Made by a program: the position numbers and the translations under genes. The notes under the pieces were generated by a model. The model saw only the letters and a program-made list of their open reading frames with translations. It did not search any database and was not told the DNA's origin. Shown here piece by piece: positions 1 to 59,311 of a DNA stretch of 59,311 nt; positions within the stretch are counted from its first letter, which is position 1, and the number at the start of each line of letters is the position of its first letter. The stretch comes from Paracoccus sp. UBA889 (GTDB lineage Bacteria > Pseudomonadota > Alphaproteobacteria > Rhodobacterales > Rhodobacteraceae): the NCBI GenBank assembly GCA_002294185.1, contig DBFD01000042.1, forward strand, positions 1 through 59,311. Direction: 5' to 3'.

Positions 1-662
1 GTGTGGCTGGTGTGGTCGTGATATTCGACCTCGGCCTCGGCCAGCGCGGTCTTCTCGACCGGCGACCACATCACCGGCTTGCTGCCCTGATAGAGACTGC
101 CATTCATCAGCAGTTTCATGAACTCGGCCGCGATCACCGCCTCGGCGTGGAAATTCATCGTCAGGTAGGGATCGTCCCACTTGCCGGTGATGCCCAGACG
201 CTTGAACTCGTCCCGCTGCACGTCGATCCAGTGATCGGCAAAGCGTCGGCATTCCTGCCGGAACTCGACGATATCGACCTTGTCCTTGTCCTGTCCCTTC
301 TGGCGATATTGTTCCTCGATCTTCCATTCGATCGGCAGGCCGTGGCAATCCCAGCCGGGAACATAGCGTGCATCGCGGCCCATCATCTGCTGGCTGCGGA
401 CGATGAAATCCTTCAGCACCTTGTTCAGCGCATGGCCGATATGCAGGTTGCCGTTCGCATAGGGCGGGCCGTCATGCAGGATGAACGGCGCGCGGCCATC
501 GGACGCCTTTCGCAAGGCGTCGTAGATGCCGATCCGCGCCCAGCGGGCCAGCCATTCGGGTTCGCGGGCGGGCAGGCCCGCCCGCATCGGGAAATCGGTC
601 TGCGGCAGGAAGACGGTATCGCGGTAGTCGGGCGCGTCGGGGGCTTTGGTATCGGCGCTCAT
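1..662 (-). CDS. ileS: isoleucyl-tRNA synthetase, N-terminal part (cut by window edge)
   Basis: Class Ia aminoacyl-tRNA synthetase that charges tRNA-Ile with isoleucine in the cytoplasm. Only the first 220 codons lie in the window; the frame is still open at position 1, against more than 900 residues in the family. The reverse-strand protein begins [20 protein letters not shown] and carries the signature [19 protein letters not shown], which contains the HIGH ATP-binding motif, followed by the [12 protein letters not shown] block typical of IleS. The start is the ATG at 660-662. The 209-bp region upstream separates it from a divergent membrane-protein gene. No T-box-like leader is evident there. 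Confidence 0.95.
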
Positions 663-871
663 CGGCGGGCGTTCCTTTGTCGGGCATTCAGGATTCGGAT
701 CAGGGCAATCCCGACGGCGCGATATCTTACGCCGCCGGGCCGCTAATTCGAAAGGAGAAGGCCGCAAAATCCATGCCTGCCTCTATAGGAAGGCGGCAGG
801 CGGGCTGCAAGCGGCTGCCGGTGCGCGCGATTGTCATGGTCGCGTCGGCCGGCGCCGGCTAGAATCGGCCC

Positions 872-1681
872 ATGATCCAGTCCGCCGAACGCCTCGCCGC
901 TGTCAGGCGCTTTGTCCGCGCCCGATACGGGCTGCGGGGCACGCTTGCGCTGCATCGCCAGGCGCTTGGCTGGGATCTGCTGCGCGCGCCCGTCAATGTG
1001 GCGCTGTCGCCGGTCTTCCTGATCCTGCGGCTGGCTGCCGCGCTGCTCAGCCGTCTCGGTGCAAGGCGGGCGGGCGCCTGGCTGGCGGCGCGGCGCATTT
1101 TCCTGACCTCGAACGTCGCGCGACGGATCACGGCCGATCTCCAGGCTTTCGTGGCCGATCTGGATGCGCGGGGAATCGGGCCGGACGCGCCGCCCGACCT
1201 GACCCGCGCCCGGATCGAGGCCCATGCCGAGATCCGCAACGCCGTGGCCGAGATCACCACATCGCTGATCGTGCTGGGCGCGGGGCTGCTGCTGTTTCAC
1301 CGCGCAACGCCCGGTATCATGTCGCTGGCAGGCCCGGTTGCGCGGATGCGGGCCGAGGCCGAGGCCTTGCGCGATTTCACCCTGGGGTCGCGACTGGGCG
1401 GGGTCTGGTATTCGGTCTTCCCGGTCGAGCTGTCGCCCTGGCAGGTCGTCGCGACCGGGCTGGCCCTTGCGATCACGGCCTCGCTGGTGACGACCTTCGC
1501 CGGGCTGATCGCGGATCCGATCCAGCTTGTCACCGGCACCCATCGCCGCCGCCTGATGCGGATGCTGGACCGCCTTGACCGCGCCGATGCCGCCGGCGGG
1601 CTGGAGCGGGAACATCTGATGGCCCGGATCGGCGATCTGTCCGATGCGGCGCTGTCGCTCTGGCGAACCCTGCGCGGCTAG
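872..1681 (+). CDS. conserved hypothetical membrane protein (DUF6635-like)
   Basis: A 269-residue protein of unknown function. Three hydrophobic stretches can be seen: around residues 40-62, 130-150 ([13 protein letters not shown]) and 190-218 ([20 protein letters not shown]), so it is probably an inner-membrane protein. The rest is Arg- and Ala-rich with no catalytic motif I can name. From memory it resembles proteins labelled DUF6635 in Rhodobacterales, but I could not check this. Its TAG stop (1679-1681) overlaps the stop of the convergent ubiG by three to four bases, so the two genes share a CTAG tetranucleotide and have no terminator between them. Confidence 0.75.
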
Positions 1682-2412
1682 GCCGGACGCCGGGCCGTCA
1701 GCAGGTAATTCACCGACAGATCGCGATCCGACAGCGACCAGCCGAATCCGATCGGGTTGAAGACCATGCCCTTGCGGTCCGCGACCTCGAGGCCGCAGGC
1801 CGCGGCCATCGCGCCCAGTTCGTCGGGGGTGATGAAGCGTTGCCAGTCATGCGTGCCGCGCGGCAGCCAGCGCATCACCCATTCCGCGCCGATGATCGCG
1901 GCACCGAAACTGCGCGCGGTGCGGTTCAGCGTGGACAGGATGACCAGCCCGCCCGGCCTGACCAACGCCTGACAGGTCGCCAGGAAAGCCGCCGGATCGG
2001 CGACATGCTCGACGATTTCCAGCGCCAGCACCGCGTCGAAGACCTCGCCGTCCTGGGCCAGGGCCTCGGCCGTGGTGACGTGATAGCTGATGTCCAGCCC
2101 CTGCCCCTCGGCGTGAAGCCGCGCCACCTCGATGTTTCCGCTGGCCGCATCCGCACCCGTGACCGAGGCACCCAGCCGTGCCATGGGTTCGGCCACCAGC
2201 CCACCGCCGCAGCCGATATCGAGCACCCGCAGATCGCCGAACGGACGCGCCCCGCGCAGATCGCGACCGAACTCGGCCGCGATCTGCGCGGTGAGATAGT
2301 CCAGCCGCACCGGATTCATCATGTGCAGCGGCCTGAGCTTGCCCTTCGGATCCCACCATTCGGCGGCCATCGCCTCGAATTTGGCGATCTCGCCCTGATC
2401 GATGCTGGTCAT
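1678..2412 (-). CDS. ubiG: bifunctional ubiquinone O-methyltransferase UbiG
   Basis: SAM-dependent class I methyltransferase that performs both O-methylations in ubiquinone synthesis. The 244-residue length fits the family. Motif I is [19 protein letters not shown], and the N-terminal [20 protein letters not shown] and the MNPVRLDY block are characteristic of UbiG. A longer open frame runs upstream to 2496, but the ATG at 2410-2412, giving [12 protein letters not shown], matches the usual family N-terminus. The gene is divergent from pip, and a 50-bp region between them holds the pip promoter. Its stop overlaps the convergent upstream gene. Confidence 0.95.
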
Positions 2413-2426
2413 CTGGTCCTGTCCTT

Positions 2427-2456
2427 CTGGCAGCCGGTTGCTTCTGGCCTTATAAT
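2427..2456 (+). promoter_or_regulatory. sigma70-type promoter of pip, probably giving a leaderless mRNA
   Basis: A perfect TATAAT lies at 2451-2456. Eighteen bases upstream is CTGGCA (2427-2432), which matches four of six positions of TTGACA. The ATG of pip at 2463 sits just where transcription would start, six bases after the -10 hexamer. No Shine-Dalgarno sequence can be seen. Confidence 0.6.
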
Positions 2457-2462
2457 GTGGAG

Positions 2463-3446
2463 ATGGACCGATTGGCAGAACAAATCGCCGCATCACGGGA
2501 CCGCCTGCATCCCTCGGGCGAGCCCTATGACCACCGGATGCTGGATGTCGGCGACGGCCACCGGCTGTATGTGGAACAATACGGCAATCCCGAAGGCCGC
2601 CCCGTCATTGTCCTGCATGGCGGTCCGGGCGGCGGTTGCAGCCCTTTCATGCGCCGCTTCTTCGATCCCAGCCACTACCGCGTCGTCCTGTTCGACCAGC
2701 GCGGCTGCGGACGCTCGCGCCCCTCGGCCTCGGTTCGGGCGAACACCACGCAGCACCTGATCGCGGATATGGAAATGATCCGCGAGACGCTGGGGCTGGC
2801 CGACTGGCTGCTGTTCGGCGGCAGTTGGGGCGCGACGCTGGCTTTGGCCTATGCGCAGGCGCATCCTGACCGGGTGACCGGGCTCGTGCTGCGCGGCGTC
2901 TTTCTTGGCCGCCGGACCGAGCTGGATTGGTTCTATGGCGGCGGCGCGGGCCGTTTCTTTCCCGATCTGTGGCGGCGGTTCCAGGACCCGATCCCCGAAG
3001 CCGAGCGCGGGAACATGATCGCGGCCTATCACCGCCGCCTGTTTTCCGACGATCAGGGCCGGCAGGGTCGCTACGCCCTGCCCTGGCTGATGTGGGAAAA
3101 CGCGCTGGCCGGCTTGCAGGCCGCGCCCGTCAGCCACGCGCCCGCCGATTATGCCCGCGCCTTTGCCCGGCTGGAAAACCACTATTTCATGAATGGCTGC
3201 TTCCTGAGCGAGAATCAGTTGCTGGAGGATCGGCATCTGATCGAACACCTGCCGGCGGTGATCGTGCAGGGCCGATATGACATGGTCTGCCCGCCGCTTG
3301 GCGCGCATGATCTGGCGCAGGGATGGGCGAATTGCGATCTGCGGATCGTTCCAGCCTCGGGGCATGCTTTGTCGGAACCCGGAATCTCGGCCGAATTGCT
3401 GCGCGTCATGGATGCGTTGCGCGACCGGAACCAGCGAGAGGATTAG
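2463..3446 (+). CDS. pip: proline iminopeptidase (alpha/beta hydrolase, S33)
   Basis: Cytoplasmic serine peptidase that releases N-terminal proline from peptides. The protein has 327 residues, close to the bacterial Pip length. It shows the oxyanion-hole motif VLHGGPGGG, the FDQRGCGRS block and the nucleophile elbow [10 protein letters not shown]. The C-terminal part has [10 protein letters not shown] with the catalytic Asp and SGHALSEP with the His. A GTG at 2457 is in frame, but it would overlap the end of the TATAAT promoter, so the ATG at 2463 is preferred. The tspO start follows its stop by one base, suggesting cotranscription. Confidence 0.95.
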
Positions 3447-3447
3447 G

Positions 3448-3903
3448 ATGCTGTTCGCGATCTTTCTGATTGCCTGTCTGGCGGCCGCCGCGACAGGCAT
3501 GGTGTTCAAGCCCGGCGATTGGTACGAAGGATTGGCAAAGCCCGCCTTCACGCCGCCGAAATGGGTCTTTCCCGTCGCCTGGAGCGTGATCTACCTGCTT
3601 CTGGCCTGGGCCGCCGCGCGACTGGCCGTTCTGCCCCGAAACGGCATCGTCATGGCGCTGTGGGCCGCGCAGATAGCCCTGAACACGCTGTGGACGCCGG
3701 TCTTCTTCGGCGCCCACCGGATGGGGTTCGCGATGGCTGTCATGGCGGTGCTGTGGCTGGTCGTGGCGGCGCTGGTCACGCTGGCTTTCCGGCTGGACGC
3801 GGTGGCCGCGGTCATGCTGCTGCCCTATCTTGCCTGGCTATGCGTGGCGGCGGCGCTGAACTGGCGCATCTGGCAGGACAATCCGGGTGCCGGCGGGGTC
3901 TGA
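3448..3903 (+). CDS. tspO: TspO/MBR-family tryptophan-rich sensory protein
   Basis: A 151-residue integral membrane protein with five hydrophobic helices, the size of bacterial TspO (homologue of the mitochondrial translocator protein). The conserved segment KPAFTPPKWVFPVAWSVIYL lies after helix 1. WAAQIALNTLWTPVFFGAHR in the middle and LAWLCVAAALNWRIWQDNPG at the end also match the family. In Rhodobacter TspO modulates tetrapyrrole and photosynthesis gene control by binding porphyrin; a similar role here is inference. The longer frame opening at 3277 lies inside pip and is ignored. An SD-like GAGAGGATTAGG precedes the ATG at 3448, within the end of pip. Confidence 0.93.
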   Translation: MLFAIFLIACLAAAATGMVFKPGDWYEGLAKPAFTPPKWVFPVAWSVIYLLLAWAAARLAVLPRNGIVMALWAAQIALNTLWTPVFFGAHRMGFAMAVMAVLWLVVAALVTLAFRLDAVAAVMLLPYLAWLCVAAALNWRIWQDNPGAGGV

Positions 3904-3913
3904 CACGCCCCGC

Positions 3914-3942
3914 TTGCAATCCCCGCCTCAGGGGTCTATATG
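3914..3942 (+). promoter_or_regulatory. candidate promoter of the rimP-nusA-infB operon
   Basis: TTGCAA (3914-3919), a 17-bp spacer and TATATG (3937-3942), each matching four of six consensus bases. Transcription would start near 3949, giving a leader of about 87 nt that includes the hairpin at 3997-4019. A perfect TTGACA at 3948-3953 has no convincing -10 partner. Confidence 0.4.
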
Positions 3943-3996
3943 CCTGCTTGACAGCGGTGCAGGCTTCCACCCCCTGCCCACCGGACGCTTCTGCTT

Positions 3997-4019
3997 GGGC
4001 CCGCTGCGGGCCCTTTTTT
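3997..4019 (+). terminator. intrinsic terminator in the rimP leader (possible attenuator)
   Basis: A perfect 7-bp stem GGGCCCG/CGGGCCC with a CTG loop is followed directly by six T residues (4014-4019). The SD AAGGA of rimP begins only about eight bases later (4027-4031). It may end the tspO transcript, but there is no room for a promoter between it and rimP, so transcription entering rimP must cross it. Confidence 0.8.
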
Positions 4020-4035
4020 CCATCCGAAGGACGCC

Positions 4036-4683
4036 ATGTCGAACGACCTGATCGCCAAGACCGCCATTGACCGGCGCCTGGCCGAGATCATCACCCCGGT
4101 GATCGAGGATCTGGGCTTCGAGCTGGTGCGCGTGCGTCTGCAAGGCGGCAAGACAGCGACCTTGCAGATCATGGCCGACCGGCCGGAAGGCGGCATCAAC
4201 GTGGAGGATTGCGGCGACATCTCGGTCGCGGTCAGTGCCACGCTGGATGTCGAGGATCCGATCGAGGACGCCTATCACCTGGAGGTCAGCAGCCCCGGAA
4301 TCGACCGGCCGCTGACCCGGCTGAAGGATTTCGCGACCTTCGAGGGCTATGAGGCCAAGCTGGAGACGAACCAGCCGATCGACGGCCGCAAACGCTGGAA
4401 GGGCGTGCTGGCGGGCGTCGAATCGGGCGATGCGGGCGACGAGGTTCTGCTGAACATCGAAGAGGCCGGCGAGATCCAGACGATCGGGCTGAATTTCGAC
4501 TGGCTCTCGGATGCGAAACTGGTGCTGACGGACGAACTGATCCGCGAAATGCTGCGCCAGAAGAAAGAGGCCGGAATCGCGATCGACAACCTGGACGAAA
4601 GCGCCTTTGACGCGGTGGAAACCGAAGACGATGGCGGAACCGACGAAAACGAGGGCGCCGAGCGCGCCGATACCAAGGAGTAA
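4036..4683 (+). CDS. rimP: ribosome maturation factor RimP
   Basis: Assembly factor for the 30S subunit. The protein has 215 residues; a two-domain RimP core covers about residues 1-165, and an acidic tail ([20 protein letters not shown]) extends it beyond the typical 150-190. Recognisable blocks are [14 protein letters not shown], the [12 protein letters not shown] segment, and [20 protein letters not shown], the most conserved RimP motif. The start ATG at 4036 has AAGGA four bases upstream. It heads the classic rimP-nusA-ylxR-infB operon, with nusA starting three bases after its stop. Confidence 0.96.
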
Positions 4684-4686
4684 GTG

Positions 4687-6369
4687 ATGGCGATCACCTC
4701 TGCCAATCAGCTGGAACTTCTGCAAACCGCCGAGGCGGTCGCGCGCGAGAAGATGATCGAGCCGGAACTGGTCATCGAGGCGATGGAGGACAGCCTCGCC
4801 CGCGCCGCCAAGTCGCGCTACGGGTCCGAGATGGACATCCGCGTCAAGATCGACCGCAAGACCGGCAATGCCACCTTCACCCGCGCCCGGACCGTCGTGG
4901 ACGAGGAAGAGCTTGAGAATTATCAGGCGCAGCTTACCCCGGCGCAGGCCAAACCCTATTTCGAGGCGCCCGGGGACGGGCGCGCCCTCTGGATCCGCGA
5001 TGGTGCCGCGATCGAGGATTTCTCGGGCGCGCCGCAGCCCGGCGACGTGTTCGAGGAGCAGGTTCCGCCCGTCGATCTGGGCCGCATCGCCGCGCAATCG
5101 GCCAAGCAGGTGATCCTGCAACGGGTCCGCGAGGCCGAACGCGACCGCCAATACGAGGAATTCAAGGACCGCGCCGGCACGATCATCAACGGTATCGTCA
5201 AGCGCGAGGAATACGGCAACATCATCGTCGACATCGGTCGTGGAGAGGCGATCCTGCGCCGCAACGAAAAGATCGGCCGCGAAAGCTATCGCCCGAACGA
5301 CCGCATCCGCGCCTATGTCAAGGACGTGCGCCGCGAGACCCGCGGGCCGCAAATCTTCCTGTCGCGCACCGATCCGCAATTCATGGCGGAACTGTTCAAG
5401 ATGGAGGTGCCGGAAATCTACGATGGCATCATCGAGATCAAGGCCGTGGCCCGCGATCCGGGCAGCCGCGCCAAGATCGCGGTCATCAGCTATGACAACA
5501 GCATCGACCCGGTCGGTGCCTGCGTGGGGATGCGTGGCTCTCGCGTGCAGGCCGTGGTCGGCGAATTGCAGGGCGAGAAGATCGACATCATCCCGTGGAA
5601 CGATGATCAGGCGACATTCCTCGTGAACGCCCTGCAACCGGCCGAGGTCAGCAAGGTCGTCTTCGACGAGGACGCCAACAAGATCGAGGTCGTGGTGCCG
5701 GATGAACAGCTCAGCCTCGCCATCGGCCGTCGCGGCCAGAATGTTCGCCTGGCCAGCCAGCTGACCGGTCTGGATATCGACATCCTGACCGAGGAAGAGG
5801 AATCGAAGCGCCGTCAGGCCGAGTTCAACGCCCGCACCGCGCTGTTCATGGAGGCGCTGGATCTGGACGAATTCTTCGCGCAGCTTCTGGTCGCCGAAGG
5901 CTTCACCGATCTGGAAGAGGTGGCCTATATCGACCAGGACGAGCTGCTGACCATCGACGGCGTGGACCAGGGCACGGCCGAGGAATTGCAGGCGCGCGCC
6001 CGCGACGTGCTGGAAGCCCGCGCCAAGGCCGCACTGGAGAATGCCCGCGCCCTGGGTGCCGAGGACAGCCTTATTGACTTCGAGGGGCTCACTCCCCAGA
6101 TGGTCGAGGCATTGGCAAAGGATGACGTGAAGACGCTGGAAGACTTTGCCACTTGCGCCGATTGGGAACTGGCCGGCGGCTGGACCACGGTCAATGGCCA
6201 GCGCGTCAAGGATGAGGGGCTTCTGGAGCCTTTCGAGGTCTCGCTGGAGGAGGCGCAGACGATGGTGATGACGGCCCGCGTCATGCTGGGCTGGGTCGAT
6301 CCGGACGAACTGGTCGCCGCGTCTGCCAATACGGCCGAAGGCGAAACCGCAGAGGAGGCCGGGGCGTGA
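4687..6369 (+). CDS. nusA: transcription termination/antitermination factor NusA
   Basis: RNA polymerase-binding elongation factor. The 560-residue protein shows the N-terminal RNAP-binding domain (about 1-130), an S1 domain ([20 protein letters not shown]), KH1 ([21 protein letters not shown] followed by [15 protein letters not shown]), and KH2 ([20 protein letters not shown]). Two C-terminal helix-hairpin-helix repeats and an acidic end follow, as in longer proteobacterial NusA. A GTG at 4684 is in frame but gives a double start; the ATG at 4687 is used. NusA commonly autoregulates this operon, which is relevant to the terminator in front of rimP. Confidence 0.97.
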
Positions 6370-6387
6370 CGCCCCGGATTGTCCCGC

Positions 6388-7008
6388 TTGAGCCGCGGTG
6401 GTCGCATCAAGGAACGAGATGAGCCCGAAAGGCGCTGCATCGTCACCGGCGAGGTCCAGCCCAAGGCCGGTCTGATCCGTTTCGTTGCCGGTCCCGACGG
6501 ACAGGTGGTGCCGGATCTGGCCGAAAAGCTTCCGGGCCGCGGCATCTGGGTCACGGCCGACCGCGCCGCCATCGCAAAGGCGGCGGCGAAGGGGCTTTTC
6601 TCGCGCGGCGCCAGGGCCCGGGTCGGGGCGCCGGACGGCCTGGCGGACCTGGTCGAGGCCGGTCTGGCGCGGCGCGTCGTGGACCTGATTTCGCTGACCC
6701 GCAAATCGGGTCGTGCGGTGGCCGGGTTCGAGAAGGTCAAGGGCTGGCTGGCCGAGGGGCGGGCCAAGGTTCTGCTTCAGGCCAGCGACGGCTCGGAGCG
6801 CGGCAAGGGCAAGCTGTGGACGCCGACCGGCGGGCGCTGGTTCGGCTGCCTGACCGCATCAGAATTGGGTTTGTCCTTCGGGCGCGATCATGTCATACAC
6901 GGCGCGCTTGCGGCGGGTGGCCTGACGGACAAGGTGATCTTGGAAGCCGGCAGACTGACGGGTCTGCGCGGGCATGACGGCGGCAATTCGGCCGTCGGGA
7001 AGGAATGA
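6388..7008 (+). CDS. YlxR-family RNA-binding protein fused to an L7Ae-like domain
   Basis: A 206-residue protein joining two domains usually found as separate nusA-infB spacer genes in Firmicutes. The N-terminal DUF448/YlxR domain (about 1-85) contains [19 protein letters not shown] and the [12 protein letters not shown] block. The L7Ae/YlxQ-like domain (about 95-185) begins [20 protein letters not shown]. It probably binds structured RNA, though its exact role is unsettled. No ATG is available. TTG at 6388 gives the family-like [15 protein letters not shown], and TTG at 6379 would add three residues. Its stop overlaps an upstream ATG option of infB (7005). Confidence 0.9.
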
Positions 7009-7016
7009 AGACGCAG

Positions 7017-9575
<2,559 letters not shown>

Positions 9576-9603
9576 CCTTTCGCGCCTGTGTATGGAAAAC
9601 GGG

Positions 9604-9631
9604 AAAAGGGCGGCACCAAGGCCGCCCTTTT
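9604..9631 (+). terminator. intrinsic terminator of the rimP-infB operon
   Basis: An 11-bp perfect inverted repeat AAAAGGGCGGC/GCCGCCCTTTT with a six-base ACCAAG loop begins 28 bases after the infB stop. The A-tract and T-tract make it able to act in both directions, which suits the convergent small gene that ends at 9682. Confidence 0.9.
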
Positions 9632-9681
9632 CTGACTCGGTCTCTCTGATTGGATCGGCCGGCCTTCACGGTCGCGGGCCG

Positions 9682-9810
9682 TCAAGCGCCGACCGGCTTG
9701 CCCTCATAGGTTCGCGAACCGACCCGAACCACGGCGTTGCCATTCGGCATCATGCGTTCGAACAACCCCTGGATCAGGATATATCCGCCGATCGAGATCG
9801 TGCGTATCAT
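9682..9810 (-). CDS. 42-residue hypothetical protein
   Basis: A short open frame on the minus strand that encodes MIRTISIGGYILIQGLFERM and 22 more residues, ending YEGKPVGA. The evidence for a real gene is a good Shine-Dalgarno AGAGGA six bases before the ATG, a position that ends cleanly before the convergent infB terminator, and a hydrophobic-then-polar composition with no Arg/Pro shadow bias. From memory similar 40-45-residue proteins occur near infB in other Rhodobacterales, but I could not verify this. The function is unknown. A CtrA-like box lies about 45-60 bases upstream of its start. Confidence 0.6.
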   Translation of the reverse strand: MIRTISIGGYILIQGLFERMMPNGNAVVRVGSRTYEGKPVGA

Positions 9811-9854
9811 GTCAAGTCCTCTGCTGCCTCTGACCCCAAGCTGTCACGAAATGG

Positions 9855-9870
9855 TTAAGAAAGAAGTAAC
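9855..9870 (-). promoter_or_regulatory. CtrA-like box upstream of the 42-residue gene
   Basis: On the plus strand this reads TTAAGAAAGAAGTAAC: TTAA, seven bases, then GTAAC. It is one mismatch from the CtrA consensus TTAA-N7-TTAAC, and the reverse reading fits equally well. It lies in the AT-richer region shared by the minus-strand small gene and the 3' end of mutT. A single near-match is only suggestive. Confidence 0.3.
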
Positions 9871-9930
9871 AACTGCCGAATCTGGCACTTTCGGATGCAG
9901 TTTTTCATCGATTTCGGGCGACATGCGGCC

Positions 9931-10329
9931 TCAAAGCCACGATTGAAGCATCGGAATGAGGGGAATATCGGCCGGAGGCATGGGGTAGCTGCGCAAATCA
10001 CGCGCCCGCGCCCAGGCCAGCCTCTGCCCCTCCTGGGGGCGGGCGATTCCCTGCCATTTGCGGCAGGCATAAAGCGGCATCAGCAGATGAAAACCGTCAT
10101 AGGCATGGCTGGCAAAGGTCAGCGGGGCGAGGCAGGAATTCCACGTCTCGATCCCCAGTTCCTCGTGCAATTCGCGAATCAGCGCGGCTTCGGGCGTCTC
10201 GCCGGGCTCGACCTTGCCGCCGGGAAATTCCCACATCCCGGCCATCGACTTGCCCTCGGGCCGCTGCGCCAGCAGCACCCGCCCGTCCGGGTCGATCAGC
10301 GCGACAGCGGCGACCAGAACGGTCTTCAC
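9931..10329 (-). CDS. mutT: MutT-type (deoxy)nucleoside triphosphate pyrophosphohydrolase
   Basis: Nudix hydrolase of 132 residues, the MutT size, that probably removes 8-oxo-dGTP from the nucleotide pool. The Nudix box spans residues 38-60 (GKVEPGETPEAALIRELHEE followed by LGI), preceded by AQRPEGKSMAGMWEFPGG, which is typical of MutT rather than other Nudix families. The start is GTG at 10329, which overlaps the argJ stop in a GTGA junction. An ATG-headed reading further upstream would run into argJ. It is the last gene of the ppiC-argJ-mutT operon. The argJ-mutT pairing is common in alphaproteobacteria. Confidence 0.92.
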   Translation of the reverse strand: MKTVLVAAVALIDPDGRVLLAQRPEGKSMAGMWEFPGGKVEPGETPEAALIRELHEELGIETWNSCLAPLTFASHAYDGFHLLMPLYACRKWQGIARPQEGQRLAWARARDLRSYPMPPADIPLIPMLQSWL

Positions 10330-11582
10330 GACCGGTAATCGGCGTTGATGTCGATATAGCCATGGGTCAGGTCGCAGGTCCAGACGGTGCGCGAACCCTG
10401 GCCCAGACCCAGATCGACGCCGATCAGCAAATCCTGGTTCTTCATATAGGCGCTGGTCTTCGCCTCGTCGTAATCGGGCGCGCGCCAGCCGTTTTCGGCC
10501 AGAACCATGTCGCCAAAACGGATCGTCAGCCGGTCGCGGTCGGCCTCGGCCCCCGATTTTCCCACGGCCGCGACGATGCGGCCCCAATTGGCGTCCTCGC
10601 CGGCGATGGCGGTCTTGACCAGCGGAGAATTGGCAATGGACATCGCGATCGTTCTGGCCTCGGCGTCCGACACCGCGCCGGTGACCCGGATCTCGACGAA
10701 TTTCGTCGCCCCTTCTCCGTCGCGCACCACCTGATGCGCCAGATCGCGCATCACATCGTGCAGCGCGTTGACAAAGGCGATTCCGGCCACATCCTCCAGC
10801 GAGGAGATCGGCGCGGCCGTGCTTTGATTCGTCGCGGCCAGAATCAGCGCGTCCGAGGTCGAGGTATCGCTGTCCACCGTGATCGCGTTGAAGGTCGTCT
10901 CCAGCCCCGATGACAGCGCCTGTTGCAACAGATCGGGCGCGATCTTGGCATCGGTGAACAGATAGACCAGCATCGTCGCCATGTCGGGCGCGATCATGCC
11001 CGACCCCTTGGCGATCCCGGCGATGCGGATCTCGCCGCCTTCGCCCGGCAGGATGGCCGAGGCCCCCTTGGGAAAGGTATCTGTGGTCATGATCGCGCGC
11101 GCGGCATCGGCGATCCCGCGCCGGCTGAGCCCGGCCTTCAGGTTGTCGATGATCGCGAGGATGCGTTCATGCGGCAGCGGCTCGCCGATCACGCCGGTCG
11201 AGGATGAAAACACCCGGCTTGCCGGCATGTTCAGCGCGCTTGCCACGGCGCCGGTCACGGCATCGACCGATTCCTGCCCACGCGCGCCGGTGAAGGCATT
11301 GGCATTGCCGGAATTGACGATGATCGCCGCGCCGTCGGGTGCGTCGCCGCCCGAGGCCAGCTTGGCCTGGTTGTCCAGCACGCAGGCAGCCCGCGTCGAG
11401 GACCGGGTAAAGGCCCCGGCGATCGCGGATCCCGGCGCGATGCGGATCAGGGTCACATCCGTGCGACCCTGATACTTGACGCCGGCCGCGCCACTGGCGA
11501 ATTCGACGCCGGCAATGACCGGCAGATCGGGAAAGCGCGCCGGAGCCAGCGGCGAGACAGGTTGCCCCGCCTTGCCCATCAT
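10326..11582 (-). CDS. argJ: bifunctional glutamate N-acetyltransferase / ornithine acetyltransferase ArgJ
   Basis: Recycles the acetyl group in arginine synthesis, transferring acetyl from N-acetylornithine to glutamate. The 418-residue protein carries the self-cleavage site KGSGMIAPDMATMLVY. Cleavage before the Thr in MAT-ML yields alpha and beta chains, with the Thr as nucleophile. TSTRAACVLDNQ and IIVNSGNANAFTG near the N-terminus and the ending TCDLTHGYIDINADYRS match ArgJ. Two ATGs lie at 11582 and 11579; the first overlaps the preceding stop as ATGA and is preferred. Whether it is bifunctional or only ornithine-dependent cannot be told from sequence alone. Confidence 0.96.
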   Translation of the reverse strand: MMGKAGQPVSPLAPARFPDLPVIAGVEFASGAAGVKYQGRTDVTLIRIAPGSAIAGAFTRSSTRAACVLDNQAKLASGGDAPDGAAIIVNSGNANAFTGARGQESVDAVTGAVASALNMPASRVFSSSTGVIGEPLPHERILAIIDNLKAGLSRRGIADAARAIMTTDTFPKGASAILPGEGGEIRIAGIAKGSGMIAPDMATMLVYLFTDAKIAPDLLQQALSSGLETTFNAITVDSDTSTSDALILAATNQSTAAPISSLEDVAGIAFVNALHDVMRDLAHQVVRDGEGATKFVEIRVTGAVSDAEARTIAMSIANSPLVKTAIAGEDANWGRIVAAVGKSGAEADRDRLTIRFGDMVLAENGWRAPDYDEAKTSAYMKNQDLLIGVDLGLGQGSRTVWTCDLTHGYIDINADYRS

Positions 11583-12424
11583 TGCGCGTCCAGAAGGGCG
11601 GTCTCGTTCAGCAGCGCCGGATCCAGCCCCTCGGTCTTTTCAACCTTGGCATCCGAGGTGATCTTTTCGATCGCCGCCTCGACCTTCTGGCGCCGCACCA
11701 TCTGCACCACCTGATCCCTGACCTCGTCCAGCTTCGGGGCTTCCTTCACGCGGGTGTCGTTCAGCTTGATCACATGCCAGCCGAACTGCGTCTGGACCGG
11801 ATCCGAGACCTGGCCCTTTTCCAGCCCCTTCACGGCGTCCGAGAATTCCGGCACCATCTGATCGGCGGTGAACCAGCCCAGATCGCCCTTGTTCGGCCCG
11901 CTGGGACCGGTCGAATTCTCTTCGGCCAACTTGCCGAAATCGGCGCCCTCATCCAGCTGCTTCTTCAGATCCTTGGCCTTGTCCTCGCTGTCGACAAGGA
12001 TATGGGCGGCCGAATATTCCGTCTTCGCCTCGGCATTGCCGAACAGCTTGTCATAGGCGGCCTTGACCTCGTCCTCGCCGGGCTGCGGCTCGGCGATCTT
12101 GCCGACTGCCTCGGCGGCCAGAACGTTGCGTTTCTGCAACTCGATCTGGGCGCGGACGCCTGCGCTCTCGGTGCCGGTTTCGGCCACGGCGGCCTGACGG
12201 ATCAACTGGTCCAGCATCATGTCCCAGAGTGCCTGGTCGGGCATGTTCGCGGTCTGCGGATCCTGCTGCATGGTCTGCTTCATCACGATCATCTCGCCCA
12301 GCGTGATGTCCTGCCCGTTGACGGTGGCAACGACCGTGTCGGCGGTCTGATCCTGCGCCATGGCAAGGGCGGGAACCATCAGAGGCGCCGCGATGACGGC
12401 CGCAAGAATCGAACGTTTCAGCAT
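11579..12424 (-). CDS. exported parvulin-type peptidylprolyl isomerase
   Basis: Periplasmic folding factor of the PpiC/SurA type, 281 residues. A Sec signal peptide is clear (MLKRSILAAVIAAPLMVPAL, cleavage after AMA). An N-terminal helical region of SurA-like character (GEMIVMKQTMQQDPQ) precedes one parvulin domain (about 135-230) with AAHILVDSEDKAKDL, STGPSGPNKGDLGWF and QFGWHVIKL. The ATG at 12424 has AAAGGAA six bases upstream. The open frame continues far upstream through the antisense of secA, but that part is a shadow. It is first in the operon with argJ and mutT and divergent from secA. Confidence 0.93.
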   Translation of the reverse strand: MLKRSILAAVIAAPLMVPALAMAQDQTADTVVATVNGQDITLGEMIVMKQTMQQDPQTANMPDQALWDMMLDQLIRQAAVAETGTESAGVRAQIELQKRNVLAAEAVGKIAEPQPGEDEVKAAYDKLFGNAEAKTEYSAAHILVDSEDKAKDLKKQLDEGADFGKLAEENSTGPSGPNKGDLGWFTADQMVPEFSDAVKGLEKGQVSDPVQTQFGWHVIKLNDTRVKEAPKLDEVRDQVVQMVRRQKVEAAIEKITSDAKVEKTEGLDPALLNETALLDAQ

Positions 12425-12476
12425 GGAAGTTCCTTTGCATGTCGCGGCGCGGCCCCATCCCGGGACCGGGCCAGCG

Positions 12477-12505
12477 TTGACAGTCAGGCGGACGAGGCAT
12501 AAATC
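12477..12505 (+). promoter_or_regulatory. candidate secA promoter
   Basis: A perfect TTGACA (12477-12482) is separated by 17 bases from TAAATC (12500-12505). The -10 is weak (three of six), but spacing and the position in the divergent 204-bp region fit. The resulting secA leader would be about 115 nt. Confidence 0.4.
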
Positions 12506-12628
12506 CCCACGGAACGCGGAAGGTGCCGCCGCCGGCTTCGTTCGGCCCCCTGATACGGCAATGCGGAAGGCGGGGGCAAGTGGCCCGCTTCTGACAGCCT
12601 TTCCCAACAACGTGATTGCGAAGGTGAC

Positions 12629-15346
12629 ATGCTCGGCATTGGTTCTATGGCGAAGAAGGTCTTTGGCACGCCAAACGACCGCAAGGTTAAATCGACCCGG
12701 CCGCTGGTTGCCCGGATCAACGCGCTGGAAGAGGATTTCAAGGCGCTGTCCGATGACGGGCTGATCGAGAAGACCCGCGAGTTCCAGAACCGCGTCAGGG
12801 ACGGCGAAAGCCTTGACGCGATCCTGCCCGAGGTCTTTGCCAATTGCCGCGAGGCGGCGCGCCGCGCGCTTGGCCTGCGCGCCTTCGACGTGCAGCTGAT
12901 GGGCGGGATCTTCCTGCATCAGGGCAATATCGCCGAAATGAAGACCGGCGAGGGCAAGACCCTGGTTGCCACCTTCCCCGCCTATCTGAACGCGCTGTCC
13001 GGCAAGGGCGTCCATATCGTCACCGTCAACGACTACCTGGCCAAGCGCGATGCCGAATGGATGAGCAAGGTCTTTGCCCATCTGGGCATGACCACCGGTG
13101 TCGTCTATCCCTTCCAGCCCGAACCCGAAAAGCGCGACGCATACGCCGCCGACGTCACCTATGCGACGAACAACGAACTGGGCTTTGATTATCTGCGCGA
13201 CAACATGAAGGGCTCGGTCGCGGAAATGGTCCAGCGCGGTCACAATTTCGCCATCGTGGACGAGGTCGATTCGATCCTGATCGACGAGGCGCGGACACCG
13301 CTGATCATCTCGGGGCCGTCGCAGGACCGAAGCGAACTGTATCGCGTGCTGGACAAATACATCCCGTTGCTGACCGAGGAACATTACAAGCTGGACGAAA
13401 AGACCCGCAATGCGACCTTCACCGAGGAAGGCAACGAATTGCTGGAACAGAAACTGTCGGAAGACGGTGTTCTGCCCGAGGGCCAGACCCTCTATGACCC
13501 CGAATCCACCACCATCGTCCACCATGCCAGCCAGGCCCTGCGCGCCCACAAGCTGTTTCTGAAGGACCAGCATTACATGGTTCGCGACGGCGAGGTGATG
13601 CTGATCGACGAATTCACCGGCCGGATGATGAAGGGCCGCCGCCTGTCGGACGGGCTGCATCAGGCGATCGAGGCCAAGGAGGGCGTCGAGATTCAGCCCG
13701 AGAACGTGACCCTGGCCAGCGTCACCTTCCAGAACTATTTCCGCCTTTATGACAAGCTGGCCGGCATGACCGGCACCGCCAGCACCGAGGCCGACGAATT
13801 CGCCGAAATCTACAAGCTGGGCGTGGTCGAGGTGCCCACCAACCGGCCGATCCAGCGCCTCGACGAACATGATCGCGTCTATCGCAGCGCGACCGAGAAA
13901 TACGGCGCCGTGATCGAGGCGATCAAGGAGGCCCATGACAAGGGCCAGCCGACGCTGGTCGGCACCACAAGCATCGAGAAATCCGAGATGCTGTCGGCGC
14001 TGCTGCAAAAGGACGGCATCCCCCACAACGTCCTGAACGCCCGCCAGCACGAGGCCGAGGCGCAGATCGTCGCCGATGCCGGCAAGCCCGGCACCGTCAC
14101 CATCGCCACCAACATGGCCGGCCGCGGCACCGACATCCAGCTGGGCGGCAATGTCGACATGAAGGTGATGGAGGCGCTGAATGCCGATCCCGACGCCAAC
14201 CCCGACGAGTTGCGCGCCCGGATCGAGGCCGAACACGCCGCCGACAAGCAGCGCGTCCTGGATGCGGGCGGGCTGTTCGTCCTTGGCACCGAACGCCATG
14301 AAAGCCGCCGCATCGACAACCAGTTGCGTGGCCGGTCGGGCCGGCAGGGCGATCCCGGGCGGTCGCTGTTCTTCCTGTCGCTGGACGATGACCTGATGCG
14401 GATCTTCGGGTCGGAACGTCTGGACAAGGTGCTGTCCAGCCTGGGCATGAAGGAAGGCGAGGCGATCATCCACCCCTGGGTGAACAAGTCGCTGGAACGC
14501 GCCCAGGCCAAGGTCGAGGGCCGAAACTTCGACATCCGCAAGCAATTGCTGAAATTCGATGACGTGATGAACGATCAGCGCCGGGCCATCTTCAGCCAGC
14601 GCCGCGAGATCATGGACAGCGACGAGGTCGGCGAGATCGCCGCCGACATGCGCCATCAGGTCATCGAGGACATCGTCGACGAGTTCCTGCCGCCGAAATC
14701 CTATGCCGACCAGTGGAATACCGAGGGCCTGAAGGCGGCGGTGCGGGAACGGCTGAACATGAACCTTCCCGTGGACGAATGGGCCGAGGAGGAGGGCGTC
14801 GATCAGGAGGCGATGCGCGAGCGGATCGAGCAAGCCACCGACACCTACATGGCCGAGAAGGAACAGGGTTTCGGGCCCGAGAACATGCGCAATATCGAAA
14901 AGCAGGTTCTGTTGCAGATGATCGACCAGAAATGGCGCGACCATCTGGTGACGCTGGAACACCTGCGTTCGGTGGTCGGCTTTCGCGGCTACGCGCAGCG
15001 CGATCCGTTGTCGGAATACAAGACCGAGGCATTTCAGCTGTTCGAGACGTTGCTGGACGGGCTGCGCTTCGACGTGACCCAGCGTCTGGCCCAGATCCGC
15101 CCGCTGACCGATGCAGAGCGCGAGGAAATGCTGCGCCAGATGGTCGAGCAGCAGAAGGCGGGACAGGAACATCTGACGATGGAGCACGGCGACGAACATC
15201 GGTCGGATGACGATGCCGACAAGCCCGAACCGCTGGTCGAGGGTTTCGACGAAGCCGATCCCGCGACCTGGGGGAATCCCTCGCGCAACGATATCTGTCC
15301 CTGCGGTTCGGGAAAGAAGTTCAAGCATTGCCACGGCGCAATCTGA
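12629..15346 (+). CDS. secA: preprotein translocase ATPase SecA
   Basis: Motor that drives unfolded preproteins through SecYEG. The 905-residue protein is full length. It starts [20 protein letters not shown] and has Walker [21 protein letters not shown], a [19 protein letters not shown] block (Walker B and preprotein cross-linking start), [14 protein letters not shown] and [11 protein letters not shown] in the second nucleotide-binding fold. The C-terminal zinc-binding tail [14 protein letters not shown] is intact, so the protein should bind SecB. The ATG at 12629 has AAGGTG upstream. A dinucleotide-biased antisense frame covers nearly the whole gene and is not real. Confidence 0.98.
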
Positions 15347-15394
15347 GGCAGCGTCACCGCCTTTTGCGTCCCGCGACGGCGTTCGCGTCCGCCG

Positions 15395-15415
15395 GGCGGG
15401 GGACAAGCCCCCGCC
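15395..15415. terminator. hairpin between convergent secA and fmt
   Basis: An 8-bp perfect stem GGCGGGGG/CCCCCGCC with loop ACAAG lies in the 102-bp convergent gap. It has no T-tract, so it may be a bidirectional transcription barrier or a 3'-end stabiliser rather than a strict intrinsic terminator. Confidence 0.5.
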
Positions 15416-15448
15416 ACGATCGGGCGCGAAGGGCGGCGGGCGCCGCCT

Positions 15449-16342
15449 TCAGCCCAGCCTTTGCGGCAGCGCCCGTCCGCGCAGCATCTCGGGGGCCGGC
15501 ATCGGGCGCTTGCCAGGACGCTGGGCTTCGAGGATCTCGACGGCCCCCTCGCCGCAGGCGACACGAAATCCCGACAACACCGCGCCCGGCAGGCCCTGTC
15601 CGGGCGCCAGCCGCGACCGCAGCAGCTTGACCCGCTCGCCCGCGATTTCGCACCAGGCGCCGGGAAAGGGCGACAGGCCCCGGATCAGACGGTCCACCTC
15701 GACGGCCGGCCGGGTCCAGTCGATCCGCGCCTCGGCCTTGTCGATCCTGGCGGCGTAGGTCATGCCCTCCGCGGGCTGCGCGACCGCCGGCAAGGGCAGC
15801 CGTCCAAGCACATCGACGATCAGTTCCGCGCCCATCACGGCCAGCCTGTCATGCAGATCGGCGCCGGTCTCCTCGGGCCCTATGGCGGTCCGCGCCTCGG
15901 CCAGGACAGCCCCGGTATCCAGCCCGGCCTCCATCTGCATGACCGCGACACCGGTTTCGGCATCGCCCGCCATCACCGCGCGCTGGATCGGGGCGGCCCC
16001 GCGCCAGCGTGGCAGCAGCGAGGCATGAATGTTCAGGCAGCCGAATCCCGGCGCATCCAGGATCGGCTGCGGCAGGATCAGCCCATAGGCGACCACGACC
16101 GCGACATCCGCCTCGAGCGCGGCAAAGGCCGCCTGCGCCTCGGTATCACGCAACCGCTCGGGCACCCGCACCGCGATCCCCAATTCCCCGGCCACGCGAT
16201 GCACCGGCGAGGGTCGCGGCTTCTGCCCTCGTCCCGCCGCGCGCGGCGGCTGGGAATAGACTGCCACCACCTCATGGGCAGCCGCCACCGCGCGCAGGGC
16301 CGGAACCGAAAACTCCGGCGTTCCCATGAAAATGACGCGCAT
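15449..16342 (-). CDS. fmt: methionyl-tRNA formyltransferase
   Basis: Formylates Met-tRNAi using 10-formyl-tetrahydrofolate. The 297-residue protein starts [19 protein letters not shown]. It carries [16 protein letters not shown], the catalytic block [20 protein letters not shown] with the Asn/His pair, and [17 protein letters not shown] with the catalytic Asp region. The C-terminal OB-type domain for tRNA binding is present. The ATG at 16342 is chosen because the further upstream ATG options add residues not seen in the family. It lies 63 bp downstream of the three deformylase genes, so addition and removal of the formyl group are encoded together. Confidence 0.96.
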
Positions 16343-16405
16343 TCCCGCCTCCTGCTTTGGTCGTCTCATATCCCGCAAGGGGATCCGGAGGGCGCAGTCC
16401 CCGGG

Positions 16406-16909
16406 CTATCCCCGGCGCGCCAGCTTTGCCGATTTCTGAACCAGCATCTTCCGCCTCAGCGGCGACAGATGGTCGACATAGACCTTGCCGTCCAGATGGT
16501 CGATCTGATGCTGCACACTGGTCGCCCAGAGGCCGACGAAATCGCGTTCCTCCACAGCGCCATCCGGATTCAGGAACCGCACCGTGACGGCGCGCGGCCT
16601 GCTGATCCGGGCAAAGACACCGGGCAGGTTCGGGCTGGCCTCGTCGTGATCGCGCATCTGCACGCTTTCGTGCAGCACTTCGGGATTGGCCATCAGCACC
16701 GCCTGCCCGCGTCGGTCCGAAGCATCGACCACCGCCAGCCGCAGCATGATCCCGATCTGCGGCGCGGCAAGGCCCACACCCGGCATTGCCTCCATCGTGT
16801 CGACCATGTCGTCCCAGATCATCCGCACCGTCTCGGTCACCGCCCCGATCGGTTCGGCCGCGCGATGCAGGCGCGGATCGGCATAGGCGATGACGGGCCG
16901 CACGCTCAT
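16406..16909 (-). CDS. degenerate peptide deformylase homologue (probably no deformylase activity)
   Basis: A 167-residue Pdf-fold protein, third of three tandem def genes. Motif 1 is intact (GVGLAAPQIG, residues 44-53). Motif 2, normally EGCLS with the metal-ligand Cys, reads EASPNLPG (90-97), with Ser at the Cys position. Motif 3 reads QHQIDHLDG (133-141), so both His ligands remain, but the catalytic Glu of HExxH is replaced by Gln135. Loss of both the Cys ligand and the Glu argues against hydrolysis. It may bind substrates or partners, or be a decaying paralogue. The ATG at 16909 overlaps the preceding def stop as ATGA, so its translation appears coupled. Confidence 0.88.
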   Translation of the reverse strand: MSVRPVIAYADPRLHRAAEPIGAVTETVRMIWDDMVDTMEAMPGVGLAAPQIGIMLRLAVVDASDRRGQAVLMANPEVLHESVQMRDHDEASPNLPGVFARISRPRAVTVRFLNPDGAVEERDFVGLWATSVQHQIDHLDGKVYVDHLSPLRRKMLVQKSAKLARRG

Positions 16910-17415
16910 GCCCAGTCCAGGATCAGCCGCCCGTCCAGATGATCCGCCTCGTGCTGTGCGATCCGCGCGGCCCAGCCATTGAATTCGCGGCTTACCAGAT
17001 TGCCGTCCAGCCGATACCAGCGCATCGTGACCGCGACCGAACGCGGCACGGCGACCGCCCGTCCGGGGATCGACAGGCAGCGCTCCTCGGCCATGTCCTG
17101 CTGGTCCGAACGGACCAGGATCTCGGGATCGCAGAGGATCAGGGGTTCCGGCGCGCCGTCCTTCCAGCCGGCATCCATGACCACGATCCGCCGCAGCACC
17201 CCGATCTGGGGCGCGGCCAACCCGCGCCCTTCGGCCGCATACATCGTGGCCAGAAGATCGGCGGCCAGTCGGGCAAGCTCGGCCCCGCCCAGATAGCCCG
17301 AGGGCTGACAGATCTCGCGCAGCGCCGGGTCGGGATGGCACAGGATCGGCCGCACCACGCCCCCCGCCAGCGGATCGGGCAAGGCGGGCCGCAGCGGGCC
17401 GGGCCGGGACACCAT
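16906..17415 (-). CDS. peptide deformylase (second copy)
   Basis: A 169-residue iron/zinc metallohydrolase that would remove formyl from nascent N-termini. All three motifs are present, with small changes: GRGLAAPQIG (63-72), ERCLSIP (111-117; Arg where most enzymes have Gly) and QHEADHLDG (154-162). Cys113, His155, His159 and Glu156 are in place, so activity is expected. The N-terminus is about 20 residues longer than in the first copy. ATG at 17415 is used; GTG at 17424 is also in frame and would overlap the upstream def stop by eight bases. The stop overlaps the third copy as ATGA. Confidence 0.9.
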   Translation of the reverse strand: MVSRPGPLRPALPDPLAGGVVRPILCHPDPALREICQPSGYLGGAELARLAADLLATMYAAEGRGLAAPQIGVLRRIVVMDAGWKDGAPEPLILCDPEILVRSDQQDMAEERCLSIPGRAVAVPRSVAVTMRWYRLDGNLVSREFNGWAARIAQHEADHLDGRLILDWA

Positions 17416-17416
17416 G

Positions 17417-17938
17417 TCAGGCACGGGCGCGCTCGCGTTTCAGCTTGACCATCTTGCGGGTGATCATCTGCCGCTTGACCGCCGACAGGTGGTCGATGAA
17501 CAGGATCCCGTTCAGGTGGTCCAGTTCGTGCTGGGCGCAGGTCGCCCACAGCCCGTCGAAGTCTTCCTCATGTGTCCCGCCGTCCAGTCCCAGCCAGCGC
17601 ATCCGCACCTGGGCCGGCCGGGTGACATCGGCATATTGATCCGGAATCGACAGACAGCCCTCGTCATAGGTGTTGAGCGCCTCCGAGGTCCAGGTGATCT
17701 CGGGGTTGATCAGCACCATGGGACGTTTCTCGGTCTCCGGCTCCCGGCTCGCATCCATCACGAATAGCCGCACCCCCGCCCCCACCTGCGGCGCGGCCAG
17801 GCCGACACCCGGCGCCTCATACATCGTGGCCAGCAGATCGGCCGCCAGCGACTCGATCTCGGGCGTGACGCGGGCGACGGGATCGGCCACCTTCTTCAGG
17901 CGGGGATCGGGATGGATCAGGATCGTGCGCAGGCTCAT
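17417..17938 (-). CDS. def: peptide deformylase (canonical copy)
   Basis: Class I deformylase of 173 residues. It removes the N-formyl group from new proteins at the ribosome exit. Motif 1 GVGLAAPQVG (44-53), motif 2 EGCLSIP (93-99, Cys95 metal ligand) and motif 3 QHELDHLNG (136-144, His137, Glu138, His141) are all consensus, and a basic C-terminal helix (KRQMITRKMVKLKRERARA) resembles the ribosome-binding tail. This is the housekeeping enzyme and the first gene of def-def-def-fmt. It diverges from patB across 81 bp. Confidence 0.96.
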   Translation of the reverse strand: MSLRTILIHPDPRLKKVADPVARVTPEIESLAADLLATMYEAPGVGLAAPQVGAGVRLFVMDASREPETEKRPMVLINPEITWTSEALNTYDEGCLSIPDQYADVTRPAQVRMRWLGLDGGTHEEDFDGLWATCAQHELDHLNGILFIDHLSAVKRQMITRKMVKLKRERARA

Positions 17939-18019
17939 GCCGGTGGATTTAGGCGATGGCTTCACCATAAGCAACAACCCGCGTATGCAGGGCGGAAACG
18001 CCCCAGCAGGAAAGCCGCC

Positions 18020-19201
18020 ATGACCCGACCCGATTTCGATCAGATCATCGACCGCGTTGGCACCCGTTGCTCGAAATGGGACGACATGCAGATGACCTAT
18101 GGCGTGGCGCCGTCGGACGGACTGGCGATGTGGGTCGCCGACATGGATTTCCGCCCGCCCCGGGCGGTGCAGCGGGCCGTCCAGCGCGCCGCCGACCACG
18201 GCATCTACGGCTATCCCGGCCGCAATGCGCCCTATCTGGAGGCGATCCGCTGGTGGCATGAAAACCGCCATGGCTGGCAGATCGAGACGCCGTGGATCCT
18301 GACCACGGCGGGACTGGTCAATGGCGTCGCCATGGCCATCGACGCCACCACCGAACCCGGCGACGGCGTGATCGTGATGTCGCCCGTCTATCACGCCTTC
18401 GCCCGCGTCATTCGCGCCTCGCGTCGCGAACTGGTCGAATTTCCACTGGCCCTGCGCGAAGACCTCTATCGGATGGATTGGGACAACTGGGACAGCCTGT
18501 TGACCGGGCGCGAGAAAGTCCTGATCCTCTGCTCGCCGCACAATCCCGGCGGCCGCGTCTGGTCGTACGAGGAATTGCGCCAGGTCGCCGATTTCTGCAT
18601 CCGCCACGATCTGATCCTGATCTCGGACGATATCCATTGCGACCTGACGATGCCGGGCCAGACCCACAGCATGATCGCCAAGGTCGCGCCCGAACTGCGT
18701 GACCGGCTGATCACCCTGACCGCCGCCACCAAGACCTTCAACATCGCCGGCGCCCATATCGGCAATGCCATCATCGCCGACGATACCCTGCGCGAAGGGG
18801 TTCGCCGCGCGCTGCTGGCGCGTGGCGTATCGGCCGCCTTCATGGGCGCGGACATGGTCGCCGCCGCCTATTCGCCCGAAGGCGCGGCGTGGGTCGATGC
18901 GCTGACCGAATATCTGGATGGCAACCGCCGCCTGTTCGACGAGGGCGTGAACGCGATTCCGGGCCTGCGATCCATGCCGCTGGAAGCCACTTATCTGTCC
19001 TGGGTCGATTTCTCGGGCACCGGCATGACGCCCGAGGATTTCACCGCCCGCGTCGAGAAGATCGCCCGCATCGCCGCCAATCATGGCCACACCTTCGGCA
19101 AGGGCGGCGACAGCTTTCTGCGTTTCAACATCGCCACCCCCCGCGCCCGCGTGGCCGAGGCCGTATCGCGCCTGCAAGACGCCTTTGCCGATTTGCAGTA
19201 G
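18020..19201 (+). CDS. MalY/PatB-family PLP-dependent C-S lyase
   Basis: A fold-type I aminotransferase-like enzyme of 393 residues. Members such as PatB cleave cystathionine or other S-substituted cysteines to a thiol, pyruvate and ammonia. Features that place it here are [18 protein letters not shown] near residue 40, GYPGRN, the [11 protein letters not shown] block, SDDIHCDL, and the PLP lysine in [15 protein letters not shown]. The end [20 protein letters not shown] is typical. The frame stays open upstream to 17912, but the ATG at 18020 ([20 protein letters not shown]) fits the family. The physiological substrate is not determinable from sequence. Confidence 0.9.
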
Positions 19202-19324
19202 GAAACGGCGCGCCGCCGCCAGTTCCGGCGCCTTGCGGCGGGCAGGCAGTCCGTTCGCCTCGGCCGCGCCAGGAAACGGCAAGACCCCGCCCGGATCCGC
19301 AGCCTGCCCAGCGTCCCGCGACCG

Positions 19325-19375
19325 CCGGGGGACTTTGCGTCCCCCGGACCCCCTGCAAGGTATTTTCCAAGAGGG
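19325..19375 (+). repeat. 3'-end repeat element, copy 1 (downstream of patB)
   Basis: A 9-bp perfect stem CCGGGGGAC/GTCCCCCGG with loop TTTGC (19325-19347) is followed by ACCCCCTGCAAGGTATTTT and CCAAGAGGG. The arrangement hairpin, GGACCCC, GG-TATTT recurs at 35195-35249 and 55786-55824, each time downstream of a gene in sense orientation. It probably acts as a transcription terminator. The rest of the 251-bp gap shows nothing else. Confidence 0.65.
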
Positions 19376-19452
19376 CGAAGGCCGTCCGTGGCGCTGGACC
19401 TTCCTGCGCCTTGGCGCTAGGTGGGCGACACGATCCAGATGCAAGGTCCGCC

Positions 19453-21042
19453 ATGTCCCGTCCCATCGCCCTGAAACGCGCACTGATCTCGGTCTCGGAC
19501 AAGACCGGACTGATCGATTTCGCCCGCAAGCTGGAGGCGCGCGGGGTCGAGATCCTGTCCACCGGCGGCAGTGCCAAGGCCATGCGCGAGGCCGGGCTGG
19601 GCGTCGTCGATGTGGCCGATGTGACGGGTTTTCCCGAGATGATGGACGGTCGCGTGAAGACCCTGCACCCGGCCGTTCACGGCGGCTTGCTGGCGCTGCG
19701 CGACAACGAGGAGCATCAGGCCGCGATGCAGGCGCACGGGATCGAGCCGATCGACCTGCTGGTCGTCAACCTCTATCCGTTCGAGGAAACGGTCGCCAAG
19801 GGCGCGGATTACAACGATTGCATCGAAAACATCGATATCGGCGGGCCGGCGATGATCCGGGCGGCGGCCAAGAATCACGGCTTTGTCAGCGTCATCGTGG
19901 ATGTGCAGGATTACGACGCATTGCTGGCGGAACTGGACGCCAATGACGACCATACCACCTGTGCTTTCCGCCAGCGTCAGGCCCAGATCGCCTATGCCCG
20001 CACCGCCGCCTACGATGCCGCCGTCAGCACCTGGATGGCAAAGGCCATCGGCGAGGACACGCCGCGCCGCCGCGCCTTCGCGGGCACGCTGGCGCAGGGA
20101 TTGCGCTATGGCGAGAACCCGCATCAATCGGCTGCGTTCTATGTGACCGGAGAGGCGCGGCCCGGTGTCGCCACCGCGAAGCAATGGCAGGGCAAGGAAT
20201 TGTCCTACAACAACATCAACGACACCGATGCCGCGTTCGAGCTGGTCGCCGAATTCGACCCTGGCGACGGTCCCGCCTGCGCCATCGTCAAGCACGCCAA
20301 TCCCTGCGGCGTGGCGCGCGGCGGAACCGCGATCGACGCCTATCGCCGGGCCTTCGATTGCGACCGGACCTCGGCCTTTGGCGGCATCGTGGCGCTGAAC
20401 CGCCCGCTGGACGGGGCCACCGCCGAGGAGATCGTGAAGATCTTCACCGAGGTCGTCATCGCGCCGGATGCCGACGAGGATGCCAGGCGCGTCTTTGCCG
20501 GCAAGAAGAACCTGCGCCTGCTGACCACCGGCGGCCTGCCCGACCCGGGCGAAGGCGGCATGACCTATCGCCAGGTCGCAGGCGGGTTTCTGGTGCAAGG
20601 GCGCGACAACGGCCATGTCGGGCGCGACGCGCTGAAGATCGTGACCGACCGCCAGCCGTCCGAGGCCGAGATGGCCGATCTGCTGTTCGCCTGGAATGTC
20701 GCCAAGCACGTCAAGTCGAACGCCATCGTCTATGCCAAGGACCAGGCGACCGTCGGCATCGGCGCAGGCCAGATGAGCCGCGTGGACAGCACCCGGATCG
20801 GCCGCCGCAAGTCCGAGGACATGGCCCAGGTGCTTGGCCTGCCGCTGCCGCTGACCGTCGGCGCGGCCGTGGCCTCTGACGCGTTCTTCCCCTTTGCCGA
20901 CGGGATCGAGGCCCTGGCAGAAGCGGGCGCCCGCGCGGTGATCCAGCCCGGCGGCTCGGTCCGCGACGACGAGGTGATCGCGGCGGCGAATGAATTGGGG
21001 CTTGCCATGGTTTTCACCGGCCAACGGCATTTCCGGCACTGA
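19453..21042 (+). CDS. purH: bifunctional AICAR transformylase / IMP cyclohydrolase
   Basis: Catalyses the last two steps of IMP synthesis. The 529-residue protein has the N-terminal MGS-like cyclohydrolase domain ([20 protein letters not shown], then [14 protein letters not shown] and [19 protein letters not shown]) and the C-terminal transformylase domain ([29 protein letters not shown], and [20 protein letters not shown]). The ATG at 19453 starts [19 protein letters not shown]. The stop overlaps the lspA start codon by one base (TGATG), so lspA is likely translationally coupled. Confidence 0.97.
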
Positions 21043-21698
21043 TGCAAAACGAACTGCCCTTCGAGGCGGAAAGACCGCCCGCCAAACCCGCCCGAAAACC
21101 GCGCCGGCCGCGCAAACCGAAACCGCCGCCGCGGGCGGACATGCGGCTGACCGGCCGGCTTGCGACCGTGATCATCGTGCTGGACCAGGCGCTGAAATAC
21201 TGGGTCCTGCAGCTGCTGAACCTCGACCTTCTGCGCCGGATCGACGTGGCGCCGCCCTGGCTGAACTTGCGGATGGCTTGGAATCAGGGGATGAATTTCG
21301 GGCTGATGGCGTCGGACCGGGACCTGACGCGGTGGCTTCTGATCGGAATCGCGGTGGCGATCTGCATCTGGGTCTGGATCTGGCTTCGGCGCAGCAATGC
21401 CGGGCTTCTGGCCCGGATCTCGGGCGGTCTGCTGATCGGCGGAGCCATTGGCAACGTGATCGACCGACTGCGCTATGGCGCTGTGGCCGATTTCCTCAAC
21501 ATGTCGCTGCCGGGCTGGGACAACCCGTTCAGCTTCAACATCGCCGATATCAGCATCTTCGCCGGCGCCATCGTGCTGGTTCTGCTGCCGCAGGAAAAAA
21601 AGGGCTCGACCGGGACCAAGGCGCGCAAGTCCGCCGCCGCGAAGCGGCCCGGGGCGCGGGGCGACAAGCCGCGTGACGGGGCCGAGAATTCGCGATAG
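21042..21698 (+). CDS. lspA: lipoprotein signal peptidase (SPase II)
   Basis: Inner-membrane aspartyl protease that cleaves lipoprotein signal peptides. Four hydrophobic segments can be seen. [30 protein letters not shown] and [13 protein letters not shown] contain the conserved and catalytic Asp residues. As read from 21042 the protein has 218 residues. It carries an unusual 33-residue Pro/Arg/Lys-rich N-terminal extension and a basic C-terminal tail ([20 protein letters not shown]). The family norm is near 160. ATG at 21141 would give [16 protein letters not shown] and a normal N-terminus, but 21042 couples to the purH stop. The downstream gene is a lipoprotein, a likely substrate. Confidence 0.9.
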
Positions 21699-21726
21699 AA
21701 GAAGCCAAACGACGAAGGGGCAGGAT

Positions 21727-22248
21727 ATGCGGGCTTTTGCGCTGATCATCGGATTTACGGCCTTGGCCGGGCTTTCGGCGTGCAGCGGCGACCCGCGTCT
21801 GATGAACATTCGCGCAGGTCAGAGCAGCCCCGACGAATTTGCCGTGCTGCCGTCGAAACCCCTGTCGATGCCGCCTGATCTGGCCGTTCTGCCGGCGCCG
21901 ACTCCGGGCGGGCCCAACATCACCGATCCGACGCCGCAGGCCGATGCGGTGGCCGCGCTTGGAGGCAATCCTGCGCGGCTGGACGACCGCGGCATCGCCG
22001 CTTCGGATCAGGCGCTGGTGGCCTATGCCGGGCGGGCCGGCACGAATCCCGACATACGCCCGGAACTGGCGCAGGCGGATCTTCGCTGGCGGTCGCGCAA
22101 TGCCCGCCGCCCGCTGGAGGCCCTGTTCGGCACCTCGGTCTATCAGCGCGCCTATCGCAGCATGGCGCTGGATGCCACTGCGGAACAGATCCGCTGGCAG
22201 CGCGCCGGCGCGCGGACCTCGACCTCGCCGGCCCCGGCGGCCAAGTAG
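21727..22248 (+). CDS. DUF3035 outer-membrane lipoprotein, BamF-like
   Basis: A 173-residue lipoprotein with signal peptide [20 protein letters not shown] and lipobox LSAC. Just after the Cys, the sequence [20 protein letters not shown] contains the PDEF motif that, from memory of the alphaproteobacterial BAM literature, is shared by BamF (DUF3035) and BamC lipoproteins. It therefore probably belongs to the outer-membrane beta-barrel assembly complex; this is inference. The remainder is Pro/Ala-rich with a predicted helical end. GGGGCAGGAT precedes the ATG. It follows lspA by 28 bp in the same direction. Confidence 0.82.
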
Positions 22249-22255
22249 GCGCGCC

Positions 22256-23476
22256 ATGGTTCCGGGCTTCGATCCGGCCTCGCCGGATTTCGGCCGCGAT
22301 CCCTGGCCGGTCTATGCCGCGATCCGGGCGCTGCCCGAATTGCCCTGGCTGGCGGGATTCGAGGGCCATGTCGCGGCGCGGTTTCACGATGTAAGCGCCA
22401 TCGCCTCGGACCGGCGGATGGTGCGGGGCGCCGCCGCCTTTGCCGCGCCCGGCGACAGAGACCGCCTGCGACGGGCCGAGAATTTCCACGACATGCCGTT
22501 TCATGAACGCTTCGTGCAGACCTCGATGCTGGAGCTGGACGGCGCCGACCATGACCGGCTGCGCCGTGCGGTCTTTCCCTTCTTCACAAAGACCCGGCTG
22601 GAAAGCCTGCGCGATTGGGTTGCGGACCATCTGGGCGCGCGGCTGGACGCGCTGCTGTCCCGCGAACGGATCGACTTCGTGACCGATCTGGCCCATGACC
22701 TGCCAGGCCAGGTGATCGGGCACCTGATCGGCACCGACCCGGCGATGGCGCGGCAGATGACGGAATGGTCCGAGGCTGTCGTGACCTATTTCGACGTCAG
22801 CAACCGCACCCCCGCGCGCAAGGCGCGGGCCGAGCAGGCGACACGGCTGTTTCACGACCTGTTGCGGGATCTGTGCGCGCAGCGCCGGATCCGGCCGCGC
22901 GACGATCTGACCAGCGCCCTGACCCTTGCCGAGGCCCGCGGGCAGATGAGTGGTGACGAGGTGATCTCGACCCTGATGCAGCTTCTGCACGCGGGCCATG
23001 GCTCGACCGTGGACGCGATGGGCAACGGCATGGCCGCGCTGCTGGCCCATCCCGACCAGATGGCGCTGCTGCGCGCCGATCGCGCGCTGATGCCGCAGGC
23101 GGTGCAAGAGATGTTTCGCCATGCCGCGCCGCTGCCCTTCTTTCACCGCTATGCCTCGGTCGATCTGACGATCTGCGGGCGAGATTGGCCGAGGGGCACG
23201 AAGTTCGGCCTGCTCTATGCCAGCGCCAACCGCGATCCCGCGGCGTTCGAGGGACCGGACCGGTTCGACGTGACCCGCAGGCCGAACCTGCATCTGGCCT
23301 TCGGCGCCGGTCCGCATGTCTGCCTGGGCAACAATCTGGCGCGGCTGAACATGGAAGTTCTGTTTGACGCCTTGCTGGCGCGGACGACGCGGATCGAGGC
23401 CGCAGGCGAGGCGACATGGAAGACCGGCCTGCAAGCCCACGGCCCGACGAGCCTGCCGGTCGCGCTGTCAGGGTAG
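22256..23476 (+). CDS. cytochrome P450
   Basis: A soluble, haem-thiolate monooxygenase of 406 residues, the bacterial class I size. The haem loop FGAGPHVCLGNNLAR holds the axial Cys356. The I-helix is AGHGST (246-251), with Gly-Ser-Thr for oxygen activation, and the ExxR motif of the K-helix is EMFR (285-288). The GPHVCLG variant and RYASVDLTICGRDWPRGTKF are close to CYP families of actinobacteria and alphaproteobacteria. The substrate is unknown. No ferredoxin or reductase gene is adjacent, so redox partners must be elsewhere. It starts eight bases after the BamF-like stop. Confidence 0.93.
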   Translation: MVPGFDPASPDFGRDPWPVYAAIRALPELPWLAGFEGHVAARFHDVSAIASDRRMVRGAAAFAAPGDRDRLRRAENFHDMPFHERFVQTSMLELDGADHDRLRRAVFPFFTKTRLESLRDWVADHLGARLDALLSRERIDFVTDLAHDLPGQVIGHLIGTDPAMARQMTEWSEAVVTYFDVSNRTPARKARAEQATRLFHDLLRDLCAQRRIRPRDDLTSALTLAEARGQMSGDEVISTLMQLLHAGHGSTVDAMGNGMAALLAHPDQMALLRADRALMPQAVQEMFRHAAPLPFFHRYASVDLTICGRDWPRGTKFGLLYASANRDPAAFEGPDRFDVTRRPNLHLAFGAGPHVCLGNNLARLNMEVLFDALLARTTRIEAAGEATWKTGLQAHGPTSLPVALSG

Positions 23477-23632
23477 AGGTCGGAAACACAGGCTGGCGCC
23501 GCGCCGTTCGCCGGCGTGGGCGCGATCGGCCACAGCGCGCTGCGTCGCGCCGCACACAATGCCGCGAGACGGGTTGCGCCCCGCCTGCGCGGGCGGCAGA
23601 TTTCCGCCACCACACGAGGAGGTTCCGACCCG

Positions 23633-25066
23633 ATGCGCCGCGCCCCTTTGCCCGCAGCCCTTGCCTTGTCGCTGTCCGCGCTGCCGGCGCTGGCCGATAT
23701 GCCGGAAGGCGTCAGCAGCTTCACCCTGCCCAACGGGCTTGAGACCGTCGTGATCGAGGATCACCGCGCCCCGGTCGTGGTCCAGATGGTCTGGTACAAG
23801 ATCGGCGCTGCGGACGAAGCGCCCGGAAAATCCGGCATCGCGCATTATCTGGAACATCTGATGTTCAAGGGGACCGACACGTTGGGCCCCGGCGAATTGT
23901 CCCGAACCGTGACCGCCAATGGCGGCATGGACAACGCCTTCACCTCTTACGACTACACCACTTATTTCCAGCGCATCGCCAGCGATCGCCTGCCCCTGAT
24001 CATGAGGATGGAGGCAGACCGCATGGCGAACCTGAAGATCGGCGAGGACGATTGGCAAGCCGAACGCCAGGTCGTGCTGGAGGAACGCGCCCAGCGGACC
24101 GACAGCGATCCGCGCGCCCTGTTCGGCGAGGAACAGAGCGCGACGCTGTATTACAATCATCCCTACGGCCGCCCGGTCATCGGCTGGCGGCAGGAGATGA
24201 TGGACCTGACGCGCAAGGATGCAATCAAGTGGTATGACGACAATTATTCCCCAAGCGAGGCGGTGCTGATCCTTGCCGGTGACGTCACCCCGGAAAAGGC
24301 CCGCGAGCTGGCGGAAAAATATTACGGCCCCATTCCGGCCAAGGCAGAGGCCGCACCCCGTATCCGCCCGCAGGAACCCACGCAGCGCAGCCCGCGCAGG
24401 ATGGAGATGGTCGATCCCCGCGTTCCCCAGCCGGTCATGACCCGCATGATCCTGGCGCCCGAGCGGAATCCGGGCGACCAGGCCAGGGCTGCCGCGCTGA
24501 CGGTGCTGGCCGAATTGCTGGGCGGATCGATGCAGACCTCGGTTCTGGGGCGCGAATTGGCGCTGAAGGGCAAGGCGATCTGGGCCGGGGCCAGCTATGA
24601 CGGACTGGCGGTCGATCCGACCAATTTCACCATCTCGATGATGCCCGCGCAAGGATTGTCCCGCGACAAGGCCGAGGCCGCACTGGACAAGGTGCTGGCC
24701 GATTTCCTCAAGACCGGTCCGGACAAGGCCGATCTGGAACGGGTCAAGACCAGCATCCGCGCCGCCCGCATCTATGCCCGCGATTCCGCCCAGGGCCGGG
24801 CCTATGATTACGGGCAGGGTCTGGCCACCGGGCTGAGCATCGAGGATGTCAACGACTGGCCCGACATCCTCTCGGCGGTTACCGCCCAGGACGTGATGGC
24901 GGCCGCGCAGGAGGTGCTGACCAGCGACGCCCGCGTCACCGGCTGGCTGCTGCCCGCACCGCCGGCCGAGACGGCAGCCAATTCCAGCGCCGCAGCCGTT
25001 CCAGGCGACGCGGCCGCGCCGCCCGCCGCCGCCACTGCCGAAACGCAAAAGGAGATCGAAGGATGA
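23633..25066 (+). CDS. M16 zinc peptidase, catalytic subunit
   Basis: Exported pitrilysin-family protease, 477 residues, with a signal peptide ending ALPALA. The inverted zinc motif is HYLEH (in GKSGIAHYLEHLMFKGTDTL), and the distal Glu lies in QVVLEERAQR. The second, inactive-like domain begins near residue 250. A strong AGGAGG lies nine bases before the ATG at 23633; the frame extends upstream to 23516 without support. A Pro/Ala-rich C-terminal tail follows the fold. It overlaps the next gene as ATGA; such pairs form heterodimeric peptidases related to the mitochondrial processing peptidase. Confidence 0.95.
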   Translation: MRRAPLPAALALSLSALPALADMPEGVSSFTLPNGLETVVIEDHRAPVVVQMVWYKIGAADEAPGKSGIAHYLEHLMFKGTDTLGPGELSRTVTANGGMDNAFTSYDYTTYFQRIASDRLPLIMRMEADRMANLKIGEDDWQAERQVVLEERAQRTDSDPRALFGEEQSATLYYNHPYGRPVIGWRQEMMDLTRKDAIKWYDDNYSPSEAVLILAGDVTPEKARELAEKYYGPIPAKAEAAPRIRPQEPTQRSPRRMEMVDPRVPQPVMTRMILAPERNPGDQARAAALTVLAELLGGSMQTSVLGRELALKGKAIWAGASYDGLAVDPTNFTISMMPAQGLSRDKAEAALDKVLADFLKTGPDKADLERVKTSIRAARIYARDSAQGRAYDYGQGLATGLSIEDVNDWPDILSAVTAQDVMAAAQEVLTSDARVTGWLLPAPPAETAANSSAAAVPGDAAAPPAAATAETQKEIEG

Positions 25067-26430
25067 TCCGCGCCGTCATCGCCCTCGTCGCCACCCTGAT
25101 CGCGCTGCCGGCCTGGGCCATCGAGATCCAGAAGGTCACGTCGCCCGGCGGCATCGAGGCGTGGCTGGTCGAGGATCGCTCGATCCCCTTCGTCGCGCTG
25201 GAATTCGACTTCAGGGGTGGCACCAGTCTCGATGCGCCGGGCAAGCGTGGTGCGATCAACCTGATGACCGCCACGCTGGAGGAAGGCGCGGGCAAGCTGG
25301 ATTCGACCGCCTTTGCACGGGCGGTCGAGGATCTGGGGGCCGACATCTCTTTCGACAGCAGTCAGGACGCGCTGAGCATCGACATGCGCACCCTGACCGA
25401 GAATCGCGAAGCGACCGCGGATCTGCTGGCCAAGGCGCTGACCCAACCGCGTTTCGATCAGGATGCGATCGACCGGGTGAAGGGTCAGGTTCAGGCGATC
25501 ATCCGCGCGAACGCAAACGATCCGCAATCCATTGCCAGCGAGAAACTGGCGCAACTGGCCTTTGGCGATCACCCCTATGGCAGTTCGGCCAATGGCACGG
25601 CTGAATCCGTGGCGCGGCTGACGCGGCAGGATCTGGTCGCCGCGAAGAACCGCGTTCTGGCGCGGGACCGGGTGGTGGTTGGCGTCTCGGGCGATATCAC
25701 GCCCGAGGAACTGGGACCGCTGCTGGACCGGATCCTGGGCGGTCTTCCGGAAAAAGGCACCGCCCCCCTGCCCGAACCCGCGCAATTGAACCTCGGCAAC
25801 GACGTGACCGTGATCGACTGGGACAGCCCGCAGACCGTGGTCAGCTTCTATGGGCCGGGCCTGCCCATCGACGACCCGGACTACTTCGCCGCCTATGTCG
25901 CCAACCACATTCTTGGCGGCGGCGGCTTCGGTTCTCGTCTGATGGAAGAACTTCGCGAAAAGCGGGGCTTGACCTATGGCATCTATACGGGGCTCGCGAC
26001 CGGACTTTATGGTCAACGCTGGCTTGGCGGGATGCAGGGTTCGAACGCCTCGATCGGCCAGGCTCTGGATCTGATCCGCAAGGAATGGGAAAAGATGGCC
26101 AAGGATGGCGTCAGCCAGCAGGAATTGCGGGATGCGAAGACCTATCTGACCGGGGAATATCCGCTGCGTTTCGACGGCAATGGCAAGATCGCGGGGATCC
26201 TGGCCGGGATGCAGCTTGTGGGCTTTCCCATCGACTACGTGAACACCCGCAACCAGAAGGTCGAGGCCGTCACCGCCGAGGATGTCCAGCGCGTCGCTGC
26301 GCGTCTGCTGAACCCGGACCAGTTGCGCTTTGTCCTGGTCGGCCGTCCGGAGGGGGTCGAAACCGCGAAAGCCGGGACCGGGTCGCCGCCCGCCGGGCAG
26401 GCGGCCGAGACGGAGAACGCAGTCAATTGA
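25063..26430 (+). CDS. M16 peptidase-like, non-catalytic subunit
   Basis: A 455-residue exported partner of the preceding protease, with signal peptide MIRAVIALVATLIALPAWA. Where HxxEH should stand, the sequence reads INLMTATLEEGAG, so no zinc can be bound. The conserved Arg/Tyr substrate-clamp segment is instead strong: GGGGFGSRLMEELREKRGLT then YGIYTGLATG. This division, with one chain supplying zinc and the other the R/Y pair, is known for bacterial two-chain M16B peptidases. Start and stop of the two genes overlap by four bases, supporting stoichiometric production. Confidence 0.94.
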   Translation: MIRAVIALVATLIALPAWAIEIQKVTSPGGIEAWLVEDRSIPFVALEFDFRGGTSLDAPGKRGAINLMTATLEEGAGKLDSTAFARAVEDLGADISFDSSQDALSIDMRTLTENREATADLLAKALTQPRFDQDAIDRVKGQVQAIIRANANDPQSIASEKLAQLAFGDHPYGSSANGTAESVARLTRQDLVAAKNRVLARDRVVVGVSGDITPEELGPLLDRILGGLPEKGTAPLPEPAQLNLGNDVTVIDWDSPQTVVSFYGPGLPIDDPDYFAAYVANHILGGGGFGSRLMEELREKRGLTYGIYTGLATGLYGQRWLGGMQGSNASIGQALDLIRKEWEKMAKDGVSQQELRDAKTYLTGEYPLRFDGNGKIAGILAGMQLVGFPIDYVNTRNQKVEAVTAEDVQRVAARLLNPDQLRFVLVGRPEGVETAKAGTGSPPAGQAAETENAVN

Positions 26431-26438
26431 GGGAACTT

Positions 26439-26458
26439 GGCCGGGAGCGATCCCGGCC
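26439..26458. terminator. hairpin between convergent M16 and lipoprotein genes
   Basis: A perfect 8-bp stem GGCCGGGA/TCCCGGCC closed by a GCGA tetraloop (GNRA type) lies in the 52-bp gap. No T-tract follows on either strand; it probably works as a bidirectional terminator or 3'-end protector. Confidence 0.6.
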
Positions 26459-26482
26459 ATGTTCACCCACAGTTCGGCCGGA

Positions 26483-26659
26483 TCACTTGACCTGGACTGC
26501 GCCGCTGCCGCCAAGCGCCGCGCCCGCCACGGCGCCGACCGGCCCGCCGACGACGGCGCCCGTTGCCGCGCCGGTCGTCGCGCGGGTTGCGGTATTCGGG
26601 CCGCAGGCCGCTACCAGCAGCGTCAGGCCCAATGTCATTGCCACACTTACCTTACGCAT
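26483..26659 (-). CDS. small glycine-zipper lipoprotein
   Basis: A 58-residue lipoprotein. The signal peptide [19 protein letters not shown] ends in lipobox VAAC. The mature part has a glycine-zipper membrane-active stretch ([20 protein letters not shown]) and a short charged end (VQVK). AAAAGGACG lies before the ATG at 26659. It is too short for a common 60-residue cut-off but is well supported by signal and SD. Related proteins are abundant envelope lipoproteins of unclear function. It is divergent from mutL. Confidence 0.85.
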
Positions 26660-26784
26660 TGTTTCGTCCTTTTTTGAAAAGCTGTGTTGCCTCAACCGCC
26701 AAACCCGCGCCCCGGTTTCCGTTCCGTCACCCATCAGGCAGGAAATTCTTTCTGACCCCGCGGCCCGGTGCTATATCTGGTGAC

Positions 26785-28605
26785 ATGAACAGTCACGCAC
26801 CCAATATCCGCCCTGTCATCCGCCAATTGGATGAGGCCACGTCCAACCGCATCGCAGCAGGCGAAGTGGTCGAGCGTCCGGCTTCGGCGGTGAAGGAACT
26901 GGTGGAAAACGCGCTGGATGCCGGCGCGACGCGCATCGACATCGCCATCGAGAACGGAGGCAAGCGGCTGATCCGCGTCACCGATGACGGCTGCGGGATG
27001 ACCGCCGACGACCTGCCGTTGGCCCTGTCGCGCCACGCCACCAGCAAGATCGATGGCAGTGACCTGCTGGCGATTCGCAGCTTCGGCTTTCGCGGCGAGG
27101 CGCTGCCGTCGCTGGGCGCCGTCGGGCGGCTGACGATCACCTCACGCGCGCAAGGCTGTGAGGGCGTGGCGATCGCCGTCGCGGGCGGGGCCGCCGGCCC
27201 GGTCCGTCCCGCGGCAGCCAATCGGGGCTGCGTCGTGGAGTTGCGCGATCTGTTCTTTGCCACCCCCGCCAGGCTGAAATTCATGCGCAGCGACCGCGCC
27301 GAGACGCAGGCCGTGGCCGACACGATCCGCCGCCTTGCCATGGCCGAACCCTGGATCGGGTTTTCGCTATCGGCGGAAGGGCGCGAGATCTTCCGCGCCG
27401 ATGCCGAACAGGGCGAGCTTTTCGACGCCCTGAAACTGCGCCTGACGCGGGTGATGGGCCGCGATTTCATCGACAATACGGTCACCATCGACGCCATTCG
27501 CGACGACCTGACCCTGACCGGCTTTGCCGCCTTGCCGACCTATTCGCGCGGCGCGGCGGTGGCGCAGCATCTTTATGTGAACGGCCGCCCGGTCCGCGAC
27601 AAGCTGCTGACCGGCGCGCTGCGGGCGGGCTACATGGATGTGCTGGCTGCGGGGCGCCACCCGGCGGCGGTGCTGTATCTGACCTGCGATCCGCATCTCG
27701 TGGACGTGAACGTCCATCCTGCCAAGGCCGAGGTCCGGTTCCTTGACCCGCAGGCCGCGCGCGGCCTGATCGTCAGCGCATTGCGGCACGGGTTGGCCAG
27801 CGCAGGCCATCGCGCCTCATCGACCCTTGGTGATGCGACGCTGGCGGCCTTCCGGCCAGAGCCGGCGGCGGCACAGGCGCGCCGCTATCAGATGCACGAC
27901 CGCCGCCCCTCGGCAGGCGCCATGCGCGGGGCGCTGGACATGCAGGCCCCGATCGCCGATCCGGGCTTTGCCGAAGCACCGTCGGCGCGCTTCGAAGGAG
28001 TGCCGGACGACGGGCCGCAGGATGCCCCGCTGGGCGCCGCACGGGCACAGATTCACGAGAACTGGATCCTTGCGCAGACCGCTGACGGCCTTGTCATCGT
28101 CGATCAGCACGCGGCCCACGAACGGCTGGTCTATGAACGACTGAAGGCGCAGGCCGGCGCAAGCGGCATCGCCTCGCAGGCGTTGCTGATCCCCGAAATC
28201 GTCGAATTGTCCGAGGCCGATTGCAACCGGATTCTGGGCGTTGCCGACGACCTTGCCTGCCTGGGGCTGGTGATCGAGCCGTTCGGCGGCAGCGCCATCG
28301 CGGTGCGCGAATCGCCGGCGATGCTGACCCGCCTGAACGTTCCGGCGCTGATCCGCGACATCCTTGACGATCTGGCCGATCAGGGTGCATCCGACCGTCT
28401 GCGCGGGCGGATCGACGCGGTTCTGTCGTCCATGGCCTGCCATGGCTCGGTCCGCGCGGGCCGACGCATGGGCGCGGACGAGATGAACGCCCTGCTGCGC
28501 GAGATGGAGCGCGTCCCCAGATCGGGACAATGCAATCACGGCCGGCCGACCTGGGTCAAGCTGCGCCTTGCCGATATCGAACGTCTTTTCGGACGCAAGG
28601 AGTGA
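26785..28605 (+). CDS. mutL: DNA mismatch repair protein MutL
   Basis: GHKL ATPase coordinating mismatch repair. The 606-residue protein shows [20 protein letters not shown] (motif I), [16 protein letters not shown] and [14 protein letters not shown] variable linker (about 350-420) precedes the C-terminal dimerisation domain, which contains [12 protein letters not shown], the DQHA-type endonuclease motif, and [12 protein letters not shown]. The end [14 protein letters not shown] is conserved. The presence of the endonuclease motif suggests a MutH-independent pathway, as expected outside gammaproteobacteria. A TATATC box at 26772-26777 lies only seven bases before the ATG, so this mRNA may also be leaderless, though its -35 is weak. 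Confidence 0.97.
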
Positions 28606-28647
28606 CCCTGCCCGGCCCGCGACAATAAGGGCGGGCCGGAGGAACCC

Positions 28648-28719
28648 ATGCTTCAGATCAGCCCCGACAAGGCCGCCCATGTCATCATCCGCGCCCGCGA
28701 ATATGACAGGCCCGTCTGA
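28648..28719 (+). pseudogene. truncated gene start resembling DUF3775 protein
   Basis: A well-formed SD (GGAGGA) precedes an ATG and 23 codons, MLQISPDKAAHVIIRAREYD followed by RPV and a stop. The segment resembles, from memory, the N-terminus of DUF3775-domain proteins of Rhodobacterales, which are about 120-140 residues long. No continuation can be found in any frame downstream, so this looks like the remnant of a gene cut by deletion. Function cannot be assigned. An alternative is a genuine 23-residue peptide. Confidence 0.5.
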
Positions 28720-29058
28720 CCGCCGGCACGCTTCTGGAAACCTTTTCCGAAATGACATGCCGGGCCTGCGTCTGGGATCACCGCCCCGGCGTCAGCCGGT
28801 TTCGGGCGCCAGACGGCGGTCATGACCGCGATTTCGTTGTCCTGCATCGCTGCCAGATCATCGACCCGACCTGCGTCGCCGCCGTGGGCCATCCGGCGCC
28901 GATCCCGTCTTTCCGGTGCGCCGATAACATCCGCGTCAGACTGCCTGCCTGACGCCGGCAAACGGATGCCGGGTCGCCTCCCGACCCTATCCAAGCCGAA
29001 TCGCATTCGCTAGACTGCTCACAAACAAGCACGAAGCAGTAACAAACAGGCGATCCTC
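28720..29058. other. non-coding or decayed stretch
   Basis: About 340 bases between the truncated gene and the lytic transglycosylase hold no convincing gene. Short frames on both strands have weak starts and poor composition. One minus-strand frame around 28700-28850 is moderately protein-like (DDLAAMQDNEIAVMTAVW) but lacks an SD and a recognisable family. It is probably residual DNA from a deleted locus. Confidence 0.5.
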
Positions 29059-30324
29059 ATGACCATGTTCCGAATCCTGATGTCCACCGCCCTTGTCGGG
29101 GCGCTGGCCTCTTGCGCAGGACCGATGAACCGCGCGCCCGGCGGCGGCGGTTCCTATGCCGCGCCCGAGCCGGCGCCGATCCCCGCCGCGTCGGCCGGGG
29201 ACGAGGCCGGGTTGAAGAATTTCGTTCAGTCCTTCCGCTCGCGCGCGCTGTCTTCGGGCGTTTCGGCGGCGACTTATGACCGCGCCATGAGGATCGCGCG
29301 CTACAACCCGGACGTGATCCGGCTGGACCGCAAACAGGCCGAATTCTCGCGCCCCGTCTGGCTGTATCTGGACAGTGCCGTCTCTGATTCCCGCATCGAT
29401 ACCGGGCGCGAGAAGGCGGCGCGGTTCAACAGCACCCTGTCGGCGATCGAGGCGCGCTATGGCGTGCCGCGCGAAATCGTGTTGGCCGTCTGGGGGATGG
29501 AATCGAATTTCGGCGCCAATCGCGGCAAGATGCAGATCATCCCCTCGCTCGCGACGCTGGCCTATGACGGCCGCCGGGGCGAGATGTTCCAGAAACAGCT
29601 GATCGCCTCGCTGAAGATCCTGCAGGCGGGCGATGTCGATCCCGAAAACATGCTGGGCAGCTGGGCCGGCGCGATGGGCCATACCCAGTTCATGCCGACA
29701 TCCTATCTTGAATATGCCGTCGATTTCACCGGTGACGGCCGCCGCGACATCTGGTCCGACGATCCGACCGACGCGCTGGCCTCGACCGCGGCCTATCTGG
29801 CTCGGAGCGGCTGGCGCCGGGGCGAGGCATGGGGGGCCGAGGTCAGGCTGCCCGCGAATTTCAACATGGGCCAGATCGGCAAGAGCACCCGCAAATCCAG
29901 CGGCACATGGGCCGCGCAGGGCGTGACCCGCTTCGGCGGCGGCAGCCTGCCATCGGGCAACGGCTCGATCATCATGCCGGCGGGCGCGCGCGGACCGGCC
30001 TTCCTGATCCTCGACAATTTCCGGTCGATCCTGCGCTACAACAATTCCGACAATTATGCGCTTGGCGTGTCCTTCCTGGGCGAACGGATCGCCGGGCGGT
30101 CGGGCATCCAGGGCGGCTGGCCACGCAACGACCGGCCCTTGTCCACGGCCGAGCGGAAGGAAATCCAGCAGCGCCTGCGCGCCCAGGGCTATTATGACGG
30201 CGAGATCGACGGGCTGTTCGGTTCGGGCACGATGACGGCGGTGGCCGCCTATCAGCGCGCCAGGGGCGTGACGCCGGACGGCTACCCGACCTCGATCCTG
30301 CTGGATCAGTTGCGCGGCCGTTAG
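29059..30324 (+). CDS. MltB-type lytic murein transglycosylase lipoprotein
   Basis: Outer-membrane or periplasmic enzyme that cleaves glycan strands of peptidoglycan, 421 residues. The signal peptide ends in lipobox LASC. The SLT_2 catalytic domain (about 50-340) carries LAVWGMESNFGANRGKMQII, with the catalytic Glu, and GSWAGAMGHTQFMPTSYLEY. A PG_binding_1 domain forms the C-terminus (QQRLRAQGYYDGEIDGLFGS then GTMTAVAAYQRARG). A second in-frame ATG at 29065 is close and either could be used. It stands alone, with convergent rppH beyond a long inverted repeat. Confidence 0.94.
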   Translation: MTMFRILMSTALVGALASCAGPMNRAPGGGGSYAAPEPAPIPAASAGDEAGLKNFVQSFRSRALSSGVSAATYDRAMRIARYNPDVIRLDRKQAEFSRPVWLYLDSAVSDSRIDTGREKAARFNSTLSAIEARYGVPREIVLAVWGMESNFGANRGKMQIIPSLATLAYDGRRGEMFQKQLIASLKILQAGDVDPENMLGSWAGAMGHTQFMPTSYLEYAVDFTGDGRRDIWSDDPTDALASTAAYLARSGWRRGEAWGAEVRLPANFNMGQIGKSTRKSSGTWAAQGVTRFGGGSLPSGNGSIIMPAGARGPAFLILDNFRSILRYNNSDNYALGVSFLGERIAGRSGIQGGWPRNDRPLSTAERKEIQQRLRAQGYYDGEIDGLFGSGTMTAVAAYQRARGVTPDGYPTSILLDQLRGR

Positions 30325-30345
30325 GCCGGGCGGCCGATCCGATCG

Positions 30346-30391
30346 GCTGCCCGCGCCGCCCGCCCGCCAAGGGCCGCGCGGCGCGGGCAGC
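30346..30391. terminator. 14-bp inverted repeat between convergent mltB-like gene and rppH
   Basis: GCTGCCCGCGCCGC (30346-30359) and its perfect complement GCGGCGCGGGCAGC (30378-30391) enclose an 18-base loop. It fills most of the 87-bp convergent gap. It lacks a T-tract but is the longest perfect stem seen in the window, and is likely a bidirectional terminator. Confidence 0.65.
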
Positions 30392-30411
30392 CTGCGGCCA
30401 GAACGACAGGT

Positions 30412-30918
30412 TCAGGCGAGCCGGTCGCAAAAAATGCGCAGAACCGTCGCGTAGACATTTCGTTTGAACGGCACGATCCGGGCCAGAAGATCGTCGGCGC
30501 GCATCCAGTCCCAGCGGTCGAATTCGGGGTGCTCCGTCTCGATGCAGATGTCGCTGTCCTGACCCAGAAAGCGCATCAAAACCCATTTCTGGCGCTGCCC
30601 GCCATAGCGGCCCTTCCAGACCTTGCCCAGCAATTCCGGCGGCAGGTCATAGAAAACCCAATCCGGCGTCTCGTCGAGGATCTCGACCTTGCTGGCGGGA
30701 ATGCCGGTTTCCTCGGCCAGTTCACGCAGCGCCGCCTCGCGCGCGGTTTCGCCCGGGTCGATCCCGCCCTGCGGCATCTGCCAAGCGGGCGGCTGATCGG
30801 TCGGATGGTCCAGCCGCTGACCGGCAAAGACCATCCCGGCCGCGTTGATCAGCACGACGCCCGCGCAGGGCCGGTAGGGCAAGCCCCCCGGCCCCGATGG
30901 ATAGGCGCCATCAACCAT
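30412..30918 (-). CDS. rppH: RNA pyrophosphohydrolase RppH
   Basis: Nudix enzyme of 168 residues that trims 5' triphosphates from mRNA and so starts decay. The Nudix box at residues 51-73 reads [20 protein letters not shown] and then [19 protein letters not shown] at the N-terminus, [13 protein letters not shown] and the [20 protein letters not shown] end are typical of RppH/Ap4A hydrolases. ATG at 30918 overlaps the ctpA stop by eight bases, so it is last in the gpmI-envC-ctpA-rppH operon; upstream in-frame starts lie inside ctpA. Confidence 0.93.
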
Positions 30919-32341
30919 TGTCCTTGGCCGCGCCTTCCTTTCCGGTGCCCGATCCCTCGCCGGTGACTGCGGGCTTGGCTTCCGGGGGCACCCGGTCGGC
31001 CTCGAAATCGACGGCGGCCAGACCCTTGAGAATATCCACGGCATAGGCCAGCTGATAATCCTCGTCGCGCAGCTTGGCGGTGGCTTCGACCTCGGCGGCC
31101 TCGTCCTCCATCTGCTTCTTTTCCTCTTCGCTGATCGAATCGTTGTTCAGCGCGCCGCGCAGATCGGCCTCGGAACGGCCGAAGCTAGACTGGCTGCGCG
31201 GGCCTTCCTTGTCCTGCTCGTCGACCGGCACCGGCTTGGGCTGCGAAACCAGAATGTCGGGCTGGATGCCCAGCGACTGGATCGAGCGCCCCGACGGCGT
31301 GTAATAGCGCGCCGTGGTCAGCCGGATCGCGCTGTCCGACGTGACCGGCATGACCGTCTGAACGCTGCCCTTGCCGAATGTCTTCTCGCCCACGACGATG
31401 GCGCGGCGGTGGTCCTGCAGGGCACCGGCCACGATCTCGGAGGCGCTGGCGGAACCGCCATTGGTCAGCACCACCATCGGCCTGCCCTGGGCCAGATCGC
31501 CGGGTTCCGCGTTCCAGCGTTCGCTGTCCTCGACCTTGCGGCCGCGGGTGCTGACGATTTCGCCGGCATCGAGGAAGGCGTCGCTGACGCTGATCGCCTG
31601 GTTCAGCAAACCGCCCGGATTGTTGCGCAGATCCAGAACGAAGCCCGTCACCTTGTCGATGCCGCCGACCTCCTTGACCGCCTTGTCCAGTTCGGTTTTC
31701 AGCGTATCGTAGGTTTCATCATTGAAGGTCGAGACGCGCAGGATGACCGCATGCCCCTCGACGCGGCTTTTCACCACGGTCAGCTTGATCGTGTCGCGGG
31801 TCATGGTCAGATCGAAGGGTTCCTTTTCGCCCTCGCGCAGGATGGTGACGGTGATATCGCTGCCGACCGGGCCACGCATCATGTCCACCGCCTCGTCCAG
31901 CGTCAGCCCCATCAGCGATTCGCCGTTCACATGGGTGATGAAATCGCCGGTCTTGACGCCCGCTTTCGCCGCCGGCGTATCGTCGATGGGCGAGACGACC
32001 TTGACCAGACCGTCCTCCTGGCTGACCTCGATGCCAAGGCCGCCAAAGCTGCCCCGCGTCTGGGTCTGCATGTCTTCGTAATCGTTGGCCGCGAGAAAGC
32101 TGGAATGCGGATCCAGCGATGTCAGCATCCCGTTGATCGCGGCCTCGATCAGCTTCTTGTCATCGGGCGCCTCGACATAATCGGCGCGGACCCGTTCGAA
32201 CACGTTGCCGAACAATTCCAGCTGTTCATAGACCGAGGCGTTCTTTCCCGCCTCCTGCGCGACCAGCGGCCCGGCGATCTGCGTGGTCAGAAGCGCGCCG
32301 GCAAGCACACCGCCCACGCCGGAAATCAGATAATGTTTCAT
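30911..32341 (-). CDS. ctpA: carboxyl-terminal processing protease (S41A)
   Basis: Periplasmic protease of 476 residues with an N-terminal signal or anchor ([20 protein letters not shown]). A PDZ domain lies near residues 100-170 ([20 protein letters not shown]). The S41 catalytic core has [18 protein letters not shown], the predicted nucleophile Ser299 in [11 protein letters not shown] and the general base Lys324 in [12 protein letters not shown]. The acidic C-terminal tail after residue 385 is low complexity. CtpA proteases cut cell-wall hydrolases and other envelope proteins. Adjacency to the EnvC-like gene fits a role in cell-wall turnover; that is inference. Confidence 0.95.
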
Positions 32342-32357
32342 GACGGCCTTTCCTGCC

Positions 32358-33548
32358 TCAATCCTCTTGCGGCTCGACGATGGGATTCAGCACGAACCAA
32401 TCCGCCGGGTCCAGCGTTTCCTGTTCCTTGCGCAATTCCAGATACAGGCTTTCTGTCTGGCCTGCATCCCCGCCGCGCGCGGCATCGGCGACGAACTGCG
32501 CGCCGAATTCCTGTTCCGGGGCCTCCTTGCCCCCCATCAGGCCGACCGGATCGCCCGCCTTCAGCACATCCCCGATTTCGCCGAAGACCTGCGCCATGCC
32601 CGCAAATATCAGAAGATAGCCGCGCGCGGGCTCCAGGATCATCACATTGCCGTAATCCAGCAGCGGCCCGCGATAGCGGATCGTGGCCGGCCACGGCGTC
32701 GTGACCAGTGCGGCGGGCGCGGTCGCGATCACCCAGCCGGGCCGCTTGACACCGGCCGCGTCGGCCTCGCCATAGGGGCGCAGCACGCTGCCCACCACCG
32801 GCAGCGGCAGCGAGCCCTGCGCACCCTCGAAATCCTCGCGCGGGGCGCCCACGTCCATCTCGATCCCAGCCACCCCGGCGGCGAACTGGTCCAGACTTTC
32901 GGCCGCATCGCGCAGTTTCTGCAATTCCTCGGGTGCCTCGGCAAAGCGAATCGGCATGGTCGAACGGTCGGTAACGGCCGAGGCCAGCAGTCGCCGCGCC
33001 TCCTGCACCGATGCCAGTCCCGATCCCAGCATCTCGGCCGCCGCCGATTGCAGCGCCCGCACGGTCGAGATTTCATCCAGATCGGCCTTCAGCCGCTCTG
33101 CCTCGGATTTCAGGCCGGGCGTCACGTCCGACAGGATCATCCCCGATCGCGCATTGGCCAGCGCGCCCGCCGGATGCAGCAGCATCGTCGCTTCGGGCGA
33201 TTGCTGCAATGCGGTCATCGCGCCCAGAACGCTGGCCAGACGATCGCGCTGATCCTCGAACCGCGCCCGCAGCTCACCCTCGCGGGCACTGGCCTGCCGC
33301 AGACCCTCGCGCAGCGCGGCAAGACCCAGCTCGTAGCCGCGAATGACCTCGGTCAGCGCGGTGACCTGATCATCGGCGCTGACCGCCTCGGCCAGCTTGC
33401 CGATGGCCGCCCGCAACTGCGCCGCCGCGTCCTTGGCATCGGTGACCGCCTCGCTGGCCGGACTCGCTGCCATTGCCGATGGCGCGAAAAGCGGCGCCAC
33501 CGGCAGCAGCGCGCCAAGCACGGAAATCAGGATCAGGCGCGCGATCAT
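32358..33548 (-). CDS. EnvC-like murein hydrolase activator (degenerate LytM domain)
   Basis: A 396-residue exported protein with signal peptide ending APSAMAAS, a long coiled-coil (about 30-215, rich in Ala/Glu/Arg/Leu heptads) and a C-terminal LytM/M23-type domain (about 250-385; GSVLRPYGEADAAGVKRPGW, LLDYGNVMILEPARGYLLIF, GDVLKAGDPVGLMGG). The zinc ligands of active M23 peptidases (HxxxD and HxH) are absent: the expected HG after the ILE strand is PA. As in EnvC and NlpD, it probably activates amidases rather than cutting peptidoglycan itself. It overlaps gpmI by four bases and precedes ctpA by 16. Confidence 0.88.
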   Translation of the reverse strand: MIARLILISVLGALLPVAPLFAPSAMAASPASEAVTDAKDAAAQLRAAIGKLAEAVSADDQVTALTEVIRGYELGLAALREGLRQASAREGELRARFEDQRDRLASVLGAMTALQQSPEATMLLHPAGALANARSGMILSDVTPGLKSEAERLKADLDEISTVRALQSAAAEMLGSGLASVQEARRLLASAVTDRSTMPIRFAEAPEELQKLRDAAESLDQFAAGVAGIEMDVGAPREDFEGAQGSLPLPVVGSVLRPYGEADAAGVKRPGWVIATAPAALVTTPWPATIRYRGPLLDYGNVMILEPARGYLLIFAGMAQVFGEIGDVLKAGDPVGLMGGKEAPEQEFGAQFVADAARGGDAGQTESLYLELRKEQETLDPADWFVLNPIVEPQED

Positions 33549-35062
33549 GCTGTCTCGATCAGGCTTTGGCCGGTCATTTCGGCCGGCTGGTCCAGGTCCA
33601 TCAGTCGCAAGACGGTCGGGGCGACATCGGCCAGCCGGCCGTCATGCAGCGTCGCGCCGTCAGGGCCGCCATAGACGATCACCGGCACCGGGTTGGTCGT
33701 ATGGGCGGTATGAGGTCCGCCGGTTTCGGGGTTGATCATCGTCTCGCAATTGCCGTGATCGGCGATGATGACGGCCGCGCCGCCGGCACGATCCAGCGCC
33801 TGAAGCATCCGTCCCAGACCCTCGTCCACCGCCTCGCAGGCGCGAATGGCGGCGGGCAGGCTGCCGGTATGGCCGACCATGTCGGGATTGGCGAAATTGA
33901 CCACGATCAGGTCATAGCCGGCGCCGATTGCCTCGACCAGCTTGTCGCTGACTTCGGCGGCGGCCATTTCCGGCGCCAGATCATAGGTCGCGACCTTCGG
34001 GCTTTGCGGCATGAAGCGATCCTCGCCCGGTTCGGCCGCCTCCTTGCCGCCATTGAGAAAGAAGGTGACGTGGGGATATTTCTCGGTCTCGGCCAGGCGG
34101 AACTGGCGCAACCCCCGGCCGGCGACCCAGGCACCCAGCGTGTTGACCACCTGCCGCTTGGGATAGGCCGATGCCATCCAGTCATTGTGCCGGTCGCTGT
34201 AATCGACCATGCCCAGCAGCGCCGCCCATTGCGGCCTGTCGCCGGTATCGAATTCCGCGAAATCGGGATCGGCCAGGGCCGACAGGATCTCGCGCGCGCG
34301 GTCGGCGCGGAAATTGAGACAGAAGAACCCGTCGCCGTCCATGGCGCCGTTATAGCCGTCGATCACGAAGGGCTTGATGAATTCGTCGGTCTCCTCGCGG
34401 CCATAGGCGGCGGCGACGGCGGCATCGGCGCTGGCGGCAGCCTCGCCCTCGCCCGCCACGATGGCCCGAAAGGCCCGCTCGACCCGGTCCCAGCGCTTGT
34501 CGCGATCCATTGCGAAATATCGCCCGATGACGGTGCCGATGCGGCAGCCCTCGGGCAGATTGCCCTGCAGGTCGGTGACAAAACCCTTGGCCGATTGCGG
34601 CGGCACGTCACGTCCATCGGTAATCGCATGAACCACCACCGGCACGCCGGCCTCCGACACCGCCTTGGCGGCCGCCAGGACATGCCGGATATGCCCGTGT
34701 ACGCCACCATCCGAGACGACGCCCATCAGATGCGCGCTGCCTCCGGTCTCCTTCAGTCGCGCCACGAAACCGCCAAGGGTTTCATTGCCAAAGAAGCTGC
34801 CATCCTCGATGGCCAGGTCGATCTGGCCCAGATCCATCGCCACGACCCGGCCGGCGCCGATATTGGTATGGCCAACCTCGGAATTGCCCATCTGACCCGA
34901 GGGAAGCCCCACATCAGGACCGAAAGTGGTCAGCCTCGCATGCGGGCAATGCCGCATCAGGCGGTCGAAATTTGGCGTCCGCGCCTGGTCGGGCGCGCTT
35001 TGTTCCGGCCGGTCCGAGATACCCCAGCCGTCGAGGATGCACAGGATCACGGGTTTGGTCAT
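33545..35062 (-). CDS. gpmI: 2,3-bisphosphoglycerate-independent phosphoglycerate mutase
   Basis: Interconverts 3- and 2-phosphoglycerate in glycolysis and gluconeogenesis without a bisphosphate cofactor. It has 505 residues, alkaline-phosphatase superfamily. The start is MTKPVILCILDGWGISD with the metal-binding Asp, and the phosphorylated nucleophile is Ser61 in GQMGNSEVGHTNIGAGR. The metal ligands are visible in NFANPDMVGHTG and ADHGNCETM. It heads a four-gene operon with envC-like, ctpA and rppH, a gene order also seen in other proteobacteria. A 190-bp region upstream contains the 3'-end repeat that closes the rlmH transcript. Confidence 0.97.
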   Translation of the reverse strand: MTKPVILCILDGWGISDRPEQSAPDQARTPNFDRLMRHCPHARLTTFGPDVGLPSGQMGNSEVGHTNIGAGRVVAMDLGQIDLAIEDGSFFGNETLGGFVARLKETGGSAHLMGVVSDGGVHGHIRHVLAAAKAVSEAGVPVVVHAITDGRDVPPQSAKGFVTDLQGNLPEGCRIGTVIGRYFAMDRDKRWDRVERAFRAIVAGEGEAAASADAAVAAAYGREETDEFIKPFVIDGYNGAMDGDGFFCLNFRADRAREILSALADPDFAEFDTGDRPQWAALLGMVDYSDRHNDWMASAYPKRQVVNTLGAWVAGRGLRQFRLAETEKYPHVTFFLNGGKEAAEPGEDRFMPQSPKVATYDLAPEMAAAEVSDKLVEAIGAGYDLIVVNFANPDMVGHTGSLPAAIRACEAVDEGLGRMLQALDRAGGAAVIIADHGNCETMINPETGGPHTAHTTNPVPVIVYGGPDGATLHDGRLADVAPTVLRLMDLDQPAEMTGQSLIETA

Positions 35063-35194
35063 TCGCGCCTCGCCTTGTTTGCGCCTTTGCGCCCGTTGTT
35101 ACGCCCGCACACGCGATGCGACAACCACCGATCCAGGCCCCAGCCCCCGAACGCGGCGATTTGACCGGCGCAGCCAGATCTGTCCTTCTCGGTT

Positions 35195-35249
35195 GCAGAA
35201 ATACCCTCGGGGGGAGTCCCGGAACGGGACGGGGGGCAGACCGCCCCCC
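35195..35249 (-). repeat. 3'-end repeat element, copy 3 (downstream of rlmH)
   Basis: Read on the minus strand: a 7-bp stem of GGGGGGC/GCCCCCC with loop GGTCT, a 6-bp stem GTCCCG/CGGGAC with loop TTC, then TCCCCCCGAGGGTATTTC. The second hairpin plus GGAC-CCC-GAGGGTATTT matches copies at 19325 and 55786. It lies four bases after the rlmH stop. Confidence 0.6.
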
Positions 35250-35252
35250 TTT

Positions 35253-35720
35253 TCACGCGCGATGATAGGGAGCACCGGCCAGGATCGTCGCGGCGCGATA
35301 CAGCTGTTCGGCCAGCATGACGCGGACCAGAAGATGCGGCCAGACCATGCGGCCGAAGCTGATCTGCCATTCGGACCTGCCACGCAAACCGGATTCCAGC
35401 CCGCCCGCGCCACCGATCACGAAGCACAGATCGCGTGCGCCATCGCGATATCCCGCGATCCGGGCGGCGAAATCGGGCGATGTCGGCTGATCGCCACGCT
35501 CGTCCAGTGCGACCAGCGCGGCACCCTGCGGAATGGCTCGTTCCAGCAACAGGGCCTCGGCCGCCATCCCGCCGCCGCGGCGGTCCTCGACCTCGTGCAT
35601 GGTGACGGCCGGAAGGCCAAGGCCGCGACCGGTTTTTGCAAAGCGATCGAGGTAATCCGCGACCAAAGCCGCCTCGGGGGCCTTCTTCAGCCGTCCCACG
35701 GCGACAATGTCGATCCGCAT
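35253..35720 (-). CDS. rlmH: 23S rRNA (pseudouridine1915-N3)-methyltransferase RlmH
   Basis: SPOUT-class methyltransferase modifying helix 69 of 23S rRNA, 155 residues as in the family. The N-terminus MRIDIVAVGRLKKAPEAALV, the ALVALDERGDQPTSPDFA segment, the SAM-knot glycines CFVIGGAGGLE and the ending RVMLAEQLYRAATILAGAPY with YHRA are diagnostic. It starts four bases after the rsfS stop; rsfS-rlmH is a widely conserved pair. Its stop runs straight into the 3'-end repeat. Confidence 0.96.
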   Translation of the reverse strand: MRIDIVAVGRLKKAPEAALVADYLDRFAKTGRGLGLPAVTMHEVEDRRGGGMAAEALLLERAIPQGAALVALDERGDQPTSPDFAARIAGYRDGARDLCFVIGGAGGLESGLRGRSEWQISFGRMVWPHLLVRVMLAEQLYRAATILAGAPYHRA

Positions 35721-35724
35721 CGCC

Positions 35725-36147
35725 TCAGGGCGCGGGATGGTCGGGCTGGCGGACGCGGCTCAGCGCGTCGGCGGGCATCCACATCTTTTCCAGCTGATAG
35801 AAGTCGCGGACCTCGGGCCGGAATACATGCACGATCACGTCGTCGGTATCGACCAGCACCCAATCGCCCGCGTCCTTGCCTTCGATCCGCGCCGAACGCC
35901 CCGTATCCGCCTTGAACTTTTCGGCCAGATGTTCGGCGATGGCGCCGACTTGCCGCGCGCTGCGGCCCGACGCAATGACCATGTGGTCCGCGATGGCCGA
36001 TCTGCCGCGCAGGTCGATCGTCACGATATCCTCGGCCTTGTCATCTTCCAGCGAGGACAGGATGCGGTTCAGAAGCTGATCGCTGCTCAGTTCTTCATCC
36101 GCGGCGGTCGCGGCCGGCCCGGCAGCCGGCGAGACGTCTTGTGACAG
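35725..36147 (-). CDS. rsfS: ribosomal silencing factor RsfS, with a probable CTG start
   Basis: Binds ribosomal protein uL14 and blocks subunit joining in stationary phase. The conserved core includes LLNRILSSLEDDKAEDIVTI, IADHMVIASGRSARQVGAIA, GDWVLVDTDDVIVHVF and YQLEKMWMP. The first conventional start in this frame is a GTG at 36024, which would delete the conserved DKAEDI region and leave 99 residues. Upstream, an in-frame TGA (36162-36160) leaves no ATG, GTG or TTG. A strong GGAGG lies eight bases before CTG at 36147, giving 140 residues. I therefore take CTG as the start; this is inference from SD and homology. Confidence 0.85.
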   Translation of the reverse strand: MSQDVSPAAGPAATAADEELSSDQLLNRILSSLEDDKAEDIVTIDLRGRSAIADHMVIASGRSARQVGAIAEHLAEKFKADTGRSARIEGKDAGDWVLVDTDDVIVHVFRPEVRDFYQLEKMWMPADALSRVRQPDHPAP

Positions 36148-36223
36148 GGTTGTATCCTCCGGTCAGCGCGCCGATCACCCCCGGCGCAGAGGTAGTCTGA
36201 AGATAGCATCTTTTTGCCGCATC

Positions 36224-37594
36224 TCAATCGTCGCGGCCGGATTCCGCCGCCAGCGGACCCTGTCCCGGCTCTTCCCGCCCCGCCCGGCGCAGTCCGATCG
36301 CCTCGTTCAGCACGCGAACCTCGCGCTGCGGGAAGGGGATGGAGATGCCGTTTTCCACGAATCCGTCCCACAACGCCAGATAGACCTGACCGCGCACATT
36401 GGTCAGGCCCGCCTCGGCATCGCCGATCCAGAAGCGCAGCACATAATCGACAGAACTGTCGCCAAACCCGGTGACCCAGCAGACCGGACGGCGCTGCGCC
36501 AGAACCCGCTTGACCGTCAGTGCGGCGTTGATCGCGATTTCGCTGACCTTGTGGGGATCGTCGCCGTAGGACGTGCCGAAGTTCAGGTCGAGCCTCACGA
36601 AATTGTTGGTGTGGGACCAGTTCACCACCTGCCCGGTCACCAGATCCTCGTTCGGGATCAGATATTCCTTGCCGTCGCGCGTGACCACGCTGACATAGCG
36701 CGCGCCCAGTTCCTCGATCCAGCCGAAGGTGTCGCCCAGGCTGATGACATCGCCGGGCTTGATCGACTTGTCCAGCAGGATGATCACACCCGAGACGAGG
36801 TTCGACACGACCTTTTGCAGACCGAAGCCCAGGCCGACGCCGACCGCGCCGGAAAAGACTGCGAGGCCGGTCAGATCGAAGCCGACCGCCTTCAGCCCGA
36901 CGATGACGGCCAGACTGAACAGCACCACCTGCAAAAGCTTGGCTGTCAGCACCCGCATCGTGGGCGAGATGTCCTCGTTCCGCGACAACCGCCCGGTGAT
37001 CAGGCGCGACAGGATCCGCGCCCCGGCGATCATCAGCCCGGTGACCGCCAGCGCCTTCAGCACCACCAGCGCCGACAACCGCAGATCGCCGATGGTGATA
37101 GCAAGAGTGTCGAGGAAATTCGCCGCCGGCTGGATCAGGTCCAGCAGGTACAGCGTCACCCAGATCCACGCGGCCCAGCTGACGATGCGGCGCAGAAAGC
37201 GATTGCGGATCACGCGCGCCAGAAAGAAGATCGCGACCCAGGCCGTCGCGATGGTCGCGGCCAGCGCGATCAGCTGGCTGCGCGACGGCCAGGTGATCTC
37301 TCGCATCACCAGCGCCACGGCCCAGGCCAGGATCATGAACACGATCAGCGTCATCCGCCGGTCGATCAGAAGGCCCAGCCGCAATCGCCATTTCGGCCAG
37401 TTTGCCTGGTGGCGCAACCAGTCGGTGAAAAACCTCGACGCGACACGGGCCAGAAGCCACGAGACAATCAGCAGGGCCGCCACCGCGACAAGCTGATAGA
37501 GCCGTGTCGGGACCAGCATGATCTCGAAGAACAGGACGATCCTCGCCCAGAAACCCTGCGCGGCGTTGATCATGTCGGGACTGACCTGGTCCAT
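36224..37594 (-). CDS. MscS-family mechanosensitive ion channel
   Basis: A 456-residue inner-membrane channel that opens on membrane tension. About five to six hydrophobic segments precede the conserved pore and beta domains, more than the three of small MscS. The pore helix and beta domain read GAVGVGLGFGLQKVVSNLVS followed by GVIILLDKSIKPGDVISLG. IEELGARYVSVVTRDGKEYL and IPNEDLVTGQVVNWSH follow. The C-terminal alpha-beta domain is complete and ends in an acidic tail. It is unlinked to the following rsfS by an about 75-bp gap and diverges from leuC. Confidence 0.93.
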   Translation of the reverse strand: MDQVSPDMINAAQGFWARIVLFFEIMLVPTRLYQLVAVAALLIVSWLLARVASRFFTDWLRHQANWPKWRLRLGLLIDRRMTLIVFMILAWAVALVMREITWPSRSQLIALAATIATAWVAIFFLARVIRNRFLRRIVSWAAWIWVTLYLLDLIQPAANFLDTLAITIGDLRLSALVVLKALAVTGLMIAGARILSRLITGRLSRNEDISPTMRVLTAKLLQVVLFSLAVIVGLKAVGFDLTGLAVFSGAVGVGLGFGLQKVVSNLVSGVIILLDKSIKPGDVISLGDTFGWIEELGARYVSVVTRDGKEYLIPNEDLVTGQVVNWSHTNNFVRLDLNFGTSYGDDPHKVSEIAINAALTVKRVLAQRRPVCWVTGFGDSSVDYVLRFWIGDAEAGLTNVRGQVYLALWDGFVENGISIPFPQREVRVLNEAIGLRRAGREEPGQGPLAAESGRDD

Positions 37595-37654
37595 GCGCGA
37601 TCCTCCTGCGCTCGATTAGACCGATGCACAGACGGTCCGGCAAGGCCTGCGATA

Positions 37655-37683
37655 TTGCGTCAACGCCGCAAGCGTCCTAAAAG
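37655..37683 (+). promoter_or_regulatory. candidate leuC promoter
   Basis: TTGCGT (37655-37660), 17 bases, TAAAAG (37678-37683). Matches are modest, three and four of six. Transcription would begin near 37690, beside the ATG of a 30-codon frame (37691-37783) and upstream of a 7-bp GCGGCGG/CCGCCGC hairpin at 37787-37805. The 262-bp divergent gap otherwise shows no feature. Confidence 0.3.
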
Positions 37684-37856
37684 ATCAGCCATGCCCGGGT
37701 TCATCTATTTCGACATCCACGACCGCGCGCGCCTGCCCTCGCGCTTTTTCGGCGAGACGCTTTGCGTGACGGCCCGACTGTGACCGGCGGCGGATCCCCC
37801 GCCGCAGCCACGCCATGTCGCGCCCTGAACCGCCCCGTAGCCGAAAGCCCAAGCCA

Positions 37857-39287
<1,431 letters not shown>

Positions 39288-39329
39288 GGCCGCGGCGTGG
39301 TCCGGATCATCGGCATGAACGGCGTCGCC

Positions 39330-39917
39330 TCACGACCACTGGGGCGCGGGCGATTGCGGGCGTCGCAGGATGGCGACGGCATTCAGCGCGATCAGCACAA
39401 GGCCCGCATTCTCGAACAGGTAATTGCCGCTGACGCCGAACTGGTTCAAACCGATCAGGCGGTCAACGTGATGAAAGCTGACGGCGCGAACCATCACGAA
39501 GGCTGCAAGAACGATCAGCCCGGCCAGAGCCACGCCGTGTCGCCGCAATCGACCCCGCAGGCCCACCAGACCGGCGATCAGCCCGGCCGCGGCAAGGAGC
39601 AGCAGGCCAAAGATGAACGCCTCCTGCACGAATCGCCGCTGGGCATACCAGCCCTGCGCGCGGGCCAGGCATCGCCCCCAGGCCGTCAGCGCGCTTTGCA
39701 GATCCAGTTGCTTGTTCACCGCGAGAAAAAGCATCAGCACCATGATCAGGCCCCAGAATGCGCGTCCGCGCTGTCCGCCCAGCCTGCGCCATACGGCGAC
39801 GGCCAGTCCGAAGCACAGAAGATAGGCCAGCACCGTCAGCCATCCGGTTGCATTCGGGTCGCCTATGCCGGGCGACCACTGCCCGGCGATGCAATCGATC
39901 AGACTTTTACCAATCAC
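39330..39917 (-). CDS. conserved membrane protein between leuC and leuD
   Basis: A 195-residue integral membrane protein of unknown function. Four or five hydrophobic segments are visible: GWLTVLAYLLCFGLAVAVW, AFWGLIMVLMLFLAVNKQLD, EAFIFGLLLLAAAGLIAGLV, HGVALAGLIVLAAFVMVRAV and a C-terminal one (AGLVLIALNAVAIL). The start is GTG at 39917, with GGAG at good spacing. From memory, homologues in Rhodobacterales genomes are sometimes mislabelled isopropylmalate isomerase because of this location; nothing in the sequence supports that enzyme activity. It sits antisense to the leu direction. Confidence 0.8.
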   Translation of the reverse strand: MIGKSLIDCIAGQWSPGIGDPNATGWLTVLAYLLCFGLAVAVWRRLGGQRGRAFWGLIMVLMLFLAVNKQLDLQSALTAWGRCLARAQGWYAQRRFVQEAFIFGLLLLAAAGLIAGLVGLRGRLRRHGVALAGLIVLAAFVMVRAVSFHHVDRLIGLNQFGVSGNYLFENAGLVLIALNAVAILRRPQSPAPQWS

Positions 39918-39998
39918 CCTGACGCTCCGGCTTGTTCGGCGCCGGCAAGCTAGGCCAGCTTTCCGCGACTGGCCAGACACGAAAAGACGAGGTTTTCG

Positions 39999-40604
39999 AT
40001 GGACAAGTTCACAACGCTGACCGGCATCGGCGCGCCCATGCCGCTGGTCAATATCGACACCGACATGATCATCCCCAAGCAATTCCTGAAGACGATCAAG
40101 CGATCCGGCCTTGGCGTGAACCTGTTCGACGAGATGCGCTATGACCGCGACGGCAACGAGATCGCCGATTTCGTCCTGAACCAGCCCGCCTACCGCGAGA
40201 CCCGGATCCTTGTCGCTGGCGACAATTTCGGCTGCGGTTCGTCGCGGGAACATGCACCCTGGGCACTGCTGGATTTCGGCATCCGCTGCGTGATTTCGAC
40301 CAGCTTTGCCGACATCTTCTTCAACAATTGCTTCAAGAACGGCATCCTTCCCATCACCTTGCCGCAGGATGCGGTGGAGGTGCTGATGGACGACGCCGCG
40401 AAAGGCGCAAATGCCCGCATGACCGTCGATCTTGAAAACCAGACCGTCAGCACCTCGGACGGCCAGCAATTCCGCTTCGAGATCGATCCGTTTCGCAAGC
40501 ATTGCCTGCTGAACGGCCTGGACGATATCGGCCTGACGATGGAGAAATCGACTGCCATCGACCGCTATGAGACGCAGATGGAACAGGCGCGTCCTTGGGT
40601 CTGA
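39999..40604 (+). CDS. leuD: 3-isopropylmalate dehydratase, small subunit
   Basis: Swivelling-domain partner of LeuC, 201 residues. [20 protein letters not shown] and the substrate-binding [20 protein letters not shown] are family signatures, and [20 protein letters not shown] is the conserved ending. AAAGACGAGGTTTTCG precedes the ATG. The next gene starts on the stop codon (TGATG). Confidence 0.97.
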
Positions 40605-41674
40605 TGCCGCGTGCGGCCATCCGCCATGCCTGCGGGCTGGCGATCGCGCTGCTGCTTTGGGGATGCGCGGCGACCGCGCAGACGATCCGGATTGCCACCT
40701 ATGATCCCGGCCTGACGCGCAAGGGGCCCGGTCTTCTGTTGCGCGACATCCGCAAGAACGATCCGCAGGTTCTTGCCGCCGCGCAGGTCATCGCTGCGGC
40801 GGCGCCCGATGCGATCCTGCTGACGGGGATCGACTGGGACCTGGACGGCCAGTCCGTCCGCGCCTTTGCCGCCAAGCTGGCCGAGGCCGGGCTGGATCTG
40901 CCCCACGTGTTTGCCGCGCGACCCAATAGCGGGCTGGCCACCGGCCTGGACCTGGACGCGGATGGCAGGCTGGGCGAACCCGATGATGCGCAGGGCTGGG
41001 GGCAGTTCACGGGTCAGAACGGCATGGCGCTGCTGTCCCGGCTGCCGCTGGGCGAGGTCCGGGACTACAGCGACACCTTGTGGCGCGATCTTCCCGACAA
41101 CCTGATGCCGGAAACCGCACCAGAGGTGGCGGCGGTCCAGCGCCTGTCATCGACCGCGCATTGGGACATTCCGCTTCTGACCCCGGCCGGGCCACTGCAT
41201 CTTCTGGCCTGGTCGGCCACGCCGCCGGTCTTCGACGGCCCCGAGGATCGCAACGGCCGGCGCAACCGCGACGAAGCCGCCTTCTGGCTGGACCGCCTGC
41301 CCGAAACCCCCTTCGTTCTGATCGGGAACGCAAATCTCGATCCCGTCGATGGCGAGGGTCGGCCCGACGCGCTGAACGCACTGATCGCAGCGACGCAGGA
41401 TCCGCAACCGCGCGGCGCCTGGCAGCCCCCGCAGACCGGCGCGAATGCCGTCCAGAAGGGCGATCCCGCGCTGGACACTGCCTCTTTCAGGGACAGCGGA
41501 CCGGGCAATCTGCGCGTCGATTATCTGTTGCCATCGCGATCGCTGAAGATCGTCGCCAGTGGCGTCCTGTGGCCGGCGCCCGATGATCCGCTGGCCAGGT
41601 CCATCGTGGCCGCATCGGATCATCGTCTGGTCTGGGTCGATCTGGAACTGCCTGCCGCGGCATCCACAAGATAA
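40604..41674 (+). CDS. exported endonuclease/exonuclease/phosphatase-family protein
   Basis: A 356-residue protein of the EEP (DNase I-like) fold. The N-terminus [20 protein letters not shown] ends in a possible lipobox LWGC or a Sec cleavage after ATAQ, so it is exported. Visible EEP elements are IATYDPGL at strand 1, VLIGNANLDPVDGEGR, GNLRVDYLLPSRSLKI and the terminal SDHRLVWVDLEL with the catalytic Asp-His. The N-terminal Glu expected for metal binding is not obvious; GIDWD stands in its region. The substrate is unknown: nucleic acid, phospholipid or phosphoinositide are all possible. Its ATG overlaps the leuD stop. Confidence 0.82.
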   Translation: MPRAAIRHACGLAIALLLWGCAATAQTIRIATYDPGLTRKGPGLLLRDIRKNDPQVLAAAQVIAAAAPDAILLTGIDWDLDGQSVRAFAAKLAEAGLDLPHVFAARPNSGLATGLDLDADGRLGEPDDAQGWGQFTGQNGMALLSRLPLGEVRDYSDTLWRDLPDNLMPETAPEVAAVQRLSSTAHWDIPLLTPAGPLHLLAWSATPPVFDGPEDRNGRRNRDEAAFWLDRLPETPFVLIGNANLDPVDGEGRPDALNALIAATQDPQPRGAWQPPQTGANAVQKGDPALDTASFRDSGPGNLRVDYLLPSRSLKIVASGVLWPAPDDPLARSIVAASDHRLVWVDLELPAAASTR

Positions 41675-41707
41675 GCCACGCGCCGGGCGCGCAAGGATGG
41701 CCGCCGT

Positions 41708-42079
41708 TCAGAAGCGCGGGCCCCGGGATTTCGCCGCAAGTGACCGCGACAGGCTCAGCAACACCTCGGCACGGCCGAATTCCCGCGCAGCGACCTGCCT
41801 GGCAGCCTCGAATCGCGGCTCCAGGTCAGCCAATTCCCGATCGGCGCGGGTCAGTTCGCGGGCACTGCGCCCTGCCTGCGCATTGGCCATCCGGGCCTCT
41901 GCCACGCCGAGTGGCGCGGTGCTGCGATAGCATTGATCCAGCGCCGCGCGGAGGGCATCGGCGCGTTGCCGGGCATGGGCCATACGCTGAGAAAAGGCCG
42001 CGAACTTCTTCAGCTCGCGTTCAGCCTTGATCCGCGCGATGCGTTCCAGTGCGGCAAGCCTGTCGTTTTGCGTTACCAT
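41708..42079 (-). CDS. coiled-coil protein ending the flagellar operon (FliJ-like?)
   Basis: A 123-residue, Ala/Arg/Glu-rich protein that is predicted helical throughout, with heptad-like spacing (LAALERIARIKAERELKKFA). Size, coiled-coil nature and position at the end of an export-apparatus operon resemble FliJ, the chaperone-like component of flagellar export, but similarity is not strong enough to name it. The start overlaps the flhB stop by seven bases. It converges on the EEP gene with a 33-bp gap. Confidence 0.65.
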   Translation of the reverse strand: MVTQNDRLAALERIARIKAERELKKFAAFSQRMAHARQRADALRAALDQCYRSTAPLGVAEARMANAQAGRSARELTRADRELADLEPRFEAARQVAAREFGRAEVLLSLSRSLAAKSRGPRF

Positions 42080-43134
42080 CCCGCACGCGCCTTTGCCCGC
42101 ATCTTTTCGGCAAAACGGATCGCGGCGGCGACAGCGGCGAATTGCTCGCGCTGGATTTCATGGCCGATCTCGACGGTGGCATGGATCGCGCGCGCGCAGG
42201 GCGGGTCGGACCAGATCGGAACCTCCTTTTCCCTGGCCTTGGCGCGGATCCGGGCCGCCACATCGTCCACGCCCTTCGCCAGACAGACCGGTGCCCGGCC
42301 GCTGCCGCGTTTCCATTCCAGCGCGACCGCATAATGGGTCGGGTTCACGATCACAACGTCGGCCCTGGCGACATCGGCCAGCATCTGCTTCATCGCGATG
42401 TCGACGGCGCGCTGGCGGCGGGCCGCCTTCAGATGCGGGTCGCCTTCGGATTCCTTGTGCTCATCCTCCATTTCCTTGCGGGTCATGCGGTTCTTCTGGC
42501 GGTGTTCGTGCCATTTCCAGGCCATGTCGAACCCGGCGAAGATGACCGAGACGCCGATCGCCAGCATCAGCACGCGGCTCAGCAGTTCGGCCAGATCGAT
42601 GACCCAGCGTCCGCCGCCCATCGCGCTGGCGGCGATCCGGTCCAGCAGATCCGCAAAAAGGAACCAGCCGCCAATGCAGACCAGAACGGATTTGCCCAGC
42701 GAAATGCCGAACTGCACCAGTCCTGAGGGTCCGAATTTCTGACCCGCCGACTTGATCGGGTTGATGCGATTGATGTCGGGCGCCAGTTTCTGCGGCGCAA
42801 AGACCAGGCCGCGCTGCGCGATCAATGCCACCATGATCGCCAGCGCCGGCACCATCGTCAGGCCGATCAGGCCAATCGCGGCAAACTGAGCCAGGCTTGT
42901 CGCAAGGGCAAAGCTGGAATTCAGCGGCCAGCCCTCGGCCCCCATCGCGCGGCTGGCCATCGAAAGCCACTGATTGACCGCGAATCCCGCGCCCACGCCA
43001 AAGGCCAGCCAGGCGCCCAGATACATCGCCGCCACGTTCAGTTCGGTCGAGCGCGGAATGTCGCCCTTTTCGCGCGCCTTGCGCAGCTTCTGCTCGGACG
43101 CATCGTATTGCTTGTCGTCCTTGTCCTCGCTCAT
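42073..43134 (-). CDS. flhB: flagellar export apparatus protein FlhB
   Basis: Inner-membrane switch of the flagellar type III export gate, 353 residues. Four transmembrane segments (about 35-200) are followed by the cytoplasmic domain with the autocleavage motif NPTH at 264-267 (VVIVNPTHYAVALEWKR). The N-terminus DKQYDASEQKLRKAREKGDI is typical. The ATG at 43134 overlaps the fliR stop as ATGA; the upstream part of the long frame lies in fliR. Cleavage after the Asn switches substrate from rod/hook to filament proteins. Confidence 0.96.
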   Translation of the reverse strand: MSEDKDDKQYDASEQKLRKAREKGDIPRSTELNVAAMYLGAWLAFGVGAGFAVNQWLSMASRAMGAEGWPLNSSFALATSLAQFAAIGLIGLTMVPALAIMVALIAQRGLVFAPQKLAPDINRINPIKSAGQKFGPSGLVQFGISLGKSVLVCIGGWFLFADLLDRIAASAMGGGRWVIDLAELLSRVLMLAIGVSVIFAGFDMAWKWHEHRQKNRMTRKEMEDEHKESEGDPHLKAARRQRAVDIAMKQMLADVARADVVIVNPTHYAVALEWKRGSGRAPVCLAKGVDDVAARIRAKAREKEVPIWSDPPCARAIHATVEIGHEIQREQFAAVAAAIRFAEKMRAKARAGW

Positions 43135-43889
43135 CCCTGCCCCGGAAGCATGAAACCCAGAACGGCATCGGCCCAAAGACCGACAAGCAGCGGCGCCAGC
43201 AGGGCCAGCCCCGCCAGCGCCAGAAGGACCGCGGCCGGAGAGCCGATGAAGACCACGGGCAACGCTGGCATGACCCTGTTGATCACGCCTGACAATGCCT
43301 GAAACATGAATCCGCCCAGTGTGAAGGGCGCGGCCAGCATCATTGCCAGCACGAAACTGCGTGACAGGATCGCGACGGCTTCCGGCATCAGCCGGCCGAT
43401 CTCGGGCCACGAAGCCGGAGGCCACAGCACGAACGAGTCGGCCATCAACTGCACGACCATGACCGGCAGACCGAGCGCCATCAGGATGGCCACGCCGCCC
43501 AGATGCATCAGATTGCCGATCGGATGAGGCGCGGCCTCATTCTGAACGCCGATGATCTGCGACAAGGATGCGGTCGCCGCGATCGCCGAGGTCGCAACAT
43601 CCAGCGCCAGCGCCAGCAACCGCAACAGCAACCCCGTCGCGGCACCGATGACAACCTCTCCGGCTGCCTGGGCCATCGCGGTCGCAGTATTGTCGGGCAC
43701 ACCGGCAGGTGCGACAGCCCCGGCCAGCAGCGGCGACACCGCCATGGCGAGGCCGACCTTGACGCGGGCCGGAATGACCCGTTCGCCCAGCCCCGGCAGG
43801 GCAAGAACGCAGGCCTGCACGCGCAGATAGACCAGTACGAGCCGCCAGTCGAGGCCGGGAACCCATTGCGAAAGCTGATCCCAGTTCAT
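43131..43889 (-). CDS. fliR: flagellar export apparatus protein FliR
   Basis: A 252-residue, highly hydrophobic component of the FliPQR export gate. About six transmembrane segments can be seen. RVQACVLALPGLGERVIPAR, AGEVVIGAATGLLLRLLALA and ASLSQIIGVQNEAAPHPIGN match the family. It overlaps flhA and flhB by four bases on each side, so the three gate proteins are translationally coupled. fliQ is not in the window; fliP is in the divergent operon. Confidence 0.94.
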   Translation of the reverse strand: MNWDQLSQWVPGLDWRLVLVYLRVQACVLALPGLGERVIPARVKVGLAMAVSPLLAGAVAPAGVPDNTATAMAQAAGEVVIGAATGLLLRLLALALDVATSAIAATASLSQIIGVQNEAAPHPIGNLMHLGGVAILMALGLPVMVVQLMADSFVLWPPASWPEIGRLMPEAVAILSRSFVLAMMLAAPFTLGGFMFQALSGVINRVMPALPVVFIGSPAAVLLALAGLALLAPLLVGLWADAVLGFMLPGQG

Positions 43890-45985
43890 GCGGCCTCGAT
43901 GGTGCCGACCACCTGCAGATCGACGCCCGGATCGATCTCTTCCAGGCCCAGGACGGGCGTCGCGACCCCATTCGATCCCAATACCGCGCGCACCATCCGA
44001 CGCCGGTGGTCAGGGGCCACGATGATCGTGCGCGCTGCGGGATCCGACGTCGCAAGCGCGCGCCGGGTCCGCTCCAGAAGCTTCTGTGACAAAGCGGGCG
44101 TCATCGCGCCGCCGCCGTTCCGGCCGGTCTCGGCATCCGCGCGAGAGAATTCGGCCTCCCAGGCGGGGTGCAGTTGCAGCGCCGCGATCCGGCCGCCTTG
44201 ATCGGAATATTGCTGGCTGATCTGGCCGCGCAGCCGCTTGCGGACCAGTTCGTAGATGGCTTCGATCTGATCGAGATTGCGGAATTCGCAGATCGCATCG
44301 ACGATCAGCGGCAGGTTGCGGATCGAGATGCGTTCCTCCAGCAACGCCCTGAGGATCGCCAGCAGCGTCTCGGGCGTGACCTTCTCGGGCATGATTCCAT
44401 CCAGGTGTCGGCGGTTGCGTTCGGCACGCGTCGGATCGGAAAGCGATTTCAGTTCTTCGATCTGCCTCTGCATCGCGCTCAACGTCATCAAGGCGGCCAG
44501 GTTTGACTTGACCACCTCCATCAAGTGGGTGGACAGAACCTCCATCGGCGTCACGACCGTGGCACCCAAGGTTGCTGCGTCGTCCTGATCGTCGCGGGCG
44601 ATCCAGCGGGCCGGACTGGAATAGACCGGCTCTCGCACCGAGGCTCCGTTCAGACCGGCCAGAACCGGATCGGGGCCAAGCGCCAGAACCTCGCCCGCGC
44701 GCAGCGTGCCACGACCGCGGATGACCCCGTGAATGCGGATCTGATAGTCACCCGGCGCCAGTTCGTCGGTATCGGTAATGCGCACGTCGGGCAGGATCAG
44801 TCCGAAGGTGCGGGCGATATGGATGCGCAGGTTGGCAATGCGGCTGCCCAGGCCCCGCGCCTGATCCAGCGCGGTCATCACCAGGTCGGATCCGATCTCG
44901 ACACTGATCTCGTCGGTGTCCAGAACATCGCCGATCCGTGCGGCCGGCCGCGGGTTTTCAGATTTCGCCTCAGCATCCGGCAGGGCTTCTTCGGCGGCGC
45001 GCTGGCGGCGCGCGATCTGCCAGGCCGCGAACGACATCGCGCCCGTCAGGGCAAGAAACAGCAGTCGTGGCATGCCGGGGACGAAGGACATCAGCAGCAT
45101 CGCCGCCGCCACGACCGCCGCGGGTTGCCAGCCGCGCGTAAGTTGCCGCGACAGAAGTTCGGCCGTGGTATCCGTCGCCCCGCCTCGCGACAGCAGCAGG
45201 GCCGCAGCCATCGAGGTGATAAGGGCGGGAATCTGGCTGACCAGACCGTCGCCGATCGTCAGATGCGAATAGGTGGACATCGCTTGGCCGACGGGCATGC
45301 CGTGGACGACGATCCCGACGGTCAGGCCGATCAGAAGGTTGATCAGCGTAATCACGATACCCGCGATCGCATCGCCCTTGACGAATTTGGACGCACCGTC
45401 AAGCGAGCCGAAAAAGCTGATCTCGCGCTGTTCCTGGATACGTCGGCGCTTTGCTTCCTGATGATCGATCGCGCCGGCATTGAGATCCCCGTCGATGGCC
45501 AATTGCTTGCCGGGCAGCGAATCAAGTGCAAACCGCGCCGCAACCTCGGCCATGCGCCCCGAACCCTTGGTGATGACCATGAAATTCACCACCGAGATCA
45601 CCGAGAACACCGTCAGACCCACCAGAAGCGAACCGCCGGCCACGAAGGCCGCAAAGCCGTTGATGACCTGACCGGCCGCATCGGGTCCGGTATGGCCCTG
45701 CGTCAGGATCAGCCGGGTCGACGACACGTTCAGCGACAGGCGGATGACCAGGCTGACCAGCAGCAGGACCGGAAAGGCCTGAAAATCCGTCGGCTTGTCG
45801 ACCAGCGACGCCATGACCAGGACCAGCGTCGCGGTCGCGATCGACAGCGCGATCCCCAGATCCAGCAGCCCCGGCGGCAACGGAATGACCAGCGAGATGA
45901 CGATCAGCACAAGGCCGCTCGTCACCATCATCGAGGCATCGATGGATTTGCCCTTTCGCGATGCGATCGCGCCAACCGATTTCAT
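43886..45985 (-). CDS. flhA: flagellar export gate protein FlhA
   Basis: Main gate of the flagellar type III export system, 699 residues. Eight transmembrane segments occupy the first 320 residues, with the conserved cytoplasmic FHIPEP loop (SGRMAEVAARFALDSLPGKQ followed by LAIDGDLNAGAIDHQEAKRR). The C-terminal domain that docks export chaperones is complete. ATG at 45985 gives MKSVGAIASRKGKSIDASMM, and it overlaps the previous gene's stop as ATGA. Confidence 0.96.
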   Translation of the reverse strand: MKSVGAIASRKGKSIDASMMVTSGLVLIVISLVIPLPPGLLDLGIALSIATATLVLVMASLVDKPTDFQAFPVLLLVSLVIRLSLNVSSTRLILTQGHTGPDAAGQVINGFAAFVAGGSLLVGLTVFSVISVVNFMVITKGSGRMAEVAARFALDSLPGKQLAIDGDLNAGAIDHQEAKRRRIQEQREISFFGSLDGASKFVKGDAIAGIVITLINLLIGLTVGIVVHGMPVGQAMSTYSHLTIGDGLVSQIPALITSMAAALLLSRGGATDTTAELLSRQLTRGWQPAAVVAAAMLLMSFVPGMPRLLFLALTGAMSFAAWQIARRQRAAEEALPDAEAKSENPRPAARIGDVLDTDEISVEIGSDLVMTALDQARGLGSRIANLRIHIARTFGLILPDVRITDTDELAPGDYQIRIHGVIRGRGTLRAGEVLALGPDPVLAGLNGASVREPVYSSPARWIARDDQDDAATLGATVVTPMEVLSTHLMEVVKSNLAALMTLSAMQRQIEELKSLSDPTRAERNRRHLDGIMPEKVTPETLLAILRALLEERISIRNLPLIVDAICEFRNLDQIEAIYELVRKRLRGQISQQYSDQGGRIAALQLHPAWEAEFSRADAETGRNGGGAMTPALSQKLLERTRRALATSDPAARTIIVAPDHRRRMVRAVLGSNGVATPVLGLEEIDPGVDLQVVGTIEAA

Positions 45986-46260
45986 TCGCCTTCTCCTGGC
46001 ATCGCCGGCGCCGGGCGCAAGACATCCTGAAGCGACCATTCATCACCGGTCAAAAGCCCCGCGCGGCGCAGGAAAACCAGCGCCTGAAGTCGCGATTGGG
46101 GCGCCATCCGCATCAGCCGGACGCGATAGTCGTAGGGCAGATCCTCGCCCTCGAGCAGCCAGGCCGACGCCTCTTCGGCGAAAGCCTTGGCCTCGGGCAG
46201 CAAAGGCAGATCCGCCGCTGCCGTCGATGCGCTCAGTGCGATGAGTACCAACGAGAACAT
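45982..46260 (-). CDS. small exported protein in the flagellar operon
   Basis: A 92-residue protein of unknown function with a short signal peptide (MFSLVLIALSASTAAA). The mature part (LPEAKAFAEEASAWLLEGED and RVRLMRMAPQSRLQALVFLR) has helical, mixed charge and no motif I recognise. It lies between motA and flhA and overlaps both, so it is most likely expressed with the motor and export genes. ATG at 46260 overlaps the motA stop; GTG at 46263 is an alternative. Confidence 0.75.
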   Translation of the reverse strand: MFSLVLIALSASTAAADLPLLPEAKAFAEEASAWLLEGEDLPYDYRVRLMRMAPQSRLQALVFLRRAGLLTGDEWSLQDVLRPAPAMPGEGE

Positions 46261-47126
46261 CACGCTGCCTTCTTCAGATCGCGCAGTGCCGTCTCAAGCG
46301 TATCGAAACTGGGTCGCACATGCTCGGGCACCGCCTGTCGCCCCACCTCGACGCAAAGGTTGGTGGCGTGCTGGTGCAGACCGGCGACCAGAACCGACTT
46401 GACGACATCGAAAAAGCCCAGATCCTGCTTGATCACCCCACCAAGGCGGTTGGCCAGCGGCGCCACGAAACCATAGGCAAGAAACACGCCCAGGAAGGTT
46501 CCGACCAGCGCGCCGCCGATCATCTTTCCCAGCACCTCGGGTGGCTGGTCGATGGCGCTCATCGTCTTGATCACGCCCAGAACCGCGGCCACGATTCCCA
46601 GGGCAGGCAGTGCATCGGCAACCGTCTGCAGCGCATGGGGGACGTGCATTTCCTCCTCGCGCAGGATGGCGATACGGCGCGAGAGCATTTCCTCGACCTG
46701 GTAGGGGTCATCGTAGTTCAGGCTGGCCGAACGCAGCGTATCGGCGATCAGCGAAACGATGTCGTGATTGGCCTTGAGACGCGGATAGGCATTGAAGATC
46801 GGCGACTCGTCGGGCGATTCGATATGGGCCTCCAGAGCCACCGGGTTCTCGCGGGCGATCTTCAGCAATTGAAACATCAGGCACAGCACATCCTGATGAT
46901 CGGCTTCGGTCCAGCGCGGACCCTTGAACGCACGCACAAGGCCCCCGGCGGTTCCCTTCAGCACGTGGCTGTCATTGGACAGCAGATAGGATCCGATCGC
47001 CGCCCCCATGATCATCATCATTTCGAATGGCAAGGCTTCGGTGATGACGCCCATCTTGCCGCCGGCAAGGGTATAGCCTCCAAAAACCATGGCCATCGTC
47101 AGGAAAATGCCCAGAAAGCCGAACAT
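46260..47126 (-). CDS. motA: flagellar motor stator protein MotA
   Basis: Proton-conducting stator subunit, 288 residues. Four transmembrane segments are seen (FLGIFLTMAMVFGGYTLAGG, FEMMMIMGAAIGSYLL, LPALGIVAAVLGVIKTM, GALVGTFLGVFLAYGFVAPL). The cytoplasmic loop has the charged residues used for rotor contact, and LREEEMHVPHALQTVADALP is typical. It belongs to the long-MotA group of proteobacteria. motB is not in the window. Confidence 0.95.
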   Translation of the reverse strand: MFGFLGIFLTMAMVFGGYTLAGGKMGVITEALPFEMMMIMGAAIGSYLLSNDSHVLKGTAGGLVRAFKGPRWTEADHQDVLCLMFQLLKIARENPVALEAHIESPDESPIFNAYPRLKANHDIVSLIADTLRSASLNYDDPYQVEEMLSRRIAILREEEMHVPHALQTVADALPALGIVAAVLGVIKTMSAIDQPPEVLGKMIGGALVGTFLGVFLAYGFVAPLANRLGGVIKQDLGFFDVVKSVLVAGLHQHATNLCVEVGRQAVPEHVRPSFDTLETALRDLKKAA

Positions 47127-47137
47127 TGCGAAATCTC

Positions 47138-47680
47138 CTAGTTTTTCCGGACGCTGCGCGCGCCCATTTGTGCCGTCAGCAGCGCCGCCTGCCGCGGCTC
47201 GACGGCAGCGATGATGCGGGCACCGGTTTCGGGGCGGACACGAAGCAGGATTTCGGCCGCGAAATCGGCCGGCAGATTGGTCAGGACGGCCGCGGCCTCG
47301 GCGGGTTTCATCTGATCATACAGGGCCACGAGCTTCTCTATGTCGCTTCGCACCGCCGCGGTGGACTGGTCCTGACGGCTTCGCATCCCGCCCTTCTGTG
47401 ATTTCAGCTCGGCCAGGCGCTTGCGCAGCGCCGACTCGGCCTCGGCGACTTCGGCCTTCTTGCGGTCGATCGTTTCCATGTAGCGTTCGATCCGCAACGC
47501 GCGGTCGCGCAGTTCTTCGGCCAGGGCGACCGCTTCGGGCACATCATTGCATCCCTGCAAAAGATCGCTGGGCTCGGCGAAGGCCGCGAAATAGCGCGAG
47601 AAATCCTGCATCTGCCAGATGGCCAGCCCGGCGGGCACGGCAAAGGTCAAGGCCAGGAACGAAAGCAGCGATCTACGCAT
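47138..47680 (-). CDS. motE: MotE-like periplasmic motor chaperone
   Basis: A 180-residue exported protein with an N-terminal membrane segment or signal (MRRSLLSFLALTFAVPAGLA), a coiled-coil (about 65-115, MKQ/EAL-type heptads) and a C-terminal MgtE_N-like helical domain (KLVALYDQMKPAEAAAVLTN and ILLRVRPETGARIIAAVEPR). In rhizobia MotE is a chaperone for the periplasmic motility protein MotC, and related proteins occur beside motA in other alphaproteobacteria. The name rests on this architecture and position. It overlaps the upstream gene by eight bases and precedes motA by 11. Confidence 0.8.
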   Translation of the reverse strand: MRRSLLSFLALTFAVPAGLAIWQMQDFSRYFAAFAEPSDLLQGCNDVPEAVALAEELRDRALRIERYMETIDRKKAEVAEAESALRKRLAELKSQKGGMRSRQDQSTAAVRSDIEKLVALYDQMKPAEAAAVLTNLPADFAAEILLRVRPETGARIIAAVEPRQAALLTAQMGARSVRKN

Positions 47681-48029
47681 CGGCCACCTCTGCGCGCTTG
47701 CGCAACCGGCGAAGGGCGGGTGCGGACATCTGTGCGGGTGGCTGGGCGGCGGCACCGATGCGTTGACGCAGATCCCACAAGGCGCGTTCCTTCCGTGCAT
47801 TGTCGATGTCGCGCGACAGCGCCTCGCTGGCGGTGGTCGCCTCGTCGCGCGCCTGCCGGATTGCGCGCTCTAGTCGGTCGACCTCGGCCGCCATGACCGC
47901 AATCGCGCCTCCAAGCCCGGTTTCCAGATCATTCAGACGACGCAACCTGCGCGCCAGCACGATACAGAACACCGCAAGCCCCACGGAAGCCGCCACCAAC
48001 GCGGCCTGAAACATTTGTTCGACGCTCAT
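47673..48029 (-). CDS. flagellar-operon membrane coiled-coil protein (DUF6468-like)
   Basis: A 118-residue protein with one N-terminal transmembrane helix (MFQAALVAASVGLAVFCIVL) followed by a basic RRLRRL stretch and a long coiled-coil (VDRLERAIRQARDEATTASE). From memory this combination between fliL and motE is found in other alphaproteobacteria as DUF6468. The function is unknown, perhaps a stator or C-ring accessory. It overlaps fliL by four bases. Confidence 0.7.
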   Translation of the reverse strand: MSVEQMFQAALVAASVGLAVFCIVLARRLRRLNDLETGLGGAIAVMAAEVDRLERAIRQARDEATTASEALSRDIDNARKERALWDLRQRIGAAAQPPAQMSAPALRRLRKRAEVADA

Positions 48030-48499
48030 TTGATGCGAAACTCCGTAATCAAGAGATCCTTCACGGGCTGCTCGCCCAGAACATAGCGGGTGCGGGTCAC
48101 CAATTCTCCGCGGATGATTTCAAGCACGCCGCGCTTGTCATAGGCGTCCCGATCTACGCCCGAGAGAAAGCTGGTGAACGCGTCCTGAACGCGCGGCATC
48201 AGATGCGTGACCGCGGCGGCGTTTTCAGCATCGGTTTCGATCGTGGCCGCAAGAACCAGCGAACGTTGCGGCCTGCCGGGAAGGTTCAGCTCGATCACGG
48301 GCACGTCCACGAAGACGACCGGGGGCAGGCCGGCCTCGTCGCGGGCAGCGGCGCCGGAAAACAGGTCACCAGGCGACCAGAGTTCAAGATAGGTCGAGGC
48401 GAATCCCAGACCACCCAGCGGCAGGCTCATCAGCCCGGCCAGCAGAACGCCCTTCTTTCCAGAAGGCTTTGCCGGTGGATCGATGGTTGCGTCGGTCAT
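48026..48499 (-). CDS. fliL: flagellar basal body-associated protein FliL
   Basis: Inner-membrane protein that supports the stator under load. The 157-residue protein has a single transmembrane segment (GVLLAGLMSLPLGGLGFAST) and a periplasmic stomatin-like domain (VPVIELNLPGRPQRSLVLAA to EQPVKDLLITEFRIK). The start is ATG at 48499 with GGAGAATC ahead; the longer frame to 48520 adds a basic leader. It heads the nine-gene minus-strand flagellar operon. Confidence 0.92.
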   Translation of the reverse strand: MTDATIDPPAKPSGKKGVLLAGLMSLPLGGLGFASTYLELWSPGDLFSGAAARDEAGLPPVVFVDVPVIELNLPGRPQRSLVLAATIETDAENAAAVTHLMPRVQDAFTSFLSGVDRDAYDKRGVLEIIRGELVTRTRYVLGEQPVKDLLITEFRIK

Positions 48500-48541
48500 G
48501 GTGATTCTCCGTCGTGACAAGACGGAATTAGCACCTCGCGA

Positions 48542-48556
48542 CTAACCAATTCTTAA
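48542..48556. promoter_or_regulatory. CtrA-like box in the fliL/fliF divergent promoter
   Basis: CTAA-CCAATTC-TTAA, or on the minus strand TTAA-GAATTGG-TTAG, matches seven of the eight core bases of the CtrA consensus TTAA-N7-TTAA. It is 61 bases from the fliF start and 43 from the fliL start, in the only AT-rich part of the 117-bp region. CtrA controls flagellar genes in several Rhodobacterales, so the site makes sense; binding itself is unproven. Confidence 0.5.
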
Positions 48557-48616
48557 TAGCCGCCATGTCATCAAGGCGTTGACGAAAAACGGGACGCTGA
48601 TTCGAAAGGGCCGGTT

Positions 48617-50194
48617 TTGCAAAAACTGCAGGACTATTGGAACGAGCGAAGCTCACAACAGAAAATCATTCTCGCGGCGGCGTTTCTTGCGACGTTTCTG
48701 GTCATCGCGGGTTTCGGCTGGATGGCAAGCCGTCCGGGCATGTCAATGATCTATGGCGGCCTCGATTCGGCACAGGCCGGCGAAGTCGTGGCGGGTATCG
48801 AACGCGCAGGCGTCACCTATGAGGTGCGCGGCGATTCGATCTGGGTCGACACATCGGCCCGCGACCGCCTGCGGATGGAACTGGCCGCCCAGGGCCTGCC
48901 CGCGCAGGGCACGGCCGGATATGAACTGCTGGACGGCATGTCCGGATTCGGAACCACGTCGCAGATGTTCGATGCCGCCTATTGGCGGGCCAAGGAAGGT
49001 GAACTGGCACGCACGATTCTTGCCTTGCCGAACGTCAAGACAGCGCGGGTGCACCTGGCGGTCGAAACCGGGCGGGGCTATCGCCGCGACGCGACCGGCA
49101 GCGCTTCGGTCACGTTGTCAACCAACGGCCAGGCCATCACACGCGAACAGGCGGCGGCGCTGAAATTCCTGATTTCTTCGGCCGTGCCCGAGATGAAGCC
49201 GGATTCGGTCACCGTCATCGACGCCAAGCGCGGCATCGTCGTCGCCGGAGAAGATGAGCCCGGCGCAGACCGGGCCGCCGAGATGAAGCGCAATGTCGAG
49301 CGCATCCTGGAACCGCGCGTCGGCATCGGCAACGCCATCGTCGAGCTGAATCTGGATCTGATCAGCGAATCCGAGGTGATGACCGAGCAGCGATTCGATC
49401 CCGAACAGCGGGCGCTTATCTCTCAGGTCACCGAAGAGACATCGGATCAAAGCAACTCCACCGGGTCGGGAGCCGTGACGGCCGCCTCGAACCTGCCGGA
49501 CGGTCAGAATGGCCAGGGCGACAGTGAGCAATCGCAGCGTTCGGAAAACCGCCAGCAGGCCAATTACGAGGTCAGCCGCGTCACGCGTGAAGTCTCGCGC
49601 AGACCCGGCGACACGCGGCGCATGACCATCGCTGTGCTGGTCAACGGCGTGCCGGAAACGGACGCCGATGGCCAGACTCGTCTGGTGTCGCGGCCCGATG
49701 CCGAACTGGACACCCTGCGCCAGCTTGTCGCCTCGGCATCGGGCTATGACGAAAGCCGTGGTGACCAGATCACCGTCAAATCGCTGCCCTTCGCCACGAT
49801 CGGGTCCGAAGGCACGCTGGCCAAGCCGGATTTTCTGGATCGGCTGGAACTGAACGGCCTGGCACGGATCGCGCTGATCGGGCTTTTCGCGCTGGCGGTG
49901 ATTTTCGCGGTGCTGCGGCCGGTGCTGCGCTCGCGCGCCGGTCCGGCCGCGCAAGAGCCTGGGCTTGACGACAGCTTGCCGCTGTCGGGCGGGCTGAACG
50001 GCGTGATCGAACCCGAAGACGAACCCTTGGTCAGCGAGCCGCAGCTGATGCCGGAATTGCCGCCGCGGGCCGAGCCCCTGGCCCTGCCTTCGGCCGATCC
50101 TGTTGCACGCCTGCGCGGCATGATGCGCGAACGCCACGATGAAAGTGTCAAGATCCTGTCTGGTTGGATCGACAACAAGGAGAAAGCCCATTGA
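48617..50194 (+). CDS. fliF: flagellar MS-ring protein FliF
   Basis: Forms the membrane ring of the basal body, 525 residues. The N-terminal transmembrane helix (QQKIILAAAFLATFLVIAGF), the YscJ-like ring domains (ARDRLRMELAAQGLPAQGTA, then TILALPNVKTARVHLAVETG), the variable low-complexity loop (about 275-320), and the C-terminal helix (LARIALIGLFALAVIFAVLR) are present, ending in a FliG-binding tail (LRGMMRERHDESVKILSGWI). The only start that includes the first helix is TTG at 48617, preceded by AAAGGG. The next in-frame ATG is after the helix. Confidence 0.94.
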   Translation: MQKLQDYWNERSSQQKIILAAAFLATFLVIAGFGWMASRPGMSMIYGGLDSAQAGEVVAGIERAGVTYEVRGDSIWVDTSARDRLRMELAAQGLPAQGTAGYELLDGMSGFGTTSQMFDAAYWRAKEGELARTILALPNVKTARVHLAVETGRGYRRDATGSASVTLSTNGQAITREQAAALKFLISSAVPEMKPDSVTVIDAKRGIVVAGEDEPGADRAAEMKRNVERILEPRVGIGNAIVELNLDLISESEVMTEQRFDPEQRALISQVTEETSDQSNSTGSGAVTAASNLPDGQNGQGDSEQSQRSENRQQANYEVSRVTREVSRRPGDTRRMTIAVLVNGVPETDADGQTRLVSRPDAELDTLRQLVASASGYDESRGDQITVKSLPFATIGSEGTLAKPDFLDRLELNGLARIALIGLFALAVIFAVLRPVLRSRAGPAAQEPGLDDSLPLSGGLNGVIEPEDEPLVSEPQLMPELPPRAEPLALPSADPVARLRGMMRERHDESVKILSGWIDNKEKAH

Positions 50195-50766
50195 GCATCG
50201 CCATGTTCAAACTGGAATCCTTCACATCGGCCATGGCCGAACAGGGCGCCCGCGTCACCTATGACAGGGCCAGTCTGGATCAGGCCTTCGCCGACGGTGT
50301 CACCGAAGGACTGGCCCGCGCGCAGCGCGAAGACATGAACAGTCTCTCGGCCGGGCTCGAACGCTTGGCGAAGGCGCTTGGCGACGATGAAGATCGGCGC
50401 GCGGCTCTGCGGCAAGAGGCGCTCTCTTCGCTGGCGCCGGTCCTTGAACAGATCCTGGACTGCCTGGTCCCGGCTTCGGAATCGCCCCGGCTCGAGGCGG
50501 CGCTGACCGAGCAATTGATGCGCCTGTCGCGCGAGGGGTCGGCGCTGCGTGCCAGCATATCGTGCAGCCCCGCGATGCGCGGAATGGTCGAACATTGCCT
50601 TGCCGAGGCCGGTCTTGACGAGATCGAACTGGTCGCATCGGACAGCGACCGCATCAGCCTGTCGCTCAGCGGCGGCAGGATCGACTTTTCAGCCGACCGC
50701 ATGGCCAACGAAATTCGTGAACTGATCGCCGAAATCAAGGGGGAGGACGCGGCATGGACGCACTGA
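50191..50766 (+). CDS. FliH-like flagellar assembly protein (putative)
   Basis: A 191-residue acidic protein, helical in the first half (FADGVTEGLARAQREDMNSL) and ending in an alpha-beta part (GLDEIELVASDSDRISLSLS), the pattern of FliH, which anchors the export ATPase FliI. Similarity is not strong enough for certainty. The start is taken as TTG at 50191: AAGGAG lies eight bases ahead and TTGA overlaps the fliF stop. ATG at 50203 has no SD. It overlaps fliN by 13 bases. Confidence 0.72.
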   Translation: MSIAMFKLESFTSAMAEQGARVTYDRASLDQAFADGVTEGLARAQREDMNSLSAGLERLAKALGDDEDRRAALRQEALSSLAPVLEQILDCLVPASESPRLEAALTEQLMRLSREGSALRASISCSPAMRGMVEHCLAEAGLDEIELVASDSDRISLSLSGGRIDFSADRMANEIRELIAEIKGEDAAWTH

Positions 50767-51011
50767 AACATCTGATCGACACGGACAACATCGCGCTTGA
50801 AGTCACGATCAGGCTGGGAAAAACCCGACTGACCGTCGCGCAGCTTTCAGCCTTGCAGCCCCAGGATGTGCTGACGCTGGATCAGACGGTCGAGGATGGC
50901 GTCGAGATCTGCGTCGGCGACAAGGTCATCGCCCGCGGCGAGTTGACCGGGGACGGAACCCCGGAGGACCGGCTGTGCGTCCGCATCCTTGGCGCGGCCG
51001 AAGCCGAGTGA
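50754..51011 (+). CDS. fliN: flagellar C-ring protein FliN
   Basis: Small switch protein of 85 residues. Nearly all of it is the SpoA (FliM/FliN C-terminal) domain: ALEVTIRLGKTRLTVAQLSA followed by LQPQDVLTLDQTVEDGVEIC and VGDKVIARGELTGDG. It lacks the N-terminal extension found in longer FliN. fliM, fliG and fliI are not next to it in this window. Its stop overlaps the fliP start. Confidence 0.9.
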   Translation: MDALKHLIDTDNIALEVTIRLGKTRLTVAQLSALQPQDVLTLDQTVEDGVEICVGDKVIARGELTGDGTPEDRLCVRILGAAEAE

Positions 51012-51742
51012 CGGGCATGATCCGCCACCGCGCCAGCCTTGTCGCGATGGCGACGATCGCGGCATTGCTGCCGGTCGCAGCCCTCGCACAGGATGCGCCG
51101 GGACTGGATCAGCTGGCGGGCGGGCTTGGCCAGAACGCAGTGCTGGTGGTGGTCGCATTGACGGCGCTGTCGCTGGCGCCGGCCATCGCCATCATGGTGA
51201 CCGCCTTCCCGTTCATCGTCACGGTTCTGTCGATCCTGCGCCAGGCGATCGGCTTGCAGCAATCGCCCCCCAACATGCTGATCGTCAGTCTCGCGATCTT
51301 TCTGACCTGGTTCATCATGGATCCGGTCCTGCGCGAGGCCTGGCAGGTGGCGGGTGCACCGTTGCAGGACGGCAGCATCGGCATCGCCGAGGCGATCCAG
51401 CGCGGCGTCGTTCCCTTCCAGGGTTTCATGTCCGCGCGCACGGATCCCGACACGCTGCGCGGACTGGCCGAGATAGCCCCGGCCGGCGGCGATCCGGCCG
51501 AACGTCTGTCTGTCCTGATCCCGGCCTTCATGCTGTCCGAGATTCAGCGCGCTTTCGAGATCGGCTTCCTGATCGCGCTGCCCTTCCTGATCATCGACCT
51601 GGTCGTTTCGGCAGTACTGATGGCGATGGGGATGATGATGGTGCCGCCGGTCGTGGTCTCGCTGCCTTTCAAGCTGGCCTTCTTCGTCGTCGTGGACGGC
51701 TGGACGATGATCGCCGGGGCGCTGGTGCGCAGCTATCAGTGA
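51008..51742 (+). CDS. fliP: flagellar export pore protein FliP
   Basis: Core component of the FliPQR export pore. The protein has a cleavable signal peptide (ending LPVAALAQ) and four transmembrane helices. FPFIVTVLSILRQAIGLQQS, the PPNMLIVSLAIFLTWFIM segment, LIPAFMLSEIQRAFEIGFLI and PFLIIDLVVSAVLMAMGMMM are all typical of FliP. GTG at 51008 overlaps the fliN stop as GTGA; ATG at 51017 (MIRHRASLV) is an equally possible start that removes three residues. It is convergent with dxs, with only 15 bases between. Confidence 0.95.
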   Translation: MTGMIRHRASLVAMATIAALLPVAALAQDAPGLDQLAGGLGQNAVLVVVALTALSLAPAIAIMVTAFPFIVTVLSILRQAIGLQQSPPNMLIVSLAIFLTWFIMDPVLREAWQVAGAPLQDGSIGIAEAIQRGVVPFQGFMSARTDPDTLRGLAEIAPAGGDPAERLSVLIPAFMLSEIQRAFEIGFLIALPFLIIDLVVSAVLMAMGMMMVPPVVVSLPFKLAFFVVVDGWTMIAGALVRSYQ

Positions 51743-51757
51743 GGGTGTCGCGCCGGA

Positions 51758-53674
51758 TCAGGCGCGGCGATCGGCCAGCCGGCTGATGCCCAGCACTTCC
51801 AGAACCTTCGCCTCGATATGGGGCGCGTTCAGGGCAGAACTGTCATACATCGCCCTGGGCGCGTCGTGATCGACGAACCGGTCCGGCAGAACCATCGAGC
51901 GGAACTTCAGCCCGCTGTCAAAGACGCCTTCCTCGGCCAGCAACTGCGCCACGTGGCTGGCGAACCCGCCGATCGCGCCTTCTTCCAGCGTGATCAAAGC
52001 CTCGTGGTTCCGGGCCAGCGACAGGATCAGATCCCGGTCCAGCGGCTTGGCGAAGCGGGCATCCGCGACGGTTGGCGTGATACCCCGCGAGGTCAGGGAT
52101 TCGCGTGCCTCCATCGCCTGTGAAAGGCGCGTGCCGAAGGACAGGATCGCGACGCCCTTGCCCTCGGCGATGATCCGGCCCTTGCCGATGGGTAGAATCT
52201 TACCCCGAGCCGGCAGATCGACGCCGGTGCCCTCGCCGCGCGGAAAGCGAAGGGCAATCGGGCCGCTGTCATGGGCGGCCGCGGTGGCGACCATATGAAC
52301 CAGTTCCGCCTCGTCAGCGGCGGCCATGACCACCATGCCGGGCAGGTTCGCGAGGAATGCGATGTCATAGGCCCCGGCATGGGTGGGCCCGTCCTGCCCG
52401 ACCAGGCCGGCGCGGTCGATGGCAAACCGCACCGGCAGCTTCTGAACCGCGACATCGTGCACGACCTGGTCATAGCCGCGCTGAAGAAAGGTCGAATAGA
52501 TCGCGCAGAAGGGTTTCATCCCGCCTGCGGCCAGCCCGGCCGCAAAGGTCACGGCGTGCTGTTCCGCAATGCCCACATCAAAGCTGCGGCGGGGAAACCG
52601 CTCGGCGAATTGCTTCAGCCCGGTGCCGTCCGGCATCGCGGCGGTGATGCCGACGATCTTCTCGTCGCGTGCGGCCTCGTCGATCAGGGCCCCGGCGAAG
52701 ACTGACGTATAGCTGGGCGCATTGGCCTTCGCCTTGGCCTGCTGCCCGGTGACCAGATCGAATTTCGCCGTCGCGTGGCCGCGATCGGCCGCATTTTCGG
52801 CGGGCCCATAGCCCTTGCCCTTCCTGGTGACGGCATGGATCAGGACCGGCCCCGTCGCCCGTGACCGAACGGTCCGCAGCAGAGGCAGCAACTGATCGAT
52901 ATCGTGGCCATCGACAGGGCCGATGTAGGAAAAGCCCAGTTCCTCGAACAAGGTGCCGCCGACGGCCATCCCCTTCAGCATTTCCTTGGCCCGGCGGGCG
53001 CCTTCCTGCATCGGGCCGGGCAGCAGGCCGACCGCGCCCTTGGCGGCGGCCTTCAGTTCCTGGAACGGCCCTCCGGTATAGAGCCGCGTCAGATAGGATG
53101 ACATCGCGCCGACCGGAGGCGCGATCGACATCTCGTTGTCGTTGAGGATGACGAACAGTCGCTTGCCCAGGTGGCCGGCATTGTTCAGTGCCTCATAGGC
53201 CATTCCCGCGCTCATCGCGCCATCGCCGATCACGGCGACCGCATCGCCCGGATCACCGCCCAGATCCCGCGCCACGGCAAAGCCCAGGGCGGCCGAGATC
53301 GAGGTCGAGGAATGGCCAGCCCCGAAGGGATCATGGGGGCTTTCGGCACGCTTGGTGAAACCCGCAAGCCCGCCGCCCATGCGCAGGGTGCGGATCCGGT
53401 CGCGCCGCCCGGTCAGGATCTTGTGGGGATAGCATTGATGCCCCACATCCCAGATGATCTTGTCGCGCGGGCTGTCGAAGACGGCGTGAAGCGCCACCGT
53501 CAGTTCGACGACGCCCAGACCCGCGCCCAGATGCCCGCCGGTCACGCTGACGGCGCTGATCGTTTCGGACCGCAATTCATCAGCCAGTTGCCTCAACTCG
53601 CGATCCGACAGGGTCTTCATGTCGGCGGGCGAAACGACACGGTCAAGGATCGGCGTCAGCGGTCTGTCGGTCAT
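51758..53674 (-). CDS. dxs: 1-deoxy-D-xylulose-5-phosphate synthase
   Basis: First enzyme of the MEP isoprenoid pathway, joining pyruvate and glyceraldehyde 3-phosphate using thiamine diphosphate. It has 638 residues. [38 protein letters not shown], the ThDP motif [20 protein letters not shown], and the transketolase-type [20 protein letters not shown] and [20 protein letters not shown] are seen. It lies last in the HDAC-xseB-ispA-dxs cluster, 24 bases after ispA, so two isoprenoid steps are encoded together. Confidence 0.97.
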
Positions 53675-53698
53675 GGCGGGCCCTCCGGGCGGGCGGCT

Positions 53699-54562
53699 TC
53701 AGGTATCGCGCTCGATAACGAAACGCGCCAGGTCGCGCAAGTTTCCGGCCGCCTCGCCATAGGGTTCCAGCGCGGCCTCGGCCTTCAGGACATAGCGGCG
53801 GGCCTCATCCCTGGCGCCCTGCAGGCCCAGCAGCGACGGGAAGGTGGCTTTTCCCGCCGCCTGATCCTTGCCAACCCGCTTGCCGGTCACATCCTCGTCA
53901 CCCGTCACATCGAGAATGTCATCGACGATCTGGAAGGCCAGCCCGAGGGCGCCGGCATAATCGTCCAGCGCGGTCGTGTCCTCGGCCGCGATCAGCGGTC
54001 CGGCGCAGGCCGAAAACCGGATCAAGGCACCGGTCTTGGCCCGCTGCAACCGCTTGATCGCCTTCAGATCCAGCGGCTGGACGGCGCTTTCGGCAGCGAT
54101 GTCCAGGGCCTGTCCCCAGACCATGCCGCGCGCGCCGGCCGCATCGGCCAGCCCCGCGATCAGCCGCAGCCGGGCATCGCCATTCCCGATACGGTCAGCG
54201 CCCAGCAGGCCGAAAGCCAGCGCCTGCAAGGCGTCGCCTGCAAGGATCGCCGTCGCCTCGGACCATTGCACATGGCAGGTGGGCATCCCCCGGCGCAGGT
54301 CGTCATCATCCATCGCGGGCAGGTCGTCATGGACCAGCGAATAGGCGTGCAGCGCTTCGACCGCCGCCGCGACCGGCAGCGCGGCCTCGTCACCGACGCC
54401 GTGCAGCCGCGCCGATTCCATGACCAGAAAGGCGCGGATCCGCTTGCCGCCCACGGTCGCATAGGCCATCGCGTCGCGCAATTCGCCGGCGGGCAGATCG
54501 GCCAGCGCGGCATCCAGCGCGGTCTGAACCTGCGCCTTGACCTCGTCCAGTCTGGACAGCAT
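53699..54562 (-). CDS. ispA: polyprenyl (farnesyl/geranylgeranyl-type) synthase IspA
   Basis: Short-chain isoprenyl diphosphate synthase of 287 residues. The first aspartate-rich motif is DDLPAMDDDD in HAYSLVHDDLPAMDDDDLRR, the second is DDILDVTGDEDVTGK. GGKRIRAFLVMESARLHG is typical of IspA. The two residues inserted between the Asp pairs of the first motif suggest farnesyl- or geranylgeranyl-forming type. The ATG at 54562 overlaps the xseB stop (TGATG). The upstream part of the frame covers xseB. Confidence 0.95.
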   Translation of the reverse strand: MLSRLDEVKAQVQTALDAALADLPAGELRDAMAYATVGGKRIRAFLVMESARLHGVGDEAALPVAAAVEALHAYSLVHDDLPAMDDDDLRRGMPTCHVQWSEATAILAGDALQALAFGLLGADRIGNGDARLRLIAGLADAAGARGMVWGQALDIAAESAVQPLDLKAIKRLQRAKTGALIRFSACAGPLIAAEDTTALDDYAGALGLAFQIVDDILDVTGDEDVTGKRVGKDQAAGKATFPSLLGLQGARDEARRYVLKAEAALEPYGEAAGNLRDLARFVIERDT

Positions 54563-54798
54563 CACATGCCCTCGACGGGTTCCGTGCCACCGGGCTGGCC
54601 ACTGGCGGACAGAGTGATCTTCTCGACCCGTTCCTCGGCCTCGCGCAGACGCTTTTCGCAATGCGCGCGCAGGCTCGCCCCGCGTTCATACAGCGCGATC
54701 GATTCCTCCAGCGAGGCCTCACCCGTCTCCAGCTTGCCGACGGTGGCCTCCAGTTCGCGCATCGCCTCCTCGAAGCTCAGCGTCTCGATCTCGCTCAT
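54562..54798 (-). CDS. xseB: exodeoxyribonuclease VII small subunit
   Basis: A 78-residue helical subunit of exonuclease VII, which degrades single-stranded DNA. MSEIETLSFEEAMRELEATV, GEASLEESIALYERGASLRA and HCEKRLREAEERVEKI define the family. The large subunit xseA is not in the window. It overlaps the HDAC-like gene by four bases and ispA by one. Confidence 0.93.
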   Translation of the reverse strand: MSEIETLSFEEAMRELEATVGKLETGEASLEESIALYERGASLRAHCEKRLREAEERVEKITLSASGQPGGTEPVEGM

Positions 54799-55715
54799 CC
54801 TGCGGCCTCCATCAGCACCTCGACATGGGCGCGAACCGAACGCGCCAAAGCCGCCAGATCATAGCCACCTTCCAGGCAGGATACCACCGGGGCGCCGGCG
54901 GTCGCGGCCATCTTGCAGATCGCGCGCGTGATCGCGGTAAAATCGCTCTCGTCCCAGACCAGCCCGGCCAGAGGATCGTCGCGATGGGCATCGAACCCGG
55001 CCGAGACGATGACCAGTTGCGGGGCGAACTCCAGCGCGCGGACCAGGATCGAATCCCAGGCAGGACGGGCGATCTCGCCGCCAGAGCCGGGCGGCAGAGG
55101 CACGTTCATGATCTGCCCATGCGCGCCGCGTTCCGAGGCGGCCCCGCTGCCCGGCCACAATGGCATCTGCTGGCTGGTCGCAAAAAAGGCGCGCGGCTCG
55201 TCCCATAGCAGATCCTGCGTGCCGTTGCCGTGGTGCACGTCGAAATCCAGAACCGCGACACGCTGCAAACCGTGGTGATCCAGCGCCCGCCTGGCAGCAA
55301 TGGCCACATTCCCGAACAGGCAGAAGCCCATCGGCGTCTCACGCTCGGCATGGTGTCCGGGCGGGCGCATCGCCACGAAGGCATGGCTTACGTCATCGGC
55401 CAGCACCGCATCGACCGCCGCGCAGGCGCCACCAGCGGCACGCAAGGCAGCGCCCAGGCTGCCGGGTGACAATTGCGTGTCGGCGTCCAGCATCCGAAAC
55501 CCCTCGGCGGGCAGGGCGGCCTCGATCCGGTCCAGGTAGGTCTGGGGATGACAGCGAAGAAGATCGGCGGGATCGGCCTCAGGTGCCTCGCGGCGGTCCA
55601 GATCCAGCTCCTCCAGCGCGGCCATGACCGCTCGGGTCCGCGCCGCCCGCTCGGGATGGCCGGGCGGGGTGACATGGTCCCCGGCGGCCGGATGGAAATA
55701 GAGCGCGGTCGTCAT
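54795..55715 (-). CDS. histone deacetylase-family (acetoin utilisation-like) deacetylase
   Basis: A zinc amidohydrolase of 306 residues of the HDAC/AcuC superfamily. The starting GDHVTPPGHPERAARTRAVM, RPPGHHAERETPMGFCLFGN and the metal ligands in VLDFDVHHGNGTQ and VSAGFDAHRDDPLAGL are intact, with CLEGGYDLAALARSV at the end. Bacterial members act on acetylpolyamines or acetyl-lysine; the substrate here is not known. A strong GAGGAGG lies before the ATG at 55715. It heads the xseB-ispA-dxs operon, a common neighbour order in Rhodobacterales. Confidence 0.92.
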   Translation of the reverse strand: MTTALYFHPAAGDHVTPPGHPERAARTRAVMAALEELDLDRREAPEADPADLLRCHPQTYLDRIEAALPAEGFRMLDADTQLSPGSLGAALRAAGGACAAVDAVLADDVSHAFVAMRPPGHHAERETPMGFCLFGNVAIAARRALDHHGLQRVAVLDFDVHHGNGTQDLLWDEPRAFFATSQQMPLWPGSGAASERGAHGQIMNVPLPPGSGGEIARPAWDSILVRALEFAPQLVIVSAGFDAHRDDPLAGLVWDESDFTAITRAICKMAATAGAPVVSCLEGGYDLAALARSVRAHVEVLMEAAG

Positions 55716-55785
55716 GGCACCTCCTCGATCACCGCGCCACGCTAGGCCCACCCGCCGAAAGCTTCAAGCCGGCGATCCGCTTGCA

Positions 55786-55824
55786 CTCTTTCCAAATACC
55801 TCGGGGTCCGGGGCAGCGCCCCGG
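55786..55824 (-). repeat. 3'-end repeat element, copy 2 (downstream of mtaB)
   Basis: Minus-strand reading: stem CCGGGGC/GCCCCGG with a GCT loop, then ACCCCGAGGTATTTGGAAAGAG. It shares CCGGACCCC and GAGGTATTT with the copies at 19325 and 35195, and lies 20-60 bases after the mtaB stop in sense orientation. Confidence 0.65.
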
Positions 55825-55844
55825 CGGTTGCCCCAAGGCGCCCG

Positions 55845-57098
55845 TCAGGCCACCAGCCGCTGCCCGTCATGGCCGGTGATCCGCGCATCCAGCAAGGCCC
55901 CCTCGGGCTGGTCCGCGGTAAAGGCCACCTCGGCGAATCCCTCGGTCCGGCCCAGGCGGGGGCCTTCGGTCAGCACGCGACGCATCTGTCCCGTCTCGGC
56001 CTCCAGATGCCGCAGCAGGGCCGCCTCGCCCACCGCGCGCAGCCGGGCCGCGCGGTCGCGGATCACCGGGCCCTTCACCGCGGGCATCCGCGCCGCGGGT
56101 GTGCCCTTGCGCGCCGAATAGGGAAAGACGTGCAGGAAGGTCAGGCCGCATTCCTCGACCAGGCGCAACGAGTTTTCGAACATCGCCTCGGTCTCGGTCG
56201 GGAAGCCCGCGATGATGTCGGCGCCAAAGACCATGCCGGGCCGCAGCCGCCGCGCCTCCTGGCAGAACCGGATCGCGTCATCGCGCAGGTGGCGGCGCTT
56301 CATCCGCTTCAGGATCATGTCGTCGCCCGCCTGCAGCGACAGGTGCAGGTGCGGCATCAGCCGCGGCTCGGTCGCGATGGCCAGCATCAGGTTCTCGTCC
56401 GCCTCGATCGAATCGATCGAGGATATCCGCAGGCGCGGCAGGTCCGGCACCAGCCGCAGGATCCGCATCACCAGATCGCCCAGACGCGGCGCGCCGGGCA
56501 GATCCCCGCCCCACGAGGTCAGATCGACCCCGGTCAGCACCACCTCGTTGAAGCCCCGGCCGACCAGCCGCTTGATCTGCTCGACCACCACCCCCGCCGG
56601 GACCGAGCGCGAATTGCCGCGACCATAGGGAATGATGCAGAAGGTGCAGCGGTGATCGCAGCCGTTCTGCACCTGCACATAGGCCCTGTGCCGCCCGAAA
56701 CCGTCGATCAGGTGGCCGGCCGTTTCGCGCACCGACATGATGTCATCCACGCGCACCTTTTCGGTCCGGCCTATCAGATCGGGGGCGCGCAGCCCGGCCC
56801 AGGTTTCGGGCTGCATCTTCTCGTGATTGCCGATGACCCTGGCGACTTCGGGCATGGCGGCAAAGGTCTCGGGCTCGGTCTGCGCGGCGCAGCCGGTCAC
56901 GATCACCGGGGCGCCGGGATTTTCGCGCGACAGCCGCCGGATTTCCTGCCGCGCCTTGCGCACCGCCTCGGCGGTGACCGCACAGGTATTGATCACGACG
57001 GCATGGGGCAGGCCCGCGGCCTCGGCCATTTCGCGCATCGCCTCGGTTTCGTAGGCATTCAGCCGGCAGCCGAGGGTCGAGAAGATCGGCGCAGTCAT
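55845..57098 (-). CDS. mtaB: tRNA (N6-L-threonylcarbamoyladenosine37-C2)-methylthiotransferase MtaB
   Basis: Radical-SAM enzyme converting t6A37 of tRNA to ms2t6A. The 417-residue protein has the UPF0004 N-terminal domain with three Fe-S Cys residues (STLGCRLNAYE, INTCAVTAE, VTGCAAQTE), the radical-SAM CxxxCxxC in VQNGCDHRCTFCIIPYGRGN and a C-terminal TRAM domain. The ATG at 57098 overlaps the dapF stop as ATGA; the longer frame upstream lies in dapF. Distinguished from MiaB by the shorter N-terminus and SRSVP segment. Confidence 0.95.
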   Translation of the reverse strand: MTAPIFSTLGCRLNAYETEAMREMAEAAGLPHAVVINTCAVTAEAVRKARQEIRRLSRENPGAPVIVTGCAAQTEPETFAAMPEVARVIGNHEKMQPETWAGLRAPDLIGRTEKVRVDDIMSVRETAGHLIDGFGRHRAYVQVQNGCDHRCTFCIIPYGRGNSRSVPAGVVVEQIKRLVGRGFNEVVLTGVDLTSWGGDLPGAPRLGDLVMRILRLVPDLPRLRISSIDSIEADENLMLAIATEPRLMPHLHLSLQAGDDMILKRMKRRHLRDDAIRFCQEARRLRPGMVFGADIIAGFPTETEAMFENSLRLVEECGLTFLHVFPYSARKGTPAARMPAVKGPVIRDRAARLRAVGEAALLRHLEAETGQMRRVLTEGPRLGRTEGFAEVAFTADQPEGALLDARITGHDGQRLVA

Positions 57099-57925
57099 TG
57101 CGCCAGCCATTCGGGCGTCAGCATTCCGGAAAAGACATGCGCCGTCGGACCTTCCATCCAGACGCCATCCTCGCGCCAGTCGATCATCAGCACCCCGCCC
57201 GGCACGGTCACCGTCACGCGCCGCCCGGTCAGCCCGCGCCGCGCCGCAGCCACGGCAGCCGCGCAGGAACACGACCCCGAGGCCAGCGTCGCCCCGGTGC
57301 CGCGTTCCCAGATCCGCAGCAGGATTTCGTCGGGCGACAGAACCTGCACCACCTCGACATTGGTGCGTTCGGGATACAGCGGGTGATGCTCCATGTCCGG
57401 GCCGAACCGGTCCAGATCAACCGCTGCCGCCTCCGCGACGAAGAAGGTCAGATGCGGGTTGCCCATGCCCGTGGCCACCGGATCGCCCTCGATCGGCAGA
57501 TGGTCGATATCGACCTCGCGGGCCAGCGGAATGGCACGCCAGTCCAGCACCGGCTGCCCCATGTTCACCCGAGTCAGCCCGGCCCCCGCATCCTCGGCCA
57601 GCAGGACGGCGTGATCGGTTCGCAGGCTCAGCCGGTCCCGCCCGGTCTGGTCCATGACGAACCGCGCGATGCAGCGGGTGGCGTTGCCGCAGGCGGCGCT
57701 GGAGGTGCCATCGGCGTTCCAGAACCGCAGCCGCAGATCCGCCTCGGGATCCGCCTCGATCACCGCAAGCTGGTCGAACCCCACGCCGCGGTGGCGGTCT
57801 GCGATGCGCGCGATTATCTCCGGCGCCGGCGGCTGGCCGCCCGCGCGCAGATCGATCACCACGAAATCGTTGCCCAGCCCGTGCATCTTCAGGAAAGCCA
57901 GACCGGAGGCGGATAGGTTGCTCAT
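57095..57925 (-). CDS. dapF: diaminopimelate epimerase
   Basis: PLP-independent epimerase forming meso-diaminopimelate for lysine and peptidoglycan. 276 residues. The catalytic Cys pair lies in AACGNATRCIARF and in TLASGSCSCAAAVAAAR. KMHGLGNDFVVIDLRAG and GVGFDQLAVIEADPEADLRL are typical. In most relatives the second motif reads GSGTCA; here it is GSCSCA, with the catalytic Cys retained. The start ATG at 57925 gives MSNLSASGLAFLKMHGLGND. It diverges from tRNA-Lys. Confidence 0.96.
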   Translation of the reverse strand: MSNLSASGLAFLKMHGLGNDFVVIDLRAGGQPPAPEIIARIADRHRGVGFDQLAVIEADPEADLRLRFWNADGTSSAACGNATRCIARFVMDQTGRDRLSLRTDHAVLLAEDAGAGLTRVNMGQPVLDWRAIPLAREVDIDHLPIEGDPVATGMGNPHLTFFVAEAAAVDLDRFGPDMEHHPLYPERTNVEVVQVLSPDEILLRIWERGTGATLASGSCSCAAAVAAARRGLTGRRVTVTVPGGVLMIDWREDGVWMEGPTAHVFSGMLTPEWLAQ

Positions 57926-57980
57926 GCCGGGCCATATAGGATACCGGCAAAATTTACGCCAGAGGCGACGGCTTTTCCGC

Positions 57981-58009
57981 TTGACGCCCCGGATGCCCGC
58001 CCCTAGTAA
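57981..58009 (+). promoter_or_regulatory. tRNA-Lys promoter
   Basis: TTGACG (57981-57986), exactly 17 bases, TAGTAA (58004-58009). It lies 13 bases before the mature tRNA 5' end. It is the best-spaced sigma70-type promoter in the window after that of pip. Confidence 0.75.
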
Positions 58010-58021
58010 GCCCCCCGTGTT

Positions 58022-58097
58022 GGGCCCGTAGCTCAGTTGGTAGAGCAACTGACTTTTAATCAGTGGGTCACAGGTTCGAATCCTGTCGGGCTCACCA
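58022..58097 (+). tRNA. tRNA-Lys (anticodon TTT)
   Basis: Cloverleaf of 76 nt. The acceptor stem GGGCCCG pairs with CGGGCTC (one G-U), discriminator A and encoded CCA at 58095-58097. The D arm reads GCTCAGTTGGTAGAGC. The anticodon arm CTGACTTTTAATCAG holds TTT. The T arm has CAGGTTCGAATCCTG. Since the 3' half of tRNA genes is a common integration target, its position beside unusual DNA is notable. Confidence 0.98.
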
Positions 58098-58369
58098 CTA
58101 AACATCTGATATATATAAACTTATTTGGTCTTGTCGTTTTCGTCCGTCCGACGATCCGACGGCGTCCGATGTCGGACGGGGCGAAGTGTTTTCTCTGGCG
58201 CAATGTCTGCTGCTGTGGCTATTTAGGGCCAATGGGCAACCCCTCCGGGGTCCGGATGACAGCGGGAAAGACTGCCGGGTAGGCCCCCGACAAAAGCCAG
58301 GGCGGGTCCGGATGCCGGGCAACCCCTCCGAAAACTCACGGAACATCGTCAGTTTTAGGGGGCCCGTCC
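58098..58369 (+). other. AT-richer, repeat-bearing stretch after tRNA-Lys
   Basis: The first 40 bases are AT-rich (TCTGATATATATAAACTTA), unlike the surroundings. A 9-bp inverted repeat CCGTCCGAC/GTCGGACGG lies at 58144-58179. GGGCAACCCCTCCG occurs twice (58234-58247 and 58317-58330), and GGGTCCGGATG twice (58248-58258 and 58304-58314), in swapped order around a 45-base centre. No gene is convincing here. It probably holds the promoter and control region of the following two genes. Confidence 0.6.
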
Positions 58370-58627
58370 GTGGCTGATTATCAAGCATCTTCTGTCTGGT
58401 CCGACGCCATCACGCTGACAGCGGGCGATATCGTGCGGAACCGGGGATTGAACACGATCCTGGTCTGTGCGTCGGAACCGCCCGATCCCGATGACGCACT
58501 GGCCCTGCGCCGGGACGAACAGTTCAAGTGCGAAGCAGAGGTCATCGTTCGCATCGCGACAACAGGGAGCTGGGCCAGCACGCTGTCTGTCGCATCAGGC
58601 ATCCCTGCCACAACATCAAAAGCATAG
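58370..58627 (+). CDS. hypothetical protein, first of two tandem paralogues (phage/island-like)
   Basis: An 85-residue protein starting at GTG 58370 behind AGGGGG. It has no signal peptide or transmembrane segment. Conserved with the next protein is W10-S11, L16, G19-D20-I21, N24, G26, N28, L31-V32, P37-P38 and VRxATxG...VxSGxP. Codon use (GCA, TCT, TAT, CAA) is less GC-biased than in flanking genes. I do not recognise the family. The pattern of beta-rich, small, tandem proteins next to a tRNA suggests a phage structural or tail accessory role, but that is inference. Confidence 0.7.
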   Translation: MADYQASSVWSDAITLTAGDIVRNRGLNTILVCASEPPDPDDALALRRDEQFKCEAEVIVRIATTGSWASTLSVASGIPATTSKA

Positions 58628-58636
58628 GAGCAGTGC

Positions 58637-59311
58637 ATGCCATCAGTATCTATCGGAAAGGCATGGTCGCCCATGCTGGCCCTTGTGCCGGGAGATATCC
58701 TGCAAAACCAGGGCGCCAACCCGGTGTTGGTCAGTTCGGCCATACCGCCATCGCAGAATGAGGCAGTCGAGCTGCAGCCGTTTGAACGGATCGTGGTCCA
58801 GGCCGCCGTCGAGGTGCGGCTGGCAACGGCGGGAAATTTCCTCGGGCGCGTGAATGTCATTTCCGGCCTGCCCATCGGCAATGGAGCGTCATCCGCCAAT
58901 GTCGATGTCGTCGCAAGGCAAGCTGCCGCTATCGCGGCCGGAAAGGCCGATACGACGCAGGAAAAAACACTGGCATCGGCAAGCGTCGTCAGTGGGCGCC
59001 TGATCCTGACGCGGGTCGATGGCACGACAATCGAGGTCGATCTTCCTGCCGGCGGCGCGGCCCTCGCCGCCCCTGCGGTCATCGCCGCCCCGACGATCGC
59101 CGGTGGCACGACCGAGGGCAGCATCCTCACGCGGACGGCGGGCGATGCCAGCGGCAACCCGGCGCCCGCGCGCGAAACCGTCTGGCTGCTGGACGGCGTG
59201 GCCATCGCCGGGCAGACCGGCAACACGCTGGACACGACCGGCCGCGTCGGCGTGATCACGACGCAGGATATCTGGACCAACAGCGAGGGCACGGCAACGG
59301 GCACCTCGGAC
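58637..59311 (+). CDS. hypothetical protein with paralogous N-domain, cut by window edge
   Basis: Starts nine bases after the previous stop, behind TAGGAG, and is still open after 225 codons. Residues 1-79 align without gaps to the preceding protein, with 28 identical positions by my count. Then comes an Ala-rich linker (VDVVARQAAAIAAGKADTTQ), a segment with alternating strands (SGRLILTRVDGTTIEVDLPA) and a region (TVWLLDGVAIAGQTGNTLDT) that looks like an Ig/beta-sandwich module of phage tail or adhesin proteins. The full length and function are unknown. The first half has island-like codons, and the later half is more host-like. Confidence 0.7.
   Translation, partial: MPSVSIGKAWSPMLALVPGDILQNQGANPVLVSSAIPPSQNEAVELQPFERIVVQAAVEVRLATAGNFLGRVNVISGLPIGNGASSANVDVVARQAAAIAAGKADTTQEKTLASASVVSGRLILTRVDGTTIEVDLPAGGAALAAPAVIAAPTIAGGTTEGSILTRTAGDASGNPAPARETVWLLDGVAIAGQTGNTLDTTGRVGVITTQDIWTNSEGTATGTSD

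Follow-up and report, generated by a model that had tools for sequence, protein, structure and literature searches.

A duplicated module beside tRNA-Lys

The window, which is the whole stretch of DNA that was analysed, comprises the 59,311 nucleotides of an entire contig of Paracoccus sp. UBA889. Near its end lies a tRNA-Lys(TTT) gene (58022..58097, + strand; detected by ARAGORN and Rfam), which is intact at this end and is the probable attachment site of the element that follows. The tRNA is succeeded by AT-richer junction DNA (58098..58233), by a leader element of about 130 bp (58234..58369, + strand) that ends at the start codon of ORF1, and by two open reading frames. ORF1 (58370..58627, + strand) starts with GTG and encodes a free-standing module protein of 85 aa, identified by its paralogy with ORF2 and by a profile match. 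ORF2, on the same strand, starts at 58637 and is incomplete: the contig stops at 59311 inside this frame, after 225 aa. It opens with a second module domain of 82 aa (58637..58882). This is followed by a helix predicted with low confidence in an Ala-rich segment (residues 86-100, 58892..58936; block pLDDT 51-59), by predicted beta strands (residues 112-135, 58970..59041; block pLDDT 71-82), and by an Ig-like segment cut by the contig end (59054..59311).

The two modules aligned without a gap at offset 0, with 27 identities in 85 positions, or 28 if the GTG start is read as methionine (next best offset 11). This agrees with the initial annotation, which had counted 28 identities by eye, and the motifs that it listed are present. 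The Smith-Waterman score of the pair was 141, against 23 +/- 4 in shuffles, and none of 2000 shuffles scored as high. When the ORF2 domain was searched against its own genome, it retrieved ORF1 at E 4e-12. To judge by the sequences, ORF1 is a paralogue of the initial 82 residues of ORF2, and the duplication is real. AGGGGG precedes ORF1 and AGGAG precedes ORF2, both being plausible ribosome-binding sequences. The latter adjoins the ORF1 stop, suggesting that the two frames are probably co-translated. Codon periodicity was clear in ORF2 and weak in ORF1.

The base composition changes at this boundary. Measured in 500-bp windows, GC content is 0.58-0.61 between about 57,750 and 59,000, down from 0.68-0.69, with the windows that cover the junction DNA giving 0.58-0.60, in line with the AT-rich boundary that had been noticed beside the tRNA. 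A shift in codon use had also been proposed. GC3 is indeed lower in the two modules (0.65 and 0.71, against a window ORF mean of 0.81), a rough contrast since that mean was taken over ORFs pre-filtered for GC3 >0.7.

Beyond the module, residues 69-224 of ORF2 displayed 46% identity to a 1212-aa open frame in the prophage tail region of another Paracoccus genome (G489), and the Ig-like part had matches of 50% and 46% identity over shorter stretches in G441 and G428. In the AlphaFold model of the 225-residue ORF2, the module was kept at block pLDDT 84-97 and the prediction was unreliable beyond residue 140. The Ig-like label therefore derives from this identity, the fold itself lying in a stretch of low confidence. 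In the model, the helix at residues 86-100 is a possible coiled-coil neck. A 1198-aa protein of the prophage tail region of G489 (G489:C26 7908-11504) combines a match to PhoD-like phosphatase (PF09423) with the Ig-like segment of the window.

Recognition and spread of the module family

The module was described at the outset as belonging to no named family, and the searched libraries concur. Pfam gave no match for either ORF. PHROGs gave none for ORF1 and best matches at E 0.09 and 0.29 for ORF2, while NCBIfam held nothing meaningful for ORF2. We built a profile from seven modules, including both of those from the window (the ORF1 row thus scores 120.7 bits against a profile that contains it). 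At E 0.001 this profile retrieved 18 copies in 12 of 125 Paracoccus genomes, seven of which are rows of the profile and 11 of which are new. The copies outside the profile include those of G460, G490, G402, G407, G474 and G513 and the second copy of G483. The G439 copy (L032), which looks frameshifted after about residue 50, was also kept out. Three of the 18 copies are partial (G439, G513 and G460).

The copies are 24-38% identical to the second window module, and nine of the 18 lie within 1.6 kb of a tRNA gene (3.1 kb were scanned for G513). Named records that carry the module are P. maritimus YLB-12, P. haematequi and P. aminovorans HPD-2. The full ORF2 protein, used as query at E 0.01, matched 21 of the 125 genomes, many of them via the Ig-like part alone. 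In wider searches, a single module searched against a family-wide sample of 394 genomes matched its own genome alone, and the profile found one other, weak match in a family-wide sample of 295 genomes (G185, E 2e-4). In a genome-contig collection, 0 of 136 candidates were positive with the whole ORF2 protein and 4 of 26 with module A7. In a viral-contig collection, the counts were 0/38, 0/18 and 0/170 candidates, and 2/15 in one search. Three queries had no match in the phage set (E 0.01, 0.1 and 0.1), where one match appeared at E 0.5, and the plasmid set gave no match.

Predicted fold

An AlphaFold model of the module based on eight sequences (pLDDT 87, pTM 0.74) displayed eight strands, and is predicted to be a small jelly roll of the double-stranded beta-helix, cupin-like type. 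The structural search that the initial annotation had called for gave weak matches, many of them to cupins. Against the PDB, the best Foldseek match was a designed double-stranded beta-helix at E 0.022, with none at E 0.001. Among the 50 matches listed there were many cupins, together with gamma-carboxylase and other non-cupin entries. Against viral models (BFVD), the best match reached E 0.0047. Among the 50 matches listed, 36 were proteins of 77-110 aa, and two alone were named anything other than uncharacterised or none. Neither window module contains a histidine, and so neither has the conserved metal-binding histidines of cupins, indicating that the window modules are without the cupin metal site.

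Module contexts and partner genes in other Paracoccus genomes

Where the context could be read, most copies lay among phage tail genes, and the marker genes point to prophages of podovirus, contractile-tailed and siphovirus-like types. G407 and G474 are contractile-tailed by their marker genes, with a tail sheath at PHROG E 2e-117 (scanned in G407). In G474, the scan revealed a tape measure gene, and the gene that immediately precedes the module encodes a tail protein (PHROG E 2e-94; Pfam GPD at 29.0 bits, with a cut-off of 30.1). Two genomes are siphovirus-like: copy L061 of G402 has a J-type tail fibre upstream and a partner and an amidase downstream (scanned), and G490 has a J-type tail fibre upstream and, by eye, an amidase downstream. 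In G499, a tail fibre protein is encoded two genes upstream of the module on a 6.6-kb contig. G483 carries two copies, near tRNA-Thr and tRNA-Arg, in a context that looks tail-like by eye, and the G439 copy sits at a contig edge.

Taken together, a tail-gene neighbourhood at the end of a structural operon was observed in P. haematequi (G425), G407, G474, G402 (L061), G490 and G499. It was not seen for G444 and G460, in scans that covered the copies outside G483, G439 and G513. In G444, one module and its partner point towards tRNA-Lys. Farther along lie a DUF4325 protein and a protein assigned to a PHROG without known function, and four scanned neighbours of the module were not recognised as virion proteins.

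Three observations at these loci stand by themselves. The DUF4325 protein of G444 and a 418-aa protein (phrog_3364, unknown function), which lie beside the module (G444:C41 10381-12472), are possible cargo. The G460 copy (G460:C21 10046-10324) is a weak relative (E 2e-4) placed among genes that by eye resemble sulfotransferase genes; the frames after it are Ig-like or large and beta-rich. Contig G402:C1 holds three similar module loci (L059, L060 and L061), and the first two have transposase-like genes nearby.

In many relatives, one free module of about 78 residues directly precedes a protein that starts with a WPxxR segment. This segment lies at most 200 bases after the module in 9 of the 11 single-module copies that were checked, namely three of G402, two of G407, one of G474, two of G483 and one of G490. 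The partners in G444 and G499 are without it. Five partners (from G407, G474, G483 and two from G402) were aligned, and in these H-S (within GHS or AHS) and D-x-x-H are invariant. Pfam and NCBIfam did not recognise the partners as SGNH hydrolases; on the strength of these motifs, we consider them putative SGNH-hydrolase-like or esterase-like proteins. In the window and in P. haematequi, the second module is instead fused to the protein that follows, one such case being found in each genome.

The prophage of P. haematequi

The closest counterpart of the window was found in P. haematequi (NZ_UZWE01000024.1), where tRNA-Lys is followed by the leader, by a module, and by a module fused to a longer protein. 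The modules lie 0.3 kb from the tRNA-Lys, and the longer part of the fused protein had weak minor-tail and FN3 matches. This element extends over about 42 kb, from the tRNA (contig positions 96218-96143) to a perfect 49-bp repeat starting at 54304. The repeat consists of 48 bases of the 3' half of tRNA-Lys plus the next base, so that an attL/attR direct repeat is present. Among its genes are a head-tail connector (PF12236, E 7e-82), a major head protein, a terminase, a virion protein, an integrase and an endolysin. The element is a temperate podovirus-type prophage integrated at tRNA-Lys. The gene at the attR end is fibre-like, with weak matches to tail fibre and spike families, and the gene order implies that, once the phage genome is circular, this gene would adjoin the module operon with the attachment site between them.

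By coordinate arithmetic, the provirus catalogued as IMGVR_UViG_2885094732_000011 appears to stop near contig position 91187 and to miss the module operon, which lies between there and the tRNA at 96143. Because this IMG/VR entry apparently stops short of the module operon, such prophage ends may be lost from virus catalogues. On the opposite strand, the same prophage encodes a secreted-looking protein of 202 aa (L027 5065-5673, +), with a tail that we take to be VPLPA-CTERM-like.

The search for the rest of the prophage

The window assembly is 97.24% complete and consists of 79 contigs. Searching all of it with the leader, the tRNA, the last 132 bases of the window, and the integrase and portal from P. 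haematequi, we found no further part of such a prophage. A second 3' copy of tRNA-Lys was not found in this genome, and a tail protein of G489 matched the window alone. A contig scan took in each of the 78 other contigs up to its first 20 kb. Of the 45 among them that exceed 20 kb, 20 were also covered over their last 12 kb, so that with the window 1.53 of 3.24 Mb were included. Within these 1.53 Mb, 39 ORF queries from the P. haematequi prophage region gave no match at E 1e-4 beyond the modules and the tRNA stretch.

A wider query set, applied to the first 20 kb of the contigs, matched transposase-like genes, chromosomal genes and contig C57. This contig (4629 bp) matches head-region proteins of the G489 prophage, which by eye is of a Mu-like type. 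As the Ig-like part of ORF2 matches the same G489 prophage, the element in the window may derive from a phage of another type. Meanwhile, the gene beyond attR in P. haematequi sits elsewhere in the window genome, on its contig C41, and therefore synteny does not place the far end of the prophage. The window element may be incomplete or of a different phage type.

A repeated leader upstream of phage operons

The repeated leader is the least explained part of the locus. Five copies were found in three genomes: before ORF1 in the window, directly before the modules in P. haematequi and G444, and at two more positions in P. haematequi. The three cores in the latter, at contig positions 95934, 90354 and 69015, lie ahead of the tail-end, lysis and capsid operons of one prophage. 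The lysis-side leader precedes a 95-aa protein and a muramidase endolysin, and the capsid-side leader precedes the capsid gene. Over the ten pairs of copies, identity was 88.0-94.4%. The module-coding DNA displayed 67.7-78.8% identity over ten pairs, which is at baseline given that shuffled coding DNA (the control being coding DNA alone) reached 74.8 by the same loose alignment.

By BLAST, 5 of the 125 genomes matched the leader, with G489 (G489:C6) and G492 (G492:C28) doing so over about 38 bases alone. The 16-base core occurred in 52 viral stretches; two of these represented the leader, and both came from the contig with the P. haematequi prophage. A leader model gave seven matches in the 125 genomes. 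Five were the sequences it was built from, and two, in G503 and G429, overlapped long open frames and were set aside as chance matches. Six further local matches had E 0.12-0.79. In Rfam, the leader reached no family's gathering score, and there was no match with E below 4.

Elements of the put type are cis-acting antitermination or leader RNAs, and a conserved RNA structure is suggested, tentatively, by the alignment of the Paracoccus leaders. RNAalifold placed five helices in it, with 7 of 40 pairs changed on both sides, a count reached by 22 of 500 shuffles. The covariation score was reached by 2 of 500 shuffles and the number of pair types by 133 of 500. These values come from five sequences, three of them from one genome, and from a structure derived from the same alignment. 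The leader might instead be merely a duplicated promoter segment or a repeat spread by recombination, in which case the hint of structure would be chance. We regard the chances of this alternative as evenly balanced. It is favoured by the small number and shared origin of the copies, by the circularity of the tested structure together with its common pair-type count, and by the window copy, whose folding is not more stable than that of shuffled sequences (z 0.16 as RNA, -0.79 as DNA). It is opposed by compensatory changes such as C-G to G-C in helix 1, by the rarely reached covariation score, and by the lack of a sigma-70 promoter by consensus in the leader.

A proposed receptor-binding operon of a temperate phage

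Based on these findings, we postulate that a temperate phage at tRNA-Lys begins its receptor-binding operon with ORF1 and ORF2, and that the module is an adaptor or cap that was duplicated and once fused to an adhesin. We assign this reading a probability of about two in three, the matches of contig C57 to the G489 prophage weighing against it. The phage would have integrated at tRNA-Lys, with ORF1 and ORF2 opening its tail-end operon. The module would attach to the tail and either hold, or be built into, a protein that binds or trims the host surface. As in P. haematequi, one of the two duplicated copies stays free; the second is joined to the following protein, with its stalk and Ig-like part, and may there replace a separate docking start. 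We infer that the module occurs in virions with a docking role, and the element presumably resembles the P. haematequi prophage beyond the end of the contig. A phage origin at the tRNA, as initially suspected, is made probable by the relatives in prophage context and by the attachment of the P. haematequi element at the same tRNA-Lys. The suggestion of a capping, decoration or assembly module was a fair guess, except that the neighbourhoods of the relatives point to the receptor-binding tail end instead of head decoration.

Other roles for the module can be envisaged. It could be a tail or fibre chaperone that helps the adhesin to fold or trimerise and is absent from the finished particle, the fused copy being an intramolecular version. 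Its small size, its position directly before the WPxxR partner (true of 9 among the 11 single-module copies that were examined), the one fused case in each of two genomes, and the lack of any Pfam match or of a PHROGs match below E 0.09 would all fit. Phage fibre chaperones, however, are usually encoded after the fibre gene, whereas the module precedes its partner, and we consider this role improbable. We judge it equally improbable that the module is a separate surface-binding protein, a carbohydrate-binding decoration whose copies bind different sugars. The beta-rich predicted fold, the low conservation (24-38% to the second window module) and the esterase-like motifs of five partners are compatible with such a protein, although Pfam revealed no match to a carbohydrate-binding family. 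Somewhat less improbable, and still unlikely in our view, is that the window pair is a remnant of an old, partly lost prophage or satellite at the tRNA, without present function. The portal, integrase, second leader and second tRNA 3' copy were not found elsewhere in the assembly, and the four scanned neighbours in G444 were not recognised as virion proteins, as a remnant would predict. Yet both window frames are open, with plausible ribosome-binding sequences and with codon periodicity that is clear in ORF2, if weak in ORF1. Moreover, the contig breaks inside ORF2, and in an assembly of 79 contigs at 97.24% completeness the absent parts may equal an assembly gap.

The adaptor reading can be extended to the leader. 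A structured leader RNA might provide shared control of the late operons and also serve as a joint for the exchange of receptor-binding cassettes, with the module as a standard mount across podo-, myo- and siphovirus tails. The role as a joint is proposed because conservation is much higher in the leader than in the genes that follow it. We offer this extension as a long shot. That the module spreads over tail types argues for an exchangeable host-recognition cassette. If the adaptor reading is true, a single small protein fixes various host-gripping parts to tails of three unrelated types. This would offer a way to study how host-recognition parts are swapped between phages, and would give a name to a family that the searched libraries miss. 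We conclude that the module represents a real, unnamed phage-associated protein family, ordinary in kind, as the tail end of a temperate phage, and new in detail. What was first put forward as an undescribed system appears instead to be one component, as yet without a name, of temperate phages that are ordinary in other respects.

Comparison with known systems

The module shares with the cupin or double-stranded beta-helix fold its best PDB match and many of the matches listed, with TM scores (query) mostly of 0.5-0.6. It differs in the missing histidines of the window modules, and the best match remained at E 0.022. Two of the viral Foldseek matches, I2FLS9 and I2FLT0 from Pseudomonas phage tf, fit tf_60 and tf_61 by organism and length. 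In the phage record (HE611333, L171 34452-34999), these are tandem paralogues noted as similar to each other. The gene tf_62 lies between them and the SGNH-type tf_63, and a tail fibre gene is near. The phage tf paper describes an SDS-PAGE band consistent with tf.63 being a virion protein, and its main text does not mention tf.60 or tf.61 by name (PMC3517423). The likeness to the Paracoccus loci is thus one of small tandem paralogues placed one gene away from an SGNH-type virion protein. In contrast, there is no detectable sequence similarity between tf_60/tf_61 and the module, hhalign giving a probability of 0.3%.

The P. haematequi prophage shares with the window the same tRNA, the leader and the order of module and module fusion, and compared with the second window module its own two modules have identities of 38% and 30%. 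It differs in that its roughly 42 kb were found with both ends, whereas the window displays about 1.2 kb after the tRNA and its genome had no match to the portal or integrase. This type of prophage has precedents in the genus. A paper on Paracoccus Podoviridae prophages, which we take to be by Decewicz et al. (2019), does not use the terms 'tail fiber' and 'tail protein' in its main text (PMC6536676). It describes there eight podovirus prophages, all with tyrosine recombinases, seven of them at tRNA genes, of which one is tRNA-Lys (PMC6536676). These are alike in being of podovirus type and in integrating at tRNA genes, including, once, tRNA-Lys.
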